A stretch of 43,656 bases of DNA. It comes from an uncultured Lachnospiraceae bacterium. GTDB taxonomy: Bacteria; Bacillota; Clostridia; Lachnospirales; Lachnospiraceae. Positions 1-43,656 of this stretch are shown piece by piece (the stretch's first letter is position 1; each line of letters begins with the position of its first letter). The notes below the pieces were generated by a model that saw only the letters and a list, made by a program, of their open reading frames with translations, was not told where the DNA came from and did no database searches. The position numbers and the translations under genes were made by a program. Location: assembly GCA_902786365.1 (NCBI GenBank), contig CADACD010000020.1, positions 1 to 43,656 of the forward strand. The letters are read 5' to 3'.

Positions 1-33
1 ATCACATTTGTTTGTTTTTGTCAACAACTTTTT
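1..33 (-). promoter_or_regulatory. second tandem promoter, cut by window edge
   Basis: The minus strand repeats AAAAAAGTTG followed by TTGACA (24-19). With a 17-nt spacer the -10 box would begin at position 1 and continue outside the window. A third, weaker module (AAAAAGTTGTT near 80-70, ATGACA at 61-56) lies between this one and the promoter at 121-149. Confidence 0.45.
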
Positions 34-120
34 TAATATTATTTTTTATTTATTTTGTCATGTCACAAAACAACTTTTTAAATCACTTTTTATTTTTTTC
101 TTGTTTCGTGCGACTTGAAT

Positions 121-149
121 ATAATATCACTATGTCTTTCATTTGTCAA
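121..149 (-). promoter_or_regulatory. strong sigma-A promoter reading left
   Basis: The minus strand has TTGACA (149-144), a 17-nt spacer and TATTAT (126-121). It is preceded by AAAAAAGTTG and an A-rich stretch that could act as an UP element. The same context, AAAAAGTGG before TTGACA, precedes the tRNA-Gly promoter of this window, so this looks like a stable-RNA-class promoter. Its gene lies beyond the left edge. Confidence 0.65.
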
Positions 150-404
150 CAACTTTTTTTATTTTTTTCGACGTTTTTTTTCGACTCTTTTTTAGACATT
201 TTTTTAACTTTCTCTACTGCACTTTCGGTCTTTATCACAGTTTTTTTGGCGTTTAAACGCTTTACAACCTATCTTCTTTATGATTTTTCCTGTTGCCTGT
301 TCTTATCACTTTTACCTTGACACTTCTTGCCTAAATAACTGCTATCCTACAAATTGCCATAAACATTACTTCTAAAAATGAAAATCACTATACCTCTTTT
401 AATC

Positions 405-1766
405 TTAAATGTAACTAATAGCTTCTGCAATATTAGATACTCCTACAATTTCTATTTTAGATTTGTTTTTTATCATTTCAACTGATGAAGCAGGCAAGAT
501 ACATCTTTCAAATCCGAGTTTTTCCACTTCTGCAATACGATTTTCTGCCATACTTACTGAACGAATTTCACCTGCAAGCCCAACCTCACCAAATACTACA
601 GTTTTTGAATTGATTGCCCTGTTTTTATAACTAGAGACAACAGCCATAATAATTCCCAAATCAAGTGCTGGCTCATTGATTTTTATGCCTCCTGCAATAT
701 TTAAGTAGGCATCACAATCATTTAACTGCATGCCCGCTCTTTTTTCCAATACTGCCATTAAAAGATTAACCCTGTTATAATCTGTTCCTGCTGCTGTTCG
801 TCTCGGCATACCAAAATTCGTTCTGCAGACTAATGCTTGTATTTCGAGCAAAATCGGTCTCGTTCCCTCCATTGAACATGTTATCACAGAGCCTGATGCA
901 TTTTCCGGTCGTCCACTTAACATATATTCAGACGGATTTTTAACTTCCTCCAATCCTTTCTCATGCATTTCAAAGACCCCAATCTCATTTGTTGAACCAA
1001 ATCTGTTTTTTACACCTCGTAATATTCGATATGCTGCATGCCTGTCCCCTTCAAAATATAACACTGTATCTACCATATGTTCCAACACTCTTGGTCCTGC
1101 AACTACACCTTCCTTCGTTACATGGCCCACAATAAAAACAGAAATTGAAAGGCCTTTTGCGAGCTGCATAAAAACATTGGTTGACTCTCTTACCTGACTT
1201 ACACTTCCCGGCGCTGATGTAATATCCCTCTTATACATTGTCTGTATTGAATCGATAACCACAACATCCGGTTTTACTTTTCTGATTGTTTCTTCTATTA
1301 TTTCTAAATCCGTCTCACACAACAGAGAAAGATAATCATTAAATTTTCCTATTCTGGTTGCCCTTAATTTTATCTGCTTAAGCGATTCTTCTCCTGATAC
1401 ATACAAAACTCTTTTTCCATCAGATGAAATATTTTTGCATACTTGCAATAATAATGTTGATTTTCCTATTCCTGGATCTCCTCCCACAAGAATCAGCGAA
1501 CCTTTCACAAGCCCTCCCCCAAGTACTCTGTCAAGCTCACTTATCCCTGTTTTCATTCTATCCTCTGTCTCTAAAGATATCTCCGATAATACTGCCGGTG
1601 CTGCTGCTTTTATATTACTCTTGACAAGCATTGTTCCTTTTTTCACTGCCGGTTCTTCCACCAATGTATTCCATTGCCGGCATCCCGGACATTGTCCAAG
1701 CCATTTTGCCGATTCATACCCACACTCAGTACAAAAAAATATACTTCCTTTTGTTTTTGTTCCCAT
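405..1766 (-). CDS. radA: DNA repair protein RadA
   Basis: RadA is a RecA-like, Lon-related ATPase that promotes branch migration in recombinational repair; it acts in the cytoplasm on recombination intermediates. The sequence has an N-terminal zinc finger of four cysteines (FFCTECGYESAKWLGQCPGC, residues about 9-28), a Walker A GGDPGIGKST near residue 92, the RadA-specific KNRFGS motif near 251 and a C-terminal Lon-protease-like domain. An in-frame GTG lies upstream at 1823, but I prefer ATG at 1766: the protein then starts just before the zinc finger as in the family (453 aa), and GGTGGT precedes it. A perfect hairpin sits immediately upstream of that site. It is the last gene of the gntR-clpC group, about 100 nt after the 137-aa gene. 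Confidence 0.95.
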   Translation of the reverse strand: MGTKTKGSIFFCTECGYESAKWLGQCPGCRQWNTLVEEPAVKKGTMLVKSNIKAAAPAVLSEISLETEDRMKTGISELDRVLGGGLVKGSLILVGGDPGIGKSTLLLQVCKNISSDGKRVLYVSGEESLKQIKLRATRIGKFNDYLSLLCETDLEIIEETIRKVKPDVVVIDSIQTMYKRDITSAPGSVSQVRESTNVFMQLAKGLSISVFIVGHVTKEGVVAGPRVLEHMVDTVLYFEGDRHAAYRILRGVKNRFGSTNEIGVFEMHEKGLEEVKNPSEYMLSGRPENASGSVITCSMEGTRPILLEIQALVCRTNFGMPRRTAAGTDYNRVNLLMAVLEKRAGMQLNDCDAYLNIAGGIKINEPALDLGIIMAVVSSYKNRAINSKTVVFGEVGLAGEIRSVSMAENRIAEVEKLGFERCILPASSVEMIKNKSKIEIVGVSNIAEAISYI

Positions 1767-1777
1767 AATACCACCAT

Positions 1778-1807
1778 GCGGTAACTTTGATTTTTCAAAG
1801 TTACCGC
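1778..1807 (-). promoter_or_regulatory. perfect 13-bp hairpin upstream of radA start
   Basis: Positions 1778-1790 and 1795-1807 are perfect reverse complements (gcggtaactttga / tcaaagttaccgc) with a 4-nt loop. The stem ends 11 nt before the preferred radA ATG at 1766. On the minus strand no U-tract follows, so it is not a standard terminator for the upstream gene. It could stabilise the mRNA 5' end after processing or tune radA translation. Confidence 0.6.
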
Positions 1808-1868
1808 CTTTCTTTTCTTTCACTATGAAATTTTTTAAAAATATAATTAATATATTAAACCTATCAAT

Positions 1869-2282
1869 CTATTCCTTAATTAATTTTACATCAACTGCTT
1901 TTCCTTCATTCAATTCAACACTAAGTACCAATTTTCCCCCAAGATTCGCTGTAACTGTTCCAACATTCACTCCGTCTACATAAACCTTGTATTCAGCACC
2001 ATTTTCAGCTTCAACAGTTATCTGTGCATCATCACTACCTTCAACTATAAATTTCATTTCACTGTCTGACTCATAAAAATTGTTGACTGCTGTCCCCGGT
2101 ACTGACTCATATACAAACATTCCATTGCGTTCCAGTTTTGTTATCTCTTTAAATGTCTTCACTTTGTATAAATCACCATTAAATTCAAAATCAGAAAGTT
2201 TTGATTTTGTTTCCAGTTCATAATTTCCAAAACTAAGTGTTCCATCCTCTTCAACCTTTAATAATTCTACTATAACTGACAT
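1869..2282 (-). CDS. conserved protein of unknown function between clpC and radA
   Basis: A 137-aa soluble protein starting MSVIVELLKVEEDGTLSFG. I chose the ATG at 2282 because GGAGGA lies 7 nt upstream; a longer frame from 2351 has no such site. It has no signal peptide or membrane segment. The middle carries a GMFVYESVPGT segment, and the C-terminal third is beta-rich (EYKVYVDGVNVGTV, then GGKLVLSVEL). From memory, similar short Lachnospiraceae proteins next to clpC/radA are often labelled endosialidase, but I see no sialidase catalytic motif and would not use that name. Its position in a clpC-radA operon suggests a role in proteostasis or stress, which is inference only. Confidence 0.8.
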   Translation of the reverse strand: MSVIVELLKVEEDGTLSFGNYELETKSKLSDFEFNGDLYKVKTFKEITKLERNGMFVYESVPGTAVNNFYESDSEMKFIVEGSDDAQITVEAENGAEYKVYVDGVNVGTVTANLGGKLVLSVELNEGKAVDVKLIKE

Positions 2283-2437
2283 GTTTTCTTCCTCCTTGTT
2301 TAATGTATAATGTCTTACAATCGTTTCATCTACTGTAAATTTGTAGCACATCTTAATGTTTTAACTTTTGATAATCTTAACTACTTCTATTTAATTCATT
2401 ATATATTTTGTTTTCTATATATTTCAGACATAAGCTC

Positions 2438-4933
2438 TTACACTTTTTGTATATTTGTTTTTTCTTGGTTGACAACCTCAAATTTCAGTTTCTTATCATT
2501 GACTCCAATACTCACCTTATCACCAGTTTTTATATTTCCTTCAAGAATCTCCTGTGCAAGCTTATCTTCCACCATTGTCTGAAGTTTTCTTCTAAGTGGT
2601 CTGGCACCGTATTTTTTGTCAAAACTTTCATCTATGATAAAAGATTTCGCGGCACCGGATATTTTTACACTGATACCCAGCTGCCCCAAAGCTCTGTCTG
2701 ATATCTCTTTTATCATAATTGATAAAATCTTTTGCATTTGCTCTTTTTGCAGTGAATGGAATACAATAATTTCATCTATTCTGTTTAAAAGTTCCGGTTT
2801 GAACAATTTCTTTATCTCTTCCATCACTCCATCTTTCATTGCCTCATAATTCTTTTCTTCATTATCTTCTTTTATAAATCCCAGTTGTTTAGGTTCTACG
2901 ATTCTCTCTGCACCCACATTTGACGTCATGATAATAACTGTATTCTTAAAATCAACTTTTCTTCCTGTATTATCTGTGATATGTCCCTCATCTAATATCT
3001 GAAGCAGAATATTAAATACATCCGGATGCGCTTTCTCTATCTCATCAAACAAGATAACTGAATATGGATTTCTTCTTACCCTTTCGCTTAATTGTCCTCC
3101 ATCATCATAACCTACATATCCCGGAGGTGAGCCGATAAGCTTTGACACACTATGTTTCTCCATATATTCTGACATATCTACACGTATCATAGACTGTTCG
3201 CTGCCAAACACAGACTCTGCAATTGCCTTTGATAATTCTGTCTTTCCTACACCTGTAGGGCCTAAAAACAAAAATGAACCTGTAGGGCGTTTGGGATCTT
3301 TTAATCCTACTCTTCCTCTTCTGATTGCATTTGAAACTGCCTTTACTGCTTCTGTCTGTCCCACCACTCTCTTTGTCAATGTAGCCTCAAGTCTCTTCAG
3401 TTTTGTTGATTCTTTTTCACTAATCTTCGCTACCGGAATTTTTGTCCACATAGCAACAACCTCAGCTACATCTTCTTCTTCTACCGTCACTACCTTTTTC
3501 GTCTTTCCATCTTTTGATAGCAGGTACTTCTCGTATTTTTCTTTGAGCTTATCTTCTCTTGCTCTTATTTCTCCTGCTTTTTTATATTCATGTTTCTTTA
3601 TTGCCTCTACCTTTTCGGACTCACATTGTTCAATTTGCCTGCTTAACTCTATAATTCCATTACCACTGCCCTGCTTAATTTTTGTTAATTTCACTTTAGC
3701 AGCAGCTTCATCCATTAAATCAATCGCTTTATCAGGTAAGTACCTGTCATTGATATATCTGTCTGACATGTTTACGGCAGCTAAAAGCGCCTCTTCTGAT
3801 ATAACCACTCCATGATGTTCTTCATATTTTTCTTTCAGTCCTTTCAAAATAGCAACTGATTCCTCAACAGAAGGTGCCTCGACAGTAACAGGTTGAAATC
3901 TTCGCTCTAAAGCAGCATCTTTTTCAAAATATTTTCTAAACTCATTGATGGTTGTTGCACCAATTATCTGAATTTCACCTCTTGCAAGTGCCGGTTTCAA
4001 AATATTGGCAGCGTCTATCGAGCCTTCCGCTCCCCCTGCGCCTATAATCGTATGAATTTCATCTAAAAACAGCAAAACATTTCCATCTTGTTTTACTTCT
4101 TCTATAATTCTCTTTATTCGTTCTTCAAATTCACCTCTGTACTTTGAACCTGCAACCATGGCCGCCAAATCAAGTGTCAAAAGCCTTTTATTTTTTACTG
4201 TATCAGGAACGTCTCCCTCTGCAATTCTCATCGCTATTGCTTCTACTATTGCAGTCTTTCCAACTCCCGGTTCTCCAACAAGACATGGGTTATTCTTTGT
4301 TCTTCTGCTGAGTATCTGTATTACGCGCAATATCTCATCTTGTCTGCCTATTACCGGATCAAGTTTACCTAATGCTGCATTTTCTGTTAAATCTACACTA
4401 AATTGTTCAAGTGCTGATTTTTGCGCTCTGCCACCATTATTTTTGTTATAATTATCCTGAAAAATTTCGGCGATATCCTCTCTGAATACATTTGGAGAAA
4501 CACCTATCGTTTCAAGTATTTCAACATATATTTTCCTCAGATTTATTCCCATCGTATTGAGAAGTCTTGTTGCAACACCTTCTTTCTCTCTTATTATAGC
4601 AAGAAGAATATGTTCTGCACCTATTTTATTTTCATTTGTCATTTTTGCATATTTCGCACTATAAACAAGTACATTTTGTGCTCTTGGTGTTATAGCTGCT
4701 TCATCCGCAACTGCTACATCTCCTGCCGGTGAAACCAATGTCTCTATAAGTTCTATTATCTTATCTAAATCAACTTTATTTTTCTTTAATATAACCGCAG
4801 CTGCACAGTCCTCTACAGACAAAATTCCTGCAAGTATATGCTCTGTACCCACATAACTGTGATTAAGCTTTTTTGATATCATCTCTGCCTGCTGTAATAC
4901 ATCTTTTGCTTTATCTGTGTATATGTTATCCAT
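2438..4933 (-). CDS. clpC: ATP-dependent Clp protease ATP-binding subunit ClpC
   Basis: A Hsp100/AAA+ unfoldase that feeds substrates to ClpP. Domain order in 831 aa: paired Clp N-terminal repeats (1-145), AAA module 1 with Walker A GEPGVGKTA (about 218) and Walker B LLFLDEIHT (about 290), a UVR-type coiled-coil middle region (EYKKAGEIRAREDKL, about 445) that marks ClpC rather than ClpA, AAA module 2 with GPTGVGKTE (about 554), and a C-terminal ClpB-D2-small domain. GTGGAGG precedes the ATG. It follows the GntR gene by 41 nt, so the two are probably co-transcribed. The ctsR-mcsA-mcsB genes that often precede clpC in Firmicutes are absent here. Confidence 0.95.
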   Translation of the reverse strand: MDNIYTDKAKDVLQQAEMISKKLNHSYVGTEHILAGILSVEDCAAAVILKKNKVDLDKIIELIETLVSPAGDVAVADEAAITPRAQNVLVYSAKYAKMTNENKIGAEHILLAIIREKEGVATRLLNTMGINLRKIYVEILETIGVSPNVFREDIAEIFQDNYNKNNGGRAQKSALEQFSVDLTENAALGKLDPVIGRQDEILRVIQILSRRTKNNPCLVGEPGVGKTAIVEAIAMRIAEGDVPDTVKNKRLLTLDLAAMVAGSKYRGEFEERIKRIIEEVKQDGNVLLFLDEIHTIIGAGGAEGSIDAANILKPALARGEIQIIGATTINEFRKYFEKDAALERRFQPVTVEAPSVEESVAILKGLKEKYEEHHGVVISEEALLAAVNMSDRYINDRYLPDKAIDLMDEAAAKVKLTKIKQGSGNGIIELSRQIEQCESEKVEAIKKHEYKKAGEIRAREDKLKEKYEKYLLSKDGKTKKVVTVEEEDVAEVVAMWTKIPVAKISEKESTKLKRLEATLTKRVVGQTEAVKAVSNAIRRGRVGLKDPKRPTGSFLFLGPTGVGKTELSKAIAESVFGSEQSMIRVDMSEYMEKHSVSKLIGSPPGYVGYDDGGQLSERVRRNPYSVILFDEIEKAHPDVFNILLQILDEGHITDNTGRKVDFKNTVIIMTSNVGAERIVEPKQLGFIKEDNEEKNYEAMKDGVMEEIKKLFKPELLNRIDEIIVFHSLQKEQMQKILSIMIKEISDRALGQLGISVKISGAAKSFIIDESFDKKYGARPLRRKLQTMVEDKLAQEILEGNIKTGDKVSIGVNDKKLKFEVVNQEKTNIQKV

Positions 4934-4974
4934 TGAAATCCTCCACTTTGTTTTATATAAACCCTAACTAAATA

Positions 4975-5346
4975 TTAATTCAAAAAATCATTATATATCT
5001 CATGTATAATTGCATGTGCCTCTTCTTCTGTGACATCTTTGCATATCGCTTTTGCAAGTATTACACGCATCTCATCTTTCATATCCTCAATTGCCTGAAT
5101 CTTATCAATGTCAATTGCAATAATCGCTCCATAACGCCTGTCCAATTTCAAAAAACCTTCGTTTTTTAACACTGCATATGCTTTATTCACAGTATGCATA
5201 TTGATTCCTATATCCTCTGCAAGCTGACGCACTGATGGAAGTGAATCTCCTTCTCTTATTGTATCTTTTGCAATTCCATAAATAATCTGATTTCTAAGTT
5301 GCATATAGATTGCTTCGTCACTCTTAAAATCAATCGATACTATCAT
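4975..5346 (-). CDS. GntR-family (YtrA-like) transcriptional regulator
   Basis: A 123-aa DNA-binding regulator. Residues 10-70 form the GntR winged helix-turn-helix (IYMQLRNQIIYGI, then SLPSVRQLAEDIGINMHTV and a wing near LKLDRRYGAII). The C-terminal part is only about 50 residues of helix, too short for a FadR or UTRA effector domain, which fits the YtrA subfamily. YtrA regulators usually sit at the head of the operon they repress, often next to ABC transporter genes; here the next gene is clpC, which is unusual. A palindrome lies inside its promoter (5395-5413), so autoregulation is likely. Confidence 0.9.
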   Translation of the reverse strand: MIVSIDFKSDEAIYMQLRNQIIYGIAKDTIREGDSLPSVRQLAEDIGINMHTVNKAYAVLKNEGFLKLDRRYGAIIAIDIDKIQAIEDMKDEMRVILAKAICKDVTEEEAHAIIHEIYNDFLN

Positions 5347-5388
5347 ATTATCACTAACCTTTCATCTCAATCCATCTGTTATATATAC

Positions 5389-5416
5389 AGTATAACAAAT
5401 GACATTCATTTGTCAA
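5389..5416 (-). promoter_or_regulatory. promoter of gntR-clpC operon
   Basis: The minus strand has TTGACA (5416-5411), a 16-nt spacer and TATACT (5394-5389), followed by the gntR ATG at 5346. The leader is about 35-40 nt. Confidence 0.75.
5395..5413. promoter_or_regulatory. palindromic operator in gntR promoter
   Basis: ACAAATGA-CAT-TCATTTGT: two perfect 8-bp half sites around a 3-nt centre, overlapping the -35 box and filling the spacer. This is a plausible site for the dimeric GntR regulator encoded just downstream. Confidence 0.6.
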
Positions 5417-5431
5417 GTTGTGTATCTTCTA

Positions 5432-7333
5432 TCACTGCTTATCATCATCAAAATCTCCCAGACCAAACAACAAATCTTCTATATTCTGTTTTTCTTCCTC
5501 ACTTGGCATATTTTGTTCGGATATGTCTACAGAATTTAATCCACCTTCATTTACCTTGCCTGTACCATTTTCTATATTCGCAACTGTCTGATAATCAGCT
5601 ATATTTTTTGTGTCTGCCTCATTTACACCTACACTACTATCATCTGATAAGTCTCTTCTTATTCTGTCTTCCCTTACGGAGTTTTCTTTACTTAATATCT
5701 CTGTCTGACTTAACGGATATTTCAAGCTACTGTCATCTCCTATTTCAGATTTTGAAGTGTTATCTTCATCATCACTCGAATTATCATACATATTCTTTTC
5801 TTTTTCTGTTAAATACTTGTATATTGCTATTAATGTGAAGATTACCAATATCACCAAGGCAACTACTAAACACTTTATCAATTTGTTTTTCTTGTCTTTT
5901 ACATTTTGGTATTCCTCATTCAATTCATTATATTGCCTCTTCATTGACAGATATTCTGTATTTTCTGTCTCAGGCTCTTCTTCTACTTCTATTGTTTTAA
6001 TTCCTTCCACATATCTTTGAAGTGTTTTTTCTTTTGTATCATATACATAAAGTGCAGTTTCCCCCTCCCAATTCATCGCATAAACAACATAAAATTCTGT
6101 TCCCTCTTCTCTTATCCATGCTTTTATACTTTCCCCATCAATTTCTAATGTCGTCTGAATATAATCTTTAGGTCCCTGATAGCTGTCATCAGTTGGTATG
6201 ATTGTATATTCTTTTTGGTCTGTTTTAATATTCACCAATCTATCAATTGCACCCGTCGCTTCATTATAGATACACAGGATGGCATTTGTTCCCTCCGGAT
6301 CATCGGCAATACATACTAATGTAATTTTTTTTGCAATTCCTTTCAATACTGCAATATTTTGTCCATTATATCCGGCTATAGATTCCTCATATCCTTCCGG
6401 CTTTGCAATGAGCGAAAAATCCTGTATAATGTATTTTCCTATTGCCTCAACAAGTTTTGGTGTTCTGTCAAGTTCCGTTTGTGTTTCTGAAGTTGTCTCT
6501 GATTGTGACTCTGTCTGTGATTGAGATTCCTGAGGCTGGTTCGGATCCTGATTTACCTGTCCTGTTGTAGACATCTGATTTTCAGACTCTTTTGTAATAT
6601 ATAGTGTATATGTACTTTGTGAACCGTCTTCTGCCGTAACAATAATTGTCGTTTTATTGTCACCAGTCTCTATTTTTGTTCCTGACACTTGTGTTGTTGC
6701 TTTTGTGTCTGAAAGTGTTGTCGAAACAACAAGTCTTGAAATATTAGAAGAAACTGTAGCTGTGTAATCATATATTTCAGATGAAAATGCAGGGGTAAAA
6801 TTCACATTCTGACTTGCACCTGTCTGTGTTATTCCAGAAACAATTAATCCATCAAGACGGCTGTTATTTGATGCTGTATCAGATGCATTTATAGTTATTG
6901 TACCATTAGAAGTATTCAGGTTATCAATGTTGTCGCCTTCCTGCCCTGACGGATTAACAGCTAAAAACATTGTATTTGCTGCAACTGATATCGTTGTTGT
7001 TCCGGGTTCTTTTAAGACAAAATTTAAATCAATTGTTTTTGTTTCTCTTGCCGGAATATCATCTAATATGCTTAATATATTTCCTGCAACACCACCATTC
7101 GTTCCATCATTCACATATCCCAGATGGTTTGTATCATACTCTATTCCAATTTGTCCCATTGCTGCAACATCTGTCGAAACTGTTACAGTTACCGTTACTG
7201 TATCACCTTTTGTTCCACTTGCTGATGAAATCGCTACATTTGCTGTAGCTGCCTGTACCTGTATTCTTGATACCATGAATACAACCATCAATACAGCTAT
7301 TCCAAGTATCCATTTACTCCATCCAGATTTCAT
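5432..7333 (-). CDS. membrane-anchored cohesin-domain protein with cadherin-like domain
   Basis: A 633-aa surface receptor. It has a signal peptide (1-28, cleavage after VQA), a cohesin-like beta-sandwich (about 30-150; SASGTKGDTVTVTV, GQIGIEYDTNHLGYV), a cadherin-like beta-sandwich repeat of the PF12733 type (about 155-247, ending DGSQSTYTLYITK) and a Ser/Gln/Thr/Glu linker (250-290). An unassigned extracellular domain (290-450), a coiled coil (460-483), one transmembrane helix (485-507) and an acidic cytoplasmic tail of about 125 residues follow. GGAGG precedes the ATG. The neighbouring gene encodes a dockerin-bearing wall hydrolase with the same cadherin-like module, so the two probably bind each other. 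Cohesins usually belong to cellulosomes; no cellulase, CBM or scaffoldin is near. Domain calls are by eye. Confidence 0.85.
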   Translation of the reverse strand: MKSGWSKWILGIAVLMVVFMVSRIQVQAATANVAISSASGTKGDTVTVTVTVSTDVAAMGQIGIEYDTNHLGYVNDGTNGGVAGNILSILDDIPARETKTIDLNFVLKEPGTTTISVAANTMFLAVNPSGQEGDNIDNLNTSNGTITINASDTASNNSRLDGLIVSGITQTGASQNVNFTPAFSSEIYDYTATVSSNISRLVVSTTLSDTKATTQVSGTKIETGDNKTTIIVTAEDGSQSTYTLYITKESENQMSTTGQVNQDPNQPQESQSQTESQSETTSETQTELDRTPKLVEAIGKYIIQDFSLIAKPEGYEESIAGYNGQNIAVLKGIAKKITLVCIADDPEGTNAILCIYNEATGAIDRLVNIKTDQKEYTIIPTDDSYQGPKDYIQTTLEIDGESIKAWIREEGTEFYVVYAMNWEGETALYVYDTKEKTLQRYVEGIKTIEVEEEPETENTEYLSMKRQYNELNEEYQNVKDKKNKLIKCLVVALVILVIFTLIAIYKYLTEKEKNMYDNSSDDEDNTSKSEIGDDSSLKYPLSQTEILSKENSVREDRIRRDLSDDSSVGVNEADTKNIADYQTVANIENGTGKVNEGGLNSVDISEQNMPSEEEKQNIEDLLFGLGDFDDDKQ

Positions 7334-7412
7334 TTTAAAACTAATCCTCCATACGTTACTTTATATGAAATTTTAAACACCTCACATAATTCGCTTTGCA
7401 AATTATGATTCT

Positions 7413-7430
7413 GCTTCTCGCCGAAGAGGC
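7413..7430. repeat. short recurrent hairpin motif
   Basis: The motif gcttctcgccgaagagg folds into a small hairpin. A near-identical copy (gcttctcgctgaaggg) lies at 14605-14620 behind pyrE. Two copies in intergenic positions suggest a recurrent terminator-like sequence of this genome. Confidence 0.35.
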
Positions 7431-7464
7431 TTCATACACCAAAGATGAATATATATTTTGCCAA

Positions 7465-7509
7465 ATGCACTAAGGACTCCGTCTCGCTTCGCTCGATACC
7501 TCAGTGCAT
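7465..7509 (-). terminator. stem-loop downstream of dockerin gene
   Basis: Arms ATGCACT and AGTGCAT (7465-7471 / 7503-7509) continue inward as agg/cct around a loop containing ctcgcttcgctcg. It lies 25 nt beyond the stop codon of the dockerin gene. The U-tract on the minus strand is poor, so termination strength is uncertain. Confidence 0.45.
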
Positions 7510-7533
7510 ATTATATCATATTTATTTTTTTAG

Positions 7534-9633
7534 CTACTGAGAAATAATGCCTATTCCTAATATGTGTCTTTTGACATATAACATATCAACAAGATCAATT
7601 GTACCAGATTTATTGATATCTCCTGCCAAAAGATTTGCTTCTGTCAAATGGATGATTCCCAATATATGTCGTTTCTGGTATAACATATCAACAATATTAA
7701 TTTCACCATCTCCATTGATATCTCCATAAATGACACATATATACTGCTTTACTGTTTGTCCTGCTTCATTTTGGACTTTCACACTCATTCCTGTTTTGAC
7801 ACTTCCTGCTGATTCAGTTCTTCCATTTGAATTGCATATCTGAATTGTGCAATTGTTAAGTTCAAATGACTCTTTTACTTGATTAATCTCTGTACCCACT
7901 GCTATTCCTGTAAGATACGTTCCATCTACTATTGTATAAGTTGTAGAATATTTTGGTTCACTTACCGTGGTTGGTTTTTCTGTTGTTGTCTGTTCCTGTG
8001 TGGTTGTATCCGGCTCAGTAGGTTTTTCTGCTTCACTTCTTACTACATTGATAGTATATGTCCTGGTATCACCATTCGCTGCTTTCACAACAACTTTCAC
8101 TGTATTAACTCCCACTTTTAATGCTATATTTCCTGTTCCTGTAACTTTGGAATTGCTATCAGCTGCTGTTGCATTTACGTTGATACTTGTTACATTATTT
8201 TTAACTACCAGGTCATATTCCTGTGTAAACTTACTAAATGTTGGTGTCAGATTATATCCGTCAATAGTAAGGGTTTTAAGAATATTATTTGGACTTCCGT
8301 CACCTGTAGGACATGTACACACCGAATCCGGCATATTTTGAAATACAGGTATCTTAAATACCAAACCAATATTCTTTTTCATATTATCTGTATATGCATT
8401 TGCCATTTTTGCCGCTTCTGACTTTGGCGCACTTACATTTGTCATATACTGATGTGTATAAGGTGTTCCTACAAAATCAAATTTTTCATAGTATATTGTA
8501 TCCTGGCCTATGTTGATATATCCGCTTCCTATAAATTTTGCACCACCAACAATTGCTTTATATTTTGTATTCCATGGTCTTAAAGTATTTTCATCTGTCT
8601 TTGATGCATAAATTAGTCCATTTTCTATCGCTCCATATCCATTTGCAGCATAAGCACCTATATTATAAAAATTGTATAATCCTGTATAGACATTTCCTGT
8701 TGAAGGCGCATAATAACCTGTAACACCTCCTACAGTTCCCGTATACCCTACCTCCTGAATCACTCTAGAAACAAGATGATACGGACTTACCCCGGACTGT
8801 GTTGCCGCATCCATAAATGTTGCTGCATATGTTTTTCCCGGAATTGACTGTGTACCGGCCATAAAGCTTCCTGTCAGAAGAAGTTCCACATTTTCTTCCT
8901 TATGTATTGATGCATTAAATGAAAGCATCTCAAACTGAAAGATATATTTTTCATCAAGAAAATTTCTGGGATCCATGCAATATTCCACATATTCTTTTGA
9001 TGCTGCCACCCATGCATTACCATCAAAGGTAGCCCATGTTCCGGTATCCCAGTTATATGAACCTGTTTCAAGAGATTTCCATGAACTTATTGAATTTTTC
9101 GAAACCAAACTTCTTCCTAACACACTCTCGCCATCAACTGCATCTGACCATTTATATGAGAGATTATCTGCCACAAATACCCATTTTGGATATTTTGCAT
9201 GAAGTTCCCGCAACTTCACCTTATAACTTTCAGGGAATCCCTGACTTGCAAGATATTTTTCAAACTCGCCATCTGTTACGTACGAAATAGTGTTCACATC
9301 TACATATGCACTATGCATAAATCCTGTAAGTTCTGTTCCTGAATATGTAAATTTTATTTTATACCATAATGCGCCATCACTTGCATTACTCTCACCTATA
9401 ATCCTGACACTGTGTCCCACATTCAACTGAACATTATTTCCATTATATGTCAATTTGCTGTAAGAAGTACCTGCTCCCGTTCTCACATTCACATATGTCC
9501 CATTCACAGTTCCATCCTTTTCTTCATATGCGTGGATTTTCCAGTACTCAGAATTGATTATGATACATAGTGTTATAACCGAAATTAAAAAGGTAATTAA
9601 TATTTTCTTTTTCTGACTAACCATTAACACCAT
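7534..9633 (-). CDS. secreted glucosaminidase with SH3 and dockerin domains
   Basis: A peptidoglycan hydrolase of about 699 aa. It has an N-terminal membrane/signal segment (about 10-28), a bacterial SH3-like domain (45-115; GTYVNVRTGAGTSYSKL), a glucosaminidase domain of the PF01832 type (about 245-400) with the likely catalytic Glu in SRVIQEVG, a cadherin-like sandwich (455-540), and a Thr/Pro/Glu linker. The C terminus is a dockerin with two calcium loops, DINGDGEINIVD and DINKSGTIDLVD, each followed by MLYxKRHILGI. The in-frame GTG at 9639 abuts AAAGG; the ATG at 9633 has better spacing. It begins 32 nt after the purD stop codon and may share that transcript. It probably cleaves beta-N-acetylglucosaminyl bonds in the wall and docks onto the cohesin protein encoded next. 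Confidence 0.88.
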   Translation of the reverse strand: MVLMVSQKKKILITFLISVITLCIIINSEYWKIHAYEEKDGTVNGTYVNVRTGAGTSYSKLTYNGNNVQLNVGHSVRIIGESNASDGALWYKIKFTYSGTELTGFMHSAYVDVNTISYVTDGEFEKYLASQGFPESYKVKLRELHAKYPKWVFVADNLSYKWSDAVDGESVLGRSLVSKNSISSWKSLETGSYNWDTGTWATFDGNAWVAASKEYVEYCMDPRNFLDEKYIFQFEMLSFNASIHKEENVELLLTGSFMAGTQSIPGKTYAATFMDAATQSGVSPYHLVSRVIQEVGYTGTVGGVTGYYAPSTGNVYTGLYNFYNIGAYAANGYGAIENGLIYASKTDENTLRPWNTKYKAIVGGAKFIGSGYINIGQDTIYYEKFDFVGTPYTHQYMTNVSAPKSEAAKMANAYTDNMKKNIGLVFKIPVFQNMPDSVCTCPTGDGSPNNILKTLTIDGYNLTPTFSKFTQEYDLVVKNNVTSINVNATAADSNSKVTGTGNIALKVGVNTVKVVVKAANGDTRTYTINVVRSEAEKPTEPDTTTQEQTTTEKPTTVSEPKYSTTYTIVDGTYLTGIAVGTEINQVKESFELNNCTIQICNSNGRTESAGSVKTGMSVKVQNEAGQTVKQYICVIYGDINGDGEINIVDMLYQKRHILGIIHLTEANLLAGDINKSGTIDLVDMLYVKRHILGIGIISQ

Positions 9634-9665
9634 CAGCACCTTTCGTACATCATAATAAGTAAAGA

Positions 9666-10937
9666 CTATGCTTCATCTATCGCTTTTCCTATATCGTTTC
9701 TCATATATTTATTATCAAATTCAATCCACTTTGTTGCTTCATATGCATTTTGCCTTGCTGTTTTCAAATCTGTTCCTGTTGCCGTAACCCCAAGAACTCT
9801 TCCACCATTTGTCACAAACTTACCATCTGATAACTTTGTCCCTGCATGGAACACAAAATAAGAATCTTGTCCATCAAATTTCTCTAGACCTTTTATCTCA
9901 AATCCTTTTTCATACTTTACAGGGTATCCATCTGATGCCAATACGACACATACAGCCGCATTATCCTCAAATTCAAGTTCTACATCGTTAAGAGTTCCAT
10001 CGATACATGCTTCAAAAACATCCACAATATCATTCTTCATTCTAGGAAGAACTACCTGTGTCTCCGGATCCCCAAATCGTGCATTATATTCGAGCACCTT
10101 TGGTCCATCTTTTGTAAGCATAAGTCCAAAGAATATAATTCCTTTAAAATCTCTTCCTTCTGCTTTCATCGCATCAACTGTCGGCTGATAGATATATTTT
10201 TGACAAAATTTATCCACTTCCTCTGTATAGAACGGACTAGGTGAAAATGTTCCCATTCCACCTGTATTGAGTCCTGTATCGCCATCCCCTGCTCTTTTAT
10301 GGTCCTGAGCAGATGTCATTATTTTGATTGTATTTCCATCCACAAATGAAAGCACTGACACTTCGCGACCTGTCATAAATTCTTCTACAACAATCGTATT
10401 ACCTGCTGACCCAAACTGTTTGTCAAGCATCAATGTTTTGACACCATCCATAGCTTCTTCTTTTGTACTACATATCAATACACCTTTTCCGAGTGCAAGA
10501 CCATCTGCCTTTAACACTATCGGATATTTTGAATTCTCAAGATATTCCATCGCTTTCTGTGGAGAATCAAATGTCTCATAACCTGCTGTAGGAATGTTGT
10601 ACTTTTTCATTAAATCCTTCGAAAATGCCTTCGAACCTTCAAGGATAGCAGCATTCTTTCTTGGTCCGAACACTCTCAAACCTGCTTTTTCAAATTCATC
10701 AACAACTCCGCCTACGAGTGGATCATCCATACCTATGATTGTCAAATCTATCTCTTCATTTTTTGCAAATTCTACAAGTTTGTCAAACTCCATTGCACCT
10801 ATATCCACACACTGTGCAATCTGTGAAATACCGGCATTTCCCGGAGCACAATATATCTTGTCAACTTTTTCACTTTGAGCGACTTTCCATGCAATGGCAT
10901 GTTCACGTCCGCCACTTCCTACTATCAAAACTTTCAT
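9666..10937 (-). CDS. purD: phosphoribosylamine-glycine ligase (GAR synthetase)
   Basis: Second step of de novo purine synthesis: phosphoribosylamine + glycine + ATP gives GAR. The 423-aa length is normal. The N-terminal GSGGREHAIAWK motif, the ATP-grasp region (KADGLALGKGVLI, VVEEFMTGREVSVLSF), and the NARFGDPETQ signature support the call. GGAGG lies 8 nt before the ATG. It follows purN by about 30 nt and is the last purine gene of the cluster. Confidence 0.97.
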   Translation of the reverse strand: MKVLIVGSGGREHAIAWKVAQSEKVDKIYCAPGNAGISQIAQCVDIGAMEFDKLVEFAKNEEIDLTIIGMDDPLVGGVVDEFEKAGLRVFGPRKNAAILEGSKAFSKDLMKKYNIPTAGYETFDSPQKAMEYLENSKYPIVLKADGLALGKGVLICSTKEEAMDGVKTLMLDKQFGSAGNTIVVEEFMTGREVSVLSFVDGNTIKIMTSAQDHKRAGDGDTGLNTGGMGTFSPSPFYTEEVDKFCQKYIYQPTVDAMKAEGRDFKGIIFFGLMLTKDGPKVLEYNARFGDPETQVVLPRMKNDIVDVFEACIDGTLNDVELEFEDNAAVCVVLASDGYPVKYEKGFEIKGLEKFDGQDSYFVFHAGTKLSDGKFVTNGGRVLGVTATGTDLKTARQNAYEATKWIEFDNKYMRNDIGKAIDEA

Positions 10938-10968
10938 TTATGAATCCTCCAATATCGACCAAATTTCT

Positions 10969-11595
10969 TTATTCCTGAATTTTAACTTTCCCATCAATCA
11001 CTTGCACTTTTCCGTTTGCAATAAGATTAATCGCTTCCGGCATAATCTTCCATTCTGCCTCTTCCATGACCCTTCTCTGCAAAATTTCCGGAGTATCTCC
11101 CCATTTTACTTCAACAGCCTTCTGCATAATGATTGGGCCTGTATCTGTTCCTGCATCAACAAAATGCACGGTTGCACCAGTGAGTTTCACACCTCTTTTT
11201 AATACTTCTTCATGAACATGAAGTCCATAATATCCCGTTCCACAAAATGAAGGGATAAGCGCCGGATGTATATTGATAATCCTGTTTTCATATTTATCTA
11301 TCAACTCTGCCGGAAGAACTACCATACAACCTGCCAGTACAATCAAATCAAGCTGATACTCATCAAGTTTCTTAATTAATGCCTTATTAAAATCTTCACG
11401 TTTTTCAAATGTTTTTGGCGAAATGCACAAATTATCGATATTATTTTTCTTCGCTCTTGTAAGTGCATATGCATTTGGATTATTGCTTATCACAATCTCT
11501 ATTGATGTATTGGTTATCATACCAGTGTTAACAGCATCGATAATCGCCTGAAGATTTGTTCCTCCACCTGATACTAAAACACCGACTCTTAGCAT
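10969..11595 (-). CDS. purN: phosphoribosylglycinamide formyltransferase
   Basis: Third step of purine synthesis, transferring a formyl group from 10-formyl-THF to GAR. The 208 aa contain [13 protein letters not shown] (phosphate binding), the catalytic [10 protein letters not shown] segment and [13 protein letters not shown]. The start codon lies inside the end of purM: the two genes overlap by 7 nt (ATGCTAA), so translation is probably coupled; GGAG sits within the purM coding end. Confidence 0.97.
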
Positions 11596-12614
11596 AATGT
11601 AACTCCTTTTTCACCACTAATCGTGTTTCCTATAACAAATCCTTTCTCGCCTGCTGCGCTGATGGCTGCAAGTGTCTTGTCCACATCTGCCGAATTGATT
11701 GCAAGCACCATTCCAATACCCATGTTAAATGTATTGTACATCATGTGCTCTGCTATATCTCCATCTGTAGATAACATCTTAAAGATTGGAGGAATCTCAT
11801 AACTGTCCTTCTTCACTTCAGCTCTGATTCCATCAGGAAGCATTCTTGGAATATTTTCGTAAAATCCACCGCCTGTTATATGGCTGCATCCTTTTATTTT
11901 CACGCCTGACTGCTTGATTCCTTTCAATGTATTCACATATATCTTAGTTGGCTCAATTAATGCCTCACCAAGTGTTCTTCCAAGAGATTCATAGTAAGTA
12001 CCAAGTGATTCCTCATTCATCTTAAATACACTTCTCACTAATGAAAATCCATTACTATGTATACCTGATGATGCGATGCCAACCAGTGTATCTCCTGCTT
12101 TAATGTCTTTTCCAGTAATTAAATCCTTTTCATCTACCACACCTACTGCAAATCCCGCAAGGTCATACTCATCTATCGGATAGAAACCAGGCATCTCTGC
12201 TGTCTCTCCTCCTATTAATGCTGCACCTGACTGCTTACATCCGTTGGCAACACCACTGACAATGGTTGCAATCTTTTCTGGTTCATTTTTTCCACATGCA
12301 ATATAGTCTAAAAAGAATAGAGGTTCTCCGCCTGCACAAGCAATATCATTTACACACATAGCAACGCAGTCAATTCCTACTGTATCATGCTTATCCATCA
12401 AAAATGCAACCTTCAGCTTTGTTCCCACTCCGTCTGTTCCTGAAACAAGTGTAGGATTCTCCATGTTTTTGAACGCCGCCATAGAAAATGCGCCTGAAAA
12501 TCCTCCAATATTAGTGAGAACTTCCGGTCTCATTGTACCTTTCACATGCTCCTTCATTAACTCTACTGACTTGTAACCTGCCTCAATGTCCACTCCGGCT
12601 TTCTTGTAATCCAT
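11589..12614 (-). CDS. purM: phosphoribosylformylglycinamidine cyclo-ligase (AIR synthetase)
   Basis: Fifth step of purine synthesis, closing FGAM to AIR with ATP. About 341 aa, with [13 protein letters not shown] near residue 65 and [11 protein letters not shown] near 135, both typical of PurM. I prefer ATG at 12614 ([13 protein letters not shown]); a TTG at 12623 is in frame. Neither has a strong ribosome binding site. It overlaps purN by 7 nt. A gap of about 280 nt separates it from purE, so purMND may have an additional promoter. Confidence 0.96.
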
Positions 12615-12892
12615 CTTTTTCAACCATACATATTATATAATTTTATATTTGTCCAAACCCGGAAAATCATTCCTTTTTTAAGATTTTTAATCTTATTTTG
12701 AACTAATTGTTAATTATATAAACATGCCTTCCTTTCTTTATACTTAATTTATATTAATATAATCTCATCTGTGTTTTACATAGTGATTATATCGTCTTTA
12801 ATTTTATCCTCTTTGATTTCACTGTTTCAACATCAATTGAAACTTTTATATCAAACAGGCCAATTTTTTACTTCATTGTTTCTCAGATTATA
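12615..12892. other. purE-purM intergenic region
   Basis: AT-rich stretch with no gene. It holds a 7-bp stem (gtttcaa / ttgaaac, 12824-12843) about 50 nt after the purE stop, without a U-tract on the minus strand, and a short aagatt/aatctt hairpin near 12680. I saw no clear purine riboswitch or strong promoter for purM. Confidence 0.5.
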
Positions 12893-13408
12893 TTATTTCA
12901 TCTGTTTTAAATACTCTGCATACCCGATATCTTCCAATTTTCTTGCTTTCTCACTTACTTTATCTTTAAGTCCCTGTTTGTAATCTTTTAATTTCTTTAA
13001 AAGCTCCTCATCTGAAACTGCAAGTATCTTCGCTGCCATAAGACCGGCATTTGCCCCGCCATTGATTGCCACCGTGGCAACAGGAATTCCCTGTGGCATC
13101 TGTACTATTGAATACAAAGAATCTACTCCTCCTAACGATTTTGTATGGATAGGTACACCTACTACCGGAAGCTGGAATATCGCTGCTGCCATACCAGGTA
13201 AATGAGCTGCTCCGCCTGCTCCTGCTATGATTACTTTGATTCCTCTCTCTTCTGCCTTCGTCGCATAATCATAGAATACATCCGGCATCCTGTGTGCTGA
13301 AATAATAGTCATCTCATATTCGATACCAAAACTCTCTAAAATCTCTGCTGCTGCCTTCATTACTTCCAAATCCGAGTCGCTGCCCATTAATATTCCAACT
13401 TTTGCCAT
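12893..13408 (-). CDS. purE: 5-(carboxyamino)imidazole ribonucleotide mutase
   Basis: Class I PurE converts N5-CAIR to CAIR in purine synthesis. The 171-aa sequence has the phosphate-binding [20 protein letters not shown] with the catalytic His, and [16 protein letters not shown] precedes the ATG and a strong promoter lies 35-60 nt upstream. It is the first gene of the purine cluster; no purK is present in the window. Confidence 0.97.
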
Positions 13409-13441
13409 AATAATTTTCTCCTTTTTTGCTTAATATAATCT

Positions 13442-13470
13442 ATTTTACTAGTTAACTTCTCCATAGTCAA
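13442..13470 (-). promoter_or_regulatory. purE promoter
   Basis: The minus strand has TTGACT (13470-13465), a 17-nt spacer and TAAAAT (13447-13442), about 34 nt before the purE ATG. The leader is too short for a riboswitch, so control by a protein repressor is more likely. Confidence 0.7.
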
Positions 13471-13507
13471 TCAGTTTATTATAACTTGTTACTATCCGTG
13501 TCATAAC

Positions 13508-13831
13508 TCAAATCATCATACCTATCATTATGATTGCACACATTGCAATCCACAAAATGGCACTGCTTATGCTTCCAATCCACGAAAACAGGTAAAATTT
13601 GTCTTTTTCTCCAAAACTTCTAAGTCCAACTATCACTCCTGCCATCGAAAACCCAAAAGAAAATGTTCCTATCAGTCCCACTGCTGCCCCGGCATTTCCT
13701 TCTTTTTTATAGGACAATGTAATTCCAGTTATCAGTAATATAAGTGCTATTACCGCAAGTATCGTCGAAACAATTCCGCCTCTTGTATTCAATTTCGTTG
13801 TAAATGTATATCCATGTCTTTCTGTTCTCAA
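13508..13831 (-). CDS. small integral membrane protein, DUF6142-like
   Basis: A 107-aa protein with a polar, basic N terminus (RHGYTFTTKLNTRGG) and about three membrane helices (residues 20-40, 50-72, 85-106). Pattern and length resemble the DUF6142 family common in Lachnospiraceae (a [KR]GxxSTIL start and GLRSFxEKDKFYLFS before the last helix). It starts at TTG (13831), with AGGAAAAAG upstream; no better start is in frame. Function is unknown. It lies between purE and vanZ on the same strand. Confidence 0.75.
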   Translation of the reverse strand: MRTERHGYTFTTKLNTRGGIVSTILAVIALILLITGITLSYKKEGNAGAAVGLIGTFSFGFSMAGVIVGLRSFGEKDKFYLFSWIGSISSAILWIAMCAIIMIGMMI

Positions 13832-13942
13832 TTTCTTTTTCCTGTATTAATCAATTGCAACATTTCCATTTCTGCTTTTTCAGATACTATGCATTAATCA
13901 ATACATTCATTTTTCCTTTCTCTTGCTATTTTAATCTTTTAC

Positions 13943-14410
13943 TTAGGATTTTAGTAATTTTCCAAATATCCATAATATACGGTAAATGACGCCTCCCAAA
14001 AATCCCCCTGCTGTATTCAAAATCAAGTCATCCACATCAAAAATACCTATTTTAAAGTATAGCTGAACTGTTTCAATACACAAACTGAATAGCAGCGTAA
14101 GCAGTGTAACCTTGAGAATCAAAAATTTCTTACTGTTTAATTCAGCCGCCTGATATAACCCAAATGGAAGAAAACATATTACATTTCCAAATAAATTGAG
14201 CACGGCCTTTGTATTTGATTCCGTTCCAATTAAATAATAAAATCTCTTAATCTCAGCGAATGGTTTAAGATTATATCTGTAATTTTCTGTAACTGTTCTT
14301 CCAAAGCTCTCTGACATAAGAAGTATATAGAGCGCCACTGCCATATATATGATAAACAACAAACGGCTAACAATCATTAGCCGTTTGTTATTCTCTTTAC
14401 TCTTTGCCAT
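13943..14410 (-). CDS. VanZ-family membrane protein
   Basis: A 155-aa protein with four predicted membrane helices (about 14-30, 70-85, 95-115, 130-150). It has VanZ-family features: NLFGNVICFLPFGLY and the FDVDDLILNTAGGFLGG signature. VanZ relatives affect teicoplanin resistance or cell-envelope properties, but this short stand-alone form has no established role. The ATG overlaps the stop of the 49-aa gene upstream as TAATG, so the two are translationally coupled. A perfect 13-bp inverted repeat lies within its first codons (14358-14389). Confidence 0.85.
   Translation of the reverse strand: MAKSKENNKRLMIVSRLLFIIYMAVALYILLMSESFGRTVTENYRYNLKPFAEIKRFYYLIGTESNTKAVLNLFGNVICFLPFGLYQAAELNSKKFLILKVTLLTLLFSLCIETVQLYFKIGIFDVDDLILNTAGGFLGGVIYRILWIFGKLLKS
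14358..14389 (-). repeat. 13-bp perfect inverted repeat inside vanZ 5' end
   Basis: Arms 14358-14370 and 14377-14389 (aacaaacggctaa / ttagccgtttgtt) are perfect complements with a 6-nt loop. They fall on codons about 8-18 of the vanZ gene. An ATG (Met12) lies at the loop edge. The structure could limit ribosome progress or act as an internal terminator. Confidence 0.55.
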
Positions 14411-14559
14411 TAGAATGTAATATCAGCTTTATCTTTTAAAAGCTTTGAACCACACACTATATTAAGAATTCCCACAACAATACTAAAAACAAGTACAACA
14501 ACACCTATTGCAATATTAGCTCCTCCAATATTTTTCATTGACTTATAAACTTTTTCCAT
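14410..14559 (-). CDS. 49-residue single-pass membrane peptide
   Basis: Reading from ATG 14559 gives a 49-aa peptide: MEKVYKSMKNIGG at the N terminus, one hydrophobic helix (about residues 15-37), then a Lys/Asp tail ending KADITF. GGAGG lies 9-10 nt before the ATG. The stop TAA overlaps the vanZ ATG by one base (TAATG), so both are probably made from one message. The coupling and the good ribosome binding site are the main reasons to accept this very short gene. Function unknown. Confidence 0.75.
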   Translation of the reverse strand: MEKVYKSMKNIGGANIAIGVVVLVFSIVVGILNIVCGSKLLKDKADITF

Positions 14560-14602
14560 TGATATATACCTCCAATATAATTAATATAAATTACTTTTAT
14601 TA

Positions 14603-14623
14603 TTGCTTCTCGCTGAAGGGCAA
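14603..14623 (-). terminator. weak hairpin behind pyrE
   Basis: ttgc/gcaa and ttc/gaa pair around a gctc-type loop directly after the pyrE stop codon. It carries the same gcttctcgc-gaag motif as 7413-7430. There is no clear U-tract. Confidence 0.35.
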
Positions 14624-14624
14624 T

Positions 14625-15299
14625 TTATTTTACACCATACTGTTCATAATATGCATCAATTGCCTTTTTTAATTCATCATCTATCACAACTTTTCCTTTA
14701 TATTCTTTATTATAAAGATGCTCTACAACTTCGGCCATGGTCACGATTGCAGTTGTCTCAATCCCATAATTTTCTTTAATCTCATCAAGTGCACTTTTAT
14801 CGCCCTGACCTCTTTCCATTCTGTCAACAGAGACAACAAGACCTTTTATTTCAACATTTCCCTGTGCATTAATGATCGGAAGTGTCTCATTAATAGAAGT
14901 TCCTGCAGTTGTGACATCTTCTATGATGACAATTCTGTCTCCATCTTCTATAGGACTTCCAAGCAGGATTCCCTTATCTCCATGATCCTTTATCTCTTTA
15001 CGGTTTGAACAGTATTTAATGTCTGCACCATATAAATTGCTTATTCTCATCGTTGTGGCAACTGAAAGCGGAATTCCTTTGTATGCCGGTCCAAATAACA
15101 CATCAAAATCTAGACCATATTTATCATTTATTGCTTTAGCATAATATTCACCAAGTTTCACAAGTTGGGCACCTGTTCTATAAAATCCTGTATTAACAAA
15201 AAATGGTGTCTTACGTCCACTCTTCGTCACAAAATCTCCAAATTTCAAAACGTTACAGTCTACCATAAACTCGATAAACTCTTTTTTATACTGTTCCAT
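14625..15299 (-). CDS. pyrE: orotate phosphoribosyltransferase
   Basis: Converts orotate + PRPP to OMP in pyrimidine synthesis. 224 aa, with the PRPP-binding motif IVIIEDVTTAGTSI near residue 125 and FGPAYKGIPLSV near 70, both typical of PyrE. GGAG precedes the ATG. It is the last gene of the pyr cluster but is separated from pyrD by 141 nt, where a consensus-like promoter of its own is found. Confidence 0.96.
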   Translation of the reverse strand: MEQYKKEFIEFMVDCNVLKFGDFVTKSGRKTPFFVNTGFYRTGAQLVKLGEYYAKAINDKYGLDFDVLFGPAYKGIPLSVATTMRISNLYGADIKYCSNRKEIKDHGDKGILLGSPIEDGDRIVIIEDVTTAGTSINETLPIINAQGNVEIKGLVVSVDRMERGQGDKSALDEIKENYGIETTAIVTMAEVVEHLYNKEYKGKVVIDDELKKAIDAYYEQYGVK

Positions 15300-15396
15300 G
15301 TTTATTTTCTCCTTTATTTGTCATTTTATCATTTTATAACTTTCATCATTTTCGTTCTTGATTTTTTACTACAATTCACAAGATACATAGAATTTA

Positions 15397-15425
15397 ATTG
15401 TACCATTCATGCATTTTATTTTCAA
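15397..15425 (-). promoter_or_regulatory. internal promoter before pyrE
   Basis: The minus strand has TTGAAA (15425-15420), a 17-nt spacer ending TGG (extended -10) and TACAAT (15402-15397). It gives a leader of about 90 nt containing an AATTGTA arm complementary to the -10 region DNA. Confidence 0.65.
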
Positions 15426-15440
15426 CCAAATTAAAATTAA

Positions 15441-16358
15441 CTATTTATTAACAATGCCTATCAGCTGGTTAATGTCTTCACACCCATGTGCTTTCATATA
15501 CTCTTCTATTCCCTTTACAATCTCTATTGTGGTATATGGATTATAGAAATTTGCCGTTCCAACAGAAACAGCCGTTGCACCTGCAAGTATAAATTCAAGT
15601 GCATCTTCATAGTTCGCAATACCTCCCATTCCAATGACTGGAATATCAACTGCGTTTGCAACCTGATTGACCATCCTTACAGCAACCGGTTTAATCGCAG
15701 GTCCGGAAAGTCCCCCTGTTTTGTTTGCCAATGCAAATGTCTGTCTGTTGATATCAATTTTCATTCCTGTAAGTGTGTTAATGAGCGAAACAGCATCTGC
15801 ACCACCCTCCTGTGCTGCTTTTGCCATGACGGTAATATCTGTCACATTCGGACTTAACTTCATTATGATTGGCTGTTTCGCATGCTTTTTAATTTCACTT
15901 GTAATGTGATATACTGATTTCTCATTTTGTCCAAAACCGATTCCACCTTCTTTTACATTAGGGCATGATATATTAATTTCAAGCATGTCTACCGGCTCAT
16001 TTGCAAGCCGCTTTACCACTTCAATATATTCTTCTTCTGTATGTCCACAGACATTGACAATTATTTTAGTATCATATTGTTTCAAAAACGGAATGTCTCT
16101 TTTTACAAATACATCAATTCCTGGATTTTGGAGCCCGATTGCATTTAACATTCCTCCATGTGTCTCCGCTATTCTTGGTGTAGGATTTCCCTCCCATGCC
16201 ACATTTGCGACACCTTTTGTCACGACAGCACCCAGTTGATTCAAATCAACAAATTCACTATATTCCATACCAGAACCAAATGTTCCCGATGCAGTCATAA
16301 CGGGATTTTTCAGTTCGACTCCTGCTATATTTACCTTTGTATTCAACATTGCACCCAT
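15441..16358 (-). CDS. pyrD: dihydroorotate dehydrogenase B, catalytic subunit
   Basis: Class 1B enzyme oxidising dihydroorotate to orotate, with electrons passed to NAD via PyrK. 305 aa, FMN-binding TIM barrel; ASGTFGSG at the N terminus, the active-site cysteine in NISCPNVKEGG, and VIGMGGIANYEDALEF for FMN phosphate binding. ATG at 16358 has GGAAAGG upstream; an internal ATG three codons on is also possible. It follows pyrK by about 37 nt, and pairing with pyrK confirms type 1B. Confidence 0.96.
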   Translation of the reverse strand: MGAMLNTKVNIAGVELKNPVMTASGTFGSGMEYSEFVDLNQLGAVVTKGVANVAWEGNPTPRIAETHGGMLNAIGLQNPGIDVFVKRDIPFLKQYDTKIIVNVCGHTEEEYIEVVKRLANEPVDMLEINISCPNVKEGGIGFGQNEKSVYHITSEIKKHAKQPIIMKLSPNVTDITVMAKAAQEGGADAVSLINTLTGMKIDINRQTFALANKTGGLSGPAIKPVAVRMVNQVANAVDIPVIGMGGIANYEDALEFILAGATAVSVGTANFYNPYTTIEIVKGIEEYMKAHGCEDINQLIGIVNK

Positions 16359-16395
16359 GCATTATCCTTTCCTATTATCTGATAACAATCAAAAT

Positions 16396-17187
16396 TTATA
16401 TTTCAACCATCTCTGCTTCAAACACTGGTCCGTCTGTACATATTCTTGTATTATTAACATGTGTATGTTCGTCTTTATCTTTTGTTTTGCACACGCATCC
16501 AAGACATGCACCGATTCCGCATGCCATTCTCTCTTCAAGAGAAATCTGTGCCTCAATCTCTTTTGACTTTGCAAGTTCTTTCACTGCCCTTAACATCGGC
16601 ATAGGTCCACACGCATATATAATGTCTGCCTCTATATTATTTTCTCTGATTGCATCCAAAATATTACCTTTTGTTCCCACTGAACCATCTTCTGTCGAAA
16701 CAAACACTTCACCATGTTGTTTCAGCTCATCTATAAGAAATAATTCATCATTTCTATATCCGACCACTATATTTAACCTGCACCCAAACTGATGATGAAG
16801 CTGTTTGGCAAGCTCTACAATAGGCGGAATTCCAATTCCACCTGCTGCAAGAATCGCTGTCTTGTCTTTTAGTGTATATCCATTTCCTAATGGTCCTAAT
16901 ACCTTTATTTCATCACCCTTGCTCATTGATGAAAACTCCGCTGTTCCTTTTCCCACAATTCTGTATACAAGTCGAAGTGCTGTCTTTTCTTCATTTATCT
17001 CACATATACTGATTGGTCTTGGCAAAAGTGTTGCTCCATTTGATGAGTATAAAGATATGAATTGTCCTGCTTTGGCATTTTTTGCAGCAACAGTTTTTAT
17101 CCACATACTGTATATTCCCGTAGCTATTTTTTCTTGAGATAATATGACAGCAATCTCTGTCACATGGCTGTTTGCAACTTCTGACAT
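16396..17187 (-). CDS. pyrK: dihydroorotate dehydrogenase B, electron transfer subunit
   Basis: FAD and [2Fe-2S] subunit that links PyrD to NAD. 263 aa: FAD-binding barrel with LLPRPISICEI, an NAD-binding fold (AILAAGGIGIPPI), and C-terminal iron-sulfur cysteines in CGIGACLGCVCKT and CTDGPVF. AAAGG precedes the ATG. It sits directly between pyrF and pyrD, the usual gene order in Clostridia. Confidence 0.96.
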   Translation of the reverse strand: MSEVANSHVTEIAVILSQEKIATGIYSMWIKTVAAKNAKAGQFISLYSSNGATLLPRPISICEINEEKTALRLVYRIVGKGTAEFSSMSKGDEIKVLGPLGNGYTLKDKTAILAAGGIGIPPIVELAKQLHHQFGCRLNIVVGYRNDELFLIDELKQHGEVFVSTEDGSVGTKGNILDAIRENNIEADIIYACGPMPMLRAVKELAKSKEIEAQISLEERMACGIGACLGCVCKTKDKDEHTHVNNTRICTDGPVFEAEMVEI

Positions 17188-17258
17188 ATCTAAAGTTATC
17201 CTTTCTATTTTACTTTTCTTTATATGCTAAATCTTTTATCAGAGCCTATATATTATGC

Positions 17259-18176
17259 TTATATATTTTCAGTAATGTCTTTTATCATAAATTCAACCGC
17301 TGCTCTTGATGCATCGGCATAATTCTGCTCTCCAAACTGCGCATACTGTTCCTGTTTATATGCCGCAATAATTCCTCTTGATGAATTGATGATTGCTCCA
17401 AGACCATCTTCATTAAAGTATGGTGCCAAATCTTTTGCTTTTCCTCCCTGGGCACCATAACCCGGAACAAGAATATATGTCTTTGGCATTAATTTTCTTA
17501 AAATTTCTCCCATTTTAGGATAAGTTGCTCCTACGACAGCTCCAACATAACTATAGTCATCTCCCATATGAAGCTCACCCCATTTCGCAACCTGTTCACC
17601 TACAAACTCATAAAGCGGTCTGTCATCCACAAGTCTGTCCTGAAACTCTCCACTTGAAGGATTTGATGTCTTTACAAGAACAAAGATACCCTTTTTTGTC
17701 TCTTTGCATACATCGATAAATGGTGTCACACCATCACTTCCAAGATAAGGATTTACTGTCACAAAATCTTCATCAAACGGTGTAATCAAATTATTTCCCA
17801 CCTTGACGTTTCCCACATGTCCAACGGCATATGCGGCTGATGTCGAACCAATATCTCCACGCTTGATATCTCCGATGACAACCAAATCTTTTGATTTTGC
17901 ATAATCAACTGTCTTTTTAAATGCTTTAAGACCTTCTATTCCAAACTGCTCATACATAGCAATCTGTGGCTTTACCGCCGGAATCAGATCATACGTCGCA
18001 TCTATAATCCCCTTGTTAAACTGCCATATTGCCTCTGCTGCTCCCTCTAATGTCTCACCGTATTCATCAAATGCTTTTTTCTGAATATATTCAGGCACAT
18101 AGTTAAGCATCGGATCAAGTCCCACTACAATAGGTGCATTTAATTTTTTTATTTTTGATACAAGTTTGTTAATCAT
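17259..18176 (-). CDS. pyrF: orotidine 5'-phosphate decarboxylase (long form)
   Basis: Last step to UMP. About 305 aa, the longer PyrF type found in many Clostridia and Actinobacteria. The catalytic Asp-Lys-Asp array is in VIGDIKRGDIGSTSA; VVGLDPMLNYVP is near the N terminus and LVPGYGAQGG near the C terminus. I chose ATG at 18176 (MINKLVSKIKK) because GGAGG lies 8 nt upstream; the frame also allows 18200, but that ATG would overlap the ribosome binding site region. It follows pyrC by about 95 nt. Confidence 0.96.
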   Translation of the reverse strand: MINKLVSKIKKLNAPIVVGLDPMLNYVPEYIQKKAFDEYGETLEGAAEAIWQFNKGIIDATYDLIPAVKPQIAMYEQFGIEGLKAFKKTVDYAKSKDLVVIGDIKRGDIGSTSAAYAVGHVGNVKVGNNLITPFDEDFVTVNPYLGSDGVTPFIDVCKETKKGIFVLVKTSNPSSGEFQDRLVDDRPLYEFVGEQVAKWGELHMGDDYSYVGAVVGATYPKMGEILRKLMPKTYILVPGYGAQGGKAKDLAPYFNEDGLGAIINSSRGIIAAYKQEQYAQFGEQNYADASRAAVEFMIKDITENI

Positions 18177-18270
18177 TCTCTTTTCCTCCATGCATATCAT
18201 TATTTAATCAAATTATCATCAGTTTAAATCACTTGTTTTTATCAGTTTCCCTGGCAATACATTCTTTTTC

Positions 18271-19650
18271 CTAAAACGGGTACACCACTTTTCCGCCACA
18301 TATCGTGTATTCTACTTTTCCCTTTACTTTCTTTCCTGCAAAAGGAGTGTTTTTTCCCATCGATGCAAACTCATTTACATCAATCTCATATTCTGCGTCC
18401 GGATTGAATATCACGATATCTGCAACACTTCCTTCATGAATTCTTCCTTTATCAATTCCAAGTATCTTCGCCGGATTGTAGCTCATCTTTTCTACCATCT
18501 GCATTGGCGTGAGATATCCTGTAAGAACAAGTTCTGTGTATGTAAGTGCCGCTGATGTTTCAAGACCTACTATTCCAAATGGTGATTTTTCAAATCCTCT
18601 GCTCTTTTCTTCCTCACTGTGCGGTGCATGGTCTGTCGATATCACTTCCATGATACCATCTCTTAAGCCCTCCTTTAAAGCCTGCACGTCTTCTTTAGAA
18701 CGAAGTGGCGGATTCATCTTGTAATTACCGTTATTTTCCGGAATATCATCCGTTGACAGTATAAAATGATGCGGGCAGACTTCGGCTGTGACATTAACTC
18801 CATCTTCTTTTGCCTCTTTGACCATCCTTACACTGTCCTTTGTAGAACAATGGCAAAGATGAAGTTTCACTCCTGTCTCTTTTGCAAGCAGAATATCTCT
18901 TGCAACTATGATATCCTCAACTGCATTACTGATTCCTTTCAAGCCCAGTTTATCTGCATTATTATCGGCATTCATCACGCCGCCTGCGACAAGATTAATA
19001 TCTTCACAGTGTGCCATAACAGGAATATCACATTCTTTTGCAATCTTCATTGCCTGCCTGTATACATTTGAATTCATCACAGATTTTCCATCCTCACTAA
19101 TAGCACATATTCCATTATCTGCCATACCTTTGATATCAGTCACTTCTTTTCCCATCTGTCCAATGGTAACAGCTCCTACCGGCAGAACATTGATACATGC
19201 CTCTTTTTTTGAACGGTCTACTGTTTCTTTTACGATTTCAGGATTATCGATCACAGGCTTTGTATTTGGCATTGGGCATACGGTTGTCACACCTCCATGC
19301 GCCGCTGCCAATGCTCCTGTATGAATTGTCTCTTTATAAGTAAATCCCGGATCTCTGAAATGCACATGCAAATCAATCAGTCCCGGCATGACGAAGCGTC
19401 CCTCTGCATCAATAACCATTACATTTGAATCTACATATCCATTGCTGTTTTCACATGTCACTCTTAGTAGATTTTCTGTATTCTCACTATTTTCTGCATT
19501 ACCTATTTTTTCTGCACTTACTTTTTTTTGTATTTTTTCAACCTTCCCATTTTTTATCAATATATCTGCGATACAGTCGGTTTCTGATGCTGCATCTATT
19601 AATCTCCCATTCTTTATCAAAATATCTGATAAAACTTTCTGCTCACTCAT
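18271..19650 (-). CDS. pyrC: dihydroorotase
   Basis: Zinc hydrolase closing carbamoyl-aspartate to dihydroorotate. 459 aa with the type I signature DLHVHFRDPGFTYKE (His-x-His), zinc ligands in AHCEDIN and LHLCHCST, and STDHAPHS (Asp). An insertion of about 30 polar residues (NAENSENTENLL, then VTCENSNGYVDSN) splits the usual N-terminal beta-barrel strand. First gene of the pyr cluster. Neither pyrB nor carAB is in the window. Confidence 0.96.
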   Translation of the reverse strand: MSEQKVLSDILIKNGRLIDAASETDCIADILIKNGKVEKIQKKVSAEKIGNAENSENTENLLRVTCENSNGYVDSNVMVIDAEGRFVMPGLIDLHVHFRDPGFTYKETIHTGALAAAHGGVTTVCPMPNTKPVIDNPEIVKETVDRSKKEACINVLPVGAVTIGQMGKEVTDIKGMADNGICAISEDGKSVMNSNVYRQAMKIAKECDIPVMAHCEDINLVAGGVMNADNNADKLGLKGISNAVEDIIVARDILLAKETGVKLHLCHCSTKDSVRMVKEAKEDGVNVTAEVCPHHFILSTDDIPENNGNYKMNPPLRSKEDVQALKEGLRDGIMEVISTDHAPHSEEEKSRGFEKSPFGIVGLETSAALTYTELVLTGYLTPMQMVEKMSYNPAKILGIDKGRIHEGSVADIVIFNPDAEYEIDVNEFASMGKNTPFAGKKVKGKVEYTICGGKVVYPF

Positions 19651-19660
19651 TCTATCTTAA

Positions 19661-20016
19661 CACCTCGCTGACTATAATAACAGTTTTGCCATTGACCAAT
19701 TGTTACTGTTCACAGGATTCTGCCTGTCTCTCACACAACTGTTTCAATATATTTGTCTATTTTATCATAAACAGACGCAAATTGGAAGATTATAAATTAC
19801 CCTCTTTACATTTTAACCATAAGCATCAGCTATTTTATCTTTGATTATTTCATAGCCGGACTTAAAGCTTTTAATCAAATATTTTTTGCCATTTTTTCAG
19901 ACAATGAATTCAAATATGGCTTTAATAATTTTGTAGAGTACAATGCACATCTATTATTCTTTGTCACTATTGCTTTGATAGTGTATGACTATTTCAAAAA
20001 GAATAAAAGTATTTAA
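19661..20016 (+). pseudogene. frameshifted remnant of a membrane protein gene
   Basis: Two plus-strand frames read protein-like sequence that joins across one frameshift near 19768. The first (19661 to about 19769) reads ADYNNSFAIDQLLLFTG, then FCLSLTQLFQ. The second (19771-20016) reads NWKIINYPLYILTISISYF, a helix with FIAGLKAFNQIFF, NEFKYGFNNFVEYNAHLLFF, and ends VYDYFKKNKSI before TAA. No start codon is present, so the 5' part is lost. It looks like the C-terminal end of a multi-pass membrane protein that I do not recognise. It overlaps the pyrC promoter on the opposite strand. Confidence 0.5.
19671..19699 (-). promoter_or_regulatory. pyrC promoter
   Basis: The minus strand has TTGGTC (19699-19694), a 17-nt spacer and TATAGT (19676-19671). 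The leader is only about 15 nt before the pyrC ATG, leaving no room for a PyrR-type attenuator. Confidence 0.5.
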
Positions 20017-20076
20017 CTTCTTTGACAAGAAGGCGGCACTTTAAATATATCTACATCATAGTGTTAATTTTATGAT

Positions 20077-20139
20077 ACCAGGGGCCCAAGTTCATACGTT
20101 TCATGCTTGCATGAAAATGTATGGTCTTGGGCCCCTGGT
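20077..20139. terminator. GC-rich long palindrome, probable terminator
   Basis: Perfect 14-bp outer arms (accaggggcccaag / cttgggcccctggt, 20077-20090 and 20126-20139) enclose a second hairpin with catac/gtatg and tttcatgc/gcatgaaa pairs. T-rich sequence follows on the plus strand only. It lies 58 nt past the AEC transporter stop and behind the plus-strand remnant. The arms are far GC-richer than the surroundings. Confidence 0.55.
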
Positions 20140-20196
20140 TATTGTTTTTATTGTTTTTTCTATCTGGTTCTATTTGTTTCTTTATCTGCCATATCA

Positions 20197-21186
20197 TTAT
20201 ATAATATGAAATGTCTTTAACACAAATACCCATATTGTTATGGTAAATGCCGACAGCAGTGTTGTAAGTACCACTATGCTGGCTGAAAGAACGCCTTCAT
20301 GCCCCATACTTTTTGACATAATATAACTTGTCGCTGTCGTTGGCGCTCCCAGCATGATAAGTGCTGCAACAATTTTATCCGTCTCAAAATTCATCATTAT
20401 TGCAACCGGAAGAAATATCGCTGGCTGTATGATAAGTTTTATCACTGTAGCCGTGATAGTAGGACCAAGTTTTTTTATCGCTTTTTTCCCTTCAAATCCT
20501 GCGCCTATCGCAATTAATGCAAGTGGTGTGGTAAGATTTCCAATATTATTCACTGTTTTATAAAGAATTTGTGGCAAATGAAAATTGATACACGACAATA
20601 ACATTCCAAAAAGAATGCTTAATATAATAGGATTTTTACAGATACCTATGACCGCTTTTTTGATATTATTTTCCCCTATACTATTTTGTGCATTGCTTTT
20701 TTTATTGTATTTAGATGATTCCGGCTCTGTCAGTGGTGCCTCAAATGTCAGCACTATCACAGCGAAAACATTATAAAGCGGTACTGAACCAAGCATCATT
20801 AGCGAAGACATTCCTGCATGTCCGCTTATATTTGTCACAAGCGCAATACCTAAAATGGCTGCACTACCTCTGTAAGCTCCCTGCACAAATTCTCCGACTA
20901 TTGTCTTATCTTTCAAAAACAGCTTCGCTAAAATCCATATGACAAGGATGCATATTACTGTAGAACACGCGCAATATAGCACGTATTTACCGTCAAATGT
21001 ATGCCTGATATCGCAGTCCATCATATTTAATAAAAGCATACATGGCAGCGTCACCTTAAAACAAAGTTTATTTGCCACATTAATAAACTCCTCATTAACC
21101 ATTCCTATCCTTCTTAGAATATATCCGACTGCCATCACAAGAAATATTGGCATAGTCGCATTGAGACTGTAAATTAAATTATCCAT
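20197..21186 (-). CDS. AEC-family (auxin efflux carrier-like) transporter
   Basis: A 329-aa membrane protein with about ten helices in two halves, matching the AEC family: the N-terminal PIFLVMAVGYILRRIGMV, a mid-protein charged loop (about 155-180, KYNKKSNAQNS) and the second-half LTTPLALIAIGAGFEG. Family members in bacteria export or import organic acids such as malate; substrate cannot be told here. ATG at 21186 has only a weak upstream site (GGAAAAG). It stands alone behind the ABC pair on the same strand. Confidence 0.88.
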   Translation of the reverse strand: MDNLIYSLNATMPIFLVMAVGYILRRIGMVNEEFINVANKLCFKVTLPCMLLLNMMDCDIRHTFDGKYVLYCACSTVICILVIWILAKLFLKDKTIVGEFVQGAYRGSAAILGIALVTNISGHAGMSSLMMLGSVPLYNVFAVIVLTFEAPLTEPESSKYNKKSNAQNSIGENNIKKAVIGICKNPIILSILFGMLLSCINFHLPQILYKTVNNIGNLTTPLALIAIGAGFEGKKAIKKLGPTITATVIKLIIQPAIFLPVAIMMNFETDKIVAALIMLGAPTTATSYIMSKSMGHEGVLSASIVVLTTLLSAFTITIWVFVLKTFHII

Positions 21187-21200
21187 ATAAAACTTTTCCG

Positions 21201-21252
21201 CTGCTATTCTTTACCAGTTTTATTCATAGATGCAACAGGTCACAAATAGCAG
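21201..21252 (-). terminator. possible stem-loop between ABC operon and AEC gene
   Basis: ctgctatt (21201-21208) and aatagcag (21245-21252) pair around a 36-nt loop just behind the ABC transporter stop. No good U-tract; weak. Confidence 0.25.
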
Positions 21253-21260
21253 TTCCCTTT

Positions 21261-23021
21261 CTATACCTTTTCAAACTGGCTTTTGTAGAGTTCTGCATAA
21301 AATCCGTTTTGGGTTAGCAATTCATCATGCTTCCCCTGTTCAATAATATTTCCGTCTTTCATTACAAGTATGATATCTGCCTCTTTAATAGTTGATAGCC
21401 TGTGGGCAACAATAAAACTTGTTCTTCCCTCCATCATCTTTGCAAATGCACTTTGTATCTTCTGCTCTGTTCTTGTATCGATAGAAGATGTGGCCTCATC
21501 AAGAATCAGCATAGGCGGCAGGCAGAGCATTACTCTTGCAATACATAGCAACTGTTTCTGCCCCTGCGAAAGACTTCCACCGTCTTCTGTGATGTATGTG
21601 TCATATCCGTCTTTCAGCCTCTTAATAAAACTGTGTGCATTGCTCGCTTTCGCTGCCTCTATCATCTCCCGCTCTGTTGCATCAGGTTTTCCCATCAGAA
21701 GATTTTCTCTTATCGTTCCTTCTTTCAGCCATGTTTCCTGTAACACCATTCCATAGGAAGCTCTGAGAGAACTTCTTGTGATTTTCCTGATATCTGTATC
21801 ATCTACTCTTATAGTACCTTTGTCCACATCATAAAATCTCATCAAAAGATTAATCACTGTCGTTTTACCACAGCCTGTCGGACCGACAATAGCAACTCTT
21901 TGTCCACTTTTTACTTTCAGATTCAGATTCTGTATCAGTTTCTTTTCAGGTACATATGAAAAATCCACTCTTTCAATTTCGATATTTCCTTCTGCATTTT
22001 TTAATTTCACAGCATTTTCAATGTCAGGAACCTGTGGCTTTTCATCGATAAATTCAAATATTCTTGCCGCACATGCAAGTGCATTCTGAAGTTCCGTGAT
22101 TACCCCTGATATTTCATTAAATGGTTTTGTATATTGGTTTGCATAACTTAAAAAACATGACAGCTGTCCCACTGTGATTCCGTTTGACATTGCAATGAGA
22201 GCACCTGTAATTCCAACCCCCGTATAAACAAGGCTGTTGACAAATCTTGTTGCCGGGTTTGTTGTCGATGAAAAAAAGATTGCCTTTAATGAACTTTTTC
22301 TCAATTTCTCATTAATTTCATCAAATTCCTTTAAATTTTCTTCCTCATGCCCGAATGCTTTGACAACCTTCTGATTTCCTATCATTTCATCAATAAAAGC
22401 CGTCTGTTTTCCCCTTGTCTTGGACTGTAGTCTAAACATATTGTATGTTCTCTTTGCAATAAAACTTGCTACCAGTAATGAGACAGGTGTAATCACAACA
22501 ACCACCAGTGTAATCTTCACATTGATTGTCAGCATAAAAATCAATGTTCCAAGTATTGTAATGACTCCTGTAAACAACTGTGTAAATCCCATCAAAAGCC
22601 CATCAGCAAATGTATCCACATCTGTTATAATTCTGCTCACAATATCTCCATGTGAATGAGCATCGATATATCCAAGCGGGAGTATCTCAAGTTTTGCAAA
22701 TGCCTTATGCCTGATATCCCTGACAACACTATATGTAATCTTATTATTGCATGTATTCATTAGCCACTGTGCCACTGCAGATAATACCATCAGCATCAGT
22801 ATCTTTTTTAAAATTACTATAATTCCGTCAAAATCAACATTTCCTTTTGCTACAATCAAATCAATCGCATCTCCTATGAGAATCGGAATATAAAGTGTAA
22901 ATGCAACCGTAATAGCAGCAAATATCAATGACAATATAACGAAAACACTATATCTTTTCGTATACTGAAGCACAGTTTTAAAAGTTTGTTTTCTCATCCC
23001 TTTTCCATTCTTTACTTTCAT
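21261..23021 (-). CDS. heterodimeric ABC exporter, catalytically complete half
   Basis: A 586-aa fused membrane (six helices, residues about 20-320) and ATPase (about 340-580) half-transporter. Walker A GPTGCGKTT (about 378), signature SLSQGQKQ, Walker B MLILDEATSSID with the catalytic Glu, and switch FIVAHRLSTI with His are all seen. Its partner in the overlapping upstream gene has a degenerate Walker B and switch, so the pair resembles TM287/288 or BmrCD heterodimers, usually multidrug or peptide exporters. The stop/start junction with the partner shares one base at 23021, implying coupled translation. Confidence 0.93.
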   Translation of the reverse strand: MKVKNGKGMRKQTFKTVLQYTKRYSVFVILSLIFAAITVAFTLYIPILIGDAIDLIVAKGNVDFDGIIVILKKILMLMVLSAVAQWLMNTCNNKITYSVVRDIRHKAFAKLEILPLGYIDAHSHGDIVSRIITDVDTFADGLLMGFTQLFTGVITILGTLIFMLTINVKITLVVVVITPVSLLVASFIAKRTYNMFRLQSKTRGKQTAFIDEMIGNQKVVKAFGHEEENLKEFDEINEKLRKSSLKAIFFSSTTNPATRFVNSLVYTGVGITGALIAMSNGITVGQLSCFLSYANQYTKPFNEISGVITELQNALACAARIFEFIDEKPQVPDIENAVKLKNAEGNIEIERVDFSYVPEKKLIQNLNLKVKSGQRVAIVGPTGCGKTTVINLLMRFYDVDKGTIRVDDTDIRKITRSSLRASYGMVLQETWLKEGTIRENLLMGKPDATEREMIEAAKASNAHSFIKRLKDGYDTYITEDGGSLSQGQKQLLCIARVMLCLPPMLILDEATSSIDTRTEQKIQSAFAKMMEGRTSFIVAHRLSTIKEADIILVMKDGNIIEQGKHDELLTQNGFYAELYKSQFEKV

Positions 23022-24754
23022 TATGCCACTCCCCCCTCTTCGTCTTTTGAAATCTGCGAATAATGAATTTCTTTATATTCATCACATTTTTCAAGCAGTT
23101 CTTCATGTGTTCCCGTCATGACAATTTTTCCATCATCAAGAACAATAATATTATCTGCATGCCTGATAGACGAAGTTCTCTGTGATACAATAAAGATTGT
23201 CGTATCCTCAAGTTCTGCAAGCGATTTTCTAAGTTTTGCATCTGTGGCAAAATCAAGAGCCGATGCACTATCATCCAATATCAGTATCTGTGGATTTTTG
23301 ATAATTGCCCTTGCAATTGTAAGACGCTGTCTTTGTCCTCCTGACAGATTTTTACCACCCTGTTCTATCATTTCATCCAGTTTATTTTCCTTTGCATCAA
23401 CAAATTCTCTTGCCTGTGAGATATCCAGTGCCCGGTAAATTTCTTCATCTGTCGCATCCGCTTTACCCCATTTTAAATTATCTCTTATTGTTCCTTTAAA
23501 CAATACAGATTTTTGCATTACCATACCGACAATGTCTCTTAGCTTATCTGTCTGCCAGTGCTTGACATTAATACCATTTACCTTGACTTCTCCCCTTGTG
23601 GCATCATAAAATCTTGGTATCATATTGACCACAGAAGTCTTTCCACATCCGGTTCCACCAATAATGCCAATGGTCTGTCCCGGCTTCACTTTAAAACTAA
23701 TATTACTTAATGCCTCCGCACCTGTGTTTTTGTATTTTAAGCTCACTGTGTTAAATTCAACTGCATACTCGAACTTTCTTTTCGCTTTTATCCCACCTTT
23801 ACTTACAATAGAAGGCTCTGTATCAAATACCTCTTCAATTCTCTTTGCTGATGCAAGTGCCTTTGTCACTGTAATGATTAGGTTAGCAAGCTTGACCACC
23901 TCCACTAAAATCTGTGACATGTAATTAACTAAAGCGACAACCTGTCCCTGCGTGATGTCACCTGCATCAGCCCTGAATGCTCCCGCATATATCAGTGCCG
24001 CAATACCAATATTGATAATGCAGTATGTGACCGGATTCATCATCGCTGAAATCCTTCCGACATACATCTGGATATTTGTCAGTTTTCTGTTGCTCCTGTC
24101 AAACAATTTCTTCTCATCTTTTTCCTTATTAAATGCACGTATCACTCTCACGCCTATAAGGTTTTCCCTTGTAATCCGTAGAACTTTGTCAAGTTTATCC
24201 TGAACCACATGATACATAGGAACACTCATAAACATAATTATAAAAACTACAATGCATAATACTGGAATAACTACTACAAAAACAAGTGCCGCTTTTACAT
24301 CTATCGCAAATGCCATAATCATAGCACCCAGAACAACGAATGGTGAACGTAGCAAAAGTCTTAAGACAAGGTTTACTCCGTTTTGTACCTGATTGACATC
24401 ACTTGTCATTCTTGTAATAAGTGTTGATGTTCCAATAGTATCAAGTTCTGAATAAGACAATTTCCCTATATGTTCAAACAGGGCATGGCGAAGTTTCGCT
24501 GAGAATCCCACCGCTGCTTTCGCCGCAAAATATTGTGCTGTGATGGAACACACAAGTCCCACCACTCCCAGTGCAATGAGTATCATGCACATTTTAAAAA
24601 CATATTGTTTATCCTTCCCCAGTATACCTGTATCAATAATCGCCGCCATTACCAATGGTACAAAAAGCTCAAATGTCGCCTCTGACAATTTAAACAGTGG
24701 ACTTAATATACATTCTTTTTTATATTCATCTAAGTATTTCATTAATGACTTCAT
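23021..24754 (-). CDS. heterodimeric ABC exporter, degenerate half
   Basis: 577 aa, same architecture as its partner. Walker A GGTGCGKTS (about 368), canonical signature NLSGGQRQ, but Walker B reads QILILDDSASALD with Asp in place of the catalytic Glu and the switch histidine is Gln (FIVSQRTSS). These are the known marks of the non-hydrolysing site of asymmetric ABC exporters. Its ATG lies 2 nt after the cysE stop, with GGGAG inside cysE, so transcription and translation are linked to serine acetyltransferase. Confidence 0.93.
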   Translation of the reverse strand: MKSLMKYLDEYKKECILSPLFKLSEATFELFVPLVMAAIIDTGILGKDKQYVFKMCMILIALGVVGLVCSITAQYFAAKAAVGFSAKLRHALFEHIGKLSYSELDTIGTSTLITRMTSDVNQVQNGVNLVLRLLLRSPFVVLGAMIMAFAIDVKAALVFVVVIPVLCIVVFIIMFMSVPMYHVVQDKLDKVLRITRENLIGVRVIRAFNKEKDEKKLFDRSNRKLTNIQMYVGRISAMMNPVTYCIINIGIAALIYAGAFRADAGDITQGQVVALVNYMSQILVEVVKLANLIITVTKALASAKRIEEVFDTEPSIVSKGGIKAKRKFEYAVEFNTVSLKYKNTGAEALSNISFKVKPGQTIGIIGGTGCGKTSVVNMIPRFYDATRGEVKVNGINVKHWQTDKLRDIVGMVMQKSVLFKGTIRDNLKWGKADATDEEIYRALDISQAREFVDAKENKLDEMIEQGGKNLSGGQRQRLTIARAIIKNPQILILDDSASALDFATDAKLRKSLAELEDTTIFIVSQRTSSIRHADNIIVLDDGKIVMTGTHEELLEKCDEYKEIHYSQISKDEEGGVA

Positions 24755-24756
24755 TT

Positions 24757-25707
24757 TTATATCTCCCAGATAAATCCTTCGTAACTCTGTTTTGTTGATT
24801 CTTTGATTTTAAATTCAGGATTTTTGACAATCACTTTTGCATTTGCAGGAATCGACTCTGTGATAAATGCATTACCACCTATGACAGTGCCCTCTCCTAT
24901 GACCGTTTTCCCACCAAGTACAGATGCCCCTGAATAGATTGTCACATTATTTCCTATTGTCGGATGACGCTTCACGTCTCTTAACTTCTGTCCACTTCTT
25001 GTTGAAAGTGCACCCAGTGTCACTCCCTGATATATCTTAACATAATCGCCGATAATAGTAGTTTCACCGATAACAACTCCGGTTCCATGGTCTATAAAGA
25101 AATATTGTCCGATAGTGGCTCCCGGATTAATATCGATACCTGTCCTGCTATGAGCATATTCTGTCATGATACGAGGTACAAACGGTACACCTGACAGATA
25201 TAATTCGTGTGCAAGCCTATAAACATAAATCGCAAAAAATCCCGGATAGCAGCAGATGATTTCTTCTTTACTCTTTGCTGCCGGATCTCCATCAAAACCA
25301 GCCTGAACATCCTTGAGTAACATCTGCTGTATATCAGGAAGTTTTTTTACAAAATCAAGACTGATTCTTGCTGCCTTTTCTTTCATTGTATTCATGTCAT
25401 CACTTTCATCATTATAACTGAGTGCAAGAATCAATTGCTTATCAAGTCTCTGCTTGATATCTACAATTCTGTTCCCCGCATAATATTCCGAATACGATTC
25501 ACTTAAACTGAATTCCTCAAAATAGCCTGGAAATACTACATTTCGTAGATCCTTGATAATCTCTATAATTTCTCGCCTTGTCGGGAGCTGTTTTGTATTT
25601 TTCAAACACAGAATATCAGAATTTCTGTAATTCTCTGTTATCCTTGAAACTGTCTCTATCATTTCTTGTTCTGAATTTGTAATCTTTCTCTCACAATTAT
25701 TTCCCAT
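24757..25707 (-). CDS. cysE: serine O-acetyltransferase
   Basis: Transfers acetyl from acetyl-CoA to serine for cysteine synthesis. 316 aa: a long helical N-terminal part (1-190) and a left-handed beta-helix with hexapeptide repeats (about 190-290), including IDINPGATIGQYFFIDHGTG (catalytic His), VKIYQGVTLGALS and RHPTIGNNVTIYSGASVLGG. The length matches the EpsC-like SAT of Clostridia rather than the shorter CysE. GGAGG precedes the ATG. It heads an operon with the ABC pair; no cysK is adjacent. Confidence 0.93.
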   Translation of the reverse strand: MGNNCERKITNSEQEMIETVSRITENYRNSDILCLKNTKQLPTRREIIEIIKDLRNVVFPGYFEEFSLSESYSEYYAGNRIVDIKQRLDKQLILALSYNDESDDMNTMKEKAARISLDFVKKLPDIQQMLLKDVQAGFDGDPAAKSKEEIICCYPGFFAIYVYRLAHELYLSGVPFVPRIMTEYAHSRTGIDINPGATIGQYFFIDHGTGVVIGETTIIGDYVKIYQGVTLGALSTRSGQKLRDVKRHPTIGNNVTIYSGASVLGGKTVIGEGTVIGGNAFITESIPANAKVIVKNPEFKIKESTKQSYEGFIWEI

Positions 25708-25845
25708 CTTGAGCCTCCATTTTCCATTTATAATGTCAAAAGTATTGCTTTCATCTGCATCAAAACACCTGTGACCATTCGTTTTATCACTATATCTTTC
25801 GCCATTACTTCATTAATCTTATATTATATATGTACAATTCATATA

Positions 25846-25873
25846 ATTATAACTCGAAATGTATAAATTGCAA
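25846..25873 (-). promoter_or_regulatory. cysE operon promoter
   Basis: The minus strand has TTGCAA (25873-25868), a 16-nt spacer and TATAAT (25851-25846). The leader to the cysE ATG is about 130 nt, long enough for RNA-level control. Confidence 0.55.
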
Positions 25874-25899
25874 AGATTTTTTATTTATTAAAAAAATGC

Positions 25900-25927
25900 T
25901 TGATTAATTTATTTGTTCGTGTATAAT
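25900..25927 (+). promoter_or_regulatory. lysC promoter and start of long leader
   Basis: TTGATT (25900-25905), a 16-nt spacer and TATAAT (25922-25927). A leader of about 135 nt follows, with small complementary stretches (gtct/agac near 25956-25972; catttac and gtaaa near 25991-26015). Confidence 0.6.
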
Positions 25928-26069
25928 TGCATTTATGTTAATTAAAAATACATTTGTCTGTCTGTGAAAGACTGTCTTTTACTTTGGTAGCATTTACGGC
26001 AGGCAAAATGGTAAACTAAATTTAATTTCATTAGTATAATAATAAATAGATATAGAAAGGAATACCAAT

Positions 26070-27389
26070 ATGATTAAGGTAGTAAAATTTGGTGGAAGCT
26101 CTCTTGCAAGTGCAGAGCAGTTTAAAAAAGTAGCAAATATTATCCATGCAGAGGATTCAAGAAGATATGTTGTCCCATCTGCTCCGGGCAAGAGATTTTC
26201 AGACGATATCAAAGTAACTGATATGTTATATGAGTGTTATGGACTCGCTGCAAAAGGAAAAGATTATCAAACTTCTCTTAAGAATATCAAAGACAGATAT
26301 TATGGCATTATTAACGAACTAGGTCTTGATTTATCATTAGAAGATGAATTTAAAAATATCGAAGCAGGATTTGTCGGCAAATCCGGAAGAGATTATGCCG
26401 CTTCACGAGGTGAATATTTAAATGGTATCGTTCTCGCCAAATATCTCGGTTTTGAATTTATCGATTCTGCTGAGGTGATTTTCTTTGATGATTATGGTAA
26501 CTTCGATGCAGACAGAACAAATGCTGTTCTGTCTGAGAGACTTAAAAATACAGAATATGCTGTTATTCCGGGATTTTATGGTTCTATGCCGAATGATACG
26601 GTAAAGACTTTCTCAAGAGGCGGTTCTGATATCACAGGTTCTATCGTTGCAAAGGCTGTAAAAGCCGATTTATACGAGAACTGGACAGATGTATCAGGTA
26701 TGCTTGTCGCTGACCCTAGAATCATTAATAACCCTAAAGTAATCTCTACCATTACTTATAAGGAACTCCGAGAATTGTCTTACATGGGTGCTACTGTTCT
26801 TCATGAAGATGCTATCTTCCCTGTCAGAAAAGAAGGCATTGCCATTAATATCAGAAATACAAATGCTCCTGAAGACGAGGGAACAATGATTGTTGAAAGC
26901 ACTTCTAAAAAGCCAGACTATACTATCACAGGTATCGCAGGAAAACGTGGTTTTACAGCAGTGAGCATTGAAAAAGATATGATGAATGCCGAACTTGGGT
27001 TTGGAAGAAAAGTTCTGGAAGAATTTGAGAAAAATGGAATTTCCTTTGAGCATATGCCATCAGGTATTGATACAATGAGCGTATTTGTCAATCAGGAAGA
27101 GTTTGTGAAAAAGGAACAGGAAGTGCTTGCCGGTATTCACAGAAATACGCATCCTGATTCTATTGATATCGAATCTGATATCGCCCTCATTGCCATTGTC
27201 GGACGTGGAATGAAGTCTACAAGAGGTACAGCCGGAAGAATCTTCTCTGCACTCGCACACGCTCATGTCAATGTCAAGATGATTGACCAGGGCTCAAGTG
27301 AGTTAAATATCATTGTCGGTGTGGAAGATGCCGATTTTGAGAAAGCAATTGAGGCTATCTATGATATATTTGTGGTTACACGCTTGTAA
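26070..27389 (+). CDS. lysC: aspartate kinase
   Basis: First step of the aspartate pathway to lysine, threonine and methionine. 439 aa, monofunctional. VVKFGGSSLAS at residue 4 is the kinase signature; SRGGSDITGS and the WTDVSGMLVADPRI segment complete the kinase domain, and two ACT domains (about 300-439) include GRGMKSTRGTAGRIFSAL, implying feedback inhibition by an amino acid. GAAAGG precedes the ATG. It is the only intact plus-strand gene in the window, divergent from cysE, with a large stem-loop behind it. Confidence 0.96.
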   Translation: MIKVVKFGGSSLASAEQFKKVANIIHAEDSRRYVVPSAPGKRFSDDIKVTDMLYECYGLAAKGKDYQTSLKNIKDRYYGIINELGLDLSLEDEFKNIEAGFVGKSGRDYAASRGEYLNGIVLAKYLGFEFIDSAEVIFFDDYGNFDADRTNAVLSERLKNTEYAVIPGFYGSMPNDTVKTFSRGGSDITGSIVAKAVKADLYENWTDVSGMLVADPRIINNPKVISTITYKELRELSYMGATVLHEDAIFPVRKEGIAINIRNTNAPEDEGTMIVESTSKKPDYTITGIAGKRGFTAVSIEKDMMNAELGFGRKVLEEFEKNGISFEHMPSGIDTMSVFVNQEEFVKKEQEVLAGIHRNTHPDSIDIESDIALIAIVGRGMKSTRGTAGRIFSALAHAHVNVKMIDQGSSELNIIVGVEDADFEKAIEAIYDIFVVTRL

Positions 27390-27435
27390 GAATAGTTTAG
27401 TTTTTTGATAGTTTCAGTGAAAACAACATATTGAA

Positions 27436-27528
27436 AGGCTGTCACACATTGCAGTGATAGTACATGATAGTGATATTTTTAATATTGATATCCTATCATG
27501 ATACTGTTCCTGCCTGTGTGACAGCCTT
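27436..27528. terminator. large stem-loop between lysC and ABC operon
   Basis: Perfect 14-bp arms aaggctgtcacaca (27436-27449) and tgtgtgacagcctt (27515-27528) enclose an inner stem (agta-catgatag / ctatcatg-atact) and a gatat/atatc tip. It sits 46 nt after the lysC stop and faces the end of the convergent ABC operon, so it may serve both directions. U-tracts are short on both sides. Confidence 0.65.
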
Positions 27529-27571
27529 AATTGTATCTTATTTTATCATTCATCAACAGCTCACCAAAGAG

Positions 27572-27645
27572 CACCGTACATCCCCTCTGTACGATAAGTT
27601 CTCATCGAACAGGCATCGTACATCTTCGATATATGATAAATTAAG
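27572..27645. repeat. two degenerate direct repeats, 42-bp period
   Basis: Units at 27572-27601 and 27614-27645 share cgtacatc and gataa at the same offset, 42 nt apart. The second overlaps the ABC gene stop codon. On the minus strand both units read DVRC in the same frame. Confidence 0.4.
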
Positions 27646-29467
27646 CAGTCTCTTCAAACTGTGAATTGTATAATTCTGCATAAAATCCATTCTTTGCAAG
27701 CAATTCTTCATGATTACCCTGCTCAATGATGTCTCCATCTTTCATAACAAGTATCACATCTGCGTCTTTGATTGTTGAGAGTCTGTGTGCAATGACAAAA
27801 CTTGTTCTTCCACGCATAAGGTTATCCATTGCTTTCTGGATTCTTGCCTCTGTTCTTGTATCAACAGAACTTGTCGCCTCATCAAGAATCAATATCTTTT
27901 TGTCTGCAAGGATTGTTCTCGCTATCGTGAGAAGCTGTTTCTGTCCCTGTGATACGTTGCTTGCCTCTTCATTCAGTTCCATATCATATCCACCCGGAAG
28001 TGTCTGAATAAAATGATGTGCATGCGCCGCTTTTGCCGCTGCAATGACTTCTTCATCTGTTGCATCAAGTCTTCCGTATCTGATATTTTCCATGATTGTT
28101 CCTTTAAAAAGCCATGTATCCTGAAGAACCATTCCAAAATTGTCTCTGAGCTCATACCTGTTAAATGTCCTGATATCGTGGCCATCCACCTTGATAGAAC
28201 CGCTGTTTATATCATAAAATCTCATAAGCAGCTTAATCATGGTTGTCTTTCCGGCACCCGTCGGTCCAACTATCGCAACCGTCTGTCCCGGTTTTACTTT
28301 ACAGCTGAAATTATTGATGATAATTTTGTCAGGTTTATATCCGAAATGAACATTTTCAAATTCCACTTCACCACGTGTACTTTCAAGTTTAGTAGGATTT
28401 TCTACTGTCAATTCCTCTTCTTCTTCATCTAATACTTCAAATACTCTCTCTGCTGCTGCAACCATTGACTGGAACATATTAGAAACCTGTGCCAGCTGCT
28501 GAATCGGCTGTGTAAATGACTTTACATACTGGATAAATGACTGGATATCACCAATCTGAATGCTTCCTTTGATGACAAGGAAGCTTCCTACAACTGCCAC
28601 TGCTACATAGCCAAGATTACCGATAAACAGCATAACCGGCATCATCATTCCTGATAAAAACTGCGACTTCCATGCGGATTTATATAGTTTTTCATTCGTC
28701 TCATCAAATTTGTCGCTGACAATTTCTTCTCTGTTAAATGCACGCACAATATTGTGTCCGCTATAAACCTCTTCTATCTGTCCATTGATTTCGCCGAGAT
28801 ATTTCTGCTGTGCGATGAAATATTTCTGTGATTTCTTGACCACAAGTCCAACGCACATACCTGATACCGGAAGAATTACCAAAGCTATCAATGTCATCAA
28901 AGGACTGATACTTAACATCATTGCAAGCACACCGATGATGGTTGTGACAGATGTGATAAACTGTGTGATGCACTGATTCAAACTTATCTGCAAAGTATCT
29001 ATATCATTTGTTACTCTTGATAATGTCTCACCAACAGTTCTTGACTCATAATAACTGATAGGCAGTTTATTCAATTTAACGGATACTTCTTTTCTGAGTC
29101 CATAACACATTCTCTGTGACATTCCTGTCATAATCCAACCCTGTACAAACGAAAATATGGCACTCACAATATAGAGAGCAAGCAGGAATAATAAAATTTT
29201 TCCTATTTTGTCAAAATTAATGCTTCCGGTACCGGCTATCATTCTTCCAAGACCTTTTCCAAGCTCTGTCGTTGCTCTTCCAAGTATCTTAGGGCCCACA
29301 ATACTAAATACTGTACTTCCTATTGCAAATAGAAATACCAGTATCAGTTTCATTTTAAATTCAGCCATATGACCTACGAGTTTTTTGACTGTTCCTTTGA
29401 AATCTTTCGCCTTTTCTGCCGGCATTCCCGGAGGTCCCCCGGGGTTTCTTCTTCTCTGCTCTGCCAT
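27641..29467 (-). CDS. heterodimeric ABC exporter, catalytically complete half
   Basis: 608 aa with a Pro/Gly/Arg-rich cytoplasmic start (RRRNPGGPPGMP), six membrane helices (about 35-330) and an ATPase domain. Walker A GPTGAGKTT (about 402), signature NVSQGQKQ, Walker B ILILDEATSSVD with catalytic Glu (about 528), and switch AHRLSTI are intact. Its start codon overlaps the stop of the partner gene by one base at 29467. Substrate unknown; drug, lipid or peptide export is usual for this type. Confidence 0.93.
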   Translation of the reverse strand: MAEQRRRNPGGPPGMPAEKAKDFKGTVKKLVGHMAEFKMKLILVFLFAIGSTVFSIVGPKILGRATTELGKGLGRMIAGTGSINFDKIGKILLFLLALYIVSAIFSFVQGWIMTGMSQRMCYGLRKEVSVKLNKLPISYYESRTVGETLSRVTNDIDTLQISLNQCITQFITSVTTIIGVLAMMLSISPLMTLIALVILPVSGMCVGLVVKKSQKYFIAQQKYLGEINGQIEEVYSGHNIVRAFNREEIVSDKFDETNEKLYKSAWKSQFLSGMMMPVMLFIGNLGYVAVAVVGSFLVIKGSIQIGDIQSFIQYVKSFTQPIQQLAQVSNMFQSMVAAAERVFEVLDEEEEELTVENPTKLESTRGEVEFENVHFGYKPDKIIINNFSCKVKPGQTVAIVGPTGAGKTTMIKLLMRFYDINSGSIKVDGHDIRTFNRYELRDNFGMVLQDTWLFKGTIMENIRYGRLDATDEEVIAAAKAAHAHHFIQTLPGGYDMELNEEASNVSQGQKQLLTIARTILADKKILILDEATSSVDTRTEARIQKAMDNLMRGRTSFVIAHRLSTIKDADVILVMKDGDIIEQGNHEELLAKNGFYAELYNSQFEETA

Positions 29468-31632
29468 TATGCTATACCTCCCTTCAATTCTTTTTCAGAT
29501 AACTGAGATTTTGCAATCTCTTTGTATGCCTCACAATTTTTTAATAACTTTTCATGTGTACCCATTCCTACAATTTTACCTTCATCAAGAACAATAATAT
29601 TGTCTGCATGAAGAATTGTGCTGATTCTCTGTGCAACTATTACAACAGTGGAATTTGAAAGTTTTTCTTTTAATGCCTTTCTAAGTACCACATCTGTCTT
29701 GTAATCCAATGCTGAAAAACTGTCATCAAACAAAAATATCTTCGGTTTCTTTGCGATAGCTCTCGCAATAGAAAGTCTCTGCTTTTGTCCTCCTGATACG
29801 TTGGTACCTCCTTGTGCAATCTCTGATTTGAATTTATCGCGTTTTGACAGTATAAATTCATTTGCCTGTGCAATTTCAGCAGCCATATGCATATCATCAT
29901 CTGTCACAAAATCTCCTGCAAATTTGATATTTGACTCGATATCTCCTGAAAAGAGCAGACCTTTTTGTGGTACAAAACCAAGCAATTCCCTAAGCTTATG
30001 CTGTGATACATCTCTTATATCAATGCCATCAATTGTAATCTTTCCTTCTGTCACATCATAAAATCTTGTAATCAGATGTACAAGGGTCGATTTTCCACAG
30101 CCGGTACTTCCTATAATGGCGGTTGTTTCCCCTGGTTTTGCCGTAAACGAAATATTTTCAAGTGCATTGCCACAAGCTCCCGGATATGCAAAATTCACCT
30201 TATCAAAAACAAGTACACCTTCCGATTTAACAAGCTTTTTATCATTTTCTTCAGTGTCATCTGCATCAATGATTGTTGGTTCTGTTGTAAGTACTTCTTC
30301 AACACGGTTTGCTGCCACGCTTGCCCTCGGAAGCATGATGGATATCATTGTAAGCATTAAAAATGATATAATAATCAACATCGTATAGGTGATAAATGCC
30401 ATCATATCCCCAATCTGCAATTTTCCTTTATCAATTCCTTTTGCACCCATCCACACAATGAGTACAGAAACCGCATTCATTACAAGCATCATGACAGGCA
30501 TCATAAATGTCATTACTCTGTTTGTAAATAGCTGTGTTTTTGTTAGCTCAGTATTCGCTTTCTCAAACCTTTTTTCTTCTTCCTTTTCTCTTCCAAATGC
30601 CCTGATGACAAGTACACCTGTAAGAATTTCCCTCGATACAAGATTTAATTTATCTATCAAGGTCTGCATGATTTTAAATTTAGGCATTGCAACTTTCACA
30701 AGTAAAAGCACAACACAAAGAATTGACAATACCGCAGCTAATATAATCCATTCAAGTCCCGTATCTGTCTTTAATACCTTTATAATTCCTCCAATTGCAA
30801 GGACAGGTGCATACAAAACCATTCTAAGAAAGATGACTGTAACCATCTGTATCTGCTGTATATCATTTGTACTTCTTGTAATAAGTGAAGAAGTCTGGAA
30901 TTTATCAATCTCTGCATTCGAAAATCCAATTACTTTTTTGAAAACCTTATTTCTGAGATTCATTCCGACACCAGCTCCGACAATTGAGGCAGTAAGACCT
31001 GTCAATATAGCTGCTGCCATTGCTATCACAGCATATAAAAGCATTGTTGTTCCCTCTTTTTTCAGATAATCTTTTTGTATCTTATCAGTATCAACTCCGA
31101 TTCTCTCATACTCTGCTTTCACAAATGCAATTGCCTGACTTTTTACAAGACTGTCACCATATTCACTCATTTTTGTTTTTACATTATCAAGGATTGTCAT
31201 TATTTCTTCTTTTGTAACCATCCCTGCATTATATCCGTAGAAGAGCTGCTCAACCTGGGAACCCATTTCATCTTCTGTGGCAGCGCTCATTTGTAATACC
31301 ATGACCATAGGCAAACTGAGTATCTCATCAATCTGTTTCATATGTTTCTTTCCTTTGGAATTCAGTTCATAAATGTCATTCTCTTTCAAATCATAATAAT
31401 TATGAATGATATCCTGCTGCTCATCAGTTAAAAACATCTCTAATACATCAAGCATACTCTTCGAAATTTTAACAGGTGCCGCATATTCTATACCACTGTT
31501 TGTGAGACCGACATCCACGATATCCGCTGTATAGGAAGGCAATGCAAGGTCACAATACGCCTGAACAATCAACAGACATATAATAACCAGTATAAGTCCT
31601 GTGTACTTTTTCCAATATTTTAGTAAGTTCAT
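29467..31632 (-). CDS. heterodimeric ABC exporter, degenerate half with extracellular insertion
   Basis: 721 aa, about 145 longer than the equivalent subunit of the other exporter pair. The extra length is an outside loop between helices 1 and 2 (residues about 35-190), polar and helical, containing FLTDEQQDIIHNYYDL and DKIQKDYLKKE. The ATPase part has Walker A GSTGCGKST (about 509), signature NVSGGQKQ, Walker B IFLFDDSFSALD with Asp replacing Glu, and AQRIST with Gln replacing His, the degenerate-site pattern. GGAGGATAAGA precedes the ATG. The outside domain may capture substrate or contact the wall; this is inference. Confidence 0.92.
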   Translation of the reverse strand: MNLLKYWKKYTGLILVIICLLIVQAYCDLALPSYTADIVDVGLTNSGIEYAAPVKISKSMLDVLEMFLTDEQQDIIHNYYDLKENDIYELNSKGKKHMKQIDEILSLPMVMVLQMSAATEDEMGSQVEQLFYGYNAGMVTKEEIMTILDNVKTKMSEYGDSLVKSQAIAFVKAEYERIGVDTDKIQKDYLKKEGTTMLLYAVIAMAAAILTGLTASIVGAGVGMNLRNKVFKKVIGFSNAEIDKFQTSSLITRSTNDIQQIQMVTVIFLRMVLYAPVLAIGGIIKVLKTDTGLEWIILAAVLSILCVVLLLVKVAMPKFKIMQTLIDKLNLVSREILTGVLVIRAFGREKEEEKRFEKANTELTKTQLFTNRVMTFMMPVMMLVMNAVSVLIVWMGAKGIDKGKLQIGDMMAFITYTMLIIISFLMLTMISIMLPRASVAANRVEEVLTTEPTIIDADDTEENDKKLVKSEGVLVFDKVNFAYPGACGNALENISFTAKPGETTAIIGSTGCGKSTLVHLITRFYDVTEGKITIDGIDIRDVSQHKLRELLGFVPQKGLLFSGDIESNIKFAGDFVTDDDMHMAAEIAQANEFILSKRDKFKSEIAQGGTNVSGGQKQRLSIARAIAKKPKIFLFDDSFSALDYKTDVVLRKALKEKLSNSTVVIVAQRISTILHADNIIVLDEGKIVGMGTHEKLLKNCEAYKEIAKSQLSEKELKGGIA

Positions 31633-31972
31633 TCTTATCCTCCATTCTTGAATTTTCCTTTTTATTTATCTATACTATCCTATGTGTTAATTTTAATGTT
31701 TGTATTCATTTCTGTTATATTTTATGCGCTCTTCCCTCATGATTTGAGTAAGCTCATCTAAAAGATTTATCAGTCTGTCTGTCTTGTCCTGTCCCATTTT
31801 AGAGATAACTCTTTACTTTCCATCCCAGACAATCCTCCAAAATTCATCTTCATATGAATACAATTAAAATCCATTACCGCCCTCATAATTCCGCCTTCAC
31901 TTTGACGCTTTTGCTTCAATTTCTACATTTTTTACAACAAACCGTCAATCCCACAATTTCATAACTTCTATC
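31633..31972. other. region upstream of ABC operon
   Basis: No complete gene of normal size. It carries the short minus-strand coding-like frames described separately (31693-31905) and AT-rich sequence between them and aroC. Confidence 0.5.
31693..31905 (-). pseudogene. possible remnant of a MarR-type regulator
   Basis: Two minus-strand frames overlap near 31797. One (31693-31797) encodes 34 aa, MGQDKTDRLINLLDELTQIM ending in EYKH. The other, upstream, contains MNFGGLSGMESKEL and stops shortly after. Joined by a frameshift they resemble the last dimerisation helices of a MarR protein (GLS-EE-LI-LLDKL-IM pattern). MarR genes commonly precede such ABC pairs. The ribosome binding site of the short frame is weak. 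It could equally be a random short frame. Confidence 0.3.
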
Positions 31973-33076
31973 TTATCTTTGAAAAAATTTTCTTATTTTT
32001 TCGATATTACTTGTCATACTGAGTAACAGCATATCAAGTACTGTAATTGCCGCCATTGATTCAACCACAACTACAGCTCTAGGTACAATGATAGGGTCAT
32101 GTCTTCCTTTGATATTAATTTCAATATTTTCCATATCCTTATTCACAGTATTCTGGCTTTTGTATATGGACGGAGTCGGTTTAAAATAGGCTCGCAGAAG
32201 TACATCTGAACCATCGCTGATTCCACCAAGTATTCCTCCGGAATGATTTGTCTCTTTGACAATTTTCCCATTTTCATCCACCCTAAATGCATCATTATTT
32301 TCAGAACCGAAGGCTTTTGCCACCTTTGTTCCGTCTCCAATTTCAAATGCCTTTACAGCACCTATGGATACAATTGCCTTTGCAAGATTTGCATTTAACT
32401 TTTCAAATACCGGTTCTCCAACTCCCGGCATCATACCACTTACTACACACTCAACAACACCTCCGACACTGTCTGTCTGTGCTCTCTTGTCATCAATGAG
32501 TTTTTCTGCCCTCTTGGCAGCATCGGCATCTGGCATATAAAGCATGTTGTTAAAAATTTCTTCCGAATCAAAGTTGTTCATATTAATCTCAACATCGCCA
32601 ATGGATTTAGTATAGGCATGCACTGTTATTCCAAGACTTTCCAAAATCTTTATAGCAATTGCTCCTGCTGCTACTCTCGCAATGGTTTCTCTTCCTGATG
32701 AACGTCCTCCACCTCTGTAATCCCTGAAACCATATTTCATATCAAAAGTATAGTCTGCATGTCCCGGTCTGTAATATGATGCTATTTCTGAATAATCCGA
32801 AGAACGCTGTGTTTTATTGTACACGATGAGCGAGATTGGAGTGCCTGTTGTTTTCCCCTCAAAGGTTCCGGATAAAATTTCAACCACATCATCTTCTGCA
32901 CGTGGTGTTGAAAATCTCGACTGTCCCGGCTTTCTTCTGTTCAAAAAAGGCTGTATATCCTGCTCGGATAAATCCACACCTGACGGTACACCGTCTACAA
33001 CGACTCCGATTCCTTTTCCATGAGACTCTCCCCACGATGTTATTTTAAATATATTTCCAAATGAAGAACCTGCCAT
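31973..33076 (-). CDS. aroC: chorismate synthase
   Basis: Converts EPSP to chorismate, last step of the shikimate pathway, using reduced FMN. 367 aa; the N-terminal SWGESHGKGIGVVVDGVP, RPGHADYTFDMKYG, DYRGGGRSSGRETIARVA and SGGILGGISDG motifs are all present. GGAGAAAA precedes the ATG. It lies about 200 nt after glyA, separated by a hairpin; no other aro gene is adjacent. Confidence 0.97.
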   Translation of the reverse strand: MAGSSFGNIFKITSWGESHGKGIGVVVDGVPSGVDLSEQDIQPFLNRRKPGQSRFSTPRAEDDVVEILSGTFEGKTTGTPISLIVYNKTQRSSDYSEIASYYRPGHADYTFDMKYGFRDYRGGGRSSGRETIARVAAGAIAIKILESLGITVHAYTKSIGDVEINMNNFDSEEIFNNMLYMPDADAAKRAEKLIDDKRAQTDSVGGVVECVVSGMMPGVGEPVFEKLNANLAKAIVSIGAVKAFEIGDGTKVAKAFGSENNDAFRVDENGKIVKETNHSGGILGGISDGSDVLLRAYFKPTPSIYKSQNTVNKDMENIEINIKGRHDPIIVPRAVVVVESMAAITVLDMLLLSMTSNIEKIRKFFQR

Positions 33077-33198
33077 TTTTTCTCCTTTCTATGCCATCTT
33101 AATCAGCTTTCGATGCTGGGGACAAAAAGTATTTTGCCCCCTTAATCTCTATAGATTACTTCGCACAATGTACTCTCGCAATCCTAAAACAGATACAG

Positions 33199-33231
33199 AT
33201 ACCTCTACTGCCACAAGGGCAATAGAGGTAT
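33199..33231 (-). terminator. hairpin between glyA and aroC
   Basis: atacctcta (33199-33207) pairs with tagaggtat (33223-33231), with further tgcc/gggca pairing inside. T residues follow on the plus strand; on the minus strand the tract is broken (CTGTATCTGTTTTAGG). Likely the end of the glyA transcript. Confidence 0.5.
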
Positions 33232-33277
33232 TTTATGATCTGCCAAGTTCTATATTTTGTTCATGTATTTTAAGTTA

Positions 33278-34519
33278 TTATTCATATAAAGGATATTTAT
33301 CTGTCAATCCTTTTACAAGTCTCATAGCCTCTTCCTTGTTTGCCTCACAATCTTTTACAAGGAGAGAGATTGCCTCTGCAATCACGTCCATATCCTCTGC
33401 AATCATTCCTCTTGATGTCACTGCCGGCGTACCAATTCTGATACCACTTGTCACAAATGGTTTCTCTGGGTCATTTGGAATCGCATTCTTGTTACATGTG
33501 ATATTTGCAGCATCAAGTAACTTCTCGCATTCCTTACCTGTCACACCCATATTTCTCAAATCAACAAGCATTAAATGATTGTCTGTACCATTCGAAATAA
33601 GGTTAAATCCTCTATTCATCAATCCTGCTGCAAGAGCCTGTGCATTGTCTTTGACATTCTTAGCATATACTTTAAAACTGTCATCTAATGCTTCCTTCAA
33701 ACATACTGCCTTCGCAGCAATCACATGCATAAGTGGTCCGCCCTGTATACCAGGGAACACTGCCTTATTAAAATTAAACTTCTTTGCGCTCTCCTCATTA
33801 CAGAGAATCATGCCACCTCTAGGTCCTCTGAGTGTCTTGTGAGTGGTTGTTGTGACAACATCTGCATAAGGAATAGGACTCATATGAAGTCCTGCTGCTA
33901 CGAGACCTGCTATGTGTGCCATATCCACCATAAGGTAAGCTCCTACTTCATCTGCTATCTCTCTAAATTTCTTAAAATCAATTTCTCTAGGGTAAGCACT
34001 TGCTCCTGCTACAATCAACTTTGGCTTATTCTCAAGTGCAACCTTTCTCACTTCATCATAATCTATAAATCCATCATCGTTTGTTCCATAAGCAACAATA
34101 TTAAAATACTTTCCTGAAATGTTGACCGGACTTCCATGTGTCAGATGTCCGCCATGTGCAAGGTTCATTCCCATCACAGTATCTCCTGGCTCAACCATTG
34201 CAAAAAACGCTGCAAGATTTGCCTGAGCACCTGAATGTGGCTGCACATTTACATAATCACATCCAAATAATTTCTTTGCTCTCTCAATCGCTAATGTCTC
34301 AACAATATCTACATATTCACATCCGCCATAATATCTCTTACCCGGATATCCTTCAGCGTATTTGTTTGTAAGATGGCTTCCCATTGCTGACATTACAGCC
34401 TTACTTACAAGATTTTCAGAAGCAATAAGCTCAATGTGTGTTCTCTGTCTCTTAAGCTCCTGCTCCATTGCTTTTGCAACTTCTTCGTCATATGATTTTA
34501 CTTCATCAAATGAAAACAT
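33278..34519 (-). CDS. glyA: serine hydroxymethyltransferase
   Basis: PLP enzyme interconverting serine + THF and glycine + methylene-THF, feeding one-carbon units to purine synthesis. 413 aa from ATG 34519 ([13 protein letters not shown]), chosen because GGAGG sits 6 nt upstream; an in-frame ATG at 34570 lies next to the promoter. Signatures: [40 protein letters not shown] and the PLP lysine in [14 protein letters not shown]. Confidence 0.97.
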
Positions 34520-34580
34520 AACAAACCTCCATCTATTTATTTTCGTATTAGCCTTTACATATATTGGCACTAATAGAAAT

Positions 34581-34609
34581 AGTATACCACAAAAGCGGTA
34601 TTATTGAAA
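34581..34609 (-). promoter_or_regulatory. glyA promoter with near-palindrome
   Basis: The minus strand has TTTCAA (34609-34604), a 17-nt spacer ending TGG (extended -10) and TATACT (34586-34581). The spacer contains ATACCGC-TTTT-GTGGTAT, a near-perfect inverted repeat touching the -10 box, a candidate operator. Confidence 0.5.
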
Positions 34610-34714
34610 CCACTTAATTTTTATATTGATTTTTTCATTTTTTCCATTCTTCTTTTATCCCAAATGCAGTTTTTCTTATCTTCACTGGCCTATTTTAATA
34701 TATAACCTATTTGT

Positions 34715-35608
34715 TTACCACGAAATCACTTCATGACCATCTTCTGTTACAAGTACCTGAATCTCCCACTGTGCTGATGGCTTTTTATCCTCTGTGTATA
34801 CAGTCCAGCCATTATTATCATCAATATACACATTTGCCCTTCCCATATTGACCATAGGCTCTATGGTAAACATCAAGCCCGGAACCATCAGCATCTCCGT
34901 ACCTTTTTTTGTCACATAGCTGACAAATGGTTCTTCATGAAATTCAAGACCTACCCCATGTCCGCCTATCTCTTCCACCACAGAATATCCGTGTGATTTC
35001 ACAAAATCATTAATTGCCTGCCCCATATCACCCAGAAAATTCCATGGTTTTACCTCGCTTAGACCTATCTCAACAGCTTTCTTTGTCACCTCTACAAGCT
35101 TTCTGTTTTCCTCGCTTACATTTCCTATACAGAACATTCTTGATGAATCCGAAAAATATCCATTATAAATTGTCGAACAGTCCACATTGATAATATCTCC
35201 GTCTCTTAAAATATCTTTTGGTGATGGAATTCCATGGCACACCTGACTATTAATTGATGTACACACACTTTTTGGAAATCCTTCATAATTTAGTGGTGCA
35301 GGTATTCCTCCCATTTCCACTGTTTTGGTATGTACCAGTCTGTTAATTTCTTCTGTACTCATCCCCTCACATATATTCTCTGCAACATAATCAAGAACTG
35401 CAACGTTAATCTTTGCACTTTCTTTGATTGCCTCAACCTCACTCTTTTTCTTTAAAAGACGCTTACTCGGAACAATGCATCCCTTTCTTCTATAAGCGAG
35501 CATTTTTTCATCAATTAACTGATGACAAAACTTGTATTTTTTTCCACTTCCACATGGGCATGGATCATTTCTTCCCCAGACTTTGATATTCGGATTGATT
35601 CTAAGCAT
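34715..35608 (-). CDS. map: methionine aminopeptidase with SEC-C zinc motif
   Basis: Removes the initiator methionine from nascent proteins. 297 aa from ATG 35608 (GGAGG about 10 nt upstream). The N-terminal SEC-C motif GRNDPCPCGSGKKYKFCH binds zinc and may contact the ribosome. The type I MetAP core has its five metal ligands in NVDCSTIYNGYFSDSSRMF, GHGVGLEFHEEP, and FTIEPMVNMG. It is a separate map gene outside a ribosomal protein operon, so it may be a second copy in the genome. Confidence 0.94.
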   Translation of the reverse strand: MLRINPNIKVWGRNDPCPCGSGKKYKFCHQLIDEKMLAYRRKGCIVPSKRLLKKKSEVEAIKESAKINVAVLDYVAENICEGMSTEEINRLVHTKTVEMGGIPAPLNYEGFPKSVCTSINSQVCHGIPSPKDILRDGDIINVDCSTIYNGYFSDSSRMFCIGNVSEENRKLVEVTKKAVEIGLSEVKPWNFLGDMGQAINDFVKSHGYSVVEEIGGHGVGLEFHEEPFVSYVTKKGTEMLMVPGLMFTIEPMVNMGRANVYIDDNNGWTVYTEDKKPSAQWEIQVLVTEDGHEVISW

Positions 35609-35684
35609 ACTATATGTTCCTCCATTTTTCTGCATTTATTTGTATAATATTATCTGCTTTGTTTATTCTATGATAAAAATGAAA

Positions 35685-35720
35685 AAATGCAATAAAAGTT
35701 CACCAGCCTTTATTGCATTT
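35685..35720 (-). terminator. Rho-independent terminator
   Basis: aaatgcaataaa (35685-35696) and tttattgcattt (35709-35720) form a 12-bp stem; on the minus strand it is followed by a T-rich tract (TTTTTTCATTTTT counting the arm end). It directly follows the stop of the P-loop kinase gene. Confidence 0.8.
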
Positions 35721-35725
35721 CATAA

Positions 35726-36316
35726 TTATATATCTTCTTCTATCTTTTTCTTAATTTCCTTAAGACTTTCCTCAAACTCTTCCTCTGAAGAATTATTACA
35801 AATCAGCAATGTTCCCGGATCATTCGGATCTTCAAGATTAGTTGGTATATTAAAGTTTACATTCTTTATGTAATCATACCAGTGTGTCAGCTTCCATGTA
35901 TCTCTGTCTGACGCTCTGTCTATCATTCTCTGATGACATACTTCCGGGTCCGTCCTTACCCACACAACGATGAGTTTTGCATCCTTCTTTTTCAGTTCTT
36001 CCTTGAGACCTCTTATATACTCATCATCTCTGATCTCTGTTGTGAACGGAGCATTAATAAGAACAACATCTTCATATGTGAGTGCTTCCATTGCAAGCGC
36101 CATGATGGCTTCATACTCATAGTCTCTGATTTCAGCGTTAAAGAAGTCACTGCTTCTGTTATACGGCTCGTTTGCAACTTTAAAAATCTGCTTGCTAAGG
36201 CAGATAAGCGTATCCTTGTCCAAATATACAACATGATTGAGCGCCTCTGCAAGCTTCATTGAAACAAATGTCTTTCCACAAGCAGGAGGGCTTGTTACTA
36301 ATATCAGCTTTTTCAT
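35726..36316 (-). CDS. P-loop AAA/kinase-like ATPase
   Basis: About 196 aa. Walker A near residue 10 (VTSPPACGKTFVSMKLAEAL), then LDKDTLICLSKQIF, VVLINAPFTTEIRDD and a lid-like arginine segment (CHQRMIDRASDRD). The fold resembles small-molecule kinases, including the zeta-toxin/chloramphenicol phosphotransferase-type superfamily, but substrate is unknown. I prefer ATG 36316 (MKKLILVTSPP) since GGAGGA lies 9-10 nt upstream, while the ATG at 36325 touches it. It has its own promoter and terminator. Confidence 0.8.
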   Translation of the reverse strand: MKKLILVTSPPACGKTFVSMKLAEALNHVVYLDKDTLICLSKQIFKVANEPYNRSSDFFNAEIRDYEYEAIMALAMEALTYEDVVLINAPFTTEIRDDEYIRGLKEELKKKDAKLIVVWVRTDPEVCHQRMIDRASDRDTWKLTHWYDYIKNVNFNIPTNLEDPNDPGTLLICNNSSEEEFEESLKEIKKKIEEDI

Positions 36317-36342
36317 AGTGTTCATTCCTCCAAATCCGCTAT

Positions 36343-36371
36343 ATTATAACATTAATTTTCATATTTCACAA
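36343..36371 (-). promoter_or_regulatory. promoter of the P-loop kinase gene
   Basis: The minus strand has TTGTGA (36371-36366), a 17-nt spacer and TATAAT (36348-36343), about 27 nt before the start codon. Confidence 0.6.
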
Positions 36372-36491
36372 CAAAAATTTTATTAATAATAATCTATAAT
36401 CTACATAACATTTTACTATTGCGAATAAGGGGAATTTTAATCAACTGAATCAATTCTTTTTCATCAAACATACCCTTTTTTATCCTAACAC

Positions 36492-36520
36492 AAAAAATCC
36501 CTAACCACACCGATTAGGAA
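36492..36520 (-). terminator. terminator behind tRNA-Gly
   Basis: On the minus strand CCTAA and TTAGG pair around TCGGTGTGG and are followed by GATTTTTTG. It lies about 30 nt downstream of the tRNA 3' end. Confidence 0.65.
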
Positions 36521-36550
36521 CTCACATCAAATCTTATAAAAATTAAAAGA

Positions 36551-36623
36551 AGCGCGAGACGGGACTCGAACCCGCGACCCCGACCTTGGCAAGGTCGTGC
36601 TCCACCAACTGAGCCACTCGCGC
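36551..36623 (-). tRNA. tRNA-Gly (GCC anticodon)
   Basis: The minus strand folds as a full cloverleaf of 73 nt: acceptor GCGCGAG/CTCGCGC, D arm with GGCTCAGTTGGT, anticodon stem CGACC/GGTCG with loop TTGCCAA (anticodon GCC), and T arm GCGGG-TTCGAGT-CCCGT. The discriminator is U. CCA is not encoded. It has its own promoter and terminator, so it is a single-tRNA transcription unit. Confidence 0.96.
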
Positions 36624-36656
36624 ATTATCTGTACCAACTTTCTTAGCACAGATTTT

Positions 36657-36685
36657 ATTCTACACTACTATGTCAGATTTGTCAA
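36657..36685 (-). promoter_or_regulatory. tRNA-Gly promoter
   Basis: The minus strand has TTGACA (36685-36680), a 17-nt spacer and TAGAAT (36662-36657), preceded by AAAAAGTGG. The context matches the promoter modules at the left window edge. Confidence 0.75.
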
Positions 36686-36726
36686 CCACTTTTTGTCCCA
36701 AAATATCTTATTTCTCATTTGCAATC

Positions 36727-38418
36727 TTACTCCACTACCACATAACAGTCTTTGCCAAAGAAAGACACACCATATCTTACTATCGTCTGATATCCGGCAT
36801 TTATAAGCTCCATATCATATTTCTTATCATGTATCTGTATTAATGCCTTCTCTGCGTCTGCCACCATCTTGTCGGCACTCTTTGACATCTTAAATTCAAA
36901 GATATATGCCGGCTGGAATATTGATACGGGTTTCATCCACAAGTCTGTCCTTCCATTGCCACTTTCCCTGTTTGACTTTACCACATAATCTCCCATTCCA
37001 TATAATATTCCAGATAGAAAACCATGATAGAAATTTTCATAATAATCATGAAAACTGATGTATAAATTCAGCATGTAGGTAATTTCCTCTTTTACAACTT
37101 CCGCATTCTTGTCTGCAATGGCATCAAACAGTTTTTTTGCATCCCTTTTCTTTAACTGTGCATCAAACCATGTCCGAATCTTGTTTTCAAAAATGTATAA
37201 AACTTCCTGATTCGGTATTGTCATTGTCACATAACATGTTCTGTTTTCAAACCTCTCCGATATTTTCTTAAAATATCCTGCAAAGAACATGAAATTCCAA
37301 AGATTATCCATATTTTCATACACTTCATCATAGGTGATATCTTCATGCACCGGTTTCTCTATGGTCCCCCCTGCTATCAGCAGCTCTATCTCATCCTTTA
37401 CTTCTCTGTCTGCCATATCAATCAGGGTTCGCACAATGGAATTGCTGCTGGTGTTTGCCCAGTAGGATACCGGAAATGCGTCTTCTTTAAACATATGGTC
37501 CTTGATATACTTGATGGTACTCCATGGATTATAGACATTTGCCTCTCCAAAATAGTAGCCATTATACCACTCTTTTAATTCCTCATATTTGTGTTCTAAA
37601 TGATAATCCGCACAGATTTTCTGCACTTCTTCGTCTGTAAATCCAAAATATTCACCATAATTTACGCTCATGATGGAATTGATATCAAGATTATTAAGTC
37701 CTGTGAAAATAGATTCCTTGGAGATTCTTAAACATCCTGTAATCACTGCAAAATACAGATTGTCATTTGTCTTTAATGTACTGCCGAACAGCTCCCTTAT
37801 AAAGTCTACCATTTCTTTGTAAAAACCATACTCATAGGCACCTTCAAGCGGTACATCATATTCATCGAGAAGAACAATCACATCTTTTCCGGTTGCCATT
37901 TTCAGGCACATACACAAAAAATTCAGCGAATCTTTGTATTCATATGGTTCAAGCTCTTCTCTTAAATATTTCATAAAAGTCTCTTTCTCATCTTCCATAA
38001 GATACTCTGATTTCAATATATAGCGGTGTCTTCTAAATTCATTTGCCAGAGTTCTTCTCAGAAGTTTCATGCTGCTCTCCAATGTCGACTGCTTTCCTGA
38101 CTTAAGCGTTAACGAAATAACAGGATATTTTCCCATATGTTTTGTGTATCGTTCTCCTGCTTCCATAATCTTCATGCCGTCAAACAGATGTTTATAATCT
38201 TCTTTGTTTCCCCTCAAATCATATCCATCCTCAAAAAAATATTTGAGCATGCTCAGTGTAAGCGTCTTTCCAAAACGCCTTGGTCTGGTAAACAAATTTA
38301 CCATTGTCTTATTATCTAACAATTCTTTTATGAATAATGTTTTATCAACATAATAATAATCCTCTGAAATCAATTTTTCAAAATTTTCATACCCTATTGG
38401 TAATGGATAAAAATCCAT
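36727..38418 (-). CDS. AAA-ATPase-like / PD-(D/E)XK nuclease-like protein
   Basis: 563 aa. The N-terminal part is the AAA-ATPase_like type (PF09820): LPIGYENFEKLI, YYVDKTLFIKELL and the P-loop variant RPRRFGKTLTLSML (about 45), with VIVLLDEYDVPLEGAYE as Walker B. The C-terminal part is DUF1703-like (PF08011) with a PD-(D/E)XK-type core, GNGRTDLWM followed by AYIFEFKM. These proteins occur in many copies in gut Firmicutes and Bacteroidetes; function is not established, and a nuclease or defence/mobile role has been suggested. GGAGGAG precedes the ATG. Confidence 0.9.
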   Translation of the reverse strand: MDFYPLPIGYENFEKLISEDYYYVDKTLFIKELLDNKTMVNLFTRPRRFGKTLTLSMLKYFFEDGYDLRGNKEDYKHLFDGMKIMEAGERYTKHMGKYPVISLTLKSGKQSTLESSMKLLRRTLANEFRRHRYILKSEYLMEDEKETFMKYLREELEPYEYKDSLNFLCMCLKMATGKDVIVLLDEYDVPLEGAYEYGFYKEMVDFIRELFGSTLKTNDNLYFAVITGCLRISKESIFTGLNNLDINSIMSVNYGEYFGFTDEEVQKICADYHLEHKYEELKEWYNGYYFGEANVYNPWSTIKYIKDHMFKEDAFPVSYWANTSSNSIVRTLIDMADREVKDEIELLIAGGTIEKPVHEDITYDEVYENMDNLWNFMFFAGYFKKISERFENRTCYVTMTIPNQEVLYIFENKIRTWFDAQLKKRDAKKLFDAIADKNAEVVKEEITYMLNLYISFHDYYENFYHGFLSGILYGMGDYVVKSNRESGNGRTDLWMKPVSIFQPAYIFEFKMSKSADKMVADAEKALIQIHDKKYDMELINAGYQTIVRYGVSFFGKDCYVVVE

Positions 38419-38498
38419 ATTTATCTCCTCCTAAAATGTCAATTATAGATATTTTACAATTATAAATATTTATGCTTTTTTCAATTCTAATATCTTTT

Positions 38499-39791
38499 TT
38501 AATAAAACACATGATCTCCTATCACTTCTCCCTGTCTGGAACCATCATTCAACCTAAAAAACAGCCATGGACCTACAATATTTCCCTGCTCCAAAACTTC
38601 TCTTGCTGCCTGATAGCATGTTGCATTTGCACCTCTTGCCAACACAAGTGCAAATCTGTTACTCACCGTTACCGGAGTGAACTGATATGGCTGATAGATG
38701 ACTTCAAATAAAGTGTTTGGAAAACTGATACTGTTGATTCTATTCACTACAACTGCCCCAACACAAAGCATACCATAATAAGTCTGGTTACCGGCTTCAC
38801 ACTCTATCAATGCTGCAAGCATTTCCAAATCATTCGTCTGCATGACATACCCCGGCTGTTCACTGCCACTTCCGTCTTCTCCCTGGTGATTTCCACTGCC
38901 ATCATCTGCCGGTGATGTCGTTTCATTTTCCTGACTTTGTGAATTTCGTATGGACTCTTCATAACTTGCTCTTTCCCTACTCTCTCTTTCCCTTCTCTCC
39001 CGTTCGATGCTCTCTGCTTCTATTATCCTTGACTCTTCTATTCTTCTGTTTTCATCATCAATTGCCTGCTGGTTAGCAAGAACCTTTTTTTCATATTCAA
39101 GTGCTGCCTTTTCTGCCGCCTCAATATTTTCTGCGTACATTAATATCTGCTCATTTGTATCACTTATCTTTTGATTTAAAATCTGCCTCTGTATCGAAAG
39201 TTCTTCCTTTAATTCTAAAAGCTCCTGTTGTTCTTCTTCATATTCCTCTTCCTTTTGTTCTCTTTCAAGTTTGATTTGTTTGTATTTTTCAAGCATTTTT
39301 CTGTCATACTTCGTTAACTCTATCAAATATTCTGCCTTATTCAGCCGTTCGGAAAATGTGCCTTCTGCAAATAAAATATCTATATACGAATATTCACTTA
39401 ATTCATACATGTATTTTATTCGCAGTTTCATATCAGCATATTGTTTTTCCTCATCTTCTGCAGCTATGTCAAGGTCTTTTTTTGTATTATCTAGCTGTGC
39501 TGTCTTTTCACTTATCTGCTGTTCAATACCACTTATCTTTTCAGAAATCTCTGCCAGTTCTGTATTGAGCTGTGACACTACACTTTCAAGCTCGCTTTTT
39601 GTCTCCTGCAGACCGGATGCCTGCTCTTGATAAGATGACATTTGTTCCTGATTATCTTTTTTCGCACTCTCCATCTCTGAAATACTCTGGTTAGCTTTGC
39701 TTACCATCGAATAACATATGACAAACATCATCACAAGAACTGACATCACTATTGTACTTATATATTTTGATTCATTTTTACTGCTGTTCAT
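38499..39791 (-). CDS. secreted cell-wall hydrolase, coiled coil plus SleB-type domain
   Basis: 430 aa. An N-terminal membrane/signal helix (about 11-30) is followed by a long coiled coil (35-270, Glu/Gln/Lys-rich, CwlO/PcsB-like in pattern), a Ser/Arg/Glu stretch and a short Gly/Ser linker, then a Hydrolase_2 (SleB) domain (about 325-430) with the likely catalytic Glu in ALIECEAGNQTYYGM and VGAVVVNRI. SleB enzymes are lytic transglycosylases acting on spore cortex or wall peptidoglycan; the coiled coil suggests regulation by a divisome ABC (FtsEX-like) partner, which is inference. Ribosome binding site is weak (GAAAGAG). Next to another wall-related gene. Confidence 0.87.
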   Translation of the reverse strand: MNSSKNESKYISTIVMSVLVMMFVICYSMVSKANQSISEMESAKKDNQEQMSSYQEQASGLQETKSELESVVSQLNTELAEISEKISGIEQQISEKTAQLDNTKKDLDIAAEDEEKQYADMKLRIKYMYELSEYSYIDILFAEGTFSERLNKAEYLIELTKYDRKMLEKYKQIKLEREQKEEEYEEEQQELLELKEELSIQRQILNQKISDTNEQILMYAENIEAAEKAALEYEKKVLANQQAIDDENRRIEESRIIEAESIERERRERESRERASYEESIRNSQSQENETTSPADDGSGNHQGEDGSGSEQPGYVMQTNDLEMLAALIECEAGNQTYYGMLCVGAVVVNRINSISFPNTLFEVIYQPYQFTPVTVSNRFALVLARGANATCYQAAREVLEQGNIVGPWLFFRLNDGSRQGEVIGDHVFY

Positions 39792-39913
39792 ACTATCTTA
39801 CTCTTTCGTTTCTAATCATATTCATACTACAAATATAATGTACCTGTTGCATTTCACATAGGAACTTATACTCAGAAATTTGATACTGTTGCAATTTAAA
39901 AATTCGCTTTGCG

Positions 39914-40498
39914 TCACCCTAGTTCGGCGATTCTTGTGACACCAACATATATCTGTGATATCTTATACCATGTTGCAAAATCGATGACTCCTGTCTGTGG
40001 CAAATCAAATGTTTTCTGAAATGCCCTGACTGCCGCCTTTGTCTTTTCTCCAAATATTCCGTCTGCATCAATTCTCGGAATATTAGAGTACACTTCTGCT
40101 ATTCTGTCTAATTGCTGCTGAATCTGCCTTACCTTACTTCCTGTGGAACCAATATCAAGGCTGTAGCCAGGATAAGAAATTGGTACACCCGAAATTTGTT
40201 CCGCCGTATTAATATAAATGGAATCACCATAATAGTTTCGAAGTATCTGTATTGCAGAATACCCTGAGTCAGACAATTCTTTTGACCCCCATTGTGCCAG
40301 CCATCCCGGACACAATACTCTCTGTCCATCACAATACTGTGTAAGAATAGGCTGTTTTACATTTGGTCTTGATAAATATTGGTTAAAAATTCCATCTACT
40401 ACTCTTGAGATAGAATCGTAAATATTTCTATTGTTGACCCATTTGTGGTCGTAAGCAGTAGATGATGTAATTGTGAAATTGTAGCCTTTGTTTCTATA
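39914..40498 (-). pseudogene. 3' part of SpoIID-like/peptidoglycan-binding gene cut by integrated element
   Basis: An open frame of 194 codons without a start runs from the recombinase boundary to TGA at 39914. It begins YRNKGYNFTITSSTAYDHKW and continues LTQYCDGQR, then GWLAQWGSKELSDSGYSAIQ, which matches the end of a SpoIID/LytB-type domain (SQWGAKALAEQGYS pattern). A peptidoglycan-binding type 1 domain follows (IGSTGSKVRQIQQQLD, DGIFGEKTKAAVRAFQ). The frame has no stop or frameshift up to the junction; the next in-frame stop is at 40508-40510 inside the recombinase. The N-terminal half must be elsewhere, most simply beyond the element to the right. The remnant could be expressed only after excision. 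Confidence 0.82.
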
Positions 40499-40507
40499 CA
40501 GCGTTAT
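40494..40507. other. predicted element/host junction (att site)
   Basis: The recombinase stop TAG (40496-40494) overlaps the first host codons (TAT AGA, from 40498). Host coding homology begins at or just after 40499 and a host-frame stop lies at 40508-40510, so the crossover should fall in this interval. I cannot define the core without the other end. Confidence 0.5.
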
Positions 40508-42152
40508 CTATATTTTTTCCAAGCTCTCCCAGATACTCTTCCAAGCTGATTTTGAACTTTATCTTGATATCATTTTCCTTAACATCAATTCTCTCTATCA
40601 GCTTTGCAAGTAAAACCTTTTTTTCCTGTATGTCTGCCTCAAGAAATACCTCTGACCAGTTAATCATCATATTTCCCATCAGCTGAAGGTCGCACTTGTC
40701 AACCTCCATATTTCTATATTCTGTTTCTTTTTGCAAACAGGCATTTTCAAGTTCTATTATACTTTGTTCTTTCTCCTTTATCAAGTGGGATAATTTTTCA
40801 GCACTAAATGCGAACTCTCCCCTTAATGCTGATGGGATATTTTCTTCTAATGTTGCAATATCCTTTTTCAAGTCTTTTATCCTGTTTGTAAGTTCTGACA
40901 ATTCTTTTCTCTTACTTTCCCTTTCCTTTTCCTGCAATTCAAGAACATCATCATAGATGGAAATTTTCTTAAAACTGTCAAGGTAAGTTGCTGTCACAGA
41001 ATAAACTATTTCCTCTAATTCCTCTGCCCTGTAGAAACTTTTCCCACTGCACTCTGTAGAGGCATTGGCTTTGGTAGTGCACCTATATCTCCTCGTCATT
41101 TTACTTTTTTTCTCTCCACTCTTTGTTGTCCAGTAATCGTATTTACTTCCGTTCGTGAGTTTACAGCCACAACAGCCACAGTATGCCAGACCCATCAATG
41201 ATAATTTTCCTGTTGTCGATACAGGATATTTTCCCTCATTGTTATCTCTCGCTGTCTTTATATTTTTCTTATGCCGTTCTCTCATTTCCATTGCTTTATT
41301 CCAGATATCCTCTGACACAATGACCAGTTCCTCTATCTGTTTCTCCGATAATATCCATTGCTCCATAGGAAGTCTCTCAAAACTTCCACCACATGAACTT
41401 CTCTGTCTGCGATTGTAAGTCATGTAACCTTTATAAATTGGATTCTGTAATATCTGATTAACAGTACATGCTTTCCAAGTCTTATGAATCGCCGGTACAC
41501 CATTTTCATTTAGCACTTTCGCAATCTTGAATGCTCCGTAACCGTAATTGACAGCATAATCAAATATTTTTCTGACAATCTCTGCTTTTTCCTCATTAAT
41601 CACTAATTTCTTTAAGGCTCTGCCATGATTACTGATTTCTCCCGAATAAACCAAATCATAACCTAAAGGTGCTTTCCCACCTACAAATTTCCCTGCCTTT
41701 ACAGACACTTCCTGTGCAGATTTTACTCTCATTCCTGTTTTTCTGCTCTCACCCTCTGCCTGCCAATAGCGTATGTAGTTTAACAGTTTATCAATATGCT
41801 CTTTTGTTTTTAATTGTCCCTCTTTTACTGACCATACCTCAACTCCCAGATTGTTTAATTCCGAAACATAAGCTGGCGTTTCATCTTCCTTTCTTCCGAT
41901 ACGGTCTGACATATATACTAACAGCACATCAAAACTTTTTGTCTTGGCATCGGCTAATATTTCCTGTAATACCTTTCTTTTTTCAATCGGTGTTTTATAG
42001 CCGGAGACAGCCGGTTCTAAATATTCCTTTTGAAATTCCCACTCATTCATCGTATCAATAAACTTTTTGCATTCTGCACGCTGTACAGGTATATCATCAT
42101 CATGTAACTGTTGCTTTGATGATACTCGGTATAAACAATTCACTCTCTTCAT
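40494..42152 (-). CDS. large serine recombinase (integrase)
   Basis: About 552 aa from ATG 42152 (MKRVNCLYRVSSKQQ), with GGAGAG upstream; an open frame back to 42194 runs into the repeat array and is unlikely. Resolvase catalytic domain (1-150) with nucleophile Ser11 in YRVSS and YMSDRIGRK; recombinase domain (about 165-290; GKAPLGYDLVYSG, QILQNPIYKGYMTYNRR); zinc ribbon (about 325-390; CGCCGCKLTNGS and RYRCTTKANASTECSG); C-terminal coiled coil (400-480). Such enzymes integrate phages and transposons by strand exchange between short att sites. It abuts the truncated SpoIID-like gene, as expected for an integrase at the element end. Confidence 0.93.
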   Translation of the reverse strand: MKRVNCLYRVSSKQQLHDDDIPVQRAECKKFIDTMNEWEFQKEYLEPAVSGYKTPIEKRKVLQEILADAKTKSFDVLLVYMSDRIGRKEDETPAYVSELNNLGVEVWSVKEGQLKTKEHIDKLLNYIRYWQAEGESRKTGMRVKSAQEVSVKAGKFVGGKAPLGYDLVYSGEISNHGRALKKLVINEEKAEIVRKIFDYAVNYGYGAFKIAKVLNENGVPAIHKTWKACTVNQILQNPIYKGYMTYNRRQRSSCGGSFERLPMEQWILSEKQIEELVIVSEDIWNKAMEMRERHKKNIKTARDNNEGKYPVSTTGKLSLMGLAYCGCCGCKLTNGSKYDYWTTKSGEKKSKMTRRYRCTTKANASTECSGKSFYRAEELEEIVYSVTATYLDSFKKISIYDDVLELQEKERESKRKELSELTNRIKDLKKDIATLEENIPSALRGEFAFSAEKLSHLIKEKEQSIIELENACLQKETEYRNMEVDKCDLQLMGNMMINWSEVFLEADIQEKKVLLAKLIERIDVKENDIKIKFKISLEEYLGELGKNIDNAV

Positions 42153-42184
42153 GTTCCATCTCTCCATTTCCATTTTCTTTTTGT

Positions 42185-42382
42185 GTTTCATCATTTCTGT
42201 TTGCGTTTCATCATTTCTGCTTGTGTTTCATCTTTTCTTCTTGCGTTTCATTATTTCTTGCGTTTCATCATTTCTGTTTGCATTTCATCATTTCTTCTTC
42301 TGTTTCATCTTTTCTTCTTGCGTTTCATCTTTTTTTCTCGTGTTTCATTATTTCTTTTTGCTTTTCATCATTTTCTGCTTGT
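42185..42382. repeat. ten tandem copies of a 20-bp repeat
   Basis: Units on the plus strand start gtttcatcatttctgtttgc; starts at 42185, 42205, 42225, 42245 (17 bp, one deletion), 42262, 42282, 42302, 42322, 42342, 42362. Each keeps tttcat plus a T-rich tail; variation is mainly at positions 8-9 and 14-20. A degenerate partial copy lies at 42165-42184. The period is not a multiple of three and minus-strand frames are stopped, so it is not a protein repeat. It lies between the small ORF and the recombinase. Confidence 0.85.
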
Positions 42383-42383
42383 A

Positions 42384-42707
42384 TTACTCTCTCTTTCTTT
42401 TTTCATCTTCCATCTGTACTGCTCTATCCTCTTTTTGTCTGACTTCCTGCTCCTTTTGGGTGTGAAATTGTAACGCTGTATCCTCTCTTTGTAAAGACGC
42501 AAATTTCTTATTGATATATGTCCTTTTCAGCCAATCCCTTATCTCTCCATTGATACCAAGATTTTTTTCACTAAATTCAGCCGACACACGATAGGAACCA
42601 CACTGTGTTGTAAATGAATGACCTTCCACACTGTCTGTCTCTCTCTCGTTATTAGTTAGTAAATTAATATGTTCTTTTTTGTCTGAATATTCTCTACCAT
42701 ATTCCAT
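42384..42707 (-). CDS. small protein of the mobile element, possibly TnpW-like
   Basis: 107 aa, hydrophilic. GGAGGTAGTTTT precedes the ATG, which supports translation. The centre (about 35-70; GSYRVSAEFSEKNLGINGEI, then RDWLKRTYI) loosely resembles the short TnpW-type proteins of Tn4451-like elements, which have a Y-x-V-x-x-x-F-S core and a terminal helix. The C terminus is a Glu/Lys/Arg-rich helix that ends at the repeat array. Its place just before a large serine recombinase fits such a partner. The family match is from memory and weak. Confidence 0.6.
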   Translation of the reverse strand: MEYGREYSDKKEHINLLTNNERETDSVEGHSFTTQCGSYRVSAEFSEKNLGINGEIRDWLKRTYINKKFASLQREDTALQFHTQKEQEVRQKEDRAVQMEDEKRKRE

Positions 42708-43293
42708 AAAACTACCTCCAAATTTTTAAAAGATAGTCATGGATATTGAAATGTCGTTTTTCACGTCTATCAGTGATTCCTAATGTATGATGTCTTTTTT
42801 TCAAAAACCTCTTTTCTTTTCAAAAAACCTTTCAAATAAACTATGATACTGCTATAGGCTGTTATATGTATTTCAAATATTCCAGACGTATTTCACTATA
42901 ACCATAAAAACTCCCATCTTTTGACAGATATGCTTAACCTTTTCAATTTTATTTTGCAAATGTATTCACAATATCAGTATCTGTTCTGCAATTTTAAATT
43001 GACTCTATTTTTGCTGTCATAAACAGATTGTTTATTATCTGTCATTTGATATGCCATTTTCTAATGCTTTTGCATACCTGTTTTTTCACTGTTCTCATTT
43101 TCCAACCAGTTAATTTTCTGACTGCCAAATATGACCAGCCATGGAGACCCCCATTTTTATTTATTTTTCAAAAACCATATTTTCAGACTATTTTTTTACT
43201 AAAATCAAAAATAATTTTCTCTTCTCATTTCCCCACCCAAAAAAATATAGTACTATCTTCTTTGTACTATCAGAATAACTGTAAAATAGTAAA
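42708..43293. other. non-coding stretch inside the element
   Basis: No gene with a credible start and ribosome binding site. Short frames reading KWGSPWLVIFGSQKINWLEN or MAYQMTDNKQSVYDSKNR on the minus strand (about 43020-43165) are too short to accept. An inverted repeat atagtac/gtactat lies at 43247-43270, and TGACAGATA occurs in both orientations near 42922 and 43037. Confidence 0.5.
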
Positions 43294-43336
43294 AAAATGC
43301 TATACAGACTTGATGTTTATGTCTGTATAGCATTTT
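43294..43336 (-). terminator. Rho-independent terminator of the element operon
   Basis: A 16-bp perfect stem (arms 43294-43309 and 43321-43336, aaaatgctatacagac / gtctgtatagcatttt) with an 11-nt loop, followed on the minus strand by seven T residues. It directly follows the frameshifted gene ending at 43342. Confidence 0.85.
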
Positions 43337-43341
43337 ATACT

Positions 43342-43520
43342 TTAATTTATTTCATATGGATTGAGATTACCGTAAATGTTAATTTCAATGTATGTTTTCT
43401 TAAGGTCTATCTCTTCTATTCTGCCTGTCATTGTATCAAGTGACGCTTTCTCAGATAATGTATCCACTATGCATAGTGACTGTGGTATCTCAACACCATT
43501 TAATTTTATTACCGCCCCAT
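43342..43520 (-). pseudogene. small phage-like gene, frameshifted after its start codon
   Basis: The ATG at 43520-43518 overlaps the stop of the upstream gene as TAATG, the usual coupled arrangement, but ATG GGG CGG is followed at once by TAA. Adding one G to the G4 run would open a 59-codon frame reading AVIKLNGVEIPQSLCIVDTL and ending GNLNPYEIN at 43342. The N-terminal KLNGVEIP motif is similar to small phage tail-type proteins (DUF6711-like, from memory). It is either a broken gene or a phase-variable or recoded one. A strong terminator follows. Confidence 0.6.
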
Positions 43521-43656
43521 TAAGAACACCCCCCTTTTTGAAGTTTTTTGACTATCTGCTGTGGTGTGTACTTTCCGTCTGAAAGCTGAACTAACTGTTC
43601 AATTGTCAAATGCTTTCTCTGGTAGGCATCTATCAGCTGTGCTGTTGTAATGTCCT
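43520..43656 (-). CDS. C-terminal end of a mobile-element gene, cut by window edge
   Basis: The last 44 codons are visible: DITTAQLIDAYQRKHLTIEQ, then LVQLSDGKYTPQQIVKKLQK and GGCS before TAA at 43520-43522. The repeated short helices with LTIEQL and YTPQQI resemble small phage-associated proteins. I do not recognise the family. Its stop overlaps the next gene's ATG. A AAAAAGGGGGG run lies just before the stop. Confidence 0.6.
   Translation of the reverse strand, partial: DITTAQLIDAYQRKHLTIEQLVQLSDGKYTPQQIVKKLQKGGCS

Follow-up and report, generated by a model that had tools for sequence, protein, structure and literature searches.

The right-hand part of the window, i.e., the whole stretch of 43,656 nucleotides analyzed here (contig CADACD010000020.1 of an uncultured Lachnospiraceae bacterium, genome G000), carries a large serine recombinase gene joined to a gene fragment that encodes a peptidoglycan-binding domain. 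This arrangement raises the questions of which gene is interrupted and whether the interrupting DNA is an ordinary mobile element or one that is excised during sporulation to rebuild the gene. The features at the junction are as follows:

38499..39791 (−), cell wall hydrolase of the SleB type (Hydrolase_2), encoded downstream of sleC; the genomes G008 and G004 have a similar ORF after sleC
39914..40498 (−), sleC C-terminal exon (194 codons plus stop) with PG_binding_1, corresponding to residues ~223-416 of the 416-aa intact homolog
40494..42152 (−), large serine recombinase of 552 aa, counted from the ATG at 42152; the ORF is open to an ATG at 42194
40498..40499 (−), GT crossover dinucleotide at the element/exon junction, within the W-Y codons TGG TAY, assigned by family-wide comparison

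The host exon matches PG_binding_1 in Pfam with an E-value of 2.1e-16. Its intact homolog in the sister genome G008 (416 aa) combines SpoIID (1.1e-05) with PG_binding_1, and its residues 13-415 match the PDB entry 9h68_A, “Spore cortex-lytic enzyme pre-pro-form” (E 1.2e-129). On the strength of this domain combination and this match, the interrupted gene is, judged by its sequence, sleC, the gene for the spore cortex-lytic enzyme, which breaks open the spore wall during germination. The first-pass annotation had described a serine-recombinase element interrupting a SpoIID-like/peptidoglycan-binding gene, with the 194-codon host frame intact up to the recombinase stop; the ORFs, the Pfam matches, the match to 9h68_A and the overlap of the two frames at 40494-40498 bear this out. 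In the overlap, the gene strand GCTGTATAG is read as GTA TAG by the recombinase and as TAT AGA by the host frame. The recombinase frame stops with TAG at 40494, its last sense codon and stop codon being partly made of sleC sequence, and the host frame begins within these terminal bases and continues for 194 codons to 39914. Given this overlap, translational coupling is thinkable, such that the two halves of sleC would act as separate proteins and rejoining would be unneeded. However, the C-terminal exon lacks a start codon at the junction, and the junction (hereafter site A) lies inside the SpoIID model match (residues 182-256). Furthermore, among the 66 of 87 relatives in which the recombinase ends at most 97 bp from a sleC exon, 25 have the recombinase on the N-exon side and on the opposite strand, which excludes coupling in these loci. 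Separately acting halves are therefore very improbable.

The N-terminal half, which the first-pass annotation expected, was found, though on a different contig of G000 (G000:C2:150177-150854, plus strand, residues 1-226), where it is preceded by a folA-like gene that, judged by eye, is the same gene as in G008. A search of the G000 genome revealed no further copy of sleC and none that is intact. Joined in silico at the GT common to both, the two exons form a 417-aa frame with no stop that is 93% identical to the intact SleC of G008. With the missing half in hand, the frame restored at GT and no other copy found in G000, the insertion is indeed precise and within a spore-related coding sequence; nor do the homologs naturally start at the junction, given that 4 of the 9 genomes of the genus possess an uninterrupted full-length sleC. 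The G000 genome also encodes SpoIVA and an uninterrupted sigma-K-like gene. The location of the G000 halves on different contigs, and the presence among the source genomes of metagenome-assembled genomes (MAGs) that may mix strains (e.g., G433, which contains several sleC pieces), could point to an assembly or binning artefact. For the class of split sleC loci, this reading is already refuted, because both site-A exons are found on one contig in 34 loci, some of them on contigs whose titles name isolates (Lachnospiraceae bacterium A2 and 28-4, Eubacterium sp. 14-2), and also in the one-contig genome G350; the probability left to an artefact is negligible.

Comparison of the relatives defines the crossover. 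The first-pass annotation had proposed a 14-bp duplicated core at 40494-40507; the family-wide comparison replaces it with the dinucleotide GT at 40498-40499, which occurs at both ends of the site-A loci that were aligned in register and is the center of the dyad GAAT-N16-GT-N16-ATTC. In the right arms, ATTC is located exactly at +17 in 26 of 54 cases, including that of G000, ATTCGGGG; in the left arms, GAAT is located exactly at -20 in 36 of 58, the G000 left arm being GAAA. A 2-bp AA core in G000, suggested by a by-eye comparison with the G008 protein, was dropped, as the site-A loci share GT and the dyad is centered there. Of the 41 site-A loci in which both exons are present, 40 pair in frame at GT (39 of 40 once the duplicate L107=G219 is removed); L076 is the one locus left unpaired by the rejoining script. 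The first automatic rejoining gave 35 of 41, with the wrong GT in a few loci, and a tightened pattern gave 40; in L080, the script picked an upstream GT, and the register alignment displays the aligned one. Since the script demands frame, the register alignments, made without joining, are an independent check of GT. The predicted attP of G000 and two other predicted attP patterns had no matches in the viral contigs. One relative is represented in three forms, with attP in the viral contig L143, attL in L132 and L166, and attR in L161, the matching stretches being 99-100% identical. L143 encodes a clade-A recombinase and has no sleC; it may be the phage before integration rather than an excised one. 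Taken together, excision of the element at GT with restoration of the sleC frame is a well-supported prediction.

The part of the element that is present in the window contains the following additional features:

40500..43656 (no strand), right-hand part of the sleC-intervening element, extending past the window; G000:C2 carries the opposite end, ~150855-154706
42174..42382 (no strand), degenerate tandem repeat (about ten units of 20 bp) separating the small ORF from the recombinase
42384..42707 (−), ORF of 107 aa, immediately upstream of the recombinase
42781..42789 (−), CATACATTA, −10-like box, 74 bp upstream of the small ORF, with no −35 displayed; weak, being a −10 match alone

The recombinase contains, in the expected order, Resolvase (4.7e-22), Recombinase (1.1e-18) and Zn_ribbon_recom (3.7e-08) Pfam domains and matches the PHROGs integrase family phrog_95 (E 1.6e-90); its residues S11, S12, C325, C328 and C358 are invariant among 7 site-A relatives. 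The 107-aa ORF could be a diverged recombination directionality factor. It matches marginally the family of small ORFs found in the related elements; its matches in PHROGs are weak and unnamed (E 0.017 and 0.027), the G350 counterpart has none there, and neither ORF has a match in Pfam. The box upstream fits the −10 boxes of sigma-E and sigma-K. The element also encodes a rolling-circle Rep protein (PF23343, 1.9e-13). Among the proteins scanned from the two G000 element ends, there is no trustworthy match to phage structural genes, the best tail match (E 0.0048) being on Rep, and defence-system models give weak matches alone (E 0.0037-0.0077), to one 154-aa protein. The assembly of contig C2 stops at 154706 and that of the window contig at 43656, and the middle of the element between them is unassembled; thus, the element is at least ~7 kb long.

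Many gut relatives also have a split sleC. Base-by-base checks confirmed the split in at least 24 of the 255 sleC-positive Lachnospiraceae genomes; G106 and G395 appear split at site A by coordinates alone, and G108, G119, G129, G178, G183 and G236 were left out of the counts (paralog, contig edge or frameshift). Records treated as duplicates of one contig (L107=G219, L084=G380, L098=G064, L091=G235) were retained in the 66/87 adjacency count, the 40/41 rejoining count and the small-ORF count given below, and were dropped from the omega pairs, the promoter boxes of the candidate directionality factor, the tree, the dyad counts and the open-frame counts of C-terminal exons. In a quick tree that included 12 of the 15 loci lacking sleC, 72 sleC-integrated site-A recombinases and two viral ones form one branch (SH-aLRT 92). 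Recombinases of a second, distant clade interrupt sleC at site B, which lies about 65 codons downstream of site A, and in three genomes sleC is in three exons. A third split site, at codon ~160, is found in G317 and in L132 of the MAG G433, with two tandem resolvase-like genes (by eye); it was left out of the resolved sites, the exon ends overlapping oddly in G317. The site-A clade ranges from a 145-kb viral contig to cassettes of 1.9 kb. In the smallest elements (1.9-2.1 kb), all that was recognized is the recombinase and a small conserved ORF. This ORF, which may encode the directionality factor, precedes the recombinase in 75 of 93 regions, with 0 matches in shuffled ORFs. Several sleC elements contain cargo-like ORFs or nothing recognized besides these two genes; the element of G032 has tail- and baseplate-like ORFs (judged by eye, no family search), and viral contigs of 68 and 145 kb carry attP or attP-like sites.

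These elements could be ordinary mobile elements or phages for which sleC serves as a conserved, non-essential attB and which are excised at a low random or induced frequency, the carriers being germination-impaired or relying on other cortex hydrolases. The Rep protein of the G000 element and the phage-like relatives are compatible with this possibility, as is the finding that, among the pairs listed, recombinases 98-100% identical are present in hosts whose sleC exons are 60-91% identical. The elements therefore also move horizontally; accordingly, some insertions are recent and by themselves prove nothing regarding development. SleC could also be dispensable, given the SleB-type hydrolase that adjoins it in G000 and a full-length diverged SleC-like paralog, 42-44% identical, in the split genomes G032, G256 and G380. 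However, where element and host gene have co-diverged, the separated exons, which cannot be translated as one protein, are by sequence comparison under purifying selection: omega of the C-terminal exon is 0.00 (L129/L138), 0.01 (L083/L087), 0.04 (L062/L080) and 0.08 (L078/L081) in those pairs, among 60 listed, for which recombinase dS and exon dS are of the same order (in most other listed pairs, dS is saturated or very unequal). For the C-terminal exon of G000 against G008, omega is 0.014, with 1 replacement on the G000 branch and 2 on the G008 branch. Moreover, 57 of 58 C-terminal exons are open for at least 192 codons or to site B, the 58th, of 6 codons, probably reflecting a misplaced join in L108 or L116. 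The concentration in sleC of two distant recombinase clades and of the resolvase-like genes at the third site, and the existence of minimal elements without recognized phage or cargo genes, likewise argue against incidental use of an attB, which we consider unlikely.

The best explanation, to which we assign a probability of roughly 0.78, is that the insertion belongs to the skin class of intervening elements, with sleC as its target, and is excised in the sporulating mother cell. Sigma-K-type boxes are found upstream of sleC in 39 of 74 cases compared with 2.9 in shuffles, and sleC of C. difficile depends on sigma-K (PMC3738446). For the candidate directionality factor, the upstream enrichment of CATA...TA is modest (25 of 69, 10.4 when shuffled), and sigma-A-like sites are likewise enriched (7 vs 2.2). 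Together with the purifying selection on the exons and the attP, attL and attR forms of one relative, the sigma-K-like boxes and the C. difficile precedent suggest that excision is regulated. Under this scenario, a mobile element with a large serine recombinase and probably a directionality factor would integrate at GT inside sleC. Recombination of attL with attR at GT, reproduced in silico for G000, would remove it and rejoin the exons in frame, most likely late in sporulation in the mother cell, where sleC would be expressed from a sigma-K-type promoter. The mother cell would then produce SleC for the spore, and the forespore chromosome would retain the element, so that gene and element would both reach the next generation. 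In those of the smallest elements that are oriented like sleC, transcription of the recombinase could start at the sleC promoter, in which case excision would time itself.

As described in the cited accounts, known elements in sporulation genes are few (sigK, spsM, spoVFB, gerE and yabG) and come from Bacillus and Clostridium-type species (PMC4191935, PMC5595907, PMC10747680); no sleC-intervening element was found in the literature searched. The precedents named in the first-pass annotation, skin and SP-beta, are of the right class. In skin, which interrupts sigK (SpoIVCA in Bacillus subtilis; CD1231 with the 53-aa directionality factor CD1234 in C. difficile; PMC5025042, PMC10747680), a serine-recombinase element likewise lies inside a mother-cell sporulation gene, and excision restores the frame. 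The skin target is, however, a sigma factor, whereas the target here is a germination enzyme of the C. difficile sigma-K regulon, and excision here is a prediction made in silico. SP-beta in spsM (SprA/SprB; PMC4191935) is a mobile, phage-borne form of the same strategy, reminiscent of the viral contigs with attP or attP-like sites among the site-A relatives; it resides in a different gene, and the sleC relatives can be as small as 1.9 kb. The gin element in gerE of Bacillus cereus ATCC 10987 is not a phage, and it resembles those sleC elements with cargo-like ORFs or with nothing recognized besides the small ORF and the recombinase, but it spans 28.6 kb with three recombinase genes (PMC5595907), in contrast to the 1.9-2.1 kb of the smallest sleC elements. 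The yin element in yabG of Clostridium botulinum V73 intervenes in the same pathway, YabG being the protein that processes pre-pro-SleC, but is reported as unique to one strain (PMC10747680), whereas the elements in sleC are found across many species and occupy several sites.

A broader reading, to which we give somewhat less than even odds, is that sleC of Lachnospiraceae is a recurrently DNA-spliced gene, kept in two or three exons by two or more recombinase clades that are only distantly related, and by another kind of recombinase at the third site. Reduced to its minimum, the element would be a ~2-kb cassette of recombinase and directionality factor, in effect a DNA intron, run from the late-sporulation promoter of the host, the mother cell rebuilding the enzyme and the forespore inheriting the split gene. 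In any case, one germination gene is a repeated target across Lachnospiraceae, and annotation pipelines and sporulation predictors that seek complete genes may overlook sleC in spore formers. Given that the site-A clade spans the whole range from the viral contig to the cassettes, the route from phage to developmental switch is open to comparative study in this family.

The gene interrupted in the window is identified by sequence comparison as sleC, which encodes the spore cortex-lytic enzyme, because its intact homolog in the sister genome (G008, 416 aa) contains the SpoIID and PG_binding_1 domains and matches the SleC pre-pro-form structure 9h68 (residues 13-415, E 1.2e-129). The relevant features of the host genome (G000) are:

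40494-42152 of the window, minus strand: large serine recombinase, 552 aa (Pfam Resolvase, Recombinase and zinc ribbon; phrog_95 integrase, 1.6e-90)
39914-40498 of the window: sleC C-exon, 194 codons of open frame that has no start codon where it meets the recombinase end
150177-150854 of contig C2: sleC N-exon, residues 1-226, by match to the G008 protein

The C-exon frame shows 96% protein identity to the C-terminal part of the G008 protein, and a search of G000 with that protein matches only two places, the N-exon and, on the window contig (C20), residues 214-416. The first-pass annotation took the element to have inserted within a coding sequence, a reading that the lack of an N-terminal half at the other end would have refuted; that half exists, on a different contig, C2, and in the sister genome without the element the gene is undivided. 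In G008, sleC comes after a folA-like gene (so called on sequence inspection) and before a SleB-type hydrolase. Neighbors of these two kinds flank the G000 exons, with the folA-like gene ahead of the N-exon on C2 and the hydrolase beyond the C-exon in the window. Given that C2 stops 3.85 kb beyond the N-exon and C20 stops 3.16 kb beyond the C-exon, the element spans at least about 7 kb, with the middle unassembled. Its C2 end encodes a rolling-circle replication initiator (PF23343, 1.9e-13; phrog_3419, 1.1e-10). The last sense codon and stop of the recombinase (40494-40499) are partly made of sleC sequence, and in the circle predicted to form on excision the recombinase frame would go on for about 38 more codons (hand count); possibly, the C-terminus differs between the integrated and excised forms, or this is chance. 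Elsewhere in the window, a tRNA-Gly gene (36551-36623) lies beside an AAA-ATPase_like/PDDEXK_9 gene (36727-38418).

Alignment of element ends in the sleC reading register reveals a GT within TGG-TAY (Trp-Tyr; site A) that is common to both ends in G000, other site-A genomes and named loci, with the register off by whole codons in a few rows (G219/L107, L063, L113, L122, L129). Joining the G000 exons at this GT yields a 417-aa protein without stops that is 93% identical to G008 SleC, and in-frame pairing at GT is found in 40 of the 41 site-A loci for which both exons are available (a duplicate locus included; L076 was left unpaired by the script). Independent support for crossover at GT comes from the dyad centered on it: of 54 right arms, 26 carry ATTC exactly at +17, and of 58 left arms, 36 carry GAAT exactly at -20. 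The exact word is absent from 22/58 left arms and from roughly half of the right ones. In G000, the right arm is present (ATTCGGGG) and the left one has GAAA.

For one relative, all three attachment forms are seen. The 68-kb viral contig L143 is 99.8% identical over 5.2 kb to the element end of L132 that meets a sleC exon, and beyond the core it continues into more of the element; long inverted repeats flank the core. The other element end, on L161 from the same metagenome-assembled genome (G433), is 99.1% identical to L143 over 1.5 kb and is joined to sleC residues 218-415. By these matches, L143, L132 and L161 show the attP, attL and attR forms of what is nearly a single element, so that the predicted recombination does occur in nature. 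L143 may be a phage that had yet to integrate rather than an excised, circular form. Strain mixture is possible in G433 because it holds several sleC pieces.

A pattern scan with an alignment of seven site-A recombinases, run on one genome per species (84,980 species) plus viral contigs, yielded 80 loci (the best 80 of 115 relatives) and 7 viral-contig loci. Among these 87, sleC sequence is present in 72, and in 66 the gap between the recombinase stop and an exon (C-exon in 41, N-exon in 25) is 4-97 bp. A quick tree of 94 recombinases, for which the tool warned of long branches, places the 72 sleC-integrated site-A rows on one branch (SH-aLRT 92) together with viral L143 and L145; the G000 recombinase is a diverged member, 37-44% identical to the six others of the seven-sequence alignment. 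Site-A elements that could be measured within one contig are 1.9-18.1 kb long (median 4.6 kb, n=37). By eye, elements L044, L046, L047 and L034 (of G350, G079, G086 and G024) carry cargo-like ORFs (regulator, ABC-transporter, sugar-transport, serine-dehydratase-like, glycosidase-like). A diverged SleC paralog (35-49% identity in the main matched segments) is also split at Trp-Tyr in L073, L076, L078, L079, L081 and L121; L079 shows the N-exon alone, and in the other five loci, where both exons are visible, the element measures 1.9-3.0 kb. The metagenome-assembled genome records of L107, L129 and L138, titled Bacteroidales, Bacillus and Clostridium, are probably mistitled; their sleC and recombinases group with Lachnospiraceae records.

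A second split site (site B) lies about 65 codons downstream of site A, within the WMTQWGS motif. Ten recombinases splitting sleC there form one clade (support 100) far from site A; their aligned parts are 27-31% identical to the window recombinase. Among 22 site-B pairs for which both sides are visible, 20 share TG at one codon position; a three-base shift brings it out in G060, and G430 is the one pair unplaced. Four site-B elements are just 2.4-2.65 kb long, three with the recombinase as the sole convincing ORF and one (G284) with an added 118-aa ORF. In G091 (C12:61711, C2:9599) and G198 (C26:79641, C25:23433), site-B exons lie on large separate contigs whose element-facing sides sum to about 249 and 202 kb, far above other elements, which would mean that these elements are very large or that the chromosome was rearranged afterwards. 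In three genomes located by way of named contigs, Hominisplanchenecus murintestinalis (L089), Lacrimispora saccharolytica An817 (L090) and Lachnospiraceae bacterium (L110), sleC is divided into three exons (about 1-225, 221-291 and 289-415). A third site near codon 160, less clear than A and B, is associated with two tandem resolvase-like genes in L053 (G317) and L132 (11860-16850); cargo ORFs are similar in both genomes.

Across the family, taken to be Lachnospiraceae from contigs that reappear with public names, sleC is matched (E <= 1e-20) in 255 of 397 genomes, 41 of which, picked for weak or double matches, were re-examined together with 3 from outside the sample. Base-level junctions place 7 genomes (G000 included) at site A and 17 at site B, so that split sleC is confirmed in at least 24 of the 255; the remaining 18 comprise 12 probably split by coordinates and 6 unclear. 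A full-length diverged SleC paralog (42-44% identical) accompanies the split gene in 3/24 (G032, G256, G380). In the genus of G000 (9 genomes), sleC is intact in four, split in two (one per site) and missing in three, two of which also lack SpoIVA. SpoIVA is present in G000, as is a sigma-K-like gene in one piece; the cut-off of the sigma-K model is reached in 0/9 genus genomes.

A small ORF with a common motif, the candidate directionality factor, lies upstream of the recombinase, always on the same strand, in 75 of 93 regions (four duplicates included); the model was hand-seeded and refined on its own matches, and no match was found in shuffled ORFs. The 18 others are the window, where a 107-aa ORF matches marginally (9.6 bits), L072 and L118 (cut by contig starts), the sleC-bearing L122, L132 and L142, and 12 loci that lack sleC. 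For the 1.9-2.1 kb elements (L081, L078, L076, L073), this ORF and the recombinase are everything recognised. Upstream of the ORF, CATA...TA is modestly enriched (25/69 versus 10.4 shuffled; 2/69 versus 7.8 in a control inside the recombinase ORF). Sigma-K-type boxes, scanned with a general consensus, occur in 39 of 74 sleC upstream regions versus 2.9 in dinucleotide shuffles; these regions pool intact and split genes from genomes other than G000. The G000 sequence, GCATATAATGA, fits a looser pattern (36/74 versus 4.1 in shuffles), not the strict one. Most elements of 3.5 kb or less are read in the sleC direction (site A 8/10, site B 5/5), so that co-transcription with sleC would be possible; this is only suggestive because larger site-A elements lean alike (19/27) whereas larger site-B ones do not (1/5). 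In C. difficile, sleC is sigma-K-dependent (PMC3738446), and skin excision is restricted to the mother cell by the directionality factor CD1234, which is controlled by sigma-E and SpoIIID (PMC5025042). By analogy, the latter may be a model for sleC elements.

The element class is already known: the open-access literature searched describes intervening elements in sigK, spsM, spoVFB, gerE and yabG. No sleC element was found in this literature, which included PMC5595907, PMC10747680, PMC3738446, PMC5025042, PMC11959909 and PMC13141910. Within this scope, what appears to be new is sleC as a target, its division into multiple exons, the fact that distant recombinase clades use a single gene, and cassettes as small as 2 kb.

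Some elements evidently move between hosts, with recombinases of 98-100% identity in hosts whose sleC exons share 60-91% (G064/L095/L097, L088/L089/L141, G380/L085/L086). In other pairs, the element and sleC have diverged together, as judged by dS of the recombinase, N-exon and C-exon: 0.20, 0.20 and 0.30 in L129/L138, 0.58, 0.84 and 0.79 in L083/L087, and 0.66, 0.70 and 0.76 in L078/L081, with recombinase 0.62 and C-exon 1.04 in L062/L080. The C-exon omega in these pairs is 0.00, 0.01, 0.08 and 0.04, respectively. For G000 versus G008 it is 0.014, and the insertion may be younger than the split of these genomes. In 57 of 58 cases, the C-exon frame stays open for >=192 codons or as far as site B, the 58th probably being a mis-set join. 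Given that the C-exon is untranslatable as SleC with the element in place, the low omega values point to regular reconstitution of sleC in the co-diverged split lineages.
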